Shown here piece after piece: positions 1-64,000 of a stretch of 64,000 nucleotides of DNA; within the stretch, counting starts at the first letter, position 1; every line of letters begins with the position of its first letter. Below the pieces are notes generated by a model. It had not been told where the DNA came from. It ran no database searches and worked only from the letters and a program-made list of their open reading frames with translations. Position numbers and translations under genes: made by a program. This stretch comes from Anaerolineaceae bacterium. GTDB taxonomy: Bacteria; Chloroflexota; Anaerolineae; Anaerolineales; Anaerolineaceae. Location of the stretch: assembly GCA_030653365.1 (NCBI GenBank), contig JAURZL010000005.1, forward strand, positions 185,469 through 249,468, written 5' to 3'.

Positions 1-765
1 ACATTCTTTGGATCTACTGCTTATGGTGGAGACGGTGCCAGCCGTGCTGTGTGGACAATTAATACTTCCTTTGGTGGTACCTATTACGATGATGAAGGTA
101 ATATGTTACTAAACACACCAGAGACAATTGCTGCCATTGAGTTTTTACGTGAAATCGTAGCAAAAGAGTATGTAGCTCCAGTGTCGTTCGCCGGTGGATT
201 CCAGGAAGAAGAAGCCTTTAAGGATGCATCGGCTGGAGCTATTCCAACTGGTCTTTTCGGATATCGTTATATCAATCCACTGACAGCACCGGATGGGACA
301 AAATATGATACATCAACATCAGACGATATGATCAATGCCATTGGTGCCGGGGATGTGGTTATGCGCCCATCATTTGCACCCGAAGGAAAAACCCCAGGTT
401 GTAATATCGATATTCAAGCATTGGCAATTCCGGTAGGTTCCAAGAATGTTGAAGCAGCTTACGATTACATCAACTGGATTATGACACCAGACCGCAATGC
501 AGAGTTTGTTGCTGGCCCTGGTGGTGGTTTTCCTGCTTTGAAATCGATGCTAAGTCACCCAACATTTGACACCCCATTTTATCAACAGGCAGCCATCGCA
601 ATAAATGGTAGTTCTTGTAAAGCCTGGCAAGGAACCCTTGAAAGGCCCAATGAAGCCGCTGAATTGATCATGAACGTATTTTACCGCCTGATCAAGGAAG
701 ACCCAACTTTGGATATTTCCACAGAGTTGACAAAAACGCAGGACGAATACAACTCCAATAATTAA
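1..765 (+). CDS. ABC transporter sugar substrate-binding protein, C-terminal part (5' truncated by window)
   Basis: Open frame runs from base 1 through the ORF listed at 49; nearly colinear with the C-terminal half of the 1458-2918 product (GLFGYRYINPLTAPDGTKY, FAPEGKTPGCN, NVEAAYDYINWIMT). Confidence 0.9.
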   Translation, partial: TFFGSTAYGGDGASRAVWTINTSFGGTYYDDEGNMLLNTPETIAAIEFLREIVAKEYVAPVSFAGGFQEEEAFKDASAGAIPTGLFGYRYINPLTAPDGTKYDTSTSDDMINAIGAGDVVMRPSFAPEGKTPGCNIDIQALAIPVGSKNVEAAYDYINWIMTPDRNAEFVAGPGGGFPALKSMLSHPTFDTPFYQQAAIAINGSSCKAWQGTLERPNEAAELIMNVFYRLIKEDPTLDISTELTKTQDEYNSNN

Positions 766-795
766 TTTAGTGCTACTGGAAAAACTAATAAAATC

Positions 796-838
796 TAACA
801 ACAAACTACAAGGACCTAATCCTTGTAGTTTGTTGTTA
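796..838. terminator. Stem-loop (19-bp perfect stem, 5-nt loop) after binding-protein gene
   Basis: TAACAACAAACTACAAGGA - CCTAA - TCCTTGTAGTTTGTTGTTA. Confidence 0.75.
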
Positions 839-1457
839 ACAGGATGAAATCTCAAAATAAACCAATTTTTGCCGTTGATTGGGTAATTCAACAAATAGAA
901 TTAGGTTTCAAAAACCTTAAAATATTCAGTAATACTTAAAATCAGTTCATTTCTACTTGACAAGCCTTTTTTCACATGCTATTATATTTTTATTCCCACG
1001 CAAAATTTCTTTTTCAGTAATTTTATAATTTATTTTTTCTTGCAGATTTAATGGTGTTCTTATCAATAAAAATACTAGTAACACTACAAATAATCCATAA
1101 TCTCCGGGAGTTTCAAGTAATGCGAATACATGCTGCACTTCCAGGAAAAGACTTGATAAAACAAAATTTAATTATCCCTAAACCTCATTATAATTTTTTA
1201 GACTACAAACTTGGTGACTTTTGGATTCAATCAAACGTTGTTGAATTCCTAAATCAACTAAACCCAGGTAAAAGGTGCGAATTTCCAAAAAGTTGATAAA
1301 TTCAATTTATTTCAATTCATTTAACCATTATTGTTATGTTGAAAAAATCCTCAAACAAGTTATGAAAATCTAAAGGAGGTGGTTGGCCAGACAAAAATTA
1401 GGATAATTACTAAATCGTCAATAAACTTAATCAAAAAATTTATTAAGGAGAAAAAGA

Positions 1458-2918
1458 ATGAAAAGCAAGAAATATTTATTGTTGACAGCTCTAATGTTGG
1501 TCGTCTTCACTATGGGTTTGGTTGGTTGTGCACCTGCTGCTGAAGAACCTGCTGCCCCCGCTGAACCAGTTGCACCTGCTGAACCGGCTGCACCTGCTGC
1601 ACCTGCTGCACCAGTAGCCACTGAAGTACCTGCTGAACCGGCTGCACCTGCCGAAGAAGTGGCATTGGTAACCTGGTTCCAATATGACCAGAACAATGAA
1701 GACCCGGCCAGTGACGAACGTGTTGGTAACCAATGGTTACGCGACAATATCCCGTTGTTTGATGCTGCTTTCGAAGGAAAATATTACTGGGAGAATACTC
1801 CCAAAGCCTGGGATAAAATGTCATCCGAACTCGTTGCCGCTGAAATTTCTGGTGGTGATGTCCCTGACCTGATCGAGTTGGGTGGTGCACAAATTGTGAC
1901 TTACGTTAACAATGGTGCTTTAATGGACCTTACCGACTGGATGATGGCTCAGGAATGGTATGCTGATCTGGATGAAAGTGCAAAAATCTCCTGCACAGGA
2001 CCAGATGGTCGTCTCTATTGTATACCTACTGCTGAACGTCCCCACCTGACCTATGTCTGGGCAGACCGCTATCCGAATGGTTACCCAACTACTCCAGAAC
2101 AATTTGTGGTAGAAGCCGAACGCTTGAAAGCTGAAGGACTGTATGCCTGGTCATATTTTGGCAACACACAATATGGTGGATCTGGTGCAGGTCGTGGTAT
2201 CTGGGCATTAATTGCTTCCTTTGGTGGCACCTATGATGATGGTCAAGGCAATATGCTGCTCAACACCCCAGAAAATGTGGCTGCCATTGATTTCTTACGC
2301 ATGACGGTTATGAATGGTTATAATCCTGACACCGTTTTCGCTGGTGGTTTTGTGGAAGAGGATTCCTTTAAAGATGCCTCAGCTGGTGCTTTCCCGACTG
2401 GTTTGTTTGGTTATCGCTACATCAATCCTCTGACCGCTCCTGATGGGACAAAATACGAAACCGGTTCAGAACAGGACATGATTGACGCGATTGCTGCTGG
2501 TGATGTGATTATGCGCCCGATGTTTGCTCCCGAAGGGAAGACCCCCGGTTGTAACCTGGACATTCAGGGTGTTGGAATCCCAACCAGTGCCAAGAATGTG
2601 GAAGCAGCTTATGATTACATTAATTGGATTATGACTGACATGGACATTTATATTAAGTACGTGCTTGGTCCTGGCGCAGGCTTCCCTTCCTTGAAATCAG
2701 CTCAGGCATTACCTGAAATGCAGACACCATTCTATCAACAGGCTGCCATTGCCGTCAATGCAAGTGTTTGCCGCAATTACTCTGGTACATTAGAACGACC
2801 TGCTGAAGCTTCAGAAGCAATCATGAATGCCATTTACAAATTGATAAAAGAAGATCAAACTGCTGATATCGCCACTGAATTCCAAAAAGTTCAGGATGAA
2901 TACAACGCAAACAACTAA
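1458..2918 (+). CDS. ABC transporter sugar substrate-binding lipoprotein
   Basis: Signal peptide with lipobox (MGLVGCAP), Ala/Pro/Glu linker, extracellular solute-binding fold; aaggag SD upstream; followed by two permeases. Confidence 0.93.
   Translation: MKSKKYLLLTALMLVVFTMGLVGCAPAAEEPAAPAEPVAPAEPAAPAAPAAPVATEVPAEPAAPAEEVALVTWFQYDQNNEDPASDERVGNQWLRDNIPLFDAAFEGKYYWENTPKAWDKMSSELVAAEISGGDVPDLIELGGAQIVTYVNNGALMDLTDWMMAQEWYADLDESAKISCTGPDGRLYCIPTAERPHLTYVWADRYPNGYPTTPEQFVVEAERLKAEGLYAWSYFGNTQYGGSGAGRGIWALIASFGGTYDDGQGNMLLNTPENVAAIDFLRMTVMNGYNPDTVFAGGFVEEDSFKDASAGAFPTGLFGYRYINPLTAPDGTKYETGSEQDMIDAIAAGDVIMRPMFAPEGKTPGCNLDIQGVGIPTSAKNVEAAYDYINWIMTDMDIYIKYVLGPGAGFPSLKSAQALPEMQTPFYQQAAIAVNASVCRNYSGTLERPAEASEAIMNAIYKLIKEDQTADIATEFQKVQDEYNANN
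1543..1652 (+). repeat. Low-complexity Ala/Pro/Glu-coding linker repeat
   Basis: Reiterated cctgctgaaccagctgca-type units encoding EPAAPAEPVAPAEPAAPAAPAAP; creates spurious antisense ORFs. Confidence 0.8.
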
Positions 2919-2956
2919 TCAGGTAATTTGATTATCTTCTCGCATTAAATAACATC

Positions 2957-2989
2957 AAGGTGAGAAGGAATATTTATCCTTCTCACCTT
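2957..2989. terminator. Stem-loop (13 bp) between binding-protein and permease genes
   Basis: AAGGTGAGAAGGA - ATATTTA - TCCTTCTCACCTT. Confidence 0.7.
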
Positions 2990-3166
2990 TGATCCTTAAA
3001 AAAATATAGATTAAATAAGGATAACCACCTTGCTTTTCGGAATCTTTTTCGAGATGGTTATCATACTAATCTTTGCGAAAATATTTTGGAGTGATTCAAA
3101 ATATTTACAGATTATCTTATTTAATCGAATATTTATTTTTTTTCTCACCCAAAGAAAGGTGATAAT

Positions 3167-4093
3167 ATGCAAAAGAATCCCTCAAGATTTATGAAACGGT
3201 TTGAAATTCGCAAATCATTACCGTTTTGGTTGATTTTACCTTCGATCATCGTTATTCTCATTGTTCAGGTATATCCAGCATTCTATACTTTGTGGTTAAG
3301 CTTACAGGAACGTAAAGGCGCAGCCTGGGAGTATGTGGGTTTTGAAAACTTCGAACGATTGGTGAATGCTGGGCTTTTCCCAGAAAGTATCGGACACACC
3401 GTTATATTCTTACTTGGGTATGTAGTCTTAACCTTGTCGCTTGGGTTTATTATTGCTCAGTTATTAAAACGGAATGTACCGTTAACTGGTTTGTATGTGA
3501 CCATTTTGTTTGTTCCCTGGATTATTGCAGACATCATTGCTGGTCTTGTGTTTCGGTTATTGGTGACACCAGATTATGGGCTTTTCTCGGGTATTCTGGC
3601 AGAACGTGGAATATCGGTATTAACGGATCCTCGTCCATCGGCATTGTTAGGAGAATTTCCATTTCCACCGTCTCCTGCAATGGTTTATTTGATTCTGGCA
3701 GCTACCTGGCGTGCTCTACCATTTATAACTTTACTACTTTTAGCTTCTTTACAAACGATTCCTCATGAAGTCATCGAGAGTGCTCGTATTGATGGTGCCA
3801 ATGGTTGGCAAATTACCAATCATATAACCATTCCTTTGATTCTTCCGACCATGGTGGTGGCATTATTCAATCTGATTCTTGGCGGGATGAATGGGGTAGG
3901 AATGGTATTCAGTCTGACCGGAGGAGGTCCAGGAACAGCGACATATGTGTTAAGCTATTTTCTGTATGTACTTGGATGGGGACAATTAAGGTTTGGTCGC
4001 GCGGCTGCTCTGGCTTTGATGATAGCCATTGTGAACTGGATATTAATTTACATGGTGCTGCGAGTAACCAAATTACATGAGAAGGAGAGATAA
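3167..4093 (+). CDS. ABC sugar transporter permease (MalF/UgpA-like)
   Basis: Multi-TM protein with EAA-type motif (ESARIDGANGWQITNHITIPLILPT). Confidence 0.92.
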   Translation: MQKNPSRFMKRFEIRKSLPFWLILPSIIVILIVQVYPAFYTLWLSLQERKGAAWEYVGFENFERLVNAGLFPESIGHTVIFLLGYVVLTLSLGFIIAQLLKRNVPLTGLYVTILFVPWIIADIIAGLVFRLLVTPDYGLFSGILAERGISVLTDPRPSALLGEFPFPPSPAMVYLILAATWRALPFITLLLLASLQTIPHEVIESARIDGANGWQITNHITIPLILPTMVVALFNLILGGMNGVGMVFSLTGGGPGTATYVLSYFLYVLGWGQLRFGRAAALALMIAIVNWILIYMVLRVTKLHEKER

Positions 4094-4094
4094 C

Positions 4095-5039
4095 ATGAGC
4101 GTATCCGGATCCTCACATTTATCACGCCGTGCTTGGGAAACCAGGTTTGTGAACTTTGCTCTCATTATAGTTTGCCTTTTTGCCGTATTTCCGATTTTTA
4201 CCACAATAACCATTTCGTTCAAAGAACAAGCGGATATTACACGCAAACCCCCCATTCTCTTTCCCTGTGATACCCCTGAAAAGTCCTTCGAATGGAGTGC
4301 GTGTCGCTGGGCGGTGGAAGGTTATGAACGCGTCTTTGCTCCCAAACCTGATGAAAATGTATTATTAGGTTTCAAATTAACCGGAAATCTGATTCAGACC
4401 TATATTCCCAATACGATCATGTATGCATTTACATCAGCCATTGGCGTATCGTTATTAGCCAGTCTTTCCGGTTTTGCTTTCTCTCGCTACCGTTTTAAAG
4501 GACATAACGCCTTGATGACAGCTATTTATGCTGTTACAGGTATTCCGTTAATCACGAATATGCTGGCTTTGTACCAGATGGGCATTATTTTTCGAAAGAA
4601 TTTACCTTTTTACGACGATAGATTATTTTTGATTTTTGTCTATTTTGGATTCTTCCTGCCAATCAGTATATGGATTACCAAAGGTTTCTTTGATGCAATT
4701 CCACGTGAATTGGAGGAGTCAGCATTAATTGAAGGATGTTCTCCATTAGGTGCCATGTTCCGTATCACCATGCCACTGGCAGCCCCTGGTCTGGTATCAA
4801 TATTCTTGATGACATTTGTGAATGTGTGGAACGAATTTATTGTTGCTTATCTGTTGGTAACGAAGAATGAATATAAACCTGCCATGTTTGGTTTATATGA
4901 TTTTCTCAGTCAGAACATCATTAACCTGCAAGTATTGGCGGCTGCATGTTTGGTCATCGCCGCACCTATCATTATCCTGTTCCTTTTCACACGAAAAACC
5001 TTCTTCCGTGCCATGGTAGAAGGTGCTGTAAAAGGTTAA
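4095..5039 (+). CDS. ABC sugar transporter permease (MalG/UgpE-like)
   Basis: Multi-TM, EAA motif (ELEESALIEGCSPLGAMFRITMPLAAPG); ATG at 4095 preceded by gaaggagag. Confidence 0.92.
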   Translation: MSVSGSSHLSRRAWETRFVNFALIIVCLFAVFPIFTTITISFKEQADITRKPPILFPCDTPEKSFEWSACRWAVEGYERVFAPKPDENVLLGFKLTGNLIQTYIPNTIMYAFTSAIGVSLLASLSGFAFSRYRFKGHNALMTAIYAVTGIPLITNMLALYQMGIIFRKNLPFYDDRLFLIFVYFGFFLPISIWITKGFFDAIPRELEESALIEGCSPLGAMFRITMPLAAPGLVSIFLMTFVNVWNEFIVAYLLVTKNEYKPAMFGLYDFLSQNIINLQVLAAACLVIAAPIIILFLFTRKTFFRAMVEGAVKG

Positions 5040-5081
5040 GGATATGTAAATCTTGCTCTTGATTGAGTTAGGAGTTGCTCT

Positions 5082-7454
5082 TTGACTGAAAAAAGCATAA
5101 TAAATACAGAAAAGGGTCGATTAAGGCTGCATAAAGGATATCCCAATCCTAAAAATGCATCCGATCGTGAATTGTATTTATTTACAGGCAATCCAACCGC
5201 TGCTTTGATCGAAGAGATCATTCCTGATGAAGGGGTTATGCTTCCAGAATCGTTACCTGGATTAAAGAATAATGATTTCTTTCTGACCCTCTATCATTTT
5301 AACGATGTGCATGGTCATCTGGTACGTTTAACCCCCGATGGAGACGAACCAGTCTTTACCCGGATGGCGTATCAGATCAATGAAAAACGCACAAAAGTAG
5401 AAAACGATCCTTTTCGTGCAGTTTTGACATTATCAGCAGGCGATGATTGTATCGGGACCGTCTTTGATGAGTTGATGGACGATACCTTCGAGTCAAATCC
5501 GGTACATGCCAGTTACCGCTTATATTCCGCAGCCGGAGTAGATCTCTCGGTGCTGGGCAACCATGATTTTGATATGGGTATTGATGTTTTGAAGCAATCC
5601 ATTCAAAATGACGCGAAATTCCCCATTCTGGCAGCCAATCTGACGGATTGTCCAACCCTAAAGGGGTTGTATTTTCCAGCAGCATTGATGGTGATCAAAG
5701 GCATTCGCATTGGTATCATTGGATTGGCAACCTCTGCTGAATATAAAATCAGTAAAAAAGAAAGCCGCATCCACAATCCAGTGCAGACAGCATTAAATAT
5801 TCTGCCTGCCATCCGGCCATTATGTGATGTGGTGGTTTTGTTAACCCACCTGGGATACAGTCTGGCAGCCACTTCAGCCATCACAGCGGAAGCAGGGGAT
5901 GTGGAGCTGGCGAAGAGTCTTCCCTATGCTGGTGTGCACTTAATTGTAGGTGGGCATTCGCACCATGAATTGAACCACCAGGGTCTCAATCCTCACAATA
6001 TCGTGAATGGGATTCCAATCGTGCAGGCTGGTTCTTTAGGCCGATATCTAGGCAGAGTCGATTTACGTATCCGCCAAAAATCCGCTGCTGTGGCTCATGT
6101 TCGTCTGACCCCCACTGAAACAATACCGGTAGACCATCTCCTTGAACAAAAGGTCATGAAGTCGTTAATTCATCGGGCACGGAGCTATTTTGCTCGCGTC
6201 CTGGGTACTGTGGGGGTTGATCCAAAGCTGAGTACGGATTATGTACGAAACACATTTGCGTCAGGTGAGTTGGCGCTGGCTAACTTCATCACGGATGGTA
6301 TGGTAAAACAATTAAGGAAAGCCGGGCAAGCGGCAGACATGGCAATGATCGATTCAAGTTGTGTCCGGCGTGGCCTGGATGTAGGTGGACAACTGACTTT
6401 CGGTGATTGGTTTAATGTAATGCCTTTTGCTGATACCATTCGCTTTTATCAACTAACCAGCTGGCAATTGCGTGATTTGATTCACGATAATGCCAGACGA
6501 ATTGATTTACCGGGCGAACCCAACACCGAACGCGGATTTCTACAATTCAGTAATGAAGTGCGTTACACCGTTCAGCTTGGTAAATCACGAGCAGAAACCC
6601 GAATCCAAGAAATCATGATCAATGGAATCTCGCTGGATGAACAACTGGAAAAAGAATTTCTGATTGCAACCACAAGTTTTGTGCGTGAACTGGCTGGTAA
6701 TTGGGAAAATTGCCATGATCAATCATTGGGATGTGATCTGGTTAATATTCATGATTTCACCCATTTTGAATCCGACTATTTTATGCGGCGCGAATTGGTG
6801 AAATATATTATCGATCAGGGGGGAATCACCCGGGAAACAGGCGCACGGCTGGATGGACGTTTGCGCGTGGAGGAACGTATGACAAATCAAATTACCGATC
6901 TGAGTATTAAAGAATTTAACAATGAAATCAGTTTTCAGAACCATGCCATGGCCGGCGCTGTTATATCCAATGCTGCTGTTTCTGCTGTTTCATTGGGATT
7001 TGCCTGTATCCGCAATTCCCAGCGCTTTTTGGATGAGAATAGCACAGCCTACCAGGCCAGGTTGGATCAGTTGGCAAGTATCCAGGAACAGCTGCTAGAT
7101 ATCTGCGATAAGGATGCCAATGCAATCGGGTTACTGGTTTCCCTGCGCAATACCGGAGAAGAGATGCAGGGTCAACGATTATTATGTGAGTTCCCAGCAC
7201 GTATCAGTCAGTTATCCATTCTGGCTGCCCAAACATTGCAGGATTTCCGCAACCTGGTCAATGAACGTGTGAACGACGATCTTGAAATGAGCATCAATCT
7301 ATTAACCGGCACTGCACAATCTGCGATGTTGTTATTAGATAGTAATTTACGAATTTGGACAGACCCGGAATTGGCAGACCAATTTGAACCAATTTTGGAA
7401 GGGTTGATCAATGATATTGAGCATCTGAGCCCGGTCAAGAGAATTCGATCCTAG
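5082..7454 (+). CDS. 5'-nucleotidase/UshA-like metallophosphoesterase fused to C-terminal cyclodeaminase/cyclohydrolase (FTCD_C)-like domain
   Basis: N-terminal FNDVHGHL, GNHDFDMG, GGHSHHELN and the 5_nucleotid_C region; from residue about 600 (MTNQITDLSIKEFNNEIS...CDKDANAI...NERVNDDLEMSINLLTGTAQSAMLLLDSNL) resembles cyclodeaminase. TTG start. Confidence 0.8.
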   Translation: MTEKSIINTEKGRLRLHKGYPNPKNASDRELYLFTGNPTAALIEEIIPDEGVMLPESLPGLKNNDFFLTLYHFNDVHGHLVRLTPDGDEPVFTRMAYQINEKRTKVENDPFRAVLTLSAGDDCIGTVFDELMDDTFESNPVHASYRLYSAAGVDLSVLGNHDFDMGIDVLKQSIQNDAKFPILAANLTDCPTLKGLYFPAALMVIKGIRIGIIGLATSAEYKISKKESRIHNPVQTALNILPAIRPLCDVVVLLTHLGYSLAATSAITAEAGDVELAKSLPYAGVHLIVGGHSHHELNHQGLNPHNIVNGIPIVQAGSLGRYLGRVDLRIRQKSAAVAHVRLTPTETIPVDHLLEQKVMKSLIHRARSYFARVLGTVGVDPKLSTDYVRNTFASGELALANFITDGMVKQLRKAGQAADMAMIDSSCVRRGLDVGGQLTFGDWFNVMPFADTIRFYQLTSWQLRDLIHDNARRIDLPGEPNTERGFLQFSNEVRYTVQLGKSRAETRIQEIMINGISLDEQLEKEFLIATTSFVRELAGNWENCHDQSLGCDLVNIHDFTHFESDYFMRRELVKYIIDQGGITRETGARLDGRLRVEERMTNQITDLSIKEFNNEISFQNHAMAGAVISNAAVSAVSLGFACIRNSQRFLDENSTAYQARLDQLASIQEQLLDICDKDANAIGLLVSLRNTGEEMQGQRLLCEFPARISQLSILAAQTLQDFRNLVNERVNDDLEMSINLLTGTAQSAMLLLDSNLRIWTDPELADQFEPILEGLINDIEHLSPVKRIRS

Positions 7455-7498
7455 AAACGAAAACTTTGTGAAATTTTGCAGGTAGAAAGGTTTTCCAA

Positions 7499-8854
7499 AT
7501 GAGTACAATCTTAATTAAAAATGGATCAGTGATCACACTCAATGATGAAAAACAGATTTTAAAGCAGGGTTATGTTCTGATTGAAAACGATCTCATTGTT
7601 GAAGTAGGTGCCGGTGATCCTCCCGATGCATATCTACATGCAGATCAGATTCTGGATGCAGCCAACATGGCAGTCATGCCTGGGATGGTGAATGCGCATA
7701 CCCATTTATTCCAGACGTTCATTCGAGGGTTAGCTGATGATAAACCATTATTGGAGTGGCTGGAAGCAGCGATCTGGCCGGTTGCCAAAGCGCTCACCCC
7801 GGAAGAGGCATATGTGGCAGCCATGGTGGGCTTGATGGAGAATATACGCGGAGGAGCAACATCCGTCATTGATCATCAATATATCCACACCGATCCCTTC
7901 AATGATGACGGGGTATGCCAGGCAGCAGAAGAAAGTGGTATTCGCTTTTTACTGGCCCGTGGTTGGGCAGATATGGATTACCACCCTACTTTTATGGAAG
8001 ACCAGGCGCGAATTGTTGCTGAAACCACACGGCTGCGGGAGAAATGGCAGTTGAATGGAAACGGCCGCATCCGCGTTGAATTCGGACCATTAATTCCATG
8101 GGGCTGCACCGATGATACGATGTGTGTGACCCATAAAATTTCAGAAGACTGGGGTTCCGGGACGCATATTCATGTGGCTGAAACGAAAACAGAAGTGGAT
8201 ATGAACCTGAAGAAACGTGGCACCCGTCATATCGAGTGGCTGGCGGAGCTGGGTGTTCTTGGCCCGCATATGCAGCTTGTACACAGTGTCTGGCTGGAAG
8301 ATTTCGAACTCGATCTGGTTGAAAAACATAATGCGCTGGTGGTGCATTGCCCGGTCAGTAATATGTATCTGGCTTCCGGTGTGGCACGAATTCCGGAAAT
8401 GCTCGAGCGTGGCATCACGGTGGCCCTCGCGACCGATGGACCGGGAAGCAATAATAACCAGGATATGCTGGAAGTATTAAAAACAACAGCCTTATTACAC
8501 AAGGTTAACACTTTAAACGCCATGGTGCTGTTACCAGAAGATGTGTTGTGGATGGCCTGTCGCGGTGGGGCGTCTGCCTTTGGCTTACCCCAACAAATCG
8601 GATCTTTGGAAAAAGGCAAGAAAGCGGATTTAATTCTGGTGGATCTGGATACACCCATGGCTATGCCGGTTCACAAAGTTGCCTCTGCACTGGTCTATAA
8701 TGCCAGCAATCGCGATGTGGATACCGTGATTGTGGATGGCAAGTTGTTGATGCACAAAAAAGAAATTCTGTTTACAGATGAGAAAGCAATGCTGGCAAGA
8801 GCCCGCACTGTCTGCAAAACGCTTTTTGAACGAGCCGGTGTACAGGTTGATTAA
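7499..8854 (+). CDS. Amidohydrolase (ATZ/TRZ, SAH/MTA/8-oxoguanine deaminase-like)
   Basis: VMPGMVNAHTHLFQTFIRG, HVAETKTEVD, HCPVSNMYLASGVARIPEML, LATDGPGSNNNQDM. Confidence 0.9.
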   Translation: MSTILIKNGSVITLNDEKQILKQGYVLIENDLIVEVGAGDPPDAYLHADQILDAANMAVMPGMVNAHTHLFQTFIRGLADDKPLLEWLEAAIWPVAKALTPEEAYVAAMVGLMENIRGGATSVIDHQYIHTDPFNDDGVCQAAEESGIRFLLARGWADMDYHPTFMEDQARIVAETTRLREKWQLNGNGRIRVEFGPLIPWGCTDDTMCVTHKISEDWGSGTHIHVAETKTEVDMNLKKRGTRHIEWLAELGVLGPHMQLVHSVWLEDFELDLVEKHNALVVHCPVSNMYLASGVARIPEMLERGITVALATDGPGSNNNQDMLEVLKTTALLHKVNTLNAMVLLPEDVLWMACRGGASAFGLPQQIGSLEKGKKADLILVDLDTPMAMPVHKVASALVYNASNRDVDTVIVDGKLLMHKKEILFTDEKAMLARARTVCKTLFERAGVQVD

Positions 8855-8884
8855 AGTCTTTGGGACTTGAATGAGGACTGCTGG

Positions 8885-10390
8885 ATGAGAGATGCTTTAC
8901 TGGGTCTGGATGTGGGAACAACGTCAACCAAAGCGGTTCTTTTTGATTTGGCTGGTCGGGAATTAGCACGAGCCAGTTCCAATCCTTACCACAATCTCTC
9001 ACCACAACCGGGATGGGTAGAGCAGGATCCCGAAGAAGTATGGCAGGCTGTGGTAGACACATTACAGCAGATAATGCAGCAGAGTGGTGATACGGCGGAG
9101 ATCAAGGCCATTTGCATGGCCGTCCAAAGTGGATCGCTCTTGCCTGCTAACAAAGCTGGAGTACCAGTCTACCCAATCATCACCTGGTTGGACGGTCGCA
9201 CTGATCAGCTGATTGCCGATTGGAAAAAAGCCGGAATTCAGGAAAAGATTAAGCCCATCAACGGTTGGTCACTCATCCCCGGATTGCCTTTACCAACGAT
9301 CGCCTGGCTGCGTCAATATAATCCGCAAGTTTTTCAAAAGGCAGAGCACTATTATTCCGTCAATGATTTCATTGCCCATCGTTTAACGGGTGAATCCGTC
9401 AGTAATCCATCGAATGCTGGTGGTATGCAGCTGATGGACCTGCATGATGGGAATTGGAACGAAACAATTTGTGAATTGGCTGGAATAAATTCTGGCATGC
9501 TTTCAGCCGTGCAACCTTCCGGGTCGATCATCGGAGAAATATCCCCAACTATTTGCAACCTGACCGGTTTGAACCCGGGTGTTGTCTTGGTGAATGGTGG
9601 CCATGATCAGGTTTGTACGGCATTGGGATTAGGCATCAACCATCCAGGCAAGTTCTTATTGGCCTGCGGAACCGCCTGGGTCTTCACTGGCATATTAACT
9701 TCCCCGGAGTTGGGTGAATTACCTGATGCTCTTGGGCTTAACTTTCACGCTTACCCCGAACGCTGGACATTATCACAATCTTTGGGTGGCTTAGGGGCAT
9801 CGCTGGAGTGGTGGGTTAATCGTGCCTGGCAGGGTGTAGATATTAAGGCATCCGGAGATGACGTATCCCGCCAGGATAAATTTAAAGCCTATAACCAGGA
9901 ATTGCACAAAACGGAAGCAAACCAAAATTTAATCTTCCTGCCGATGACCGGTGGGCATGCTGACCCGGCAACAACCCGACGAGGTGGCTTTATTGGCCTG
10001 GACTTCACCCACACCCGCGCAGAGATGGGCAGGGCAATCATGGAAGGTGCCGGATATGAATTGCGCTGGGCACTGGATGCTGTGCGCATGGCTGGGCAAC
10101 CGATAGACTGTTTATGGATGGTGGGTGGCGCAGCGCAGAGTCCGATTTGGCCTTCAATTCTGGCTGATATCACCGGATTGCCGATCCAGATTCCAGAATA
10201 TGATAACTGGCCAGCCTTGGGTGCAGCCATTCTGGCAGGTGTTGGCAGTGGTTTGTTTGCCGATATCGATTCTGCCCTGGAAAATTTTAGAAAACCCACC
10301 AGAGAGATTTTTCCGAATCCAGATAATAAAAAAATTTATGAAAGTGGATTTTACCACTATAAGCAATTAATCAAACAACGACATGAATGA
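8885..10390 (+). CDS. FGGY-family carbohydrate kinase (xylulokinase-like)
   Basis: LGLDVGTTSTKAVLFDLAGRE; GGHDQVCTALGLG; MVGGAAQSPIWPSILADITGLPIQ. Confidence 0.9.
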   Translation: MRDALLGLDVGTTSTKAVLFDLAGRELARASSNPYHNLSPQPGWVEQDPEEVWQAVVDTLQQIMQQSGDTAEIKAICMAVQSGSLLPANKAGVPVYPIITWLDGRTDQLIADWKKAGIQEKIKPINGWSLIPGLPLPTIAWLRQYNPQVFQKAEHYYSVNDFIAHRLTGESVSNPSNAGGMQLMDLHDGNWNETICELAGINSGMLSAVQPSGSIIGEISPTICNLTGLNPGVVLVNGGHDQVCTALGLGINHPGKFLLACGTAWVFTGILTSPELGELPDALGLNFHAYPERWTLSQSLGGLGASLEWWVNRAWQGVDIKASGDDVSRQDKFKAYNQELHKTEANQNLIFLPMTGGHADPATTRRGGFIGLDFTHTRAEMGRAIMEGAGYELRWALDAVRMAGQPIDCLWMVGGAAQSPIWPSILADITGLPIQIPEYDNWPALGAAILAGVGSGLFADIDSALENFRKPTREIFPNPDNKKIYESGFYHYKQLIKQRHE

Positions 10391-10430
10391 GCGTTTGATC
10401 ACATCATCTGAAAGAGAGAAGGAAAGAACT

Positions 10431-11438
10431 ATGGAAAAACCAACAGTGGCGATCACCATTGGAAAAGCCAATTACAAAAGGATGTTCAGTCAGGAAGCGT
10501 GGGATGCATTGGAATCTTTTGCAAATGTCATCCACCATCCAGGAGATGAACCAACGGAAAAGGACGAGTTAATCAAATTATTGGCGGACGCGGATGCCTG
10601 TATCACCAGTTGGGGTGTGGCTACCCTTGATGCTGATGTCATGAATGCAGCGCCAAAACTAAAGGCCATGGCACACATGGGTAGTAGTGTAAAACGATTT
10701 ACCAGTGATGAGTTCTGGAAAAGAGAAATGCACCTGACCAGTACCGGTATTGCGCTGGCAAAGACGGTGGCAGAGACCACATTGGGATTAATGATCGTCG
10801 GCCAGAAAAGAATCTGGCAGCTGGCAAAACACGTGCGCGAAGGTGGCTGGCGCGAAGCTCCTGTCTGGGATCGCTGGTATGCCTGTGAGCTCTATCGCCA
10901 AAATGTTGGCATCATTGGTGCCAGTAATGTTGGTCGGCATGTCATTGAATTGATGAAACCATTCAAGCCAAATGTCCTGCTCTATGATCCATTTGTCAGT
11001 GCGGAAGAAGCACACCAATTAGGTGCAACCAAAGTGGAATTGGATGAATTATTACGTGAATCGGATGTGGTATCCATTCATGCCCCGGCCAACCGCTATA
11101 CCCATCAGATGTTGAATGCTGCGGGGCTGGCTTTGATGAAGGATGATGCCTTAATCATCAACACAGCCCGTGGTACACTGATTGATGAGCAAGCTTTGAT
11201 CGCCGAATTAAGCAAAGGACGTTTTTTTGCATTCCTGGATGTAACGGATCCGGAACCTCCAGCCGCGGACAGCCCACTAAGGACACTGGATAATGTTGTT
11301 GTGGTGCCGCATATCGCTGGATGTATCGATAATTGCACGATGCTCGGAGAGTTAGCAGTAGAAGAATTACGTAGGTTTTTTGCTGGTGAACCCGCTGTTT
11401 ACCAGATTACCCCAGAATTATTTGAGAGGATTTCATAA
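10431..11438 (+). CDS. D-isomer-specific 2-hydroxyacid dehydrogenase
   Basis: [56 protein letters not shown] gaaagaact before ATG 10431. Confidence 0.9.
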
Positions 11439-11439
11439 T

Positions 11440-12216
11440 ATGAGAACACGTCGTTTAAAACACATTTTTCGTCCCGATGGACGCGCCTTTATCGTTGCAT
11501 TCGATCATGGCATGATTGATGGCCCCGCAAAAGGTATGGAACAACCGGGTGAGATTCTACGGCAGATCGCCGCTGGTGGTGCAGATGCAATTCTGACCAC
11601 GTACGGAACCGCCGAGAAATTCGCTGAAGAAATCGAGCCTTTGGGATTGATCATGCGATTGGATGGTGGCGGCACCAAACTGGGCAAGATGGGTCCAGGT
11701 TCCTTATTCTGGTCGGTGGAAGATGCATTACGGATTGGGGCAGATGCCGTGGCAGTATCAGCATTCCCCGGTGCTCCGGAAGAAGAAGATTCTTTACGCA
11801 CACTCGCTGAAGTGATCGGTGAAGCCCATCTATGGGGCTTGCCTGTGATGGGTGAAATGGTTCCCGGTGGTTTTGACAGTCCGGATTATATGCGAACAGC
11901 AGAAAGTATTGCGATTGCAGCCAGAATTGGCGCAGAATTAGGCGCTGACTGGGTGAAGATCCCTTATGCTGAGGGATTCGAAGCAGTGACTTCAACCTGT
12001 TACGTACCGGCAGTGATTCTGGGTGGTGCCAAAAAAGGCAGCGAACGGGAAATGTTGGAAAAGATTCGTACGGCATTGGATGTTGGTGCCACCGGTGTAG
12101 CCATTGGGAGAAATATTTTCCAGGCTGATAACCCCCAGACGATGGTGGCAGCCATTGCTGCGTTGATTCATGATAATGTCTCCATCGATGAAGCGATGAA
12201 GATTCTTAACGGATAA
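11440..12216 (+). CDS. DhnA/LsrF-type class I aldolase
   Basis: [69 protein letters not shown]. Confidence 0.85.
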
Positions 12217-12239
12217 TTAGTTTCATAATTTTTTGGCCA

Positions 12240-12275
12240 TGGTGTTTTTGCGGGCTAAAGACTGCAAAAACACCA
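12240..12275. terminator. Stem-loop (12 bp) between aldolase and SDR genes
   Basis: TGGTGTTTTTGC - GGGCTAAAGACT - GCAAAAACACCA. Confidence 0.65.
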
Positions 12276-12317
12276 GACAAACTGTCGATAACAATTAAGA
12301 AAACAGAGGATATATAT

Positions 12318-13097
12318 ATGAAAAGGTTTGAAAATCAAGTAGTTGTGATCACCGGTGCCGCGAATGGTATCGGAAAAGCCTGTGCGCAACGGTTTGCGCA
12401 GGAAGGTGCTTTTGTTGCCTGTCTGGATGTGACTGATGAGCTGAACCTGGCTGTGGCCGAGGAAGTACGCAGTCTTGGTATGGGTGCGATCGCTGTGCAT
12501 TGTGACGTAACTGATCCTGAGAACGTGAAAGCATCCATTGATACAGTGATGGAAAAATGGGGCCGTGTGGACGTGTTTGTAGGTTCTGCGGGAATTTATA
12601 CCGGTGCCCCATTGGCTGAAGTTACAATGGAACAATGGAATCGAACAATTAATATCAATCTAACCGGTGTATTCCTGACAAATCAAGCGGTTGTACCGAT
12701 TATGATGAAACAACGCTCTGGCAGTATCATCAATATATCCTCCATGGCTGGAAAGACCAGCTGGGTGGCTTCTGCTGCTTATTCGTCCTCTAAAAGTGGG
12801 GTGATTGGGTTAACTCGTTCTGTGGCGATGGAACTGGCACCTTTCGGTGCTACAGCAAATGCTGTTTGTCCCGGAAATACCCTGACAGATATGGTCCGTA
12901 ATGTTGCCACAAAAGTAGGTGGTATGGATGGCATGACGGGTGAGGAATGGCTTCAGATGCGTGCGAATGATTGCCCAATGAAACGACTGGCTGAACCCTG
13001 GGAGATGGCTGGTGTGGTAGCTTTCCTGGCTTCAGAAGATTCCCGCTTTTTAACCGGCCAGGCGATTGAAGTCGATGGTGGATTGGTAATGTCATAG
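12318..13097 (+). CDS. SDR-family oxidoreductase
   Basis: VVITGAANGIGKACAQRFAQEG; YSSSKSGVIGLTRSVAMELAPFG; FLTGQAIEVDGGLVMS. Confidence 0.93.
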   Translation: MKRFENQVVVITGAANGIGKACAQRFAQEGAFVACLDVTDELNLAVAEEVRSLGMGAIAVHCDVTDPENVKASIDTVMEKWGRVDVFVGSAGIYTGAPLAEVTMEQWNRTININLTGVFLTNQAVVPIMMKQRSGSIINISSMAGKTSWVASAAYSSSKSGVIGLTRSVAMELAPFGATANAVCPGNTLTDMVRNVATKVGGMDGMTGEEWLQMRANDCPMKRLAEPWEMAGVVAFLASEDSRFLTGQAIEVDGGLVMS

Positions 13098-13247
13098 GAT
13101 AAACCTGGACTTGAAGTGACACAACCAGTGTTTGGAAACTGTAAAGAAATTAGTACAAATTTCGAAAAATATAGATTAAAATTACTTGGTTTTATCTTCA
13201 ATCAACAATAGTATTTAATCACTACGACCATAGCGCAAAGGATTAAG

Positions 13248-13784
13248 ATGGAAATTGGAAAACGGATCAACAATCGAAGAAAAGAATTAGGTTTAAGTTT
13301 ACGTGAATTGGGGGACCTTGCTGGTGTCACAGCAAGCTTTTTGAGTCAGATTGAGAATGATCAGGTTTCTCCCTCTTTAAATTCATTGCAAAGCATTTCG
13401 ACCGCATTAAAAGTTCCAATTTTTTACCTGTTAAATGAAGGAACTAATGGAAATGTTGTGCGGGCAAATGAGCGCACAAAAGTATTTTTCCCTGATTCCA
13501 AAATTGGATACGATCTGTTAACAGCAGATTTTTCCAAACAAATGATGAGTTATATCATCCACATGGAACCGCATGCAACACGCGTAGCAATGACATTATC
13601 GAAATCCACTGAACAATGGATGCATGTTTTGAGCGGAAAAATGAAAATTATCGTGGCAGAAGATACATTTATTCTGGATGCAGGCGATACAATTTATTAT
13701 GATGGAGATATGCTGGTAGAATTTGGATCAATCACCGATGAAGAATTAGTGATTGTTTGCTGTATCACCCCACCGGTATTCTAA
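13248..13784 (+). CDS. XRE-family regulator with cupin domain
   Basis: N-terminal HTH (LGLSLRELGDLAGVTASFLSQIENDQVSPSLNSL) then cupin (HVLSGKMKIIVAEDTFILDAGDTIYYDGD). Confidence 0.9.
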   Translation: MEIGKRINNRRKELGLSLRELGDLAGVTASFLSQIENDQVSPSLNSLQSISTALKVPIFYLLNEGTNGNVVRANERTKVFFPDSKIGYDLLTADFSKQMMSYIIHMEPHATRVAMTLSKSTEQWMHVLSGKMKIIVAEDTFILDAGDTIYYDGDMLVEFGSITDEELVIVCCITPPVF

Positions 13785-13791
13785 AATAAAA

Positions 13792-13820
13792 GGGAACGGA
13801 CAAAGAATTCGTCCGTTCCC
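13792..13820. terminator. Bidirectional stem-loop between convergent genes
   Basis: GGGAACGGAC - AAAGAATTC - GTCCGTTCCC. Confidence 0.8.
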
Positions 13821-13836
13821 AAATTAATTCAAAAAA

Positions 13837-15258
13837 TCACTCTTCGGGAACGGCATCTGCCAGGAAACTTTGGGGCAGGGGGTGCAGCGGCGGCCGGATC
13901 GAGTAATAGCCAACCGCTTCACGGGTTACACCTTCCCCCGATAATTGATCAGCCATGATGGCAGCCACCGTGTGCTCACACATGCGTCCCTGACAATTGC
14001 CCATTCCGGTGCGGGTCAGCATCTTGACCTCTCCGATTGAACGGGCACCATTCTGGATGGCTTCTTTGATCTCGCCCAGGGTAATTTCTTCACATCGGCA
14101 GATGATCGTATCATCTTTGAGCAACGAAACCAATCCGGCTGATGGCGTGAATAGATCATTGAGCAAACCGCCAAAGCGTTGCTGTTGCTGCAGGTCTGAT
14201 TGAATCTCATTGCGGATTTGTTTTTCCCGGCTGGGACTGAGATGCCCGGTGTTTTTCGCTACCGCGGCACCAGCTATTCTCCCTTCCAGTCGGGCATTTT
14301 CCGCACCACCGACACCAGCACCATCCCCGATCACATAAACTCCAGGAATACTGCTCTGGCAACTATCGTCACGCACAGGGATCCAGCCACCCTTACCGGG
14401 CTGATAAGTCATCTCGCAATCAATCATGCGTGCCAGACCGGTATTGGGGGTCAGGGTAAAACCACTCACCACCAGATCCACATCAAAAACCTGCTCTGTC
14501 CCCGGAATCTGCTGACCTGATTTGTCCGTCTTCGCAATGACAGCTCGTTCAACCGCTTCTTTTCCGCGAGCTTCCACGATTGTCCAACCAACTTTATAAG
14601 GGGTCTTTCCGCGCAGGATAGAGCTCATATATTTGGCACCTTCTTTGAGGCGATCCCATTGCCGCAGCATGGTAAAGGCATGCTTGATGCCACGCGGTAA
14701 AATGTGGTTTGCTTCGCATACTGCCACCACTTCCACACCAGCTTTGATCAGATGCGCAGCCACGGAGAATAAAAGTGGACCGGTACCCGAAATGACTGCA
14801 CGTTTTCCAGGAGCAACCCGTTGGTTCTTCAGGAGCGTCAAACTACCACCACTGGTTACCACACCTGGTAATGTCCATCCGGGGAAAGCAATCGGGGTAT
14901 CATACGAACCAGTGGAAAGGATCAGATGTTTCGCTCGAATATATTTCGGTGCATTTTGACCATAGAGTGCTACTAACCAGCCATTGTTTTCTTCCCGAAA
15001 CAAACCCCAAACCAGGCAATTAAAAATTTTCAACGAAGGAACACGCAAGGTTTGGTTAACCAGCTCCCGACCAGCTGCTTCTGTTTTGGTTTCGTATTCT
15101 ACTTTGAATGCCTGTGGATTCTGCATGTAATACTGACCTCCCGGTTGGGCGTATTGATCGATCAATGCGGTACGCACCCCAAATCCGGCAGCGTTGATGG
15201 TTGCTTCCATTCCACCGGGACCTGCTCCAATGACAGCAAGCTCATAAGATTCAATCAT
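13837..15258 (-). CDS. FAD-dependent oxidoreductase with BFD-like [2Fe-2S] C-terminus (HcnB / opine oxidase alpha-like)
   Basis: LAVIGAGPGGMEATINAAGFG; C-terminal CRCEEITLGEIKEAI...MLTRTGMGNCQGRMC. Confidence 0.88.
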   Translation of the reverse strand: MIESYELAVIGAGPGGMEATINAAGFGVRTALIDQYAQPGGQYYMQNPQAFKVEYETKTEAAGRELVNQTLRVPSLKIFNCLVWGLFREENNGWLVALYGQNAPKYIRAKHLILSTGSYDTPIAFPGWTLPGVVTSGGSLTLLKNQRVAPGKRAVISGTGPLLFSVAAHLIKAGVEVVAVCEANHILPRGIKHAFTMLRQWDRLKEGAKYMSSILRGKTPYKVGWTIVEARGKEAVERAVIAKTDKSGQQIPGTEQVFDVDLVVSGFTLTPNTGLARMIDCEMTYQPGKGGWIPVRDDSCQSSIPGVYVIGDGAGVGGAENARLEGRIAGAAVAKNTGHLSPSREKQIRNEIQSDLQQQQRFGGLLNDLFTPSAGLVSLLKDDTIICRCEEITLGEIKEAIQNGARSIGEVKMLTRTGMGNCQGRMCEHTVAAIMADQLSGEGVTREAVGYYSIRPPLHPLPQSFLADAVPEE

Positions 15259-15569
15259 AATTCCAACTCCTTGCAGGTCTCGATTCGCATGCCTTCTTCC
15301 ACCATGGTGACACAGGCTCGTTGCGCATGTACACCATTGATCGTGACAAGGCATTCGTAACAGATGCCCATTCCGCAATACAGGCTGCGGGGTTGCTTAT
15401 GTTTATGACTGTTATGGAAGGTACGAATTCCAGCTGCCAGCATTGCAGCCGCCACCGTCTCACCTTGGTAAGCTTCGATTGGGTTTCCATCAACGCTGAT
15501 GTTGACAGGATTACCGCGTTGTATCGCGGGGAGCATATCACTAGATTTATTAATGCGAAACATAAGCAT
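15255..15569 (-). CDS. (2Fe-2S)-binding small subunit (HcnA / sarcosine-opine oxidase-like)
   Basis: PVNISVDGNPIEAYQGETVAAAMLAAG...RSLYCGMGICYECLVTINGVHAQRAC. Confidence 0.87.
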   Translation of the reverse strand: MLMFRINKSSDMLPAIQRGNPVNISVDGNPIEAYQGETVAAAMLAAGIRTFHNSHKHKQPRSLYCGMGICYECLVTINGVHAQRACVTMVEEGMRIETCKELEL

Positions 15570-16710
15570 TCCTTTCTGGTAGAAAAGCTTGAATATCCAA
15601 TTCTGATTGACCGGTTGTGATCAATTGTGTAATGGTTTTCCCGGCCAATGGGGTTACGATGACGGTGGAGCGAAAAGCTGTGGCCATATATAAACCCTTT
15701 ATGCTTTCGACGGGACCAAATAACGGCAGTCCATCCCGGGTATCGGCAATCGCGGCTGACCAGCCTCGCAGGATGCGCAGATTTCGGAACGCAGGGAAAT
15801 ACTTCAGGACGGAACGGCTGATGGAAGGTAATGCCTGATACGGTAAGTTCTTATCAAAATGGTCTGCTTCAAACATCGATTCCCCTAATAATAAATTCCC
15901 ATGCGTGGATTGGCTGATGGCCATATTTGCCAGCAGTACCCCGGCAGGAATATCAGCACCCATTTCGAAGAAAGAAGCAGATGCCAGGTGGTTTCTCATT
16001 TGTATAGGCAGTGGTTCCGTGACCATTGCCTGTCCGAGCACATAATGGATGGCATTCCAATCGCAACCCAATTTTCGCCCCAACATGGCGGTTTGAGCAC
16101 CTGTACACAATACGATAAATTCAGCGGAAAAATTCTGGTTGGGGGTCTTCAGGGATTTTATTCTGGAATGTTCAACCTCGAAACCAATCACTTGGGTGTG
16201 ATAAAACTCCTGGAGTCCAAAAGCGCGGGCACGGGTGAGATAGGCGAAGATCAGCTGAAAAGGATCGAGCTGGCCTTCGTCAGAGTGGTAAAGTCCGCCG
16301 AGTAAATTCGTTGGATCGATGGTTGGTTCGACTTCCTGAAGCTGACTGGCCGTGATCATGGAAGCCTGAATCCCGATCGACTGCAATGATTTTTCACGAG
16401 CCGACAGGATGTTCCATTGGTTTTCATTTTCAATCGGCAGCAAGCCCCCTAATTTTCTTAATCCCAGATTCCAATCCAATTCTTCTTCCAGGGTTTCGAT
16501 ATGCCTTTGGGCTTGCCTGATCATCGTGACGCTGTGCTCGAGTTCCAAATCCTGGACCTGGATATTGCCATAATTGGCGCGTGATGCACCGGCTGCGATC
16601 GGTCCTTGATCCAGGATGGCGGTTTTCAAACCCGCTTTACTGAGATGGTAAGCAACCGAACTGCCAATGTAACCTGCACCAACGACGATCGCATCAAAAT
16701 GATTTTTCAT
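15550..16710 (-). CDS. FAD-dependent oxidoreductase, DAO family (HcnC / opine oxidase beta-like)
   Basis: DAIVVGAGYIGSSVAYHLSKAGLKTAILDQG; GWSAAIADTRDGLPLFGPV. Confidence 0.88.
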   Translation of the reverse strand: MKNHFDAIVVGAGYIGSSVAYHLSKAGLKTAILDQGPIAAGASRANYGNIQVQDLELEHSVTMIRQAQRHIETLEEELDWNLGLRKLGGLLPIENENQWNILSAREKSLQSIGIQASMITASQLQEVEPTIDPTNLLGGLYHSDEGQLDPFQLIFAYLTRARAFGLQEFYHTQVIGFEVEHSRIKSLKTPNQNFSAEFIVLCTGAQTAMLGRKLGCDWNAIHYVLGQAMVTEPLPIQMRNHLASASFFEMGADIPAGVLLANMAISQSTHGNLLLGESMFEADHFDKNLPYQALPSISRSVLKYFPAFRNLRILRGWSAAIADTRDGLPLFGPVESIKGLYMATAFRSTVIVTPLAGKTITQLITTGQSELDIQAFLPERNAYVSH

Positions 16711-17545
16711 TTTTCCCTACAAGATCAGACCAAGATTTGACCAATTCATTCAAATCTTCGACGATTAAATCAGGTTGTATGCCCTTGCTAATGACAGATT
16801 CGGCATGATCGACACCCGTTTCAACCAGGATCGTTTTCATTCCTGCTTTTTGGCCTCCCAGTATATCCGTTTCGAGTCGATCCCCCAACATGGCTGTTTC
16901 GTGCGGTTTAACGCCCATTTTTTTCACCCCCAGCTCAAACATGTAGTGATTTGGTTTTCCCATGATGACTGGTTTTAAATTCGTTGCTGTTTCGAGCATG
17001 ACTAGGGTCATACCACATTCAGGAACCAGACCCTCATCGGTCGGATAGAGTAAATCGGGATTCGTGCCGATGAATTCTGCTCCTTTTTGGAGATGAAGAC
17101 TGGCATATTTTAATTTTTCATAGGTCAGGCTGTAATCACCACCCACCACCACAGCATCCACTGCTTCATCCATTTTTTCAACGATTCGGATGCCGGCTTG
17201 CGTGAGTGCCTGCTGCAATCCACTTTGGCCGATCATGTAAACTTTTCCTGCTGGATATTTTTCCTGGAGATAGATGGCGGTGACTGTGGAGCAGGTGAGA
17301 ATGTTATCGATGCTCAGGTCTGCACCAAAAGCGCTGATCTTTTGGTGGTAGCTTTCCAAGGTTTTGGTGGCGTTATTGGAGGCGATCTGGAATTTTATCT
17401 GCTGGCTATTCAAAAATTGGAAAAAATCCACCAAACCAGGTAGTGCATCATTCCCACGCAGCAAGGTACCATCGATGTCAATCATCAAGGCTTTAATATC
17501 TTTCAGGAATTCTACTGACGGATGACCGATAGAACTCATTACCAA
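16694..17545 (-). CDS. HAD-IIA hydrolase (NagD-like phosphatase)
   Basis: ALMIDIDGTLLRGNDALPG; ASNNATKT; GKPNHYMFELGVKKMG; MLGDRLETDILGGQKAGMKTILV. Confidence 0.9.
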   Translation of the reverse strand: MVMSSIGHPSVEFLKDIKALMIDIDGTLLRGNDALPGLVDFFQFLNSQQIKFQIASNNATKTLESYHQKISAFGADLSIDNILTCSTVTAIYLQEKYPAGKVYMIGQSGLQQALTQAGIRIVEKMDEAVDAVVVGGDYSLTYEKLKYASLHLQKGAEFIGTNPDLLYPTDEGLVPECGMTLVMLETATNLKPVIMGKPNHYMFELGVKKMGVKPHETAMLGDRLETDILGGQKAGMKTILVETGVDHAESVISKGIQPDLIVEDLNELVKSWSDLVGKNEKSF

Positions 17546-19032
17546 TCAAACCCCTGAATAGCTTTTTGATATTTTTCAAATTTGGACTGGTAGAAATTAC
17601 TTAAACGAAGGTCTGGATGAACCTCTTTCTTCTGGATATGGAAATATTGTGAGCATTCTTCAACCGTTTTGTAGATTCCCAGTCCCAGGCAGGCCAGCAT
17701 GGTGGCTCCCATGGCGGGTCCATGACTGTAGGTTGTCAGTGATACGCTAACGCCATTCACATCTGCAATGATCTGTGGCCAGACAGGACTACGGGCAGCA
17801 CCGCCGATCATCCATAACTGCTGGATTTGTGTGCCTTCTTGTTTCAAAGAATCAAGTGCCCAACGAACTTCAAAAGCAGAGGTCTCCAGCACAGCACGGG
17901 TCATATCAACGGCTTGATGATCCAGACGAAGACCAGTGAATCCACCACCGGGGGGAACGTTTCGGGCAAAAGCCGAACCATTCATGGGCAGAAAGAGTAA
18001 ACTGGGATCCAGTTCTTGATGATCACTTAACGACTGGTTCATTAAAGCAAAGCGGTTTTCACGCTTATTTGCATCAGTCTGATTTTCCCAGAGATGCCTG
18101 ACCATCCATTCGGGATAAGCTCCAAAGCCCCCCAGGAATTGGCTGGCGATCCAGTGGTCGGGTATGACATGAAAATTCAAGTCCATTTGTGGCGGGATTA
18201 GTTCCACATTGCCGTGATGTGTGACAGCGTTGATCACCCAGGCAGTACCGCAAGCCAGGAATCCCTGATCGATGCCTGTTACCCCCAAAGCCAGCGCTTC
18301 AGCTGAGTGGTCCTGTCCACCTTGAAAAACGGGTAAGCCAACTGGGAGATTGGTTTGCTGACAAACCTGTTCGGTTAAAGTTCCTACTACCGCTGTAGAA
18401 GCAAAGACGGGAGGGAGTTGATCGGTAGAGATACCAATGATGTCACACAATTCCTGGTTCCATTCGCAGGTGCGAATATCGGTTAAGAGCATTTCTGCAG
18501 CCATTGAGGGATTTGTAGACGAGACTCCGGTAAGCCGGTAGTTCAGAAAGGCATTCACAGGTAACCAGTAACGAGTCTTCTTAAACGTTTCAGGATCATT
18601 GCGTTGAAACCAGGCGATCACCGAAAAAGGCAAGCCGGGTTGTGGTGACCAGCCACTGATCTGGCGTACTTTCTGAGAGGTGCCATCAGCGCTCCATTCC
18701 TGCACAATGCTAAGCGCACGTGAATCCAACCAGGTAACCATATGATTGGTAGGCATAAAATGCTCATCCACTGGGATGATTGAACCTCCCTGGGTGGAGA
18801 GCACAATTCCAAGAACTCTTTGGGATGATGAAACACGTTGTTGTGATTCCCGTAGGGTGGCAATCACTAGGCTCCACAACTCTTCATTATCCTGTTCAAC
18901 AATTCCATTGAGTTTGGAAATCTGGCCACAATGGTATTCCACGACACCGCGTTCTTCCCCGATGGTGTTAATCAGTACGCATTTGATCACCGTAGTCCCA
19001 ACGTCTAAACTGAGAATCAAATCTTCCATCAT
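17539..19032 (-). CDS. FGGY-family carbohydrate kinase
   Basis: LSLDVGTTVIKCVLINTIGEE; FQGGQDHSAEALALG; MIGGAARSPVWPQIIADVNGVSVS. Confidence 0.9.
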   Translation of the reverse strand: MMEDLILSLDVGTTVIKCVLINTIGEERGVVEYHCGQISKLNGIVEQDNEELWSLVIATLRESQQRVSSSQRVLGIVLSTQGGSIIPVDEHFMPTNHMVTWLDSRALSIVQEWSADGTSQKVRQISGWSPQPGLPFSVIAWFQRNDPETFKKTRYWLPVNAFLNYRLTGVSSTNPSMAAEMLLTDIRTCEWNQELCDIIGISTDQLPPVFASTAVVGTLTEQVCQQTNLPVGLPVFQGGQDHSAEALALGVTGIDQGFLACGTAWVINAVTHHGNVELIPPQMDLNFHVIPDHWIASQFLGGFGAYPEWMVRHLWENQTDANKRENRFALMNQSLSDHQELDPSLLFLPMNGSAFARNVPPGGGFTGLRLDHQAVDMTRAVLETSAFEVRWALDSLKQEGTQIQQLWMIGGAARSPVWPQIIADVNGVSVSLTTYSHGPAMGATMLACLGLGIYKTVEECSQYFHIQKKEVHPDLRLSNFYQSKFEKYQKAIQGFDW

Positions 19033-19811
19033 TATCCTTTCGCGATGCGGGCAGCCTCATCCACCGAGACGCCCTGGTGGATGATCGCAGCCAGGGCAGC
19101 CGCCATGGCACCTGGATTGTCCGATTCAAAGATATTGCGTCCGATTGTGCCACCAGCAGCTCCGGCATCCATCGCTTTTTTCATCTCCGTTAGAAATTCC
19201 TCCACCGAGTTACGCTTTTTTGAACCCATGATAACGACGGGTTTATAGCAGGCTTCAACAATTTTCTCAAAACCGTCCACATACGGCACCTTCACCCAAT
19301 CTCCCCCAAGCTCTATGCCAGCCCGTGCAGCCAGTGCCACTCGTTCCACGGTGCGATATTCAGCCGTGCTCATCATTCCACCCGGTACCATTTCCGCCTG
19401 CACTGCCAGACCCCATTGATGAGCTTTGGAGGTGATTTCAGCCAGATTATTGAGGGTGCGCATCTCTTTTTCGTCTCCGGGGAAAGCGGAGATACATAAC
19501 GCATCCGCACCCAGGCGCAAGGCTTCATCGACACCGAACCAGACTGGAGCTTCCACATCCGGACCTAACATGGTGGCAACACCATCGGAACGCAGGATCA
19601 ATCCCACTGGCGAGATTTCTTTGGCAAAATGACGAGCCATTCCATAGGAGGTCATAATTCCATCGACCCCACCCTGGATGGCCTTAACAATTGTTTCCCC
19701 AGGTTTAACCTGTCCTTTGGTTGGACCAAAGATGATGGAGTGTTCCATTGCCATGATCAACACTTTGCCATCGGGTTTAAATAATCGATTGAGTCGACGA
19801 ATATTGTCCAT
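19032..19811 (-). CDS. DhnA/LsrF-type class I aldolase
   Basis: Paralogous to 11440-12216 (RRLNRLFKPDGKVLIMAMEHSIIFGPTKGQ; WVKVPYVDGFEKIVE; TIGRNIFESDNPGAMA). Confidence 0.85.
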   Translation of the reverse strand: MDNIRRLNRLFKPDGKVLIMAMEHSIIFGPTKGQVKPGETIVKAIQGGVDGIMTSYGMARHFAKEISPVGLILRSDGVATMLGPDVEAPVWFGVDEALRLGADALCISAFPGDEKEMRTLNNLAEITSKAHQWGLAVQAEMVPGGMMSTAEYRTVERVALAARAGIELGGDWVKVPYVDGFEKIVEACYKPVVIMGSKKRNSVEEFLTEMKKAMDAGAAGGTIGRNIFESDNPGAMAAALAAIIHQGVSVDEAARIAKG

Positions 19812-19840
19812 AATTATTAATATCCTTTTGAGTTAACGGT

Positions 19841-20593
19841 TTATCCAGCTTCGTGTTTCCGGATGGCATAACGTTGGCCACCATCTACCCGAATCACATC
19901 TGCATTGATGTACTCAGACTCGATCAGGAAATTGACGGTCTTAACCACATCTTCTGGGGTGCCCCAGCGGTCGAGCAGCGTCTTGGTGCCTGTTCGCGCA
20001 ATTTTTTCTTCGGAATAATCATCTGGTGGTAATACCGGACCCGGGCAAACTGCATTGACGCGTATGTATGGTCTTAGTTCCAGTGCCAGTTGGCGATTGA
20101 GGGCGTATAAGGCTGATTTTCCGACGGTGTGTGCAGTAAAATTCGGCCAGGCTTCCCAGATCGTCAAGTCCACAATGTTAATGATGGCACCTTCCTTTTT
20201 GACGAGCATATCTTTGGCTGCCAGATTAGAAACATAAAACGAACCATTCACTAGCACCCCGGTGACGATGTGCCAGGCTGTGAAATCATCTGTGGGTACA
20301 GGTGTGGTCTGAAATGGAGAAGCACTATTCACAAGAATGTCAACCATACCCATTTTTTCATGAATCAGATCAAACATCTTTCGATCCTGATCAAGATCGG
20401 CGACGTTTGCCTGTACAGTCAAAGCAGCAACACCATATGATTCTGCTTCCTGTGCTGTCTTGAGTGCTTCTTCTGCATTGCTATGATAATTAATTACCAC
20501 ATTTGCACCTGCTTTTGCCAACCCAAGCGTGATGGCTTTGCCAATGCGAACAGCACCACCTGTAATCAGAGCGGTTTTTCCTTTAATAATCAT
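19841..20593 (-). CDS. SDR-family oxidoreductase
   Basis: KTALITGGAVRIGKAITLGLAKAGANVVINYHSN; VDILVNSAS. Confidence 0.92.
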   Translation of the reverse strand: MIIKGKTALITGGAVRIGKAITLGLAKAGANVVINYHSNAEEALKTAQEAESYGVAALTVQANVADLDQDRKMFDLIHEKMGMVDILVNSASPFQTTPVPTDDFTAWHIVTGVLVNGSFYVSNLAAKDMLVKKEGAIINIVDLTIWEAWPNFTAHTVGKSALYALNRQLALELRPYIRVNAVCPGPVLPPDDYSEEKIARTGTKTLLDRWGTPEDVVKTVNFLIESEYINADVIRVDGGQRYAIRKHEAG

Positions 20594-20607
20594 TTACCCT
20601 CCTATCA

Positions 20608-21405
20608 TTAAGCTTGAAAAATAGCTTTTACTTTCTCGAAGGCTTCCGCCTCCGTGGTTGACGGGCGGAACTCCATACCAATTAAACCATCATACCCGAG
20701 TTCTTTAAGTTTCTTTACAAGGTTGGGGAAGTTGATCTCGCCGGTTCCAGGTTCGTTCCTGGTGGGTACATCACCGATGTGGAAGGTAGGATAAAGACCC
20801 CAGAATTTTTCGATACCATAAATCAGGTTTCCGGCATTTCTTTGTTGGTGATAACAGTCAAAAGCCAGGCGGAATTGGGGATGATCCATGCGGCGTACCC
20901 AATCTGCTGCGAGTTCATGATCGCGAACCAGAATATCACCCTGGATCGGGTTCTGGTTAAGGCATTCAACCCAGACTTCCACCTTGGTTTGTTCTACCAT
21001 TTTCATGATTTTTTCAGTCTGATTGAGCAAGTTGGCATATTGAAGCGGTTCGGAATAGTTACCGGAAAGACGCTTTGACCATTCTTTTCCATCCACAATA
21101 TCAATTTGATTGGAGAAGATAAAGAGATGTTCGACGTTATATCGTTCTGCCATTTCGAGAGTCTCTGCCCAGGTGCGCAGAGTTTTTTCATTGTCAGCAG
21201 GGTCAGCCAGCGAACCCATATCATGGTCGAAGGTTGAATTGATGATGCTGCCATGGCGTTTGCATTCTTCTGCCAATCCGGCAACATCGATCAGTCGCCA
21301 ACACCAGACATCCAATCGCTTTACGCCTAATTTGGCAAACGGTTCCACCCGTTCAATCAGAGGTCGATCAGTAAACCAAAAATCAAGATAACCAGTAAAT
21401 TCCAT
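20608..21405 (-). CDS. TIM-barrel sugar isomerase/epimerase (hydroxypyruvate isomerase-like)
   Basis: Xylose-isomerase-like TIM barrel: EVWVECLN, FRLAFDCYHQQRNAGNLI, FHIGDVPTRNEPGTGEINF, GMEFRPS. Confidence 0.85.
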   Translation of the reverse strand: MEFTGYLDFWFTDRPLIERVEPFAKLGVKRLDVWCWRLIDVAGLAEECKRHGSIINSTFDHDMGSLADPADNEKTLRTWAETLEMAERYNVEHLFIFSNQIDIVDGKEWSKRLSGNYSEPLQYANLLNQTEKIMKMVEQTKVEVWVECLNQNPIQGDILVRDHELAADWVRRMDHPQFRLAFDCYHQQRNAGNLIYGIEKFWGLYPTFHIGDVPTRNEPGTGEINFPNLVKKLKELGYDGLIGMEFRPSTTEAEAFEKVKAIFQA

Positions 21406-21492
21406 TTTCTATCGTTCCTTTTCTTTATTAATTTAAGCAGGTAAAGAAAGCATGGTGTTTTTTGTTATTAATTGTATTTTATTGTGAAAGAA

Positions 21493-21509
21493 CACTGCCG
21501 ATCAGGCAG
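21493..21509. terminator. Short GC hairpin overlapping the stop codon of the DAO gene
   Basis: CACTGCC - GATCA - GGCAGTTT around the minus-strand stop at 21502. Confidence 0.4.
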
Positions 21510-22641
21510 TTTGAAAACGACCTGGCGAATATTCTGCAAGAGATACGGGGGGTGTTAATCCCTGTAGCATCATCGCCATCCATTCACTTAATAAGGGCAC
21601 AGTAGTGATCGTAATCACCAGGCTGGTGGCAACAAAAAGATTATCCAGACCCGGCACCCAGCCAATCAATGGCTCTTCATCCGGCGTAAAAGATGTGGGA
21701 CGTCCCCAGCAACGCACTATTCTGGCTTTTTCCAAAAACGGATACAGCTGGATTAGTTCTTTACTGATCGAGGTGGCTCCCCAGGCACTGACACCTTTGT
21801 GTAGTCGATCAGTCATTGTCACCGCTTCGGATATATCGAGTGTGCCGTTCAATTGGGGATGAACGCCAATCGCTACTGCTCTGGCTTTACCGTGAATGGT
21901 CTCATAGAAATCTGCTAATTCAACATTGTTGAAAATCATTTCAGGGATCCGTTCGGTAACCAGTGCTTCTGCGTGCGTATGATGGACCGGTACAGAAATC
22001 CCTGCCAGCTCGGTAACCTTTGACGTCCAGGCACCGGCCATGACAGCAATTTTATCCGCATAATAGGTTTGGTCGTTGGTTTTGACGGCTGTGATGCGTT
22101 GATTCTGAACTTCAAACCCGGTTACGCGCGAGCGTCCCTGGATGACAGCACCGTTCCTCTGGGCTGCTTTGGCGTAGGCAAGTGAAAATTTTAGAGGATC
22201 CAGCATCCCTTCGATGGAATAAGCAGCACCTAAGAGGTTGGCGGTATTCATATGGGGTTCCGCTGCTTGCAGACTATTTCGATCCACCACTTCTGTCGGA
22301 ATTCCGGCTGGGGTGAGGATTGCAGAGCGTTCTTTCCAGCGATTCCACAATTCTTCGCTTTTAATTAATAGGAAGAGACCAATCTTTCGCCAATCGTAGG
22401 TTGCACCCAGCTCTTCTTCCAGTGTTTCATGTTTCGCAAGACCATCGCGGATGATCTGAATGTTTAAGGGATCCAGATGCCCTTCACAGGTCTGTGCGCG
22501 ACCGGAGCAGGAAGCAGAAGTGCCACCACCAATATCACCAGCCTCGAGCAGCAACGTGGAAACACCCATTTTTGAGAGCTGGTAGGCAGTGGACAATCCC
22601 AGAAATCCACCACCAATGATGATCACATCAAACTTTTGCAT
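21502..22641 (-). CDS. FAD-dependent oxidoreductase, DAO family
   Basis: DVIIIGGGFLGLSTAYQLSKMGVSTLLLEAGDIGGGTSASCSGRAQ. Confidence 0.9.
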   Translation of the reverse strand: MQKFDVIIIGGGFLGLSTAYQLSKMGVSTLLLEAGDIGGGTSASCSGRAQTCEGHLDPLNIQIIRDGLAKHETLEEELGATYDWRKIGLFLLIKSEELWNRWKERSAILTPAGIPTEVVDRNSLQAAEPHMNTANLLGAAYSIEGMLDPLKFSLAYAKAAQRNGAVIQGRSRVTGFEVQNQRITAVKTNDQTYYADKIAVMAGAWTSKVTELAGISVPVHHTHAEALVTERIPEMIFNNVELADFYETIHGKARAVAIGVHPQLNGTLDISEAVTMTDRLHKGVSAWGATSISKELIQLYPFLEKARIVRCWGRPTSFTPDEEPLIGWVPGLDNLFVATSLVITITTVPLLSEWMAMMLQGLTPPVSLAEYSPGRFQTA

Positions 22642-22642
22642 C

Positions 22643-24379
22643 TTAGCTATTCCAGATAGAATCCAGTTCTGCGTCTGAAACGTCAAAGACTGTGTGCACT
22701 GGTTCAGTCAAAGCTTCATTTTTAAAGAAGTCCGGAATACGATCATCTTCTGCGGTTAAGCCAGCGGCACGATTGAATGCAATTTCCAGGTCGATCACCT
22801 TACGACCAAGAATATCGAGATAATTATCTGGTAAATCCACTTGATAGACTTTCCGCAGCATCTGCACCACAATATCTGGTCGCTGCCCGGTGGCACTGGT
22901 GTTGAAAGCACACAGGTCGATCGCATCATAGGCTGCCCGCTGGATCTGTGCAATCCGCGAGAATTTTACTGCCAGACTCGGGTCGCGATGGTCGATCGGG
23001 AAAAAGACCGTCAACCCTGCGGTGTGATCGGCTCCCTGCGGTGAGGTAGCATAAGTGACCGCAGTGCCTTTGACCACACGAGGATCATAAGCACTCATCG
23101 CCTGTCCCTTTACTGCGGGGATGCGTTTAATACCCAATGTTTTTCCAGTGGCTGCCACCCCGGCTCCGACCAGATTTCCGATTTGTGTATCTTCGGGCAC
23201 CTGTCGCAGAGCTTTTAAAGCACTTTCAACATCACCAAAACGCGGAAGGTCTTCCCGCATGATACCGTCCGGAAGCTGTTCCATCTCTGCTGCTTCCATC
23301 ATGACACCCAATGTTGCACCGGTTTCGATGGTGTCCATCCCAAAGTCATTACAAAGGCGATTGATTCGGGCAATGCCATCGAGGGATGCAATTTCCAGAT
23401 TGGAGCCGCACAAGCCAATGGTTTCAAACTCCACCGGAGCTGCCAGGAGTTCACCATTCTCATCAGCGAAGGCATTTGAGCACTGGATGACACAGCCTGT
23501 CATACAGGCATGTGTGGCTTTACCTTCTCCGCCGCGTTTCAGAATTATTTCACGCATGAAATCACCACCAATTGAGGTTGCATCCGGTAATTGCCCTTTG
23601 CTGAAGTTGCGTACCGGTAAACCACCCATTTCCTGCACCGGCATGACGGTGGATGCAGTTCCAAAGTTTCGTAATACACCAACGCGTTCGCTGGTGGCGA
23701 CATGCTTATTGAAATCCGTAATCGGTTGACGTGCTTCTTTGGATAATTCCGTTCCGCTGCGAGGTGGTAGAGGAACGATAATGGCTTTCAGTCCTTTCGA
23801 GCCCATGACAGCACCAACGCCGCCACGCGCAGCCAACCGGAAAGGATTACCTTCCGCATCGGTAACAGCAATACCGGCTGTACCCATCAGACGTTCGCCT
23901 GCCTGACCAATGCTGATCACACAATTGTCTTTTCCGAAAGTCTTCAGGAGAAAGGCTACGGTGTCCTCAGTACCCAAACCCCAACAAGCTGCTGCGGATT
24001 CATTATCGAGTTGACCACCATCCTGGTCGAGTTTATAAACAGCGTGCTGACCTTCCGGCAGGGTGCCGAGGAAGACCACCGCGCGATAACCCAACGCAGC
24101 AATCGAGTCGCCAGCCATCCCGCCAGCATTGGATTCCTTTATTCCTTTGGTGAGTGGGCTCTTGCATCCGACCGACAGACGGGATGCGGTGGATGTGCGC
24201 ATATTGGCAAGCACACCGGTGGCGAACACCAGTGCGTTATCCGGGCTAAGTGGTTCAGCCAGGGGATGGACGTATTCATTGACCAGTGTACTGGAGAGAT
24301 AGCGTCCAGCCATGAGTGGATCTGCCAAGTCTCTTTCCTTTTGCTCCCCAGTGGTTAAATTGATGACCAGTATTTTCAT
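22643..24379 (-). CDS. Aldehyde ferredoxin oxidoreductase family (tungstopterin) protein
   Basis: MKILVINLTTGEQKERDLADPLMAGRYLSSTLV; ARGGVGAVMGSKGLKAI; CMTGCVIQCSN cluster motif; late Cys (DLCAFN). Confidence 0.9.
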   Translation of the reverse strand: MKILVINLTTGEQKERDLADPLMAGRYLSSTLVNEYVHPLAEPLSPDNALVFATGVLANMRTSTASRLSVGCKSPLTKGIKESNAGGMAGDSIAALGYRAVVFLGTLPEGQHAVYKLDQDGGQLDNESAAACWGLGTEDTVAFLLKTFGKDNCVISIGQAGERLMGTAGIAVTDAEGNPFRLAARGGVGAVMGSKGLKAIIVPLPPRSGTELSKEARQPITDFNKHVATSERVGVLRNFGTASTVMPVQEMGGLPVRNFSKGQLPDATSIGGDFMREIILKRGGEGKATHACMTGCVIQCSNAFADENGELLAAPVEFETIGLCGSNLEIASLDGIARINRLCNDFGMDTIETGATLGVMMEAAEMEQLPDGIMREDLPRFGDVESALKALRQVPEDTQIGNLVGAGVAATGKTLGIKRIPAVKGQAMSAYDPRVVKGTAVTYATSPQGADHTAGLTVFFPIDHRDPSLAVKFSRIAQIQRAAYDAIDLCAFNTSATGQRPDIVVQMLRKVYQVDLPDNYLDILGRKVIDLEIAFNRAAGLTAEDDRIPDFFKNEALTEPVHTVFDVSDAELDSIWNS

Positions 24380-25515
24380 AATCCAGCCTCCAAAACCTGT
24401 TGACAATCTTCCAAACCCGCTGAACGAACATTGAAACCAATCATTGCCATGCGCGTGGCAGTTTCTGCAATTGCTGGAATCTTTTCTGCTTCCAGTCCTA
24501 CCTCAGAAAGGTGAGTGGGCATATCCAGTGTCTTGAGCAGATCGCGGGCAAAATCACCCAGAACTTCAGGTTTGGCATCCGCTGGGAGAGCCAGAGCATC
24601 GCGCAGCAAATCCCAGCGTTCGGTTGGGATGGCCGGAGCATCAAATTCGAGTGTGGCAGGCAGCAAGACGGCGACACCCAGTCCATGATGTAAGTGGTAG
24701 GTTCCGCACAATGGCCCTGCGAGGGCATGTACCAAACCCAGCGAAGACTGATCGAAAGAAATCCCAGCCAGGGTGGCAGCCATTGCCATTTGCTGGCGGG
24801 CTTCCAGGTTGGCACCATTCTTATATGCTTCCGGAAGCCATTTAACAATCCCTCGTATGGCGGAGAGGGCATATAGATCAGAGATATTGTTCGCTTTTTT
24901 ACTGAGGAATGCCTCGATGGAATGAACCAGAGCGTCCATTCCGGTGGTGGCGGTGAGTTGGGGTGGCAGCGAGAGCATCAAATTCCCATCGATAATTGCG
25001 CATTTCATGAACATGGCTGGGTTTAAGACACCCATTTTGAAGCCTTTGCTGTCACCTACGACCGCGACATGGGTTACTTCACTACCGGTTCCGGCCGTGG
25101 TGGGGATGCCGATCACAGGCAATGGTGCTTTTTTGATTGGTTGCCGACGCCATTGTACCTCTTCATAATCCAGTTCCGGATCTCCCAACAGGAGACCAAC
25201 GGCCTTGGCAACATCCAGGACCGAACCGCCACCCAGGGCAACAACATGCGTGATTTGTCTTCCTTCGATGACGCTCAGGGCTTTTTTAACGTCGGGCACA
25301 TTCGGATTACCGGGGATATCATCAAATACAATCGGCTGAAAGCTGGCTTGCTTTAATTTATCGAGAACCTTCGTGGCAATACCTGCCTGGATGATGCCCT
25401 TATCGGTCAGAAAGAGAACTCCATCCTTTGGCGCAGAAGCCAACTCCTGAACCAGGTCAGTTGCAGCATCCTCAGAAAAGATTAATTTTGTAGGGAAGTA
25501 GAAGGAAAAACTCAT
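24376..25515 (-). CDS. Iron-containing alcohol dehydrogenase
   Basis: FYFPTKLIFSEDAATDLV; ALGGGSVLDVAKAVGLL; GIPTTAGTGSEVTHVAVV; LVHALAGPLCGTYHLHHGLGVAVLLP. Confidence 0.93.
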   Translation of the reverse strand: MSFSFYFPTKLIFSEDAATDLVQELASAPKDGVLFLTDKGIIQAGIATKVLDKLKQASFQPIVFDDIPGNPNVPDVKKALSVIEGRQITHVVALGGGSVLDVAKAVGLLLGDPELDYEEVQWRRQPIKKAPLPVIGIPTTAGTGSEVTHVAVVGDSKGFKMGVLNPAMFMKCAIIDGNLMLSLPPQLTATTGMDALVHSIEAFLSKKANNISDLYALSAIRGIVKWLPEAYKNGANLEARQQMAMAATLAGISFDQSSLGLVHALAGPLCGTYHLHHGLGVAVLLPATLEFDAPAIPTERWDLLRDALALPADAKPEVLGDFARDLLKTLDMPTHLSEVGLEAEKIPAIAETATRMAMIGFNVRSAGLEDCQQVLEAGL

Positions 25516-25762
25516 TGGTGCACCTCATTATTGAATTTGATGTTTGGTATTTTTTACTTTGATAATACTGAGTATTGATTTCTTAAGTTGATTCTATAAC
25601 GAATATGGATTATTGGGATGATTTGCCAATGGAATCGCTTTTTAACTCATGGTGAAATTAAATAAGTAATAATTAATTTCCAATAAAATTATAATAGATT
25701 TGTAAAGAAAAGGTTAACGAATCAGGGTGATATTTTGTGAGACTTGACTGAATTATTGAAAT

Positions 25763-25796
25763 AAACACCCTGGTGGAATTTTCCACCAGGGTGTTT
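25763..25796. terminator. Strong stem-loop (16 bp perfect stem) downstream of aldolase operon
   Basis: AAACACCCTGGTGGAA - TT - TTCCACCAGGGTGTTT. Confidence 0.85.
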
Positions 25797-25862
25797 ACGG
25801 GGGAGCTCAGAATTCGGAGGAATATCTGAATCAGAATAAAAACGAATTATTATCTTTATTAA

Positions 25863-26615
25863 TTATTTCCACAAAGCGGCAGCTACCTGACGGGTAACTT
25901 CCTGGGGATTCTGAGATTGCCAGACTCTTCGGCCAATTGCAACACCTTTTGCGCCAGCTTCAATCGCTGCTTTTGCCATAACGGCGGTAGCATCATCGCC
26001 TTCATTACCTGATTTTGGACCGCCAGCGACGATAATGGGAATTGGAACAGATCGGACAACCGAACGGAAGGAATCAACACTACCGGAAAAATTGGTTTTA
26101 ATCACATCTGCACCAATTTCCATACCGATTCGGGCAGCATGCGCGATTGCAGTTGGGTCATAAGCAACATTTTCAGGAGGCATCATTTCAGCAATTACAG
26201 GAATATCATAAGGTCGACATTCTTCAATCAAGGCAGCCAGCCATTGATAAATTTCGATGTCACCTTCCCGTCCAAAGAATACGGAAACAGCAACGGCATC
26301 AGCATCCATTCGAATCGCTGAATCAATTGTGGCAATGGGTGTTTCTTGGGTTCCCTGTTTGCTCAATCCAGCAGTCAGACTAACCCTTAAAACCAATCCG
26401 GTTTCCGGTTTTAATGATTTTTCAGCAACTTTGAAAAAACCTGGTGAAGCTAAAACGGCGTTAGCTCCTCCGGCTAGTACCTCACCGACAATCCATTCAG
26501 GATTGTCGAGACCTTTTACAGGTCCCAGCCATCCACCATGATCTAATGGTGAGAGGAGGCATATTTTTTCAGCTCCTACAAATAATCTATTTAGCCTTCT
26601 TGTTTTTCCGAACAT
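25863..26615 (-). CDS. DhnA/LsrF-type class I aldolase
   Basis: RRLNRLFVGAEKICLLSPLDHGGWLGPVKGL; ADVIKTNFSG; IIVAGGPKSG; GVAIGRRVWQ. Confidence 0.85.
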   Translation of the reverse strand: MFGKTRRLNRLFVGAEKICLLSPLDHGGWLGPVKGLDNPEWIVGEVLAGGANAVLASPGFFKVAEKSLKPETGLVLRVSLTAGLSKQGTQETPIATIDSAIRMDADAVAVSVFFGREGDIEIYQWLAALIEECRPYDIPVIAEMMPPENVAYDPTAIAHAARIGMEIGADVIKTNFSGSVDSFRSVVRSVPIPIIVAGGPKSGNEGDDATAVMAKAAIEAGAKGVAIGRRVWQSQNPQEVTRQVAAALWK

Positions 26616-26687
26616 AATTTTCTCCTTATCTGAATTTGTTGATGTGATTGTGAAAATTTCAAAATTTGATTAATGATTCCTCAATAA

Positions 26688-28133
26688 TTATTGGAATAAA
26701 TCAGCTTGAATTTTATACTGTTCAAAGAGGTCGCTATATAAACCTGAATGACTTTGATCGGGGTAAATCAATGAAGGTTCGTCGAATGTGCTTAAGAGCG
26801 ACTCTTCAAATGAATTTCCGGTATCTAAGGCCAGACAGGAGTAAGCAAATAATCCATGAGTGACTGTTTCTTGTCCTGAATAGACAGAAACGGGACGTTG
26901 TGTAATATCAGCGAAGATTTGTGACCAACCAGGTGTTCTGACCCCGCCGCCCGCCAAAGCGATTTGATTAATCGGAATACCCAATTCCTCAAAGATTTTT
27001 ATGATGTAAAGCAGGCTAAAACCAACTCCTTCCATTACAGCCCTGAGTAAATGAGCTCTGGTATGAGATAAAGAGAGTCCATGAAAACTCCCTCGCAAGG
27101 AATCATTCCAAAATGGAGTACGTTCACCGGAAAGAAATGGCAGGAAGAAACAACCTTCACTTCCAGCTGGTATTGCATGCGCCTCCTGGATCGCAGAATG
27201 GAAAGACATATCCGGATAGAGGTTCTTCCATGCCCATTGCAAGGCAGCACCGGTGGTTGATGATACCCCTCCCAGCAGTGGATAGAATAATAATGGATAG
27301 GTATAAATCCTCCCTTGAGGATCAACGACGGAAGCGCCCTTCTTTAATGGAAGGAAAATCATGGATGAAGATCCCAGAGAACAATTCAATCTGTTTTCTA
27401 CAGGTGGTGCACCTGAGATTAAAGCAAGAACATCTCCAGCACCCACAATTACCCTGGCAAGTGGATTCATGTGGTATTTTTCAGCTACTTCCGGAATTAA
27501 ACTTCCAGCGTCATCTTCCGGACGAAGGATTTTGGGAAGGATGGCTGGGTCTACTCCTATGTATTCCAATTGCTCTCTTGCCCAGTCAAGTGTATTCCAA
27601 TTTAACAAGCCTGCACCACCTGGCTCGGTGAAATCCGTTAAAATCATGCCAGTGATCAGGAATCGTAAATAATCCTTTGGCCAAAGGATATGGCGTGCTT
27701 TTTCAATAACGGCCGGTAGATACTTTGCCATCCAATACAGTTTTGGCAGCGTATACGTGGAATTTAATTGGAATGCAGGCAGGTTGAATGCGTTTTGAAG
27801 TTCAACAGTTTCCTGAGTTGCACGCCGGTCTAACCAAAGAATGGTTGGTTGGAGAGGTTGAAAATCCTCATCCAGTAACACAGCGGTATGCATTTGTCCT
27901 GTAAAAGCAATACATTCAATTTGAGCCAATAATCCTGAATTTTGAGAGAGCTTTAACAGACAGGTATCCATTGCTTGTTGCCACAAGTGGGGTGACATTT
28001 CTGCCCACCCAGATTGCGGGCTGTTATATTCATAGCGATCATTCTCTGATGCCAAAATCTTCCCGTCCATTGAATAAACAACAGCTTTGAGGGAGGAGGT
28101 GCCGACATCAATCGCCAGGACATACGGTATCAA
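26688..28133 (-). CDS. FGGY-family carbohydrate kinase (xylulokinase/gluconokinase-like)
   Basis: LAIDVGTSSLKAVVYSMDGKI; FTGQMHTAVLLDED; LSGERTPFWNDSLRGSFHGLSLSHTRAHLLRAVMEG; LAGGGVRTPGWSQIFADI. Confidence 0.92.
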   Translation of the reverse strand: MIPYVLAIDVGTSSLKAVVYSMDGKILASENDRYEYNSPQSGWAEMSPHLWQQAMDTCLLKLSQNSGLLAQIECIAFTGQMHTAVLLDEDFQPLQPTILWLDRRATQETVELQNAFNLPAFQLNSTYTLPKLYWMAKYLPAVIEKARHILWPKDYLRFLITGMILTDFTEPGGAGLLNWNTLDWAREQLEYIGVDPAILPKILRPEDDAGSLIPEVAEKYHMNPLARVIVGAGDVLALISGAPPVENRLNCSLGSSSMIFLPLKKGASVVDPQGRIYTYPLLFYPLLGGVSSTTGAALQWAWKNLYPDMSFHSAIQEAHAIPAGSEGCFFLPFLSGERTPFWNDSLRGSFHGLSLSHTRAHLLRAVMEGVGFSLLYIIKIFEELGIPINQIALAGGGVRTPGWSQIFADITQRPVSVYSGQETVTHGLFAYSCLALDTGNSFEESLLSTFDEPSLIYPDQSHSGLYSDLFEQYKIQADLFQ

Positions 28134-28139
28134 AATTAT

Positions 28140-29180
28140 TTACTCCAACTCATTAACGTTTAACATGACTTTGAGACCTTTGAGACTTTTAACAATCTCA
28201 AATCCCTTCCCTAATTCCTCGAGTGGAAGCAGGTGACTGATCAATGTTTCCGTATTAACTTGGCCACTCTCAATCATATTCAATGCAGTGTTGAAATCAG
28301 CGGGTGCACTATCTGCAGAACCGGTGATAATGAATTCACCGTAATGGATCAAGTTTGGATCAATATGAAGCTGATCTTTGGGGTAAATCCCAGCAAAAAT
28401 ATTCAAACGACCACCAGGAGCAAGCATTGGGATCACTTCTTCGACCAATCTAGAAGATCCAACAGTTACAACGGCAGCGTCAACACCCCAGCCGGAAGTG
28501 ACATCTTTGATCATAGCAGCCACATCTGTTTCTTTAGGATTGACAATCCAATCCGCACCCAGTTCTTTGGCTTTTTCCAGGCGTTCGGCTACGGGATCGG
28601 AGGCGATGACCCTGGCACCAAAGGCTTTGGCGACCTGTAAATGCATCAAGCCGATCGGTCCCAGACCAGCCACAAGTTCGACTTCACCAGGATAGAGGTG
28701 CAGCATATTCTGGCCTCGTACCACACAGGCAAGTGGTTCTGAAAATGCAGCAGCTTTGAGACTGGTGGAAGACTGTTTAATGATATGAACATTTTTTTCG
28801 GGCACACGCACATAATCGGCAAAACCACCACCATATTGCTGAAAATGTGGGTTTTGACAACGATTTTCACGACCACTGCGGCAAGCCTTACAGACACCAC
28901 ATTTAACACCCATATCCGGCACTACTCTTTGACCCGGTTTGATTATTTTTACGTTTTTTCCTACGGCTGTTACAACGCCGGCCATCTCATGTCCAAGCAC
29001 ACGGGGAAAAGCGACGGAAGCAGATAATCCAGAAAATGCTCTCAAATCCCAGGGGCAGATACCAACATTTCCAACCTGGATGAGCACATCATTATCGCCA
29101 ACCTCTTTGAGAGGAAGGTGTCGTAGTTCTAATTCGTTGGGTTTTTCTGCCCACATCACACGATACGTTTTTTCTGTCAT
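28140..29180 (-). CDS. Zinc-dependent medium-chain alcohol/polyol dehydrogenase
   Basis: GHEMAGVVTAVGKNV; structural-Zn motif CGVCKACRSGRENRC; VELVAGLGPIGLMHLQVAKAFG. ATG at 29180 preceded by ggagaaat. Confidence 0.92.
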   Translation of the reverse strand: MTEKTYRVMWAEKPNELELRHLPLKEVGDNDVLIQVGNVGICPWDLRAFSGLSASVAFPRVLGHEMAGVVTAVGKNVKIIKPGQRVVPDMGVKCGVCKACRSGRENRCQNPHFQQYGGGFADYVRVPEKNVHIIKQSSTSLKAAAFSEPLACVVRGQNMLHLYPGEVELVAGLGPIGLMHLQVAKAFGARVIASDPVAERLEKAKELGADWIVNPKETDVAAMIKDVTSGWGVDAAVVTVGSSRLVEEVIPMLAPGGRLNIFAGIYPKDQLHIDPNLIHYGEFIITGSADSAPADFNTALNMIESGQVNTETLISHLLPLEELGKGFEIVKSLKGLKVMLNVNELE

Positions 29181-29237
29181 AAAGATTTCTCCTTTAAAAT
29201 AATTTTCAATCCACAATAAACCATCTACCAAATAAAG

Positions 29238-30305
29238 TTAATTCATCAGTATTTTTCCAGCAGATTTGTCCCAATTGATAAAAATTTGATCATTTTCGTT
29301 GAATTTTCTCGTTGATGCATAATAAACAGGAACCAGTAATTTCGCACCATTTTCCAAACGAACATGATAATAGACCATCTCCCCTAAAAATGTAACATGA
29401 TCAATGACAGCTGAAACACAATTTCCATCCGGGTTTGGTTCAAATTTCTCGGTAATCAGGATCTGTTCAGGTCTTAAGATCAACCTGGGATTTTTTCCAA
29501 TGTTTTCCACAGGATGTATTTTTATTAAGATAGAGCTGTCTGAAAGAACAAAGAAGGCATTCCCACCCTCATCCTTTTTGTATTCACCATTTAGAATATT
29601 AGATTTCCCGATAAAATCAGCAACAAACTCGGAATTTGGATGGTTGTAAATCTCTTCTGGGGTACCAATCTGAATGATTTTGCCTTTATTCATCACTGCA
29701 ATTCGGTCGGAAATGGTGAGAGCTTCTTCCTGATCGTGTGTCACAAAAATAGAGGTAATGCCTAAATTTCGCTGTAAATCCCGAATTTGAATGCGTGTCT
29801 CTACCCTTAATTTTGCATCCAGGTTCGATAATGGTTCATCCAAGAGTAGGACGGCTGGTTCCATCACCAATCCACGGGCTAATGCTACTCGTTGTTGTTG
29901 TCCTCCGGAAAGCTGGCGAATGGAACGGTCTTCCAGTCCGGATAATCCCACCATTCCCAGTGTATCTGTCACCATTTTACGAATGTCCTGAGAGGGTAGT
30001 TTTCTCACACGCAAGCCATAGGCTATATTTTCATACACCGTCATGTGAGGGAAAAGGGCATAACTTTGGAAAACCAGGGATGTTGGTCGTTTATCTGGGG
30101 ATAATTTTGTCACATCCTCATCATTCATCATAATTCTGCCCGCTTCAGGTTGTTCAAAACCGGACAGAATTCGCAATAATGTTGTCTTACCACATCCGCT
30201 TGGTCCAAGCAGGCAGAGCATTTCACCTTTTTCCACCTGCAGATCAACACCATCAACAGCTTTGACCTTCCCAAAAGATTTGTATATTCCTTCTAATTTA
30301 ACCAT
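29238..30305 (-). CDS. ABC transporter ATP-binding protein (PotA/spermidine-putrescine or Fe3+ type)
   Basis: Walker A LLGPSGCGKTTLLR, LSGGQQQRVALARGLVMEPAVLLLDEPLSNLDAKLR, TOBE-like C-terminus. Confidence 0.95.
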   Translation of the reverse strand: MVKLEGIYKSFGKVKAVDGVDLQVEKGEMLCLLGPSGCGKTTLLRILSGFEQPEAGRIMMNDEDVTKLSPDKRPTSLVFQSYALFPHMTVYENIAYGLRVRKLPSQDIRKMVTDTLGMVGLSGLEDRSIRQLSGGQQQRVALARGLVMEPAVLLLDEPLSNLDAKLRVETRIQIRDLQRNLGITSIFVTHDQEEALTISDRIAVMNKGKIIQIGTPEEIYNHPNSEFVADFIGKSNILNGEYKKDEGGNAFFVLSDSSILIKIHPVENIGKNPRLILRPEQILITEKFEPNPDGNCVSAVIDHVTFLGEMVYYHVRLENGAKLLVPVYYASTRKFNENDQIFINWDKSAGKILMN

Positions 30306-30318
30306 TTGGAAATTCTCC

Positions 30319-32121
30319 TCATCGTATACTGAATTTTTCTAAGCCAAAGACTTTTCCAATGATGGAAATTGCAATTAATGCCATCACGATTAATAAGCTG
30401 GATATCGCAGTGACTGTGGGATCTAAACCATATTCTAATTGTGAAAAAATCCTGACAGGCAAAGTTATGGTTCGCCCTCCGGTTATAAAAATACTTACAG
30501 TTGTTTCATCGAATGAAGTGATGAAAGCAAAAATACCTGCCACAATCAACCCTGGTTTTATCAAAGGCAAGGTAATCGTTCTGAAAGTATGAAAAGCACT
30601 CGCACCCAGATCTCTGGCTGCTTCATGCAGGGAATTGTCAAAACCAACCAGGCTGGAGGAGACTGTTCTGACAACATACGCTGTTGTAAGTACAAGGTGA
30701 GCAAGTAAGAGACCTTGAAATGATACAGTCTGCCGAATTTCTACTAAAAATCGTAATAAAGCAATACCTACAATGACCGCGGGTAACATCAATGGGGAGA
30801 GAAAAATGGAGCGGATAAATTCTCTACCTGGAAAATTATACCGGGATAGACCAAGGCTGGCCAATGTGCCTGTAATCAGCGCAACAACTGTCGAGATTGA
30901 CGCCAGGCGGACACTCAATAAAAATGAACGGATGTATTCAGGCCTATCTAATAAACCGGTGTACCATTTGGTTGAGTAACCACTTGGCGGGAATGTGATC
31001 ATGCTTGAAGAAGAAAATGAACTTAAGATCACTAATGGAAGGGGGAGAATTATAAAGATAATAATCAGAATAATTAGTAGCTTTGATAAAAATGGTTGCA
31101 ACAATCCGAAAAATTTTGCGATTGGAAGTGTGATTTTCTTTAACAACGTTAGCTTGCGAATTTTTCGAGACATTGCTGCGCTGATGGAATAAAGAAATTC
31201 ATTAAAGATTTGTTTAAAGTGTGATAATTTACTTCCAAATTCACTACGAGATTGTTTTGCATCATCCTGACGAAGATCCCCACTTGCAGCAATTTTTGTA
31301 TAAGCCGTAACAATAATAATTGTAAATATCAATAAAATAAATGCAGCTGCAGCAGCAAAAGGCCAATTGAGCAATGCGGTTGCTTGTTGATAAATCAGCA
31401 TTGTCATGACCATTATTTGACCGCCACCCAAAAGTCTTGGGGTCACATAGGAACTAAAACTTAAAAGGAAAACAAAAAGACTTCCAGCAATAATACCTGG
31501 AATACTTAATGGGAATATAACCTTCCAGAATGCTTCCATGGCGCTGCTGCCCAAATCTCGTGCAGCTTCCTGCAATGAGAAATCAATATTGGAAAGGACA
31601 CTGTTGATAGAAAGGATCATATAAGGCATGAATACCTGAGCTAATCCGATGATAATTCCTAATTCACTGGGAATAAAATTAAATTTTGGGACATCCAGGA
31701 ACGCTAATAATTGATTGATCGGCCCGTGACGACCTAAAACAATCATAAGACCTAAGGTTCGGGCAACTACATTTGTTAATAATGGGGTCAAAATTACAAC
31801 TAATAATATAGTTTTTGCAACACCACGAGCTTTATTGATCATCAGTGCCATCGGAAAACCTAAAAGTAGTGACAATAAGGTTGTACCTAACGCAATTCGG
31901 AATGTAACTAGCAGAACTTTCAAATAATAAGTGTCAGCAAAGCGGGTGTAATTTTCTATGGTTAGCGTTCTATCAATTAATCCACTACCTGGAACATGTT
32001 TAAAGAAACTCAATGAAAATAACATTATGATCGGGATAAAAAAACCTATTAGAAGGATGATTATCCCAGGACTGATAAACAAATAAGGGGTTATACTTTT
32101 TTTGCGAGGATTATTTGTCAT
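30319..32121 (-). CDS. Fused two-domain ABC transporter permease (PotB-PotC type fusion)
   Basis: 600 aa with two EAA motifs (LQEAARDLGSSAMEAFWKVIFPLSIPG and LHEAARDLGASAFHTFRTITLPLIKPG). Confidence 0.92.
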   Translation of the reverse strand: MTNNPRKKSITPYLFISPGIIILLIGFFIPIIMLFSLSFFKHVPGSGLIDRTLTIENYTRFADTYYLKVLLVTFRIALGTTLLSLLLGFPMALMINKARGVAKTILLVVILTPLLTNVVARTLGLMIVLGRHGPINQLLAFLDVPKFNFIPSELGIIIGLAQVFMPYMILSINSVLSNIDFSLQEAARDLGSSAMEAFWKVIFPLSIPGIIAGSLFVFLLSFSSYVTPRLLGGGQIMVMTMLIYQQATALLNWPFAAAAAFILLIFTIIIVTAYTKIAASGDLRQDDAKQSRSEFGSKLSHFKQIFNEFLYSISAAMSRKIRKLTLLKKITLPIAKFFGLLQPFLSKLLIILIIIFIILPLPLVILSSFSSSSMITFPPSGYSTKWYTGLLDRPEYIRSFLLSVRLASISTVVALITGTLASLGLSRYNFPGREFIRSIFLSPLMLPAVIVGIALLRFLVEIRQTVSFQGLLLAHLVLTTAYVVRTVSSSLVGFDNSLHEAARDLGASAFHTFRTITLPLIKPGLIVAGIFAFITSFDETTVSIFITGGRTITLPVRIFSQLEYGLDPTVTAISSLLIVMALIAISIIGKVFGLEKFSIR

Positions 32122-32145
32122 TGTTTCGAACTATCCATTCAGGAA

Positions 32146-32172
32146 TTGGAGAGGACATATAGCCCTCTCCAA
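32146..32172. terminator. Stem-loop between binding-protein and permease genes
   Basis: TTGGAGAGG - ACATATAGC - CCTCTCCAA. Confidence 0.65.
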
Positions 32173-32202
32173 ATTTCCGGAAATCCTAAATATATTTGTT
32201 AC

Positions 32203-33369
32203 CTAATCTAAAATCTCTCGATTCCAACGATCTGCCCAATCTGATTGATTTGCAGAAATGGTTGGATTATCAAGCATCAATAATTTGCCTACTTCTTCTT
32301 CGCCATAAGGCATTTTTGCAGCAAGATCAGCGTCTAAAACAACTGTTTTGTTGGTGGGAGCATAGAATAAATCTCGCGCATAAGCTTCCTGACATGCCTG
32401 GCTTAGATGAATATTGATGAATATTTCTGCCAGATCAGCATTTTCTGAATTGGTGGTAATCGCAGCAGCATTCATGGCTAAGGGTGTCCCTTCCTCTGGT
32501 GCTACAAATTCAACCTTACCGCCTTCTGCTTTGTAAGTTTCCACTAAACCTCTAATTTGAGGAGCGAACCAGACATCACCCTGTTGGAATGCCAGATTTG
32601 TTTCATCAACACCTGATGCAATCATGGGGAAAGGTTTTAGAGCTTTCAATGCTTCAAAGCCTGGATCAATATTGCTTTCATCACCGCCATTTACACGGGC
32701 AGCCATTACCAGGAAAGCTGTGCCTTGGGTTCCTGGGAACACGAAGGGAGCTACTTTCCCAGCATATTCTGGCTTCCAAACATCCAGCCAGGAGGTAGGC
32801 ATTTCTGTAACATATTCGGTGTTGACCATTAAACCGATTGAGAGGAATGCCACACCATATCCACCATAATCCTTGGCTTGGGGATAAAGATTAGCAAATT
32901 CAGGTACACCAGCAGGATTCGCTGGTAAAACCACACCATCGGTTGATGCTTGTTGAATTTGAGAAATACTGAGATAGACGATATCCATTGTGGGAGCGTC
33001 TAATTCAGCATAAATTCGAGCATATCGATCTGATGATCCACCCAGAACTAACTCAACTTCAGCGCCAGTTTTTTCTGTGAACTCTTTGATAACATATTCC
33101 CGAACGATTTCTTCCTGGGGACCACCCCAAATACCAACTACGAGGGTTCTGCCTAAACCGATTTTTTCTGGTTCTGCGGTGGGGGCAGGTACTTCTGTTG
33201 GTGCAGGTGCAACGGGTTCAGCTGGTTTATCGGTTGGTGCTACTGGTTCCACAGGTGCAACTGGTTCTACTGGGGCAGGGGTGGGGGTTGGTGAACAACC
33301 TACAGCGCTGACCACCAGGACTATAGCCAGTAATAATGTTAAGCTGGCATGGATTGTAAATTTTTTCAT
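32203..33369 (-). CDS. ABC transporter substrate-binding lipoprotein (PotD/Fe3+-type)
   Basis: Lipobox (VSAVGCSPTP), Pro/Ala/Val linker, LVVGIWGGPQEEIVREYVIKEFTEKTGAEVELVLG. Confidence 0.92.
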   Translation of the reverse strand: MKKFTIHASLTLLLAIVLVVSAVGCSPTPTPAPVEPVAPVEPVAPTDKPAEPVAPAPTEVPAPTAEPEKIGLGRTLVVGIWGGPQEEIVREYVIKEFTEKTGAEVELVLGGSSDRYARIYAELDAPTMDIVYLSISQIQQASTDGVVLPANPAGVPEFANLYPQAKDYGGYGVAFLSIGLMVNTEYVTEMPTSWLDVWKPEYAGKVAPFVFPGTQGTAFLVMAARVNGGDESNIDPGFEALKALKPFPMIASGVDETNLAFQQGDVWFAPQIRGLVETYKAEGGKVEFVAPEEGTPLAMNAAAITTNSENADLAEIFINIHLSQACQEAYARDLFYAPTNKTVVLDADLAAKMPYGEEEVGKLLMLDNPTISANQSDWADRWNREILD

Positions 33370-33521
33370 CATATTCTCCTTAAACTAATTTCCTGAGTTT
33401 TGTATTTGTACTTTTTGGAGATTATCTCCATTTTGCTTTTCTCTTCTTCGATACTAAATCCTCCTTTCAAGGGTTTCATTATTTACGTGATGAATGCTCC
33501 ATCGAAAAAAGTTGACAACTT

Positions 33522-34259
33522 TTATCGGAGCAAATGAAGTGAATACTTGTACATATCACTTCGGCTAATGACAATGTGATGTTCGAGTGGTTGATGGTTA
33601 AGGGTATAAACAACTCCCTCAACCTTTAACAATGGATTCCCAACCGGTACTCCTAATAGATTAGATTGTTCTTCTGTAGCGGAAATAGCTTCAATGATTT
33701 TATCGGACTCAATCAGAGGAATTCGTTTCAATTCAAAAAGATTATAAAGTGAAACAATTCGCTCCAGATCTTCCCGACACATATAAATCCCGGGAGGAAG
33801 ATTTACATATGAAATATTGATGGCAACGGGTATTTTGTTTACTATTCTTAATCGATTGATATGAATTACCGGCTTATCGCAGCATATTTGTAAAGATTTA
33901 ACGATGTGTTGAGGAGCAATGTCTACCCGATAATCCAGAATATTAGTTGTTGCTTCATATCCATGTGCTTTCATGTCCTCTGTAAAGCTTGTTAATTGGG
34001 AAAGGCCACGATTGAGTGAACTTTTCTCACGAATAACAATTGTTCCTCTTCCTTGAATGCGGTTGATATAACCTTCATGCTCAAGATCCTTTATTGCCTG
34101 ACGGACAGTAGCCCGGCTGAGCCCATAGCGGTCAACCAATAACATTTCAGGAGGGAAGGCCGAGCCAGGGGGATATGCACCGGCATTCAGATCCTGAAGG
34201 AGAATCTCTTTCAATTGGACATACAAAGGTAAGGGTGAGCGTCTGTCGATTGTTTTCAT
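33522..34259 (-). CDS. GntR-family regulator with UTRA domain (HutC subfamily)
   Basis: PLPLYVQLKEILLQDLNAGAYPPGSAFPPEMLLVDRYGLSRATVRQAIKDLEHEGYINRIQGRGTIV followed by UTRA-like domain. Confidence 0.93.
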   Translation of the reverse strand: MKTIDRRSPLPLYVQLKEILLQDLNAGAYPPGSAFPPEMLLVDRYGLSRATVRQAIKDLEHEGYINRIQGRGTIVIREKSSLNRGLSQLTSFTEDMKAHGYEATTNILDYRVDIAPQHIVKSLQICCDKPVIHINRLRIVNKIPVAINISYVNLPPGIYMCREDLERIVSLYNLFELKRIPLIESDKIIEAISATEEQSNLLGVPVGNPLLKVEGVVYTLNHQPLEHHIVISRSDMYKYSLHLLR

Positions 34260-34290
34260 ATGATATGGAAGAAAGATTGGAAAAAGTAAT

Positions 34291-34300
34291 TGTACGTACA
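34291..34300. promoter_or_regulatory. Candidate GntR operator TGTACGTACA
   Basis: Perfect 10-bp palindrome about 30 bp upstream of the GntR start. Confidence 0.45.
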
Positions 34301-34438
34301 TCCTAACAAATTTAGAGTTAAAAGTCAACCACTTTTCTTGTTTCAACCTTAAAATATGGATAAAAAAACAAAAATTTAAGAATCAGATTTCCGGTTAATA
34401 TTTGATACCGCATGTTTTTCAAAATTCTCAATTAAATA

Positions 34439-34472
34439 AAAAAAATAGAAGCGATTAACCTTCTATTTTTTT
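34439..34472. terminator. Bidirectional A/T-flanked terminator hairpin
   Basis: AAAAAAATAGAAG - CGATTAAC - CTTCTATTTTTTT with T-tracts on both strands. Confidence 0.8.
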
Positions 34473-34549
34473 TGTTGATAATGGTCTATCAGAATTCCAA
34501 ATCAGATGATTTTCCGATCAAGAAAACAACCTTATTGAAATAGTGGGAT

Positions 34550-34590
34550 TTAATTATTCAAAGATTACAGAGTAATCTTTGAATAATTAA
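34550..34590 (-). terminator. Stem-loop downstream of rubrerythrin gene
   Basis: TTAATTATTCAAAGATTA - CAGAG - TAATCTTTGAATAATTAA, 18-bp stem. Confidence 0.75.
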
Positions 34591-34593
34591 ATA

Positions 34594-35091
34594 TTAGATC
34601 AACACAAATTTCTTCCCAAGTGCACCACAAACCGGACATTTTTCCGGTGGGGTACCCAGTTCGATATAACCACAAACAGGACAGAGGAAAAATTCACTCT
34701 CGTCAAGGTCTTTTCCTTGTTTGACAGCCTCTAATGCCAGGGAATAAAGTCGGGCGTGTACTTCTTCTGCGGCTGGTGCATAATCAAACATGCGGCTAGC
34801 TTTATGGCCTTCAGCTTTGGCTTCTTCCAACATGGGTGGATACATTTCAGTGAATTCATACGTTTCACCCGCGATTGCAGCTTCAAGGTTGGCGATGGTA
34901 TTGCCGATGTTATCCATAGCTTTCAGATGGCCTTCGGCATGAATTTTTTCAGCTTCCGCTGTAGTCTCGAACAATTTTGCAATATTCTCAAAACCATCTG
35001 CAGCAGCTTTTTTGGCAAATGCTTTGTATTTCTGGTATGCCTGGCTTTCTCCTGAGAAGGCAGTTTTTAAATTTTTCATTGTTTCGGTCAT
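34594..35091 (-). CDS. Rubrerythrin
   Basis: N-terminal ferritin-like diiron domain (GESQAYQKYKAFAKKA), C-terminal rubredoxin-like CPVCGYIELGTPPEKCPVCGA. Confidence 0.95.
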   Translation of the reverse strand: MTETMKNLKTAFSGESQAYQKYKAFAKKAAADGFENIAKLFETTAEAEKIHAEGHLKAMDNIGNTIANLEAAIAGETYEFTEMYPPMLEEAKAEGHKASRMFDYAPAAEEVHARLYSLALEAVKQGKDLDESEFFLCPVCGYIELGTPPEKCPVCGALGKKFVLI

Positions 35092-35323
35092 AGAATCTCC
35101 TATTTATGTTTTGTAATAATATTCACAATTCATTATACGTTCTTATTCAGGCAATTGAAAATTGAATTTTTCATTAAAAAAATTGGAATTTGTCATTTTA
35201 TCGGATGCATGACACGATCTGCTCATTCAAATGCACCACTCTTTTTCTCAGTAAGATGAAGAAAAAGTTATGGTTGTCGAGTCCCATAGCTTTTTTAAAT
35301 GTTGATTGGATCAATTTGATTGA

Positions 35324-36349
35324 TTAAACGAGTCTACCTACCAGTTTCTCATCATTGAGAATTCTTAAGATATTGATGTAATCACCAGTGCGCGATTTGC
35401 TGCTGGCAGAAGCACTTCCGGCGGCGGTATGGGGGGTGATGACCAGGTTGGATTGCGGTTGGCGGGCAATCGGCAGCAGTGGGCTGTCTTTGGCAATGGG
35501 TTCATAGGTAAATGTATCCACTGCAGCACCGTAGAGATGTCCGCTGGCAAGGGCGTCAGCAAGTGCCTGATCATTCACAACACCACTACCACCACAACTG
35601 ACAAAACAGGATCCCGGTTTCATTTTTGCGAAAAATTCTGCATCAAGCGTCTGCGATGTCTCAGGGAAGTAGGGCAGTAACATACAAAGAAAATCACTTT
35701 TTGCGAGCAATTCTTCCTGGGTTGCGAAGCTGATGTTCAATTCCTGCTCCGCTTCTTCCGGCAATCGATTGCGTTTGTTATACAGAATATGACAACCATA
35801 TCCCTGCAGACGCCGGGCTAGTTCGTTTCCAATTTCACCAAAACCAAGGATGCCAACGGTTGATTCCCACAGCCCCAGCAGGTTTTCCCGTTCCGTCCAG
35901 TTATAAGCGAAGTAGTCCTCATCACACAGCCTGGAAGGGTGCACGAAATCATCAGCCAGAGTGGTCAGGTCCATGACTTCACGCAGACGTTTTGCCAGGG
36001 AAAGAATCTGAAGAACCATGTGTTCTGCCACCATGATGCAGCTCTGTACTGGTAAATAACAGACAGGAATACCAGCTTTTTTGGCTGCTTTAAGATCAAT
36101 ATCATATGTTTGCGAGCCAAGACGCTGGATTAATTGAAGGCCTTTTCCTGCCTGGATGATATCAGCATCAATTTCACCAGACCTTTCCGAAATCAGGAAT
36201 TTTTTTCCTGGCAGGGAGGCAATGATTTCTTCTTTGGAAGGGGAACGCAGCATGCTTATTTCAAGTTCTTCCGGCGCTGCTTCCAATGCAGTCTGCTGGT
36301 GGCGTTCACCACGGTGGGTAATAAAAAGCGTGGGATATTTTTGAGTCAT
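35324..36349 (-). CDS. D-isomer-specific 2-hydroxyacid dehydrogenase
   Basis: TVGILGFGEIGNELARRLQGYG; ALADALASGHLYGAAVDTFTYEPI; NLVITPHTAAGS. Confidence 0.9.
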   Translation of the reverse strand: MTQKYPTLFITHRGERHQQTALEAAPEELEISMLRSPSKEEIIASLPGKKFLISERSGEIDADIIQAGKGLQLIQRLGSQTYDIDLKAAKKAGIPVCYLPVQSCIMVAEHMVLQILSLAKRLREVMDLTTLADDFVHPSRLCDEDYFAYNWTERENLLGLWESTVGILGFGEIGNELARRLQGYGCHILYNKRNRLPEEAEQELNISFATQEELLAKSDFLCMLLPYFPETSQTLDAEFFAKMKPGSCFVSCGGSGVVNDQALADALASGHLYGAAVDTFTYEPIAKDSPLLPIARQPQSNLVITPHTAAGSASASSKSRTGDYINILRILNDEKLVGRLV

Positions 36350-36405
36350 ATACTCTCCTTAGAGACTGGATTTGATTATTTCAATGATAGCAATGATTTC
36401 TATAT

Positions 36406-37587
36406 TTAGTAAGTAATCAGACGCGCCTGTTGATACATTGCATTCAGGTTGGGGAAGGGTGTATGAGGAGCAAGATTATTCCCCTCGCGCAGCACAAACT
36501 TTCCCCCTTCCAAAACACCAGAAGAGAGGATCCGTTTGGTTTCCTGGCTGACTTCTTCCGGGGTTCCTTCTTTTAATATCATTACATTGGGTCCACCATG
36601 AATGGTGACATCCGGACCCAATTGCTGGCGAATTGCTCCAAAATCGATTGGGAAGCCAACTTCAAATTCATTTACGCCCAGCTCATCTTGCAGAGTCTTG
36701 AAATGTCGGCTAGCATCCCCACACAAATGGATTTTGAAATGTTCTCTGGTGATGACAGATTCTTTGTAATGTCTGAGGAGAGGAAGTAGAAACTGTTTCA
36801 GCATCTTGGTAGAGATCAGCTGAATTGCATCATCGGCATAGAATAATTCAGACCCCGGGAAAGGTAGATCAAAAAATTGGTGATACGCCTTTACCCGATG
36901 AATGGTTGCCTCGGATAGGTACTTAAGCAAATCATGTACATATTGTGGATCTTCATATAAATCGGTCATTAATTCATGACCACGCAAGGATACGGCGAGT
37001 GTGAAAATTCCGCCCGTCCAATATCCATAGGGTTCAATTCTAATGGGGCGGTCAAGATATGTGGGCTGGGCAGCCAAATATTCCTGCATTTCCTCATAAA
37101 TTTTCGTCGTGGTAGCATACCAGCCTGCCTTGAATGGATCCGGAAAGCCTTGATCGAAGAGGGCAAATTTTTTATCACCCGTCAGGATTGGCAGGGTGTC
37201 CGGTACCTGGTGCGCTATAAAATGAACCGGTGCACCAAAGTATGCAGCTTCATCAATATTCTGTACATCGATACGGATAGAGAATTCATCCGGTAAACCG
37301 ATCTGGTCATCACAGTAGGGTGCGACGTGATAAGCCCGCCAGACGGCTGCTTTTAGACTGAAATCGAGCATCACCCTGGCTTGTGTCATGTATTCCTGCA
37401 TGGAAACTGACTCGCCCGAGTTGAGATCATGATTGAAAATAAAGAATTGTGTGTTTGTTCCCAGCCCAACGGGTGGCCTTACAGGTTTTCCAGCCTTGAA
37501 TGCTTCCCACACTGCCTGGGCTTCCTGATTATGATCTCTGATGAATGTGGGTGATAACTCGGGACGAGAAAATATAGAATGAACCAT
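36406..37587 (-). CDS. Uroporphyrinogen decarboxylase (URO-D) superfamily protein
   Basis: URO-D/MtaA-like fold signatures (FKIHLCGDASRHFKTLQDELGVNEFEVGFPIDF; GGPNVMILKEGTPEEVSQETKRIL). Confidence 0.8.
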   Translation of the reverse strand: MVHSIFSRPELSPTFIRDHNQEAQAVWEAFKAGKPVRPPVGLGTNTQFFIFNHDLNSGESVSMQEYMTQARVMLDFSLKAAVWRAYHVAPYCDDQIGLPDEFSIRIDVQNIDEAAYFGAPVHFIAHQVPDTLPILTGDKKFALFDQGFPDPFKAGWYATTTKIYEEMQEYLAAQPTYLDRPIRIEPYGYWTGGIFTLAVSLRGHELMTDLYEDPQYVHDLLKYLSEATIHRVKAYHQFFDLPFPGSELFYADDAIQLISTKMLKQFLLPLLRHYKESVITREHFKIHLCGDASRHFKTLQDELGVNEFEVGFPIDFGAIRQQLGPDVTIHGGPNVMILKEGTPEEVSQETKRILSSGVLEGGKFVLREGNNLAPHTPFPNLNAMYQQARLITY

Positions 37588-37892
37588 AAATCCCTTAATT
37601 GAAATTATTCTTGTGGGTTTGCATAAACTCTGACTACATAAAGATACAGGATGTATCGGTAAAATGTCAAGTGATATTCCCATTTGTAAAGTGCTGCTAA
37701 AATCTTAATCAGAAATATGGAATTAATTCAGTATGATTAAATATCATTTAATCTGATCGAGGAATTTTATTCTTTCCTGGATACCAAAAACACCTGCTAA
37801 CGCCGGATGATTGAGATGGTACTGATATTCTTTTTCTAGAGAAATTGACCAAAAAATTTTCTGGAAAATTCCGCAAAGATTCTTAATCGAAA

Positions 37893-38513
37893 TTAGAAAA
37901 TGGGTGGCGTGATCACCGAGATCCAGGAAGCTTCCCGATCGACTGATGCACACATTAATTTTGTCAGTTGGTCGCCGTGGAAGGAGATCGAATCACCGGT
38001 TCTCAGAATATATTCTTCCTCATCCAGCCCAATCAAAACCTCACCGGAGAGGACATATATAAACTCCTCCGTTTCACTGCGCAATTTACGGGCGATATTT
38101 CCTGTGCCAGGAGAAGCGCGTCCAATGATGGCTTCCAGTTTGGTGCTCAGGTTGGGGACCAGAAGCTGATATTCCAAACCGGATGGCGGTAAGATTAAAC
38201 GCGGACGACAACCCGCGCGGACTACTGGTGAGTAAGACTTGGTGCGATCCACATCCTCGCAGGGTTCAGGATCGATATGCTCGTTAATATCTTCGAAATC
38301 GACAGGTGGTTCTTCTAAAAAGTGCATCATTGGTACATCTAATGCTTCAGCGATTCGCCGTAAGGAATCAATGGATACATTGGATGTTCCATGTTCGACC
38401 TGGCTGAGAAATGATGCGGTTAAATCGGTGCGCCGAGCGACTTCTCGTAAACTCAAACCACGTTCTTTCCGTAATTTGTTGAGTCGTTTGCCGGGGTTGT
38501 GATCTGGGGCCAT
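37893..38513 (-). CDS. XRE-family regulator with cupin domain
   Basis: RGLSLREVARRTDLTASFLSQVEHGTSNVSIDSLRRIAEALDVPMMHFLEE + cupin VLSGEVLIGLDEEEYILRTGDSISFHGDQ. Confidence 0.9.
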   Translation of the reverse strand: MAPDHNPGKRLNKLRKERGLSLREVARRTDLTASFLSQVEHGTSNVSIDSLRRIAEALDVPMMHFLEEPPVDFEDINEHIDPEPCEDVDRTKSYSPVVRAGCRPRLILPPSGLEYQLLVPNLSTKLEAIIGRASPGTGNIARKLRSETEEFIYVLSGEVLIGLDEEEYILRTGDSISFHGDQLTKLMCASVDREASWISVITPPIF

Positions 38514-38843
38514 TTTTACCTCGGTATTGGGAGATTGGGATTAAGGTTATAAGGGATGAATGAAGAATCTCTATGAAATACCCACATTATAATATTAGAT
38601 TATTATAGAATGTTCAGTAAGTCAAGTAATACTTGACATGAAAAAGTTCCAGAATTTCTATTATTGGTATTCCAATAGGAAATTATTACCTTTGAAGATA
38701 ATTTGAATACCAATAATTAGTTTTCCCGAAGTTACCAGGAGTAACTTAACCTTATTAAATTTTCTCATAATCCCCATTTATAGATAAGTAGAGGATTTAA
38801 AAACTTTCCACCACGCAATGTTAAATGCGGCGAGGATCCTTTT

Positions 38844-39107
38844 TCATTCTTCTTTTTTATGGAGCATTTGTTTGATCTCGTCCAGCCGTTTTTCCAAAAA
38901 AGATTTCTCGTGTTCTAAGTCAACGATATCATCCTGTGGTGAGTAGGATGGTGCATTTCTTCCCCATCCAAACCAACCACGGCCAGACCAACCTCGACGA
39001 CCAAAACCACGACCATATTTCACGTCGGATCGATTATCACGGCAGGGACCAAACCCTCGGCCGCGAGGACCATCTCCATAAGGACCAGAACCATCAAAAC
39101 CAGGCAT
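38844..39107 (-). CDS. DUF5320-type Gly/Arg-rich protein with C-terminal coiled coil
   Basis: MPGFDGSGPYGDGPRGRGFGPC...YSPQDDIVDLEHEKSFLEKRLDEIKQML. Confidence 0.8.
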   Translation of the reverse strand: MPGFDGSGPYGDGPRGRGFGPCRDNRSDVKYGRGFGRRGWSGRGWFGWGRNAPSYSPQDDIVDLEHEKSFLEKRLDEIKQMLHKKEE

Positions 39108-39148
39108 TTTATACTCCTTTTCTACCTTATCCTTTCAGAGGTTATCCC

Positions 39149-39544
39149 TTACTCAGAATGATTTGATTTGAACAAAAATAACAATTGAGCGATGGATTTT
39201 TGGTGTAACTCTAATTGTTGTTTCCAATTGATTAATGCTTGTATGCCGAGGTCAGTAATGGTATAAGTTCTCCTGGGTGGGCCCTGAGTCTCAAATGTGT
39301 CCCATGCAGATTGAATCCATTCCAGACCCTCCAACTCACGCAGCGTACGGTATACCACGCTGGGATGGATAGTGCCCATGTTCATCTGTTCCAGATCATT
39401 CAAAAGCGTATATCCATGCCGTTCTTTTTGACTGATCAATAGTAAAAGTGTTGGTTCTAACAAAGAAATGGTAAGTGGGGTGTGTTGGCTATGATGTTCA
39501 CTATGATGACCATTCATCGCCCATCCTCTACGTCTCCTCGGCAT
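39149..39544 (-). CDS. PadR-family transcriptional regulator
   Basis: LLLISQKERHGYTLLNDLEQMNMGTIHPSVVYRTLRELEGLEWIQSAWDT...GPPRRTYTITDLG. Confidence 0.88.
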   Translation of the reverse strand: MPRRRRGWAMNGHHSEHHSQHTPLTISLLEPTLLLLISQKERHGYTLLNDLEQMNMGTIHPSVVYRTLRELEGLEWIQSAWDTFETQGPPRRTYTITDLGIQALINWKQQLELHQKSIAQLLFLFKSNHSE

Positions 39545-39671
39545 AAAAAACCTCCATCAATCAACAATATTGTATCAAACTATTCTCTAATAATCAATAG
39601 ATAATAAAGGAATACGTCACATAATTATCATCAAAATTGACGTCATTTATCATTATAATAAGACAAAACCA

Positions 39672-39699
39672 TTGTATTTTATCAATAATGTACTATAAT
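39672..39699 (+). promoter_or_regulatory. Candidate sigma70-type promoter of XRE-cupin-NifX gene
   Basis: TTGTAT - 16 nt - TATAAT; followed by palindrome GGTATGAAATATACC (39703-39717). Confidence 0.5.
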
Positions 39700-39736
39700 A
39701 TTGGTATGAAATATACCATCCTCATGGATAACCCAT

Positions 39737-40786
39737 ATGAACTTGTTATTTGATCAGAATGAAAACTTAACAGACCAGACACCTGCTGAAATGTTGGTAG
39801 GGCGTAATCTTCGTGATTTACGCAACCGGCGTGGGCTCTCATTGCGAGCTTTAGCAGAACGCAGTGGTTTGAATGTCAACACATTGAGTCTGGTAGAGAA
39901 TGGGAAATCCTCTCCTTCGGTAGGCACATTGCAACAATTAGCTCAAGCATTGGACGTACCAATCACCACTTTTTTTGAAACTGAGCAAGTTGAAAAACGG
40001 GTGGTTTTTACCCCAGCTGAACAAAGACCTTTTGCTGCATTTGGTAGCACGCAGATGCAGAATCTGGGAAAAGACCTGGCGGGCAAAGTAGTTCAGCCAT
40101 TTGTGGTTACATTGCAGCCAGGAATGGGAAGTGGTGACCGCATGATCGTACATACGGGGCATGAGTTTGTTTATTGTCTCGAGGGGAGTATTCATTATCA
40201 AATTGGCCAGGAGGAATTCAATTTACAACGAGGGGACAGTATTGTGTTTGAAGCGCATCTTCCACATTGTTGGGAAAACAAAGGGGAGGAAGTTGCACAA
40301 ATTTTGTTAACACTATATCCAACTGATGAACGGGAAGAGCCTGGAGGCAGGCACTTTTCACTTGATTACTTACAAAAGGAGATATCTATGAAGATCGCAG
40401 TAATAACCAGTGACGGAAAAACCATCGACCAACATTTCGGGAGGGCACCTTACTATCTTGTGGTGACTATCGAAGAAGGAAAAGTAACACAACAGGAATT
40501 GCGCGACAAAATGGGTCACAGACATTTTGTTGCACAACATGAGGAAAATGACCATGGTAGTGCAGGTCATGGCATGGATGCGGGATCCCATAAGAAACAT
40601 GCCAGCATGGCAGAAACCATTTCTGATTGCAAAGCCTTGATTTGTGGTGGAATGGGAATGGGTGCATATGAGAGCATGAGACAGTTCAATATTAAACCAA
40701 TCGTTACCGATTTGAGTGACATCGAGATTGCTGTGCAGGCTTTTATCGATGGAAAATTAATCGATCATACAGAACTTTTACATTAA
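39737..40786 (+). CDS. XRE HTH - cupin - NifX/dinitrogenase Fe-Mo cofactor-binding-like fusion protein
   Basis: HTH (LRDLRNRRGLSLRALAERSGLNVNTLSLVENGKSSPSVGTL), cupin (HEFVYCLEGSIHYQIGQEEFNLQRGDSIVFEAHLPHCWEN), then from residue 218 MKIAVITSDGKTIDQHFGRAPYYLVVTIEEGK...GGMGMGAYESMRQFNIKPIVTDL. Confidence 0.9.
   Translation: MNLLFDQNENLTDQTPAEMLVGRNLRDLRNRRGLSLRALAERSGLNVNTLSLVENGKSSPSVGTLQQLAQALDVPITTFFETEQVEKRVVFTPAEQRPFAAFGSTQMQNLGKDLAGKVVQPFVVTLQPGMGSGDRMIVHTGHEFVYCLEGSIHYQIGQEEFNLQRGDSIVFEAHLPHCWENKGEEVAQILLTLYPTDEREEPGGRHFSLDYLQKEISMKIAVITSDGKTIDQHFGRAPYYLVVTIEEGKVTQQELRDKMGHRHFVAQHEENDHGSAGHGMDAGSHKKHASMAETISDCKALICGGMGMGAYESMRQFNIKPIVTDLSDIEIAVQAFIDGKLIDHTELLH
40377..40390 (+). promoter_or_regulatory. 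Internal in-frame ribosome-binding site and ATG at cupin/NifX junction
   Basis: AAGGAG ATATCT ATG; ATG at 40388 is in frame (codon 218) and is the canonical N-terminus of NifX-family proteins. Confidence 0.6.
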
Positions 40787-40910
40787 TAAAGCAAACTCAA
40801 TAGCTTTTTCTTTCCGTTGTAATCATTTTATTTTGGAAGGCAAAAGCTGTTCAAAATTAAAGGTAATTCGAATGAGTAAGGTAGATCTTTTCTGAAAGAA
40901 GAGGAGAATC

Positions 40911-41360
40911 GTGTATAAAAAAATATTATACGAGGATTTAGTAATAATTTTTGAGCTTCATCGTAAATACCTGGCTGGTGAGGAAGGTGGCGTATGCGCA
41001 GAATTGAGCGGAGGGGACTTCTATGGAACCGATTTTTCCAATGTCAATCTGGCTGGGGCGAACCTGGAAGCTTCCAGCTTTAAACGTTCCAATATTATGG
41101 GTATTAACCTGGAAGGTGCTAACCTGAAAGACGCCAATATGAAACGCGCTTGTTTCGCTAGTGCCAATTTACAAAAAGCGAATATGGAAGGTACATTCTT
41201 AAAAGGTTGTAATTTTGATGAAGCTGACCTTCGAGGAACCAATTTAAAAGGCGCCAGCATGGAAGATGCCTTTTTTGGTAATGCAAAATATGACAATGAA
41301 ACAATTTGGCCGGATGGTTTTGATCCTGTTAAAGCCGGGGCTATATTGATCGATAAATAG
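40911..41360 (+). CDS. Pentapeptide-repeat protein
   Basis: Repeated A(D/N)LXX units: ANLEASSFKRSNIMGINLEGANLKDANMKRACFASANLQKANMEG...ADLRGTNLKGASMEDA. Confidence 0.93.
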   Translation: MYKKILYEDLVIIFELHRKYLAGEEGGVCAELSGGDFYGTDFSNVNLAGANLEASSFKRSNIMGINLEGANLKDANMKRACFASANLQKANMEGTFLKGCNFDEADLRGTNLKGASMEDAFFGNAKYDNETIWPDGFDPVKAGAILIDK

Positions 41361-41390
41361 CATAGTCATCGTAAACTTATTGGAGGAAAA

Positions 41391-41729
41391 ATGAAAATCC
41401 TTATTTCATCGCAGGGGCAAAATTCAGATGGTCCGATCGACGATCGTTTTGGTCGCTGCCCATGGCTAATTAAATATGATACAGAAACAAACCAGATCGA
41501 AGCACTTGAAAACCCGGGATTTCGTCAATCGGGTGGAGCAGGCATCGCGGCTGCACAATTTGTTATTGATCAGGCGGCTGATGTCGTAATCAGTGGTGAT
41601 TTTGGTCCGCATGCAGCTCGTGCATTCGAAGCAAGTGATACCAAAATGTGTATTTTTAATGGTGATATTTCTACAGTTCAACAAGCAGTTGACAGTTTTC
41701 TGCAGGGAAAATTACCTGTTTTCCAGTAG
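41391..41729 (+). CDS. NifB/NifX-family metallocluster-binding protein
   Basis: GPIDDRFGRCPWLIKYDTETNQIEALENPGFRQSGGAGIAAAQFVIDQAADVVISGDFGPHAARAFEAS. Confidence 0.92.
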   Translation: MKILISSQGQNSDGPIDDRFGRCPWLIKYDTETNQIEALENPGFRQSGGAGIAAAQFVIDQAADVVISGDFGPHAARAFEASDTKMCIFNGDISTVQQAVDSFLQGKLPVFQ

Positions 41730-41746
41730 AACAGAATTAGAATTCT

Positions 41747-42616
41747 ATGAAAATTGCGGTGGCAAGTGGGAAAGGGGGGACGGGTAAGACAATGGTGGCA
41801 ACCAGTCTGGCACTCAGTTTGGTTGAAACAAACCAGGTAAAATTGTTGGATTGTGATGTGGAAGCACCGAATGCCCATTTATTTTTGCATCCGACCTTTA
41901 CACAGGAAGTTCCAGCCATCATTCGAATTCCAAAAATTGACCCCGAGCGGTGCACACTGTGTGGTAAATGTGTCGAAGTATGTCAGTTTAATGCTTTGGT
42001 GAAAGTTGGAAAAACCATCATGGTGTTTCCGCAACTCTGCCATGGTTGTGGCAGCTGCACCTGGAATTGTCCAGAAGGGGCTATTGAAGAGATCCCCAAT
42101 CCCATCGGCTTGATTGAAAAGGGACGTGCTTTTGCAGGAATCGATTTTACCCATGGAAAATTGACTCTGAGCGAACCGATGGCGACCCCGATCATTCGAC
42201 AGTTGAAAAAACTTGAGAAGTCAACAAATGGGACAATCACTATCTTAGATTCTCCACCAGGAGCCTCCTGTTCGGTCGTTGAAACAGTGCGGGGGGTTGA
42301 CTTTGTCATACTGGTGACAGAACCAACCCCATTTGGCTTACATGATCTCAAACAGATGTTGGGTATTCTGGAAGACATGCAGATTCGTTATGGGGTTGTG
42401 ATCAATCGAGAAGGAATCGGTAATGCCGAGGTGGATCGGTATTTAGAGCAAAGAGGAATACCTGTTTTAATGAGAATACCGTTTGATAAAGAAATCGCCA
42501 GAGGAATTGCCGCAGGAGAACCGCTGATAGCAATCAATCCGATTTACCGTGGAAAGTTTGTGAATTTATATCAAAAAATAAAACAAATAACTGAAAAAAG
42601 TGACGGCAGGTCATGA
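41747..42616 (+). CDS. MinD-superfamily P-loop ATPase with inserted ferredoxin domain
   Basis: IAVASGKGGTGKTMVATSLAL; CTLCGKCVEVCQFNAL and CHGCGSCTWNCPEGAI. Confidence 0.94.
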   Translation: MKIAVASGKGGTGKTMVATSLALSLVETNQVKLLDCDVEAPNAHLFLHPTFTQEVPAIIRIPKIDPERCTLCGKCVEVCQFNALVKVGKTIMVFPQLCHGCGSCTWNCPEGAIEEIPNPIGLIEKGRAFAGIDFTHGKLTLSEPMATPIIRQLKKLEKSTNGTITILDSPPGASCSVVETVRGVDFVILVTEPTPFGLHDLKQMLGILEDMQIRYGVVINREGIGNAEVDRYLEQRGIPVLMRIPFDKEIARGIAAGEPLIAINPIYRGKFVNLYQKIKQITEKSDGRS

Positions 42617-43548
42617 CACAACAAAGAGCAAAACAACTTGTCGTATTAAGTGGAAAAGGTGGCACGGGTAAAACCAGTTTGAGTGCAGCCTTAGCCTATG
42701 AGTGCACTCATGCTGGGATGAATTACAAAACCATTTTTGTTGATGCTGATGTTGATGCTGCTAATCTAAGTCTGGTACTTGAAGCTCAGGTGGCTGAACA
42801 ACACGAGTTCTGGGGTAGCTCGCAAGCTGAAATTGATATCCAAAAATGTACTGGTTGTGGATCCTGTGAATCGGTTTGCCGCTATGATGCCATTTTCCCC
42901 CATCCCGATATTCCAGGAGTGAATTGGGTCGACCCAATTGCCTGTGATGGTTGCGCAGCCTGTGTGTATGCGTGTCCGGAAGAAGCCATCAGCATGATTC
43001 AACAACAGGAAGGTTTCTGGTTTCAATCCAGAACGCCTTATGGCGATTTTTTTCATGCAGAGTTATTCCCCGGCAGGGAAAATTCTGGCAAATTGGTCAC
43101 GTTAATCAGACAAAACGCACGATTAGCAGCAGATGATTATCATGCCCAACTGGTTGTGATCGATGGACCTCCAGGGATTGGGTGCCCTGTAATCTCAGCC
43201 TGTGCAGGAACAGACCTGGGCCTCATCGTTACTGAACCGGGACAGGCTGGGATGCATGATCTTCAACGAGTTCTGGGAACACTCGGGCACTTTAGGATTC
43301 CAACCATTATCTGTATAAATAAAGCAGATCTGTATCCGCAAGGTACAAATGAAATTTATGAGTTTGCTGAAAAACAGGGAATTGAAGTTGTTGGGGAAAT
43401 TCCATTTGATGAGAACATCCCTTTATCCATGCTGCAAGGTGTACCTATTCAGGTTCTATATCCGGAATCTCCAGCAGCTATAGCAATTCATGAAATCTGG
43501 CAACAGACCGTTAGTAAACTGATTCAATATGTGAAGCAAAATGAATAA
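42613..43548 (+). CDS. MinD-superfamily P-loop ATPase with inserted ferredoxin domain (paralogue)
   Basis: LVVLSGKGGTGKTSLSAALAYE; CTGCGSCESVCRYDAI and CDGCAACVYACPEEAI; overlaps upstream stop by 4 nt. Confidence 0.94.
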   Translation: MTQQRAKQLVVLSGKGGTGKTSLSAALAYECTHAGMNYKTIFVDADVDAANLSLVLEAQVAEQHEFWGSSQAEIDIQKCTGCGSCESVCRYDAIFPHPDIPGVNWVDPIACDGCAACVYACPEEAISMIQQQEGFWFQSRTPYGDFFHAELFPGRENSGKLVTLIRQNARLAADDYHAQLVVIDGPPGIGCPVISACAGTDLGLIVTEPGQAGMHDLQRVLGTLGHFRIPTIICINKADLYPQGTNEIYEFAEKQGIEVVGEIPFDENIPLSMLQGVPIQVLYPESPAAIAIHEIWQQTVSKLIQYVKQNE

Positions 43549-43837
43549 ACAAGAATTAGAAATTGCTGTGATAGAAAAATTAACCGAAGTGATTGATCCT
43601 GAGACTGGCGTGGATGTGGTCAAAATGCGATTGATTGAGGACATCCACATTGATGAAGGTGGAAAAATAACCTATGTGTTCCGCCCTTCTTCCCCGTTAT
43701 GTCCCATTGCGGTTCCGTTGGCTCTGGCGATCATTGACGCAATCAAAGAAGTACCTGGCATATCAGGGCAAGCAATCACTGTTAAAGATTATGTTCAGGC
43801 AGATCAATTGAATGAAATATTAAAAACAATTGTGTAA
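43541..43837 (+). CDS. MIP18/DUF59-family iron-sulfur assembly-type protein
   Basis: IAVIEKLTEVIDPETGVDVVKMRLIEDIHIDEGGKITYVFRPSSPLCPIAVPLALAI. Confidence 0.88.
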   Translation: MNKQELEIAVIEKLTEVIDPETGVDVVKMRLIEDIHIDEGGKITYVFRPSSPLCPIAVPLALAIIDAIKEVPGISGQAITVKDYVQADQLNEILKTIV

Positions 43838-43880
43838 TTGTGAAAAACGAAATATTTTGAAGATCATTCAGGAGAATGAC

Positions 43881-44327
43881 ATGGAATCAAAAATAAAAAT
43901 TGGAATCATTATTTGTGATCGATATCGAACATGTGCTGGGGGAAAATGTTTTCGGGCAATGAAAAACCGGGAAGGTGCATTCAGTGTTTATGAAGGAAAG
44001 GACGTGGAACTGGTTGGATATACAACCTGTGATGGATGTCCCGGTGGAAATATTGAATACACAGCAGATGAAATGATGCGAAATGGTGCTGAAGTTATTC
44101 ATTTTGCAACAGGCATGCTGGTTGGATACCCACCCTGTCCCTATATTGATACATTTATGAAATTTCTAGAGCAGAAGTTTAAAATAAAAGTGGTTCCTGG
44201 TACTCATCCCATTCCACAGAAATATCTGGATACCCATTTACAGCTCGGATCGTGGAACGAGATCAAATGGCAAGCCCTGTTGGAAGCAACCATGGCCACT
44301 GAGGAAATTCGAATTGCATATGATTAG
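43881..44327 (+). CDS. CGGC-domain protein (putative metal binding)
   Basis: IGIIICDRYRTCAGGKCFRAMKNREGAF...VELVGYTTCDGCPGGNIEYTADEM. Confidence 0.88.
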   Translation: MESKIKIGIIICDRYRTCAGGKCFRAMKNREGAFSVYEGKDVELVGYTTCDGCPGGNIEYTADEMMRNGAEVIHFATGMLVGYPPCPYIDTFMKFLEQKFKIKVVPGTHPIPQKYLDTHLQLGSWNEIKWQALLEATMATEEIRIAYD

Positions 44328-44378
44328 TAACTGAAGATCCACCAATAACCATTGGTCTATCATCACAAAAGAGGAAAA

Positions 44379-45107
44379 ATGAATCTTTACGATTTGCTTC
44401 TAAAATCTCTCCCGCGAGAACCCATACCGGTCAAAAAAGTGATTGTAGGCGTACATTGGACATTGGTATGCAGTACTGATTGTGGTTTATCATCGACATT
44501 AACGAATTGTGGACCACATGGACACGCAAAAATGCAGGATGTTGGCAAGCTTGAAGAAAAAACAACTCAACAACTGGCTGAATGGATTCTTTCGGATAAT
44601 TTTTTGGAAGCAAGTGTTGGTATGGCAGCCATTAATTCATTAATTCCTGTAGATGAAAAGAAATTAGTCCAAAAAAACGCATCCGAGGTAATTGCCAAAG
44701 AAGGCGAAGGAAAAAATGTTACCATCGTTGGGCATTTTCCGTTTGTTGAGCAGATTAAATCCATCCCCAAGTATTGCTGGGTAATTGAAAAGAAACCATA
44801 TGGCGATGATTTTCCTGAAGAGGCTGCCGAAGAATATATTCCCCAGTCGGATATTGTTGCCATCACCGGGACTGCGATCATCAATCATTCCATGGAAAAA
44901 TTACTTTCTTTATGCAAAAAAGATGCAACCGTTATGATATTGGGACCATCAACACCACTTCTTCCAATTTTGTTTGATTATGGGATTTCGTTCCTTTCAG
45001 GTGCCAGGGTTGGTGATCAAAAAGCAGCAATCAATACAATTGTGCAGGGAGCTTCATTACCCCAGGTAAAGGGGATAAATCTGGTGACAATGGTAAAAAC
45101 AAATTAA
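44379..45107 (+). CDS. DUF364-family protein (putative heavy-metal chelation domain)
   Basis: ASVGMAAINSLIP; NVTIVGHFPFVEQIKSIPKYCWVIEKKPYGDDFPEEAAEEYIPQSDIVAITGTAIINHSMEKLL; MILGPSTPLLPILFDYGISFLSGA. Confidence 0.85.
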   Translation: MNLYDLLLKSLPREPIPVKKVIVGVHWTLVCSTDCGLSSTLTNCGPHGHAKMQDVGKLEEKTTQQLAEWILSDNFLEASVGMAAINSLIPVDEKKLVQKNASEVIAKEGEGKNVTIVGHFPFVEQIKSIPKYCWVIEKKPYGDDFPEEAAEEYIPQSDIVAITGTAIINHSMEKLLSLCKKDATVMILGPSTPLLPILFDYGISFLSGARVGDQKAAINTIVQGASLPQVKGINLVTMVKTN

Positions 45108-45128
45108 ACCCAATAAGAGAGACTGCAT

Positions 45129-45620
45129 ATGAAACATAATCCAAAAAATAAAAACTGGGTTGTAATATCCGAAGATTTGGATCAAACCACATCTTTGATC
45201 CAAAACAATACTCCAGCCTCGGACGAACACGATCAATCATTTTCTGAATTAGCCCGCCAATTAATTAAGCGCAAAGAAAACATGGGTTTCTTTCCTGCAC
45301 CGGATGCAAGTGGGAATATTACAGGTTGGTGTGGCGATACGATGCAAATTCAATTGATGTTGGATGGAAAAATAATAAAAGGTGCCAGATTTATGACTGA
45401 TGGATGTGGAGCAACGATTGCCTGTGGGAGTATGCTCACAAAAATGGTGCAATCAAAACCTCTCTCAGAGGCAATGAAAATATCCCCGGATGATCTTTTA
45501 TCTGAGTTGATCAGCATTCCAGAGGATCATGAACATTGTCTTTCTTTGGCCGTTTCAACACTTCGCGCTGCAGTAAATCATGCGATGGAAATTACAAGTG
45601 GTGCCAGCCTTAAAAAATAA
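45129..45620 (+). CDS. NifU-like/TSCPD iron-sulfur scaffold-type protein
   Basis: GWCGDTMQIQLMLDGKIIKGARFMTDGCGATIACGSMLTKMVQ...EDHEHCLSLAVSTLRAAVNHA. Confidence 0.85.
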   Translation: MKHNPKNKNWVVISEDLDQTTSLIQNNTPASDEHDQSFSELARQLIKRKENMGFFPAPDASGNITGWCGDTMQIQLMLDGKIIKGARFMTDGCGATIACGSMLTKMVQSKPLSEAMKISPDDLLSELISIPEDHEHCLSLAVSTLRAAVNHAMEITSGASLKK

Positions 45621-45733
45621 AACACCATAGTTTGTGTGTACTGGATAAAAGCTTGAGATGAGAAAATGACGGAACGAAATCATAATCAAATCGGTGTAAA
45701 GATTTCTCCTTTGTAATATTAGTGGAGTGTGAC

Positions 45734-46468
45734 ATGAATTTAGGTACATTTTGGGCTGTTTTACTCGCAAGCTTATTAGCCTGTCTGGTCACATCCATTG
45801 GGATTTATGTGATTTTTAAGCACAAACGATGGGGAAATAAAAATGTTGCTTATTTTATCAGTTTCTCTGCTGGCGTCTTAATCTCAGTTTCGTTTATTCA
45901 TATCATTCCCAAATCTATTTCTATGAATCAGAATGCACCAGTTTATCTTCTCGCGGGATTTATGGGTATGTATCTGATTAATCGCTTTATTAACATGATG
46001 GTATGTCATGATCGTAATTGTGACAATCTTGCCATTGGTGTGATACCGATGATTGGGATTGGATTTCATTCATTTATTGATGGGGTTATCTATTCTGTCA
46101 CATTTAATGTCAGCATCTTTACAGGCGTATTGACAGCCATTGGTATGGTGCTGCATGAATTTCCAGAGGGTATTGTGACATTCCTGCTCCTGGAAAGAGC
46201 TGGTTTCTCACACAAAAAATCAATACTACTCGCTTTTTTAGCTGCTGCTGTATCCACGCCTATTGGAACGATCGTTTCGTTTCCATTTATTAATTCTATT
46301 AGTTCTTCATCTCTAGGAATTCTGTTAGCTATTTCTGCTGGTGCTCTGGTGTATGTGGGAGCTACTCATTTATTACCAGCAGTGGAAAAAGAAGCAAAAA
46401 AGTACACCATCTTTTCATTATTGGCTGGCGTTGCCATTGCTGTATTAATTGTTTTATCAAAAGGTTAA
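45734..46468 (+). CDS. ZIP-family metal transporter
   Basis: Multi-TM with HSFIDGVIYS and HEFPEGIVTF metal-binding motifs. Confidence 0.93.
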   Translation: MNLGTFWAVLLASLLACLVTSIGIYVIFKHKRWGNKNVAYFISFSAGVLISVSFIHIIPKSISMNQNAPVYLLAGFMGMYLINRFINMMVCHDRNCDNLAIGVIPMIGIGFHSFIDGVIYSVTFNVSIFTGVLTAIGMVLHEFPEGIVTFLLLERAGFSHKKSILLAFLAAAVSTPIGTIVSFPFINSISSSSLGILLAISAGALVYVGATHLLPAVEKEAKKYTIFSLLAGVAIAVLIVLSKG

Positions 46469-46471
46469 GTA

Positions 46472-47137
46472 ATGTCTACTTCTTTAGAAATAGAAAAATT
46501 AGTCAAAGAGATACTAAAAACGATCCCATCACACGTGACGTTGTTAGCTGCGGCGAAGACCAGAACACTGGAAGAGGTCGAAGCAGTCATTCAGGCTGGT
46601 GTAACACATATTGGGTATAACTATGTTCAGGAAGCCTTACCTTTTATTAGCCAAATTGGTACCAAAGCAATCTGGCATATGATTGGTCATTTACAAAGTA
46701 ATAAAGCCAAAATTACTGTTGAGAATTTTGACATGATCGAAACTGTCGATTCCTGGAAGCTCGCCCTAACCCTTGAGCGGCATTGTGAAAAAAACCAAAA
46801 ATCAATGCCCGTTCTGATTGAAATCAATAGTGGGCGAGAAGAAAATAAGACGGGTGTATTCCCGGAAAAAGTAGAAGAACTGGCCGTTCAAATGTCTGGT
46901 TTGAAATACGTTCAGGTAAAGGGATTGATGACGATGGGACCCCGCTTCGGAGATCCAGAAGATAGCCGTCCATATTATCAAACAACGTATAAAATGTTTG
47001 ATTATTTGAGGAAATTAAATCTACCGAATATAACCATGCAATACTTATCCATGGGGATGAGTAATAGCTATCTGATTGCCGTAGAAGAAGGATCAAACAT
47101 TATCAGAATTGGAACAAAACTCTTTGGAGAACGTTAG
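46472..47137 (+). CDS. YggS-family PLP homeostasis protein
   Basis: LLAAAKTRTLEEVEAVIQAGVTHIGYNYVQEAL; WHMIGHLQSNKAK; LIEINSGREENKTGVFPE; LSMGMSNSYLIAVEEGSNIIRIGTKLFG. Confidence 0.93.
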   Translation: MSTSLEIEKLVKEILKTIPSHVTLLAAAKTRTLEEVEAVIQAGVTHIGYNYVQEALPFISQIGTKAIWHMIGHLQSNKAKITVENFDMIETVDSWKLALTLERHCEKNQKSMPVLIEINSGREENKTGVFPEKVEELAVQMSGLKYVQVKGLMTMGPRFGDPEDSRPYYQTTYKMFDYLRKLNLPNITMQYLSMGMSNSYLIAVEEGSNIIRIGTKLFGER

Positions 47138-47151
47138 TAGAAAGGAGATTG

Positions 47152-48099
47152 ATGAAATATGTATTTGGTCCTGTTCCTTCTCGAAGATTGGGACAATCAT
47201 TAGGCATTGATCCTGTTAGCCTGAAGACATGTAATTGGAATTGTGTATATTGCCAATTGGGCAGAACAATTCCTTTGACCAATCAAAGAAAAGAATATAT
47301 ACCAACACAAGAAATTTTTTCTCAGGCAAAGCAGGCGTTGGAGGATCACCAAAAAGGGGGAATCGATTGGATCACCTTTGTAGGATCCGGTGAAACATTG
47401 CTGGCATTGAATGTTGGTATTCTTATCGCGCAAATAAAACAAATTACGAAGATCCCTATTGCTGTCATCACAAATGGGTCGTTACTGTATCTACCTGAGG
47501 TCAGACAGGAATTATTTTTGGCAGATGCAATACTCCCTTCTTTAGATGCAGGAAATGCCAAACTTTACAAAAAGATCAATCGACCACATCCACAGGTAAC
47601 TTTCAACCGCCTTGTGAATGGTTTGAAGCTATTTCGGCAAGAATACCATGGAAAATTATGGATTGAGGTGATGTTGATAAAAGACTTAAATGACTCAGCA
47701 GAAACTCTAACCGAAATTGCCTCTCATCTCAGGGATATTCAACCAGATGAGGTTCACATTTTGCTGCCTACTCGACCACCCGTAGAACCCTGGGTAAAAC
47801 CAGCTGACAAGGATGGGATTCAACGGGCAATAGATATTTTTGGTTCAATTGCAAGAGTGGTTAACACAACGGATGGAGTCTTTGAATTGGCAGAAAATGA
47901 AAATTTGGTGGATGCTGTAGTTGACATCATTACCCGTCACCCGATGAAAGAGAGTGAATTATTGGAAACATTAAAAAAATATTCATCAGGAGATGTACAG
48001 AATACATTGATCATTCTCGAAATGAGCAAAAAAGCACAGGTTGTCACCAGGTATGGTGAGCGCTATTGGAGCGCAATGCACTCACATTATCCAGATTGA
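47152..48099 (+). CDS. Radical SAM protein
   Basis: MKYVFGPVPSRRLGQSLGIDPVSLKTCNWNCVYCQLGRT (CX3CX2C); WITFVGSGETLL. Confidence 0.92.
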   Translation: MKYVFGPVPSRRLGQSLGIDPVSLKTCNWNCVYCQLGRTIPLTNQRKEYIPTQEIFSQAKQALEDHQKGGIDWITFVGSGETLLALNVGILIAQIKQITKIPIAVITNGSLLYLPEVRQELFLADAILPSLDAGNAKLYKKINRPHPQVTFNRLVNGLKLFRQEYHGKLWIEVMLIKDLNDSAETLTEIASHLRDIQPDEVHILLPTRPPVEPWVKPADKDGIQRAIDIFGSIARVVNTTDGVFELAENENLVDAVVDIITRHPMKESELLETLKKYSSGDVQNTLIILEMSKKAQVVTRYGERYWSAMHSHYPD

Positions 48100-48249
48100 A
48101 TTTCGGATTTTACAATGAGCACAAAAAAGACGTAGATTGCTTGCGAGGAGGTGGTGAGAATAAAAATTATTGTTATGAAATGAATAGAGTAATGATGATT
48201 ACTTCTTAATCAAAATATTTTTTCTAAGATGAGTAAGAAATGGAGGTAA

Positions 48250-48699
48250 ATGATGGCAACTTATCCAAAATATTTCCGGGAGTTTTCTTGCTTTGATGAT
48301 TTAACTGATGAACAGATTGACACAATTGCTGAATTCTCAGATGCTGTTTGTTATCCAGCCAACAAAATCCTTTTTAAGGAAGGAGAAGTTGGTAAAAAGC
48401 TGTACTTTCTTCGCAAGGGTGAACTAGAAGTATTATTCAACATTGGTGAAGAAGGGCAGGTCAGGGTTGATACTTTATTTGGTGAAGAAATAGCTGGATG
48501 TTCTGCATTAGTTGAACCCTACACCTATTCAGCGACCGAAAAGACTCTCACCGAAGTAGAAGTTTTAGAAGTGGACAATCAAGCATTAAGAGAACTTATA
48601 CATAAAGATTGCCAATTGGGTTTATTAATCCAACACCAATTAATAAAAAAATTGATGAAGCGGATTCTCGATTTCAGAATTAATTTATTACAACAATGA
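48250..48699 (+). CDS. Stand-alone cyclic nucleotide-binding domain protein (no HTH)
   Basis: CNBD-like KILFKEGEVGKKLYFLRKGELEVLFNIGEEGQVRVDTLFGEEIAGCSALVEPYTYSATEKTLTEVEVLEVD. Confidence 0.88.
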   Translation: MMATYPKYFREFSCFDDLTDEQIDTIAEFSDAVCYPANKILFKEGEVGKKLYFLRKGELEVLFNIGEEGQVRVDTLFGEEIAGCSALVEPYTYSATEKTLTEVEVLEVDNQALRELIHKDCQLGLLIQHQLIKKLMKRILDFRINLLQQ

Positions 48700-48768
48700 T
48701 TTGGGTAAAAAAAATATTAACGTGAAGAATTTTGAATTTTACAATTATCCAAATGAAAGGAGGACGAA

Positions 48769-49191
48769 ATGAAAGGCGGTCTGGTAAAGGATTGGATGAT
48801 TCAAAATCCGATTTCTGTGAGTAGTAACATTACCATGCCTGACGCATATTGGAAGATGATCAATAACAAAATCAGGCGACTGTTAGTTGTTGATGATGGA
48901 AAATTGATCGGCATTGTTACTATTGACGATCTTCAACAAAAAATTCCCTGGACTGCATTTGCCCTTAATGCTGTTCACGCCAGTGACATTTTATCCAAAT
49001 TCCCGGTTCGTCTGGTAATGTCACAGAAATTGATCACGACGACACCGGAATCATCCTTATTTGACGCAGCAAACACAATGATTTCTAATGAAATCAGTAC
49101 ATTACCGGTTCTGCAAGACGATCAAGTTGTGGGCATCATAACAGAAAGTGATATTTTCAGAGCTTTTGTGGAGCTTTCATCGGAAGAATAA
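48769..49191 (+). CDS. CBS-domain pair protein
   Basis: VKDWMIQNPISVSSNITMPDAYWKMINNKIRRLLVVDDGKLIGIVTIDDL...ISTLPVLQDDQVVGIITESDIFRA. Confidence 0.93.
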   Translation: MKGGLVKDWMIQNPISVSSNITMPDAYWKMINNKIRRLLVVDDGKLIGIVTIDDLQQKIPWTAFALNAVHASDILSKFPVRLVMSQKLITTTPESSLFDAANTMISNEISTLPVLQDDQVVGIITESDIFRAFVELSSEE

Positions 49192-49338
49192 AATCATTTT
49201 GCTTTCAAACTGCAGTAGTTATTCTGTTCAACCTTATTTTCTGCATTTAATTAATCGAAGAAATATGAATGATAACTGATAGTAGAAAGAGTTTTTTTTA
49301 TGATACAAATCGAAAATTTTTCTAGAAAGGAGGATGAA

Positions 49339-49761
49339 ATGAAAGGCAATCTGGTGAAGGATTGGATGAACCAAAATCTACTTACCATAAGTAGTAACGA
49401 TACAATGCCTGATGCATATTGGAAAATGATAAAAAAAGATGTCAGGAGACTTCTGGTGGTTGATGACGGAATTTTAGTAGGTGTTGTTACGATTGAAGAT
49501 CTGACGCAAAAGGTTCCATGGTCAACATTTGCTTTAAATGCGGAGGTTACCAATGATTTTCTAGATAGAATGCCGGTTCACCTGGTTATGTCTCATAAAT
49601 TGATTACGACCACTCTGGAAACAACCCTGCTTGATGCTGCAAAATCCATGATATCCAATGAAATAAGTACTTTACCGGTGATGCTGGATGATCAGGTCGT
49701 AGGAATTATTACAGAAGGTGATATCTTCAGAGCATGTGTGTCACTTGAATCAGAAGAATAA
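49339..49761 (+). CDS. CBS-domain pair protein (tandem paralogue)
   Basis: VKDWMNQNLLTISSNDTMPDAYWKMIKKDVRRLLVVDDGILVGVVTIEDL...; SD aaaggagga before ATG 49339. Confidence 0.93.
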   Translation: MKGNLVKDWMNQNLLTISSNDTMPDAYWKMIKKDVRRLLVVDDGILVGVVTIEDLTQKVPWSTFALNAEVTNDFLDRMPVHLVMSHKLITTTLETTLLDAAKSMISNEISTLPVMLDDQVVGIITEGDIFRACVSLESEE

Positions 49762-50022
49762 AAAATGATTTTATGCATATAAAACTTTGCAAGTTTAGGA
49801 AATTATTGCGATTATTATCTACTTGAAATTGTTCGAATGAATTATCTTGTTATGAGTTATTCACTTTATTGAATATTGATAATTGAAGAAATAAAAATGT
49901 ATTTTATTATTTGATATTTAAAAATTCAGCAATTTGCATCTTTGTTCTGGTCAAGTTCCCCAACCAAAAAAGTCAAGAAATTAAAACTTACCAGAATTTC
50001 AAACAAATAAGAGGAATCGAGG

Positions 50023-52926
50023 ATGAAACATATAACACTGACAATAAACGAAAAAATAAAAAAATTTGACGTTAATGAAAAGGATTCTTTACTGGAAGTC
50101 TTGCGTGAAGCCGGATACATAAGTGCAAAATCTGGTTGTGATGATGGAACCTGTGGTGTTTGTACCGTGTTGTTAAATGGCAAACCAGTTAAGAGCTGTC
50201 TCATAAAGGCTTTTGAGGCAGATAATATGTCCATCATCACACTTGAAGGATTGGGAGAGGCGGAAACACCTGATCCGTTACAAAAAGCATTTATAGAAAC
50301 AGGTGCGATTCAATGTGGTTACTGCACCCCGGCTCAAATTCTTTCAGCGAAGGACTTGGTGAACAGAAATCCGGATCCAACAGACGATGAGATTCGCATA
50401 GCGTTGAATGGTGTGCTATGTCGATGCACTGGTTATGTTCGTGGTGTTGATGCGGTGAAAAGAGCAGCAGCTGAAATGAGAGGAGAGTCTTTAAAGCCGT
50501 ACCAGCACATCGCCTTGACATTGCCAGAAAACACTGATGATATTGATCTTCCCTTGGAATATTATCGTAAAGATGGAAAGAGAAATCCCTTACCACCGAT
50601 CGTATATACCCCCAAAGAGATGGAAAATGTGGAAGTGGTGGGGAAATCGGAAATCAAAGTTGACGCAAAAAAGCTCGCTTTGGGAAAACCCGTTTTCACA
50701 GATGATGTCCATCCTGAGGGAATGTTGTATGGTGCGTTGTTGACAAGTCCCTATGCCCATGCCCGCCTCAAAAAAATCGATGTTTCCAAAGCCCGTAACC
50801 TACCTGGGGTTCATGCTGTTTTGACACATAAAGACCTTCCCAGGATCAAGTTTGCCAGTGGTGGGCAGAGTTATCCGCAACCTTTGCCTTATGATCAGGT
50901 CTGCCTGGATGATAAAGTGCGTCATGTCGGTGATCGGGTAGCTATTGTGGCTGCAGATTCGTTGGAAATCGCCAATCAGGCGTTGAGTCTGATCGAGGTT
51001 GAGTATGAGATGCTTCCAGTTGTGGTGGATATGGAACAGGCGATGAGCGCTGGCTCTCCTGTGATTCACGATGAAGAGGACAGTATTGGAATTCACGATG
51101 TGCAACACAATATTGTCCATCACATTAATACAGAAGTTGGAAATGTGGATCAGGCATTTTCAGAAGCAGATTTTGTGTTTGAGGGAGAATATCGCACACC
51201 TAAGCAGCAACATGTTCATCTTGAGCCACATGTATGTATAACTTATTTTGATGAGGATGATCGATTGGTAGTACGCACCAGTACCCAGGTCCCATTTCAC
51301 ATCCGTAGAATGCTATCCCCGTTGATTAATGTGCCGGTTAAACGGATTCGGGTAATCAAGCTGCGTATCGGCGGGGGCTTTGGCAATAAACAGGAAATGT
51401 TATTGGAAGATCTTTGCGCTCACCTGACAATGGTTACCAAACGACCAATCCGCATGGAATATACGCGCACCCAGGAATTCACCAGCTCACGTAGCCGGCA
51501 TGCAAATATCATTCGCTATAAGGTCGGTATCAAAGACAGGAAAATGACAGTTGCCCAATTGTACTTAATTGGAGACACAGGTGCATATGGCAGTCATGGG
51601 TTAACCGTCAATATGGTTGGTGGCTTCAAAGGGCTTACGCTCTACAATCCACCCAATGCGCGCTTTATTTGTGATGTGGTATATACCAATACACCACCGG
51701 CCGGCGCTTTCAGGGGCTATGGAGCGATGCAATGCCAATATGGCATGGAAGTGATGATGGAGGAGATTGCAACTCAATTAAGTATAGATGTGGTGGAATT
51801 CAAACGTGAGAATTGGTTGAAAATTGGCGAGACAATGCATCTATCAGAACAATTGGGTGAAGGTAGGAAGGGAGTTAAGCAGGCATTGCAATCCAGTGGC
51901 ATGCAACAATGTGTGGAAATTGGCATGAAAGCCACCCAATTTAGAGAAAAAAGAGCAATGTATCAAAACCAGGATGGGAGATTTCACAAAGGGATTGGTA
52001 TGGCGGTTGTGATCCATGGCAGTGGCATCGCCAATCTGGATATGGGGGCTGCCACGATTAAAATAAATGACGATGGTTCATTCAATTTATTGATTGGCGC
52101 AACCGACCTGGGAACTGGCTCGGACACAATTTTAGGGCAAATAGCAGCCGAGGTGTTAGGTGTCCCCTTGGACGACATGATTGTTTACTCATCGGATACT
52201 GATTTCACCCCCTTTGACAAAGGGGCTTACGCCAGCAGCACTACCTATGTCAGTGGTGGCGCGGTGAAAAAAGCAGCATTGGAGGTAAGGAAACAGATTC
52301 TGGAACATGCAGCATTAATGCTGGAAATCTCCGATATTGACCAGTTAGAACTGAAAAATAAACAGGTGATCAGTCAGGATGGCAGGCGATTGACACTAGA
52401 GGAAATTGCTTTGAGCAGCATTCACCAACTAAACCAGCACCAAATTGGAGCAACTGCATCCCATATCAGCCCGGTCAGTCCACCACCAACCGCAGCTCAA
52501 TTTGTTGAAATCGTCCTGGATACGCAAACAGGAGAGGTGCAGGTTGAGCGATTGCTGATGGTTGTGGATTGTGGTAGGGTGATTAATCCCATCACGGCTT
52601 CCGGGCAGGTGGAAGGTGGTATGTTGCAAGCGCTGGGGTTCGCGCTAACAGAGGAAATGCTATTTGATGAAAAAGGTATTCCATTGAATTCCAATTTAAG
52701 TGACTATAAAATTTTCCGGGCAAATGAAACACCAGCCATGGATGTCATCTTTGTTCAGACGGATGAACCTACCGGTCCATTTGGGGCTAAATCAGTGGCG
52801 GAGATATCCATAGATGGGGTATCACCTGCAATGGCAAGTGCACTCCATGATGCCAGCGCCGTGTGGATGAGAGAGCTGCCGTATACACCGGAAAGAATAA
52901 AAGCTGCTTTGCAGAATATAGAATAA
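50023..52926 (+). CDS. Molybdenum hydroxylase: [2Fe-2S]2 domain fused to Mo-binding domains (aldehyde oxidoreductase/xanthine dehydrogenase-like, no FAD domain)
   Basis: SGCDDGTCGVCTVLLNGKPVKSC, QCGYCTPAQILSAKDLV, LCRCTGY; then KLRIGGGFGNKQEM, PPAGAFRGYGAMQCQYGME, GATDLGTGSDTILGQIAAE, FGAKSVAEIS. Confidence 0.95.
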   Translation: MKHITLTINEKIKKFDVNEKDSLLEVLREAGYISAKSGCDDGTCGVCTVLLNGKPVKSCLIKAFEADNMSIITLEGLGEAETPDPLQKAFIETGAIQCGYCTPAQILSAKDLVNRNPDPTDDEIRIALNGVLCRCTGYVRGVDAVKRAAAEMRGESLKPYQHIALTLPENTDDIDLPLEYYRKDGKRNPLPPIVYTPKEMENVEVVGKSEIKVDAKKLALGKPVFTDDVHPEGMLYGALLTSPYAHARLKKIDVSKARNLPGVHAVLTHKDLPRIKFASGGQSYPQPLPYDQVCLDDKVRHVGDRVAIVAADSLEIANQALSLIEVEYEMLPVVVDMEQAMSAGSPVIHDEEDSIGIHDVQHNIVHHINTEVGNVDQAFSEADFVFEGEYRTPKQQHVHLEPHVCITYFDEDDRLVVRTSTQVPFHIRRMLSPLINVPVKRIRVIKLRIGGGFGNKQEMLLEDLCAHLTMVTKRPIRMEYTRTQEFTSSRSRHANIIRYKVGIKDRKMTVAQLYLIGDTGAYGSHGLTVNMVGGFKGLTLYNPPNARFICDVVYTNTPPAGAFRGYGAMQCQYGMEVMMEEIATQLSIDVVEFKRENWLKIGETMHLSEQLGEGRKGVKQALQSSGMQQCVEIGMKATQFREKRAMYQNQDGRFHKGIGMAVVIHGSGIANLDMGAATIKINDDGSFNLLIGATDLGTGSDTILGQIAAEVLGVPLDDMIVYSSDTDFTPFDKGAYASSTTYVSGGAVKKAALEVRKQILEHAALMLEISDIDQLELKNKQVISQDGRRLTLEEIALSSIHQLNQHQIGATASHISPVSPPPTAAQFVEIVLDTQTGEVQVERLLMVVDCGRVINPITASGQVEGGMLQALGFALTEEMLFDEKGIPLNSNLSDYKIFRANETPAMDVIFVQTDEPTGPFGAKSVAEISIDGVSPAMASALHDASAVWMRELPYTPERIKAALQNIE

Positions 52927-52938
52927 ACAGGAGAAGAA

Positions 52939-53772
52939 ATGACAAAAATAATCTGTGTGGTGAATGATGAAGTTATGGAAGGCTCAGAACTTAAGAAGGA
53001 GCATGGGGTATCTTTCTGGATCGAAATGCAACATTCGAATGTGCTCTTTGATACCGGTCAGAGCCCAGAAGTTTTATCTCATAATCTACAAGTACTGGGA
53101 CTCTTACCCATCAATATTGATGCGCTGGTTTTTAGCCATGCACATTATGATCATACCAGTGGTGTTGCGGCGATTTTTCCGGAGAGAACCACGATGCCAT
53201 TGTATGCAAACAGTGATTTATTCAGAGCCCGATATTCAAGTAAAGATGATGTGTATAAATCGATTGGGATGACCATGAAGCAAGCAGATTTGTCACACTA
53301 TTTTTATATGAAACTGAGTGATGATCCTGTAGAAGTCAAACCTGGCTTATGGACGACCGGCACCATCCTGGAGCGACCTGAAAGAATGGGTATCAGTAAA
53401 CATCACATGATTCGTACACAAGCTGGTTGGGAACATGATCCCTATCAGGATGATATTTCTCTGGTATTAAAAACTTCAGCCGGGAATGTTCTTATTTGTG
53501 GATGTTGTCACGCAGGAATATTGAATACCTTATATCACGCCGAAAAGTTATTTGGTAATCCTTTCATCGCAGTGATCGGTGGTACACACCTGATATCAGC
53601 AGATGATCAGTATCTTGATCACATCATCGATGTATTTCAGGATCGCTACCCGGACTGTAGTTTTTATCTGAATCATTGTACCGGTAAAAATGCGATCTCT
53701 ACATTGACCAAAAAATTAGGAACACGTGTACAGATTTTTCCAGCCGGAGAAAAGATGGATTTTCCAGATTAA
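52939..53772 (+). CDS. MBL-fold metallohydrolase (dihydropteroate synthase-related type)
   Basis: NVLFDTGQSPEVLSHNLQVLGLLPINIDALVFSHAHYDHTSGVAAIF; LICGCCHAGILNTLYHAEKLFG; VIGGTHLISAD. Confidence 0.9.
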   Translation: MTKIICVVNDEVMEGSELKKEHGVSFWIEMQHSNVLFDTGQSPEVLSHNLQVLGLLPINIDALVFSHAHYDHTSGVAAIFPERTTMPLYANSDLFRARYSSKDDVYKSIGMTMKQADLSHYFYMKLSDDPVEVKPGLWTTGTILERPERMGISKHHMIRTQAGWEHDPYQDDISLVLKTSAGNVLICGCCHAGILNTLYHAEKLFGNPFIAVIGGTHLISADDQYLDHIIDVFQDRYPDCSFYLNHCTGKNAISTLTKKLGTRVQIFPAGEKMDFPD

Positions 53773-53811
53773 TAATTTATTATTTACCCAATAATTTGCA
53801 ACCTAAAAAAA

Positions 53812-55671
53812 CTATTCTGTCAGATCAATCCTGATAAAAGTTTCGAGTGTCAAAGGTTCAGACCAATCACTGGGCGAGAAATTCGTCCCCAAGATATCAC
53901 CGGCTGTGTGAACTCTGCCACGACCAGTGCTGACCACGCCTAAATTGACAAATTCAGGATTTCCTATTAATGTTTTCGGGATTTGGATTTCTATAATGGA
54001 TGGGGTACCATTTTTCAGAGCAATACCAAAGGTAATCGGACTCGTTTGCCATGCCTGACCATCCCAGACATTCAACACAAATGTTCCACTGACGGAACCC
54101 TTCCTATCCAGAGCCTCGATGTCAAATCGGAATTCAGGTTTGTATGGATCCGCAACCGTTATGGGCCGTTTTCCAACATCAATATCTGCACCCTGGTCAT
54201 CCTGGGTGGTATCAATATAAAATAGATAGCTTCCCCAGGGGTTTTCGAAGATATCACCGCTAATTGTCAGTGCCAGAGAAAAGAAGGTTTCATCCTGCAT
54301 AGCATGCAAACTGACCAGGTCTAAATGGGGGATAGTATTAAAATTATCATCGATTTCATCTTCAACAATTGGGTCTTTATATTTAGCTTCAATGATCCCA
54401 TCGACCAAAAGAGGAGGATATAAATATTCATGGCTGAGGAACCCAACACCATCATGGATCTCATTATTGTTATTGAAATCAAAGAGGGCTACATTTTCCC
54501 AATGGGAACCCTGACCCCATCTGGTGGAACACTCGGTGGAGATCCAGGCTGGTTCCCAGAAGACTACCCCCAATCCGCCATTCGAAATTAAAGATTGCGA
54601 TAAATCGATCATAAATTGGCGCTGGCCTTCAATACTGATCGGATAACCACGAATCCCCTGATAAAGGATATTACTGGCTGTTTCATCAACCGCCTCCAAT
54701 GTCCATGGATAAGCCGTTTCAACAATCATGACTTCCTTTTGGAAACGATTGCGCAGATAGGTGATATGTGATCCCAGGTCATTGATCGTGAATGAACTCC
54801 ATTGGGGATAATAGGAAAGACCAATAATGTCAAAATCAACAATATTGTTTTCATAAGCATTCTGGAACCACCAACCTGCGTTCTCGGGTTGGGCAACATG
54901 CAGAATGATTTTTGGGTTTGTGTTTGTGCTCTTGGCAATGTCGCGAACAGCGCGAATCCCGGAATTAAACAATTTTGCATCCCGAGGCCAATCCGATTCC
55001 ATGACGTGTTTGATCATACCAGCGTTGGTTTCATTTCCTACCTGAACAAAATCAGGCATCAGACCAATTTCATGCAAATCACTCAACACCTGGTAGGTGT
55101 AATCATAGACTGCCTGTTCAAGTTCTGCATCATTCAAGTCTTGCCAGGCTGCAGGGATCGCCTGTTTCCCAGGATCCGCCCAATTATCCGAATAATGAAA
55201 ATCAAGGATTGTGAACATTCCTGCTTCCTTGGATCGCGTCAGGGTTCGTTTTATGTCTTCGAAAGTGCTGTATTCGGTCCAATCCGGATTGTGCCACAAA
55301 CGCACACGTACCAGGTTCGCCCCATGGCTTTTGAATAATGGGTAGGCGTCTTGTGGTTCACCATTCTGATAATAGACTGCTCCACAATCGTCCATTTCGT
55401 TTACATAGGAAAGATCAACCCCTAAATAAAATGGAGGTTCGGGAATTATTTGTTTCGCTTCGGTTGGTTCGAGCGTTTCAAGAATGAGATCACCTTCTTC
55501 ATCGATCTCGTTGACAGCGGTAGGAGTGTCCTCAGGCAACAATTCTGGTTCAGCTGGCACAGGTTGGCAAGCTGTTATCAGGATGATTAAACTTATAAAA
55601 ACTATGCCTGTTAGATAACGAAAACCGGAATTAATTTCCGGTTTTCGTTCGAAACCAATTATTTTCATCAT
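53812..55671 (-). CDS. GH53 endo-beta-1,4-galactanase lipoprotein with C-terminal glucodextranase-type beta domain
   Basis: FYLGVDLSYVNEMDDCGAVYYQNGEPQDAYPLFKSHGANLVRVRLWHNP; FHYSDNWADPGKQAIPAAW; VQVGNETNAGM; IVETAYPWT; lipobox LITAC. Confidence 0.93.
   Translation of the reverse strand: MMKIIGFERKPEINSGFRYLTGIVFISLIILITACQPVPAEPELLPEDTPTAVNEIDEEGDLILETLEPTEAKQIIPEPPFYLGVDLSYVNEMDDCGAVYYQNGEPQDAYPLFKSHGANLVRVRLWHNPDWTEYSTFEDIKRTLTRSKEAGMFTILDFHYSDNWADPGKQAIPAAWQDLNDAELEQAVYDYTYQVLSDLHEIGLMPDFVQVGNETNAGMIKHVMESDWPRDAKLFNSGIRAVRDIAKSTNTNPKIILHVAQPENAGWWFQNAYENNIVDFDIIGLSYYPQWSSFTINDLGSHITYLRNRFQKEVMIVETAYPWTLEAVDETASNILYQGIRGYPISIEGQRQFMIDLSQSLISNGGLGVVFWEPAWISTECSTRWGQGSHWENVALFDFNNNNEIHDGVGFLSHEYLYPPLLVDGIIEAKYKDPIVEDEIDDNFNTIPHLDLVSLHAMQDETFFSLALTISGDIFENPWGSYLFYIDTTQDDQGADIDVGKRPITVADPYKPEFRFDIEALDRKGSVSGTFVLNVWDGQAWQTSPITFGIALKNGTPSIIEIQIPKTLIGNPEFVNLGVVSTGRGRVHTAGDILGTNFSPSDWSEPLTLETFIRIDLTE
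55617..55649 (-). promoter_or_regulatory. Strong hairpin within the first codons of the GH53 gene
   Basis: AACGAAAACCGGAA - TTAAT - TTCCGGTTTTCGTT, 14-bp perfect stem, 22-54 nt downstream of the ATG at 55671. Confidence 0.5.
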
Positions 55672-55684
55672 GACCTTTGAATGA

Positions 55685-56584
55685 TTAACCTTTGACGGCT
55701 CCGGTTGTCAAACCACCAACGATTTGATCTTGCAGGGCGAGGTAAATTATCACTATCGGAAGGGCACCAATCAATGCTCCTGCAGCAAAGACACCCCAGC
55801 GCTGATTAAATTGAGCTCCAGCAAAAACCTGCAGACCAACCATCAATGTGTAAGTCTCGTTGCTCTTTAGCAAGACGCGTGCAAGGACAAACTCACCATA
55901 GGTACCCACATAATTCATCAGCCCAATGACGACCAGGATCGGGCGCAATAAAGGCAGGATCAGTCGGGTAAAAATATACCAGTTGGAAGCACCTTCCACC
56001 ATGGCAGATTCGTCAATATCACGGGGGATGGTATCCAGGAATCCTTTCATCAACCAGATGTTAATACCCATTGCACCGCCTAAATAGACCAGAATAAGAC
56101 TTGCATGGGTATTGAGTCCTAATTTCGGAATGACATCCCCAAATTGTGAAATCATCAAAAAAGTGGCAACAAGCGCTAACAAAGCGGGAAATACCTGGAT
56201 CAGCAGGATGGCTTTCAGCATTAGTTGGCGTCCTTTAAAGCGAAACCTTGAAAATGCATATCCGGCAATGGTGGTGATTGCAAGGGAACCAATGGATGTA
56301 ATGATGGAGATCTTAAGTGAATTTCCGAACCATGTCCAGAATGGAAAGGCTCCGGAGGTTACCAGGGTTTCATAATTACCAATTCCTGGATTTTTGGGAA
56401 TCAATGTCTGTGTAGCGAGAGAACCTGTTGGATTGAATGAAGCTGAGATAACCCATAGAATGGGGAATATAGAAAAAATGATCAAAATCACAGCCACAAA
56501 CAAACGGATTCCAATGCTGAATCTATGCTGAAAAGTCATTGATTTTCGAAATTGACCAATTGTATTTGTGTTAGACATTTTCAC
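55685..56584 (-). CDS. Maltose/galactooligosaccharide-type ABC permease (MalG/GanQ-like)
   Basis: Multi-TM, DESAMVEGASNWYIFTRLILPLLRP; terminal GGLTTGAVKG. Confidence 0.93.
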   Translation of the reverse strand: MKMSNTNTIGQFRKSMTFQHRFSIGIRLFVAVILIIFSIFPILWVISASFNPTGSLATQTLIPKNPGIGNYETLVTSGAFPFWTWFGNSLKISIITSIGSLAITTIAGYAFSRFRFKGRQLMLKAILLIQVFPALLALVATFLMISQFGDVIPKLGLNTHASLILVYLGGAMGINIWLMKGFLDTIPRDIDESAMVEGASNWYIFTRLILPLLRPILVVIGLMNYVGTYGEFVLARVLLKSNETYTLMVGLQVFAGAQFNQRWGVFAAGALIGALPIVIIYLALQDQIVGGLTTGAVKG

Positions 56585-58187
56585 TGACCTCCTCCCACAT
56601 ACGGGTATAGCGGAATTGTAGTAAAGTTATCGCGCCAACAATAAAAAATATGATGATCGTAATCGCAGCCGCAAAACCATAGTTGATACCGCTGCTGCCG
56701 GAGAAGGCCAGGTTGTATACATAACTGATCAAAATATCAGTATGCCCCGCCGGAGTTGGCGTCCCCGCCATTGGCGGCCCTCCTGCATTAAAGATATATA
56801 TCAAATTGAAGTTGTTAAAGTTGAAAACGAACGAGGCAATCAGTAATGGACCGACCGCTACCAATAACAAAGGTAGTGTGATGTGCCAAAATTGCTGCCA
56901 AATGCTGGCGCCATCCACCTTGGCTGCAGCGTAATAATCTTCTGAGATCGATTGAAGTGCTCCGCTGGAGACCAACATAAAATATGGATAACTTAACCAC
57001 AGATTGATCAATAATATGGCTATTTTTGCCCACCATTGATCGGTAAACCAGGGTGGTGCCCATCCGAATGTTGATTCAAGGGCTCGAGAGATAACGCCAA
57101 GCTCAGGATTAAGCATTCCTCGCCAGATTAAGATAGTTAATAAAGCAGGTACTGTATACGGAATGATCAACAAAGTTCGAATTAGTTTCTTAAATGGAAA
57201 GCGTGGTTCATTAAACATGATGGCGATCAGCAATCCCAATCCAAAATTAAACAGCAGACTCAAAATCGCGAAGCTGAAATTCCAGCCAACAATACTGGTT
57301 AAAGGTCCTCGCAGGGCTGGGCTGACGAAAAATTCTTTAAAGTTCGCGGTTTTAACCGTTTCAACAAACCCAGGTCTGAGCTGCTTTCCATTGGGTCCCG
57401 AAAATGTCCCACGGATATTTCGATAGGTTTCACCAGTTTCCTGATCAATCATCGCATCCAGTTCGGGATCATAAACATATAAGGGTAAAAGTTCAGCTGC
57501 TTCGGATGGGGAGCGAACCTGAATCGTTCTTCCTTCCTCACCAAACAGGATGGATGTCAGATTTTTATCGGCAGCTGCCATGATCGCATTAATTCTTTGG
57601 TACCCTTCGATGGTCTTGGGAATGCCTTTATCATCCAATTCTCCCACTCCCATTTCACCAGGTTGTGGTTGGGTGAGCTCCTCTTCAGGTTTCGCCAGAT
57701 AAAAGTTACCATCCGCGTCTTTTAACCAGAGGACATATTCTCCCTCTGGGGATTTAAATGCAGTCCAGCCGTATGCTTTTCCTTCTTCTGGCAGATATTT
57801 CATATCTGATATGCGATCAATCGCTTGTTCCTTTGTAATTAAGTGACCTTCACCATAGTTCGTTGTCGAAACCCAAACGGTAAAAAATATTGGGTAAATG
57901 GTAAACAGGGACATTAATATCAGACCAATCAGCATCCAGCGGATGGGGTAAGCTTGTTGGCGTAACATGACAAAATTAGCAAAAATTGCGATGATAAGAA
58001 TCGCCGCGGCTAAGGGATAGTATCCTAAGAAAAATAATCGACTAAGAAACCAAATGATAGCTGCGTCTACCGCAATGATCAGTGCGAATCTCGCCAGTTT
58101 GGGCAGAAGAGGTATTATCGAGGAATCCCTCTTTGGAAGGGCGTCTTGAGTTTTGAAGGAAGCCATATTATCACCTTCATTCTTCAA
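56571..58187 (-). CDS. Maltose/galactooligosaccharide-type ABC permease with large periplasmic loop (MalF/GanP-like)
   Basis: Multi-TM, long extracellular insert, AAKVDGASIWQQFWHITLPLLLVAVGPLL; GHTDILISYVYNLAF. Confidence 0.93.
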   Translation of the reverse strand: MKNEGDNMASFKTQDALPKRDSSIIPLLPKLARFALIIAVDAAIIWFLSRLFFLGYYPLAAAILIIAIFANFVMLRQQAYPIRWMLIGLILMSLFTIYPIFFTVWVSTTNYGEGHLITKEQAIDRISDMKYLPEEGKAYGWTAFKSPEGEYVLWLKDADGNFYLAKPEEELTQPQPGEMGVGELDDKGIPKTIEGYQRINAIMAAADKNLTSILFGEEGRTIQVRSPSEAAELLPLYVYDPELDAMIDQETGETYRNIRGTFSGPNGKQLRPGFVETVKTANFKEFFVSPALRGPLTSIVGWNFSFAILSLLFNFGLGLLIAIMFNEPRFPFKKLIRTLLIIPYTVPALLTILIWRGMLNPELGVISRALESTFGWAPPWFTDQWWAKIAILLINLWLSYPYFMLVSSGALQSISEDYYAAAKVDGASIWQQFWHITLPLLLVAVGPLLIASFVFNFNNFNLIYIFNAGGPPMAGTPTPAGHTDILISYVYNLAFSGSSGINYGFAAAITIIIFFIVGAITLLQFRYTRMWEEVSENV

Positions 58188-58221
58188 AAGAAAAAACCTT
58201 ATTTAATTAATATTATTATAA

Positions 58222-58252
58222 AATGAAGGCCGGGAATTTCCCGGCCTTCATT
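58222..58252. terminator. Stem-loop (about 14 bp, GC-rich) between binding-protein and MalF-like genes
   Basis: AATGAAGGCCGGG - AATTT - CCCGGCCTTCATT. Confidence 0.8.
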
Positions 58253-58261
58253 GATTAACTT

Positions 58262-59860
58262 TTATTCAACTGTAATTTCAACGAGCTTTGTTTCCGGATC
58301 GTACACAAATGTAACTGTGCTGTCCGCAGTCAGACTGAGGGCGTAGTTTGGTCCGTCTTGAACGCCATCGGAACCATAATTCACCTTCCAGTCGCCGTCT
58401 AAGGCAACTTTGAATTCATATTCACCTGCGGGGATGGCGGCGGTGAGTGTAAAGAGTCCATCATCACCTTCGACCATGGCAGTAGCGGGACAGGCAGGAT
58501 CCCAGGCAGCACCACAACCAGCTTTGTCCTGATAGCTACCAGGCAGGTTGACCATGCCAACCAGGGCACCCTGGATTAATGCACGAACCTGTTCGGCAGC
58601 ATCAATCATGGATTCTTCAGCTGTTAATTGTCCGGTGAGTGCCAGCGTGATACCATTATTCCAGGCACTCCATACAGAGCCCATTTCGGGAATATTCGGC
58701 ATTGGAATAGCATTTGCACCAGCCAAACCCATAGCTTTCAAATCAGGATCTGCTGTGGTATCTAATACTGACGTGTAAGCCGAGGGGCGTAAACCGGTTT
58801 CATACAGTAACTGCATCGTTTCTTCTGTGGCAACAAACTCGGTGAGGAAAGCCTGCGCGAGTAATGTATTTTCACTGAAAGCATTAATCATGAAGCCCTG
58901 AACACCAAGGAAGGGAGCACCTTCACTGGGGAAGGCGGTCACTGCATACGGAACACCTGAGGCGCGGATACGATCCAAAGCCCATGGGCCAGCCATTAAG
59001 AATGGGATCTGACCGGTCTCAAACAAAGAGTGAGCTGTTTCGTAATCGGTTGTGTTGGGCATAAGGCCTTCATCTACAACAGATGTCATCCAGGAAACTG
59101 CTTCAACCATGCCTTCACCATCCAGACCAACATCAGCAGCATTCCAGGCACCATTTGCATCGACACCGAAGACATAGCCACCAAAGGATGTTTGCATTGG
59201 CAAGGCGTTATATCCCGGGTCTCCACCAATAGCGATTGCGTATTGGACGGTACCTGCATCCTGAAGAGTTCGTCCAATTTCAAGCATTTCTTCCCAGGTT
59301 GTGGGGGGAGTGTCTACCAATTCAGTATTGTAGAAGAAACCAAGATTCTCGGTTGCGTATGGCACACCGTATAGGTTTCCATCGATATAGGTGAAAGCAT
59401 CCAGGGCGGAACCCACGAATTCACCTTCTTTATCACCCAAATCGATAGGTGCGACTAAACCACTATCGACAAGAGCGCCGAGCCAGTCGTGCACACCGAT
59501 GAAAATGTCAGGACCTTCTCCAGCAGGGATGGCGATGATCGCCTGGGAGCGGATATCCTGAACAACACCAAGATCTTCGACCACGAGTTCTACGTTGTAT
59601 TCAGCAAGGAACTCATCCGCAAGATCCAAAAGAATGGGTGTACGCGTGTCATCAGCCCAGATTTTCAATGTAGCTGATGGTTCCACAACGGCGGGTGGAC
59701 TTGTTGGTTCTACTGGGGCAGTGGTAGGTGCTACCACAGCAGTAGTTGGTTCCACTACGGGAGCCGCAGGTACTTCGGTAGCTGCTGGGGTACCACATGC
59801 ACTGAGTGCAAGTGAAAGAACCAGAACAGACACCATAATCATAAGTAACTTTTTCTTCAT
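58262..59860 (-). CDS. Maltooligosaccharide/galactooligosaccharide-binding lipoprotein with C-terminal pullulanase X25-type domain
   Basis: Lipobox LSACGTPAA; SBP fold (PDIFIGVHDWLGALVDSGLVAPIDL); C-terminal AGCGAAWDPACPATAMVEGDDGLFTLTAAIPAGEYEFKVALDGDWKVNYGSDGVQDGPNYALSLTADSTVTFVYDPETKLVEI resembles the X25 module of pullulanases. Confidence 0.9.
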   Translation of the reverse strand: MKKKLLMIMVSVLVLSLALSACGTPAATEVPAAPVVEPTTAVVAPTTAPVEPTSPPAVVEPSATLKIWADDTRTPILLDLADEFLAEYNVELVVEDLGVVQDIRSQAIIAIPAGEGPDIFIGVHDWLGALVDSGLVAPIDLGDKEGEFVGSALDAFTYIDGNLYGVPYATENLGFFYNTELVDTPPTTWEEMLEIGRTLQDAGTVQYAIAIGGDPGYNALPMQTSFGGYVFGVDANGAWNAADVGLDGEGMVEAVSWMTSVVDEGLMPNTTDYETAHSLFETGQIPFLMAGPWALDRIRASGVPYAVTAFPSEGAPFLGVQGFMINAFSENTLLAQAFLTEFVATEETMQLLYETGLRPSAYTSVLDTTADPDLKAMGLAGANAIPMPNIPEMGSVWSAWNNGITLALTGQLTAEESMIDAAEQVRALIQGALVGMVNLPGSYQDKAGCGAAWDPACPATAMVEGDDGLFTLTAAIPAGEYEFKVALDGDWKVNYGSDGVQDGPNYALSLTADSTVTFVYDPETKLVEITVE

Positions 59861-59988
59861 TTTTATCCTCCAAACACTTGATAATCATTTATCACGTCCG
59901 AAACAATCGGCGTGTTCACAACTTAATTATAGACCATTCCTGTTGATTAAGGAAAATTGTGTAAAACATGAGATATAATCAACTCGTG

Positions 59989-60017
59989 TTGACATAACGT
60001 GTAATTAAGATTATACT
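59989..60017 (+). promoter_or_regulatory. Sigma70-type promoter for GH2 gene
   Basis: TTGACA (59989-59994) - 17 nt - TATACT (60012-60017). Confidence 0.75.
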
Positions 60018-60037
60018 TTTTTTAGACGTATTGTCAA
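60010..60037 (-). promoter_or_regulatory. Sigma70-type promoter for binding-protein/ABC/GH53 operon
   Basis: On minus strand TTGACA (60037-60032) - 16 nt - TATAAT (60015-60010); -10 overlaps that of the plus-strand promoter. Confidence 0.7.
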
Positions 60038-60065
60038 GTACGTTTCATCACCCATAATCCTTAAA

Positions 60066-62261
60066 ATGAGAAAAGATTATCTACCAATGAGAAAACAAAC
60101 TCTTTTCAATAATGATTGGTTATTTACAGATAAAAAATTGGATCTTGACGCTTCAGACCGAGAATTTTCTGCCATTAATCTTCCGCATAGCAATAAATAT
60201 TTCAATCATCACAATATTGATAATTCAGATTATCAATTTATCTCATCATATCGAAAGAATTTTGATCTTCAAAAGCCAACGGATGGTTCTCTCGTTTTTC
60301 TTGAATTCGATGGGGTAATGATGGCTTGCGAGGTGTACTTAAATGGGATTCTGGTAGGCAGTCATCTGGGTGGATTTATGTCTTTTTCGGTCAACCTGAC
60401 GGAACACCTGAAAGATAGCCAGAACACGTTGATGGTGTATGTCGATTCCCGGGAACGAAAAGATATTCCCCCCTATGGACACTTGGTGGATTATCTGACT
60501 TTTGGGGGTATTTATCGGGATGTTTGGTTGAAAATTGTTCATCCAATTCATATCGAGAATATTTTCGTCAAACCAAAGGATGTTCTGACGAAACCTTTCC
60601 TTGAGAGTATTATTCATCTCAGTCGATATCAAACTGGATTGGTGGTTAATGCTGTCTTATTGGATGAAAAAGACAATCAAGTTAGAGAAATTCACACATC
60701 GGTGCAGGATAAAAAAATAACACTTGTTTTTGATGCTCTGACTATTATCCAGCTATGGGATTTGGATAACCCGCAGCTTTACCGGCTTGATGTTACGCTG
60801 ACATTGGATGAATCTGAGATCGATCGAAGTTCTGCACGATTTGGTTTTCGGGAAGCGGAATTCCGCAAAGATGGAGGGTTTTATCTAAATGGGAACCGCA
60901 TTCAAATATTTGGTCTTAATCGTCATCAGACGTATCCATATATTGGTGCAGCTGCACCAGCACGCCTGCAACAACAGGATGCCGAGATTCTAAAATATGA
61001 ATTAGCCTGCAATGTTGTCAGGACTTCGCATTATCCCCAATCGCCACATTTTTTGAACCGTTGTGATGAAATTGGTTTACTGGTATTTGAAGAAATAGCG
61101 GGTTGGCAGCATATTGGCGATGAGAAATGGCAGAACATTGTTCTGGATGAGCTTCAGGGAATGATAGAGAGGGATCGCAACCATCCTTCCATTATATTGT
61201 GGGGTGTTCGCATCAACGAATCTCCTGATCATGATGAGTTCTATGTACGCACCAATGCATTGGCGCATGCCCTGGATCCGACAAGGCAAACCGGGGGTGC
61301 GCGTTGTTTTTTGGGCAGTTCTTTTCTTGAAGATGTTTACACCTACAATGATTTTTCCAACACAGTCATTGATCCTACCCAACAACCTTATCTCATCACA
61401 GAATTTGCTGGCCACATGTTCCCCACCAAAATCTGGGATGGGGAAGATCGATTGATTGAGCATGCCCTCCTGCATACAAAAATCCACAATTTACAAAAAG
61501 GGAACACAAGAATATCCGGGGCAATCGGTTGGTGTGCATTTGATTATGCAACACACATTGAGTTCGGCTCCGGGGACAGGATTTGTTATCATGGCGTGAT
61601 GGATACATTCCGGTTACCCAAATGGGCAGGATATTTCTATCAAAGTCAAATATCACCATCGAAAAAGGTGGTTCTGCAGGCAGCTACGCATTGGACAATG
61701 GGTGACCGTTCCGGTAGCGGAATTAACCCTCTGACAATTTTCACTAACTGCGATGAAGTTGAAGTGTTAATTGGGGATATTAATGTTGGCAAATTCTGCC
61801 CTGAAAAAACCACCTATCCCAATTTGGCACACCCACCGATCATTATTTATGGTCTAAATGAATATAGTGCCTGGGGTCAAAGAGTATTTTATGATCTTCA
61901 TTTAATTGGTTACATCGATGGTCACCAAGTGGCTGAACAGAGGATTTCGAGTGACAAATTACCTAAAAAACTAGAAATAAAATCCAGTACCGATCAATTA
62001 ATGGCGGATGGGTCTGATATTGCCCGTGTTGCTTTTACTATTACTGATGAATTTGGAAACCCTTTGCCATACGCCAGAAATATCATCACTTTTAAGTTGG
62101 AGGGTGAAGCAGATTTGATTGGTGAAAATCCATTTCCAATGATCGGTGGTCAGGCAGCCATTTATGTTCGAGCACGGCGAAAATCCAGTTTGATTACGAT
62201 AACTGCACAAACACCAGGTTTAAGTGAGGTAAAAGTTTTCCTGAAAATAATGTCCCAATAA
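60066..62261 (+). CDS. GH2-family glycoside hydrolase (beta-galactosidase-like)
   Basis: FNNDWLFTDKKLDLD...INLPHSNKYFNHH; GFREAEFRKDGGFYLNGNRIQIFGLNRHQTYPYIG; NVVRTSHYPQSPHFLNRCDEIGLLVFEEIAGWQHIGD; RDRNHPSIILWGVRINES. Confidence 0.93.
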   Translation: MRKDYLPMRKQTLFNNDWLFTDKKLDLDASDREFSAINLPHSNKYFNHHNIDNSDYQFISSYRKNFDLQKPTDGSLVFLEFDGVMMACEVYLNGILVGSHLGGFMSFSVNLTEHLKDSQNTLMVYVDSRERKDIPPYGHLVDYLTFGGIYRDVWLKIVHPIHIENIFVKPKDVLTKPFLESIIHLSRYQTGLVVNAVLLDEKDNQVREIHTSVQDKKITLVFDALTIIQLWDLDNPQLYRLDVTLTLDESEIDRSSARFGFREAEFRKDGGFYLNGNRIQIFGLNRHQTYPYIGAAAPARLQQQDAEILKYELACNVVRTSHYPQSPHFLNRCDEIGLLVFEEIAGWQHIGDEKWQNIVLDELQGMIERDRNHPSIILWGVRINESPDHDEFYVRTNALAHALDPTRQTGGARCFLGSSFLEDVYTYNDFSNTVIDPTQQPYLITEFAGHMFPTKIWDGEDRLIEHALLHTKIHNLQKGNTRISGAIGWCAFDYATHIEFGSGDRICYHGVMDTFRLPKWAGYFYQSQISPSKKVVLQAATHWTMGDRSGSGINPLTIFTNCDEVEVLIGDINVGKFCPEKTTYPNLAHPPIIIYGLNEYSAWGQRVFYDLHLIGYIDGHQVAEQRISSDKLPKKLEIKSSTDQLMADGSDIARVAFTITDEFGNPLPYARNIITFKLEGEADLIGENPFPMIGGQAAIYVRARRKSSLITITAQTPGLSEVKVFLKIMSQ

Positions 62262-62315
62262 TTGAGTTACCCATCCATTCCTTGTGGTTTTTAACCCGAA
62301 TGTTAAAGAGATAAT

Positions 62316-63380
62316 ATGAACAAAAAATCAAACATTACACAAAAAGAAGTAGCAGAATATGCCGGCGTATCTCGCGGTGTCGTTTCTTATGTCATCAATA
62401 ATGGCCCACGTGATGTTGCTACTGATACACGTGAAAGAGTCTTGAACGCGATCAAAGACCTCGGATACCGGCCGAATAAAAATGCGCAACGTCTCAAATT
62501 AGGTGCCGCGCAAGCCAGTAAATCACTGGGTATTGTGGCCGGTGGGCAGAGCTTCAATGTTCTGGAACGACCTTATTACAATACGATAATGGCCGGCCTT
62601 TTCGAAGAAGCGCATAGATTGAATCATGATGTTCGTTTTTTCAGTTTCTTTGACGCGTTATTGGATCCGATATTCTTCAATCGGAATATTCATGCTGATG
62701 AAATTTCTTCTTTGATTCTGATTCTCCCCGGCATGATCACCGGAAATCCTGAAACTGAAGCGATCCTTGATAAGATCGCCGAACGAATTGATAACGTTGT
62801 TTGTCTGGAAGAACCGATAAAAAATTGGCCAACTGTGTTTTTTGATCGGGCGAAAGCAGCAAAACAAGCCATGGAACATCTCATTCAATTAGGTCATCAG
62901 CGAATCGCTTTTCTTGCCATTCACGATGCAAGGTTAACGGGTTACCGGCAGTCATTGATGGATCATAATTTACCATATGATGAAAATTTGATTCTTACCA
63001 TAAACCCCTCCCAGGTTTTGGCTTCCGCCTATCAATTGACTTTGGATATCACCCACCATCAACCACGCCCTACTGCGATTTTTTGTGCCAATGATGAAAG
63101 CGCGATCAGCGCACTGGCAGCTTTACGAGATCAAGGCATTAAAGTACCGGAAGAGATCGCGGTAGTATCCATAGATAATATTGGATTTTCTGCGATGATC
63201 CGTCCCAGCCTTACAACCATTGATGTACCCAAAAGAAGAATGGCTACCTATGCCATGCAGATAATGATGCTCCAAAAGCAATTTAACAATCAACAAGCTG
63301 CTTCCATTGTGTTGCCCACAGAACTGATTATTAGAGAGTCGTGTGGTGCGAAATTGGTTAATTCGGGTTCCTCCAATTGA
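62316..63380 (+). CDS. LacI-family transcriptional regulator
   Basis: TQKEVAEYAGVSRGVVSYVINNGPRDVATDTRERVLNAIKDLGYRPNKNAQRLK; periplasmic-binding-like effector domain. Confidence 0.95.
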   Translation: MNKKSNITQKEVAEYAGVSRGVVSYVINNGPRDVATDTRERVLNAIKDLGYRPNKNAQRLKLGAAQASKSLGIVAGGQSFNVLERPYYNTIMAGLFEEAHRLNHDVRFFSFFDALLDPIFFNRNIHADEISSLILILPGMITGNPETEAILDKIAERIDNVVCLEEPIKNWPTVFFDRAKAAKQAMEHLIQLGHQRIAFLAIHDARLTGYRQSLMDHNLPYDENLILTINPSQVLASAYQLTLDITHHQPRPTAIFCANDESAISALAALRDQGIKVPEEIAVVSIDNIGFSAMIRPSLTTIDVPKRRMATYAMQIMMLQKQFNNQQAASIVLPTELIIRESCGAKLVNSGSSN

Positions 63381-63428
63381 TCCGAATAATTCCCTATCCA
63401 CTCCAAACCCAAAAGACATAATCTCGGT

Positions 63429-63604
63429 CGATCAGGTACTCAATGATATTTTGTATTAACCTGCTTTAGCTGGTTTCGTTCTTCATAAGCCTGTGGTTCG
63501 TGTACTCGGAACGGGTATCAACCACAGGTGATCTTCATCAATACCATCATCTTAATGGATTGAAATCCATAGTTATGAAGAACCAAATCGGTTCTAGTTG
63601 ATCG
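63429..63604. other. Multi-helix inverted-repeat element, candidate structured RNA
   Basis: Nested helices: CGATCA/TGATCG; hairpin 63458-63475; GTTCTTCATAA (63478-63488)/TTATGAAGAAC (63573-63583); CCTGTGGTT (63490-63498)/AACCACAGG (63520-63528); ATGGAT-TGAA-ATCCAT (63555-63570). Confidence 0.45.
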
Positions 63605-63627
63605 TATAAAACATTATACAAAAACAA

Positions 63628-63642
63628 TATACAACTTGTATA
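63628..63642. promoter_or_regulatory. Candidate operator TATACAACTTGTATA overlapping -35 of fasciclin gene
   Basis: 15-bp palindrome; further half-sites TATACAA at 63615 and TTGTATA at 63668. Confidence 0.5.
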
Positions 63643-63664
63643 AACTTTGTTCATACCTTATACT
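63636..63664 (+). promoter_or_regulatory. Candidate promoter of fasciclin lipoprotein gene
   Basis: TTGTAT - 17 nt - TATACT. Confidence 0.5.
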
Positions 63665-63715
63665 TCTTTGTATAACGAATAAATAACCAATCAAAATCAA
63701 TAGGAGAAAGAAAAA

Positions 63716-64000
63716 ATGAAAGCATTTCGCTTACCAAGTTTAATTATCGTCCTTGCACTCGTGCTTGCCGCCTGTGCACCAGCTGCCCCAGCTGAACCGA
63801 CCGTAGCTCCCATGCCAACCGCCGTGCCCACCGAAGCTCCCACAGAAGTACCCCCACAAACCATCGTCGACATCGCCGCTGGCAACCCTGACTTCTCAAC
63901 CTTAGTCGCTGCCGTCCTGGCTGCTGACCTGGCAGAAGCCCTCAGTGGAGAAGGTCCCTTCACCGTCTTCGCCCCCACCAATGAAGCCTTTGCTAAATTA
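63716..64000 (+). CDS. Fasciclin (FAS1)-domain lipoprotein, N-terminal part (truncated by window)
   Basis: [32 protein letters not shown]...[47 protein letters not shown]; not in the ORF track because it runs off the window; SD taggagaaag. Confidence 0.92.

Follow-up and report, generated by a model that had tools for sequence, protein, structure and literature searches.

A stretch of 64,000 nucleotides from an Anaerolineaceae bacterium (hereafter the window) contains a gene in which a DNA-binding regulator runs in frame into a NifX-type domain, which raises the question of whether this gene yields one protein or two and what a regulator would do with such a domain. The frame occupies positions 39737-40786 of the plus strand and encodes 349 amino acids without interruption in the ORF listing. 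Its parts are as follows (window positions, strand, feature, basis):

39737..40786, +, full-length XRE-cupin-NifX regulator, the long product of 349 aa (ORF and Pfam; in-frame fusion in about 34 family genomes)
39809..39970, +, HTH_3 DNA-binding domain, residues 25-78 (Pfam)
40103..40309, +, Cupin_2 domain, residues 123-191 (Pfam)
40355..40387, +, linker, residues 207-217, which carries the putative internal ribosome-binding site and is of low model confidence (AlphaFold model, codon periodicity)
40412..40747, +, Nitro_FeMo-Co domain, residues 226-337 (Pfam)
40517-40600, +, His-rich loop in the Nitro_FeMo-Co domain, about residues 261-288

Domain architecture of the fusion protein

Pfam detects HTH_3 with 57.6 bits (cut-off 23), Cupin_2 with 62.6 bits (cut-off 27.2) and Nitro_FeMo-Co (PF02579) with 62.6 bits (gathering cut-off 26.3) in the 349-aa protein, and HTH_3 followed by Cupin_2 in a single chain is the architecture of an XRE-cupin one-component regulator. 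The single uninterrupted frame of XRE, cupin and NifX put forward in the original prediction is borne out by the ORF coordinates together with these three domains. The domain names given there (HTH_3, Cupin_2 and Nitro_FeMo-Co) were also right, but the designation NifX does not hold in the strict sense, the match to TIGR02663 reaching 24 bits, below the curated cut-off of 112. In the AlphaFold model (mean pLDDT 76.5) the protein consists of three folded parts, and the low-confidence stretches are the linker (203-215) and the His-rich loop (263-283).

The architecture resembles that of PuuR-like XRE-cupin regulators, which likewise have an N-terminal HTH_3 and a C-terminal Cupin_2 domain. PuuR is the best NCBIfam match (residues 18-196), and a solved XRE-cupin example, 1y9q, is the best sequence match in the PDB. 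However, with 88.2 bits against the curated cut-off of 211 for the PuuR equivalog (NF007408), the fusion protein stays far below that family, and it differs from PuuR in its extra NifX-type domain and in the probable internal gene described below.

Distribution and origin of the fusion

In a census of 147 genomes of the family, about 34 carry the fusion in full length and in frame, at 52-94% identity. Among the carriers are three cultured strains, Levilinea saccharolytica KIBI-1 (L045), Anaerolinea thermolimosa IMO-1 (L055) and Leptolinea tardivitalis YMTK-2 (L058), and the complete genome of Leptolinea sp. HRD-7 (L061). Since in-frame homologues occur in other genomes, in isolates and in a complete genome, the fusion is not an artefact: a sequencing error or a binning artefact is ruled out, and the frameshift or missed stop that could have undone the original prediction is not what separates these domains. 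The junction is broken in five family genomes, by a stop in four and by a frameshift in one, so the fusion is not essential everywhere.

Outside the family, no fusion was seen among 400 genomes from the phylum (E 1e-45, best candidates per genome scored). A contig labelled Thermoleophilia (Actinomycetota; L038) carries the fusion at 74% identity, probably owing to a binning error. No published description of a NifX-cupin-HTH protein was found in the literature covered, which lay largely outside subscription journals.

Anaerolineales outside the family encode the regulator and the NifX protein separately but with the gene order unchanged, with 74 to about 850 nt between the two and a start of its own for each NifX gene. 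A quick tree groups the fused genes within the family and requires five changes between the fused and the split state, two of them forced by well-supported branches; the tree was rooted at its midpoint, and the direction of change is a reading of it. Together, the gene order outside the family and the tree suggest adjacent genes, then loss of a stop, then later splits or a second fusion. One fused gene (L031) may represent a separate fusion event. An ancestral order of regulator then NifX, as well as the age and conservation of the fusion, appear to be supported by these comparisons, and the intermediate states (separate, overlapping, stop-split, fused) are all present in living relatives.

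Probable internal translation start

Two further features lie inside the frame:

40376..40381, +, internal Shine-Dalgarno sequence AAGGAG, 6 nt before the internal ATG
40388..40786, +, internal in-frame gene, candidate stand-alone NifX-type protein of 132 aa, from Met218 (conserved Shine-Dalgarno sequence and start; stand-alone homologues elsewhere)

The in-frame ATG at 40388 encodes Met218, the first residue of the NifX domain, and both Met218 and Lys219 are invariant in all 33 fused homologues of less than 90% identity that were compared. Nearly all fused homologues have a good Shine-Dalgarno sequence, with its spacing to the internal ATG kept. When synonymous codons were resampled 1000 times with each gene's own usage, the pairing energy of the internal Shine-Dalgarno sequence was -3.69 +/- 0.47 (sd) kcal/mol, as against an observed mean of -8.24 kcal/mol, and none of the 1000 resamplings matched the observed strength. 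At the glutamate position of the site, 28 of 30 codons are GAG (249 of 832, or 30%, elsewhere), and at the lysine position 27 of 27 are AAG (173 of 459, or 38%, elsewhere); the corresponding p-values, 4.7e-13 and 3.6e-12, are too small because the homologues share ancestry, which overstates their independence, yet the direction remains clear. A Shine-Dalgarno sequence at -7 or below precedes 88% of the internal starts compared with 6% of the other internal methionines of the same genes. In four homologues (L019, L021, L024, L057) the sequence persists although its frame or the encoded amino acids differ; in L024 the linker is frame-shifted (TQKGAFS-M) and the Shine-Dalgarno sequence is retained in a different frame.

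These observations support selection on the internal Shine-Dalgarno sequence and start, the two being conserved, by the measure of codon resampling, beyond the constraint on the protein, as in a gene within a gene. The ORF is thus probably such a nested pair, coding for a 349-aa regulator and a 132-aa NifX-type protein. The frame was at first read as having a single product; the long frame is real, but the conserved internal signals point to two products, and both the 349-aa and the 132-aa protein would be made.

In the linker, third-position differences exceed the mean of those at the first two positions by a ratio of 1.49, and in the flanking folded parts the ratio is 2.1-3.7; this codon periodicity indicates that the linker is still read as protein. 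The frame contains nothing that would halt ribosomes starting at the upstream site. Shine-Dalgarno strength in the window is -3.1 at the long start, a weak value, as against a strong -8.7 at the internal start, and the more abundant product may therefore be the short form. As the 3' end of the window genome's own 16S rRNA was not found in its assembly, the anti-Shine-Dalgarno sequence was examined in relatives instead, and CCTCC is present at the 16S 3' end in 7 of 12 genomes of the family.

Candidate operator and probable autoregulation

The promoter region of the fusion gene contains the following site:

39686..39713, +, candidate operator with the core GTACTATAATATTGGTA at 39690-39706 (PWM, exact-match search, recurrence before homologues)

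The core, TACTA-N6-TRGTA, is an imperfect palindrome that encloses the -10 box TATAAT (39694-39699); complementary pairs amount to 62% at the best axis, and another axis reaches 58%. Many fused genes have upstream of them the motif tGTACTATAATaTTrGTA, again with TATAAT within. A PWM built from 16 homologous promoters identifies this site, 23 bp upstream of the start codon, as the only one in the 64-kb window, and finds single sites before most homologous units. Exact GTACTATAATNNTRGTA occurs once in the 4.5-Mb genome, before the fusion gene. Up to two mismatches yield 16 places, compared with 50 for the reversed control; a large regulon in the window genome is ruled out by the single exact copy and these near-match counts.

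The motif recurs before homologues in 20-odd genomes of the family, and exact TACTATAATNNTRGTA was found in none of 40 genomes of other families (101 relatives searched), which share the gene order. The 147 family genomes contain 40 distinct exact places. By our own tally, what directly follows 30 of these is a fused gene or the osmC ahead of it, an XRE-cupin paralogue lacking the fusion, or genes of the NifX/ORP kind. Given that a reversed-pattern control gave roughly 20 matches in the family genomes, the remaining ten places may be due to chance. The exact motif is present in 24 of 46 genomes with a strong match to the regulator versus 6 of 101 without one (Fisher p 6e-10).

Exact copies were also noted before PNPOx-lactate racemase, ARMT1-like, winged-helix regulator and cytochrome oxidase-type genes (L125/L168, L126/L169, L128/L164, L127) as well as before some others, and these sites are possibly chance occurrences or regulon members. 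In one group of relatives (L042, L045, L050, L057, L058) an OsmC-like gene is inserted between the operator and the fusion gene, and where osmC precedes the regulator, the motif site stands before osmC. Unfused XRE-cupin paralogues with the same promoter motif are found in L166, L133, L139, L151, L153, L154 and L051 (11448-12174), several of them sharing a conserved N-terminal SHWRESL stretch. The paralogue in L166 heads a full ORP-like operon consisting of DUF5320, Nitro_FeMo-Co, two MinD, NifU and radical SAM genes.

The location of the motif over the -10 box points to repression. Autoregulation, initially offered as conjecture, gains support from a motif that lies over the -10 box, is unique in the genome and recurs before homologues. 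On the evidence of these promoters, autorepression by the fusion protein appears well supported; the protein would bind the candidate operator, and the sign of control would be negative. Since the motif is common to the unfused XRE-cupin paralogues (L051, L133, L166), the fusion protein is a candidate binder, and the paralogues are candidates too.

Gene neighbourhood

The fusion gene is flanked by the following genes, those on the plus strand lying downstream of it:

38844..39107, -, DUF5320 protein, a neighbour of the fusion gene in many relatives too
39149..39544, -, divergent PadR-family regulator, likewise a neighbour in many relatives
40911..41360, +, pentapeptide-repeat protein, in the probable operon
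41391..41729, +, second Nitro_FeMo-Co (ORP-like) protein (Pfam)
41747..42616, +, ferredoxin-MinD-like ATPase 1
42613..43548, +, ferredoxin-MinD-like ATPase 2
43541..43837, +, MIP18-type FeS_assembly_P protein
43830..44327, +, CGGC-domain protein
44352..45107, +, DUF4213/DUF364 putative heavy-metal chelation protein
45129..45620, +, NifU_N-like scaffold protein

The NifU_N gene is followed by a ZIP transporter gene. The PadR regulator and the DUF5320 gene may constitute a further layer of control. A second XRE-cupin regulator is encoded on the minus strand (37893-38513), 1.2 kb upstream of the fusion gene; its counterparts in the close relatives L036 and L051 are 93% identical and also lie near the fusion.

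The window thus contains an ORP-type protein and two MinD-like ferredoxin ATPases, the set characteristic of orp operons. MrpORP (Orp9) gave no match above cut-off in the window genome. A sigma54 promoter as in the Desulfovibrio orp operons was rejected, the best match upstream of the gene agreeing at 6 of ~10 specified positions in 39541-39740. The description of the gene as the head of an operon of NifX and MinD ATPases fits the window, but about half of the fused relatives lack ORP-like genes next to the regulator-NifX unit. As they are so often absent, the conserved unit comprises the operator and the pair of regulator and NifX. In two genomes in which the fusion lies elsewhere (G008 and G137), the motif stands 152 and 106 nt, respectively, before an unlinked ORP-like operon, which in G137 is headed by a stand-alone NifX. 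This provides independent support for control of the ORP-like genes, which in these two genomes would be exerted in trans.

Proposed mechanism and alternatives

Residues H139, E143 and H177 of the cupin, present in all 33 homologues compared, are aligned to H138, E142 and H180, the iron ligands of the Fe(II) cupin HppE, and reproduce the full His/Glu/His set of that enzyme. In the NifX-type part, His and Cys residues are conserved. Both domains make a metal or cluster signal plausible, and the ligand may be a metal or a metallocluster, as the original prediction conjectured. To our knowledge, the functions of the NifX/orange-protein family outside nitrogen fixation are little known, and no direct sensor role of the family there was found in the literature.

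The explanation that we regard, as a whole, as probable joins a gene within a gene, operator repression, feedback through a shared ligand and a fusion of neighbours. The 5' start would give the 349-aa one-component regulator, whose XRE domain would bind the palindrome over the -10 box and repress its own promoter and the operon behind it, with the cupin (as a mononuclear metal site) and the C-terminal NifX domain reporting the ligand. From the internal Shine-Dalgarno sequence and the ATG at 40388, the C-terminal domain of the regulator would be translated a second time, as a free NifX-type carrier of 132 aa with identical sequence. The most likely logic is feedback: if one and the same metal or metallocluster is recognised by the carrier and by the regulator's NifX domain, expression of the carrier, of the regulator and, where present, of the ORP-like assembly operon would follow the cluster state of the pool. 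Such a gene could have arisen from a regulator and a NifX neighbour when the first stop was lost and the ribosome-binding site of the second gene was kept. We suggest more tentatively that the carrier, as an exact copy of the repressor's sensory domain, competes for or exchanges one cluster with it, in a homeostatic circuit that also sets the ORP-like operon; this extension is possible, though we would not presume it.

A rather improbable alternative is that only the full-length fusion is made or matters, the internal Shine-Dalgarno sequence being a remnant from the time of the fusion or a side effect of a conserved KKE-x-x-M protein motif. The linker periodicity and the presence of the fusion in about 34 genomes do show that the long form is translated and kept. 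Yet the synonymous codons at the site depart strongly from those used elsewhere in these genes, and the four homologues mentioned above keep the site in other frames or with other amino acids. Moreover, the fused genes are only 49-75% identical to the window protein, a divergence over which a leftover site should have decayed. It is somewhat less improbable, but still unlikely, that the short NifX is the main product and the fusion a tolerated read-through, which would leave the regulator's NifX tail without a sensing role. This would agree with the strong internal site, with the unfused gene pairs, unchanged in order, of outgroups and five family genomes, and with the many XRE-cupin paralogues that work without a tail. 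However, loss of phase or a stop would then cost nothing, and the frame is nevertheless open and in phase across the 8-13 codon linker in about 34 of 39 classifiable family genomes.

The feedback logic has a stronger competitor, to which we give substantial though minor weight, namely that the cupin by itself perceives the signal, Fe(II)/oxygen or a small molecule as in other XRE-cupin proteins, and that the NifX parts serve only in storage or transfer. The intact, invariant His/Glu/His triad is consistent with this, as are the operators before XRE-cupin paralogues that lack a NifX tail; the retention of the fused tail, on the other hand, would be left unexplained.

Relation to known systems

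In structure, the top Foldseek match of the fusion protein is HppE (1zz6), which has the same two-domain fold and the same metal triad. HppE is an epoxidase, whereas the fusion protein has a third domain and a DNA-binding role indicated by the promoter motif. By sequence, the closest solved relative of the NifX part is MTH1175 (1eo1) of the NifX/MTH1175/orange-protein family PF02579, from which it differs in being fused to a regulator, in its His-rich loop and in falling below the NifX equivalog cut-off; the hallmark of an orange protein itself is a bound Mo-Cu sulfide cluster.

The orp operons of Desulfovibrio vulgaris encode an ORP-type protein and two MinD-like ferredoxin ATPases, and the cluster is controlled by a sigma54 activator encoded within it, DVU2106, with IHF (PMC3897727, PMC6345978). 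As there, the regulator of the window is encoded in the cluster and overlaps its own promoter; in contrast, the window has a predicted XRE repressor acting on a TATAAT promoter and no MrpORP above cut-off. Separate C-terminal products from internal in-frame starts are made alongside full-length proteins in RpnL/RpnS (PMC10327210), and the C-terminal product Cas11b is likewise translated separately from an internal start (PMC11899642). Unlike these, the pair predicted here would combine a transcriptional regulator with a metallocluster-type carrier and would stem from fused ancestral neighbours.

The conserved internal start also offers a clear natural example of a nested gene that came from the fusion of operon neighbours; its second, 132-aa protein would escape annotation pipelines. 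A regulator with a NifX domain, a mapped candidate operator and a co-regulated gene set also provide a direct route to what NifX/orange proteins bind. If both proteins are made, a single gene would supply these anaerobic bacteria with a carrier and with the switch that controls it.
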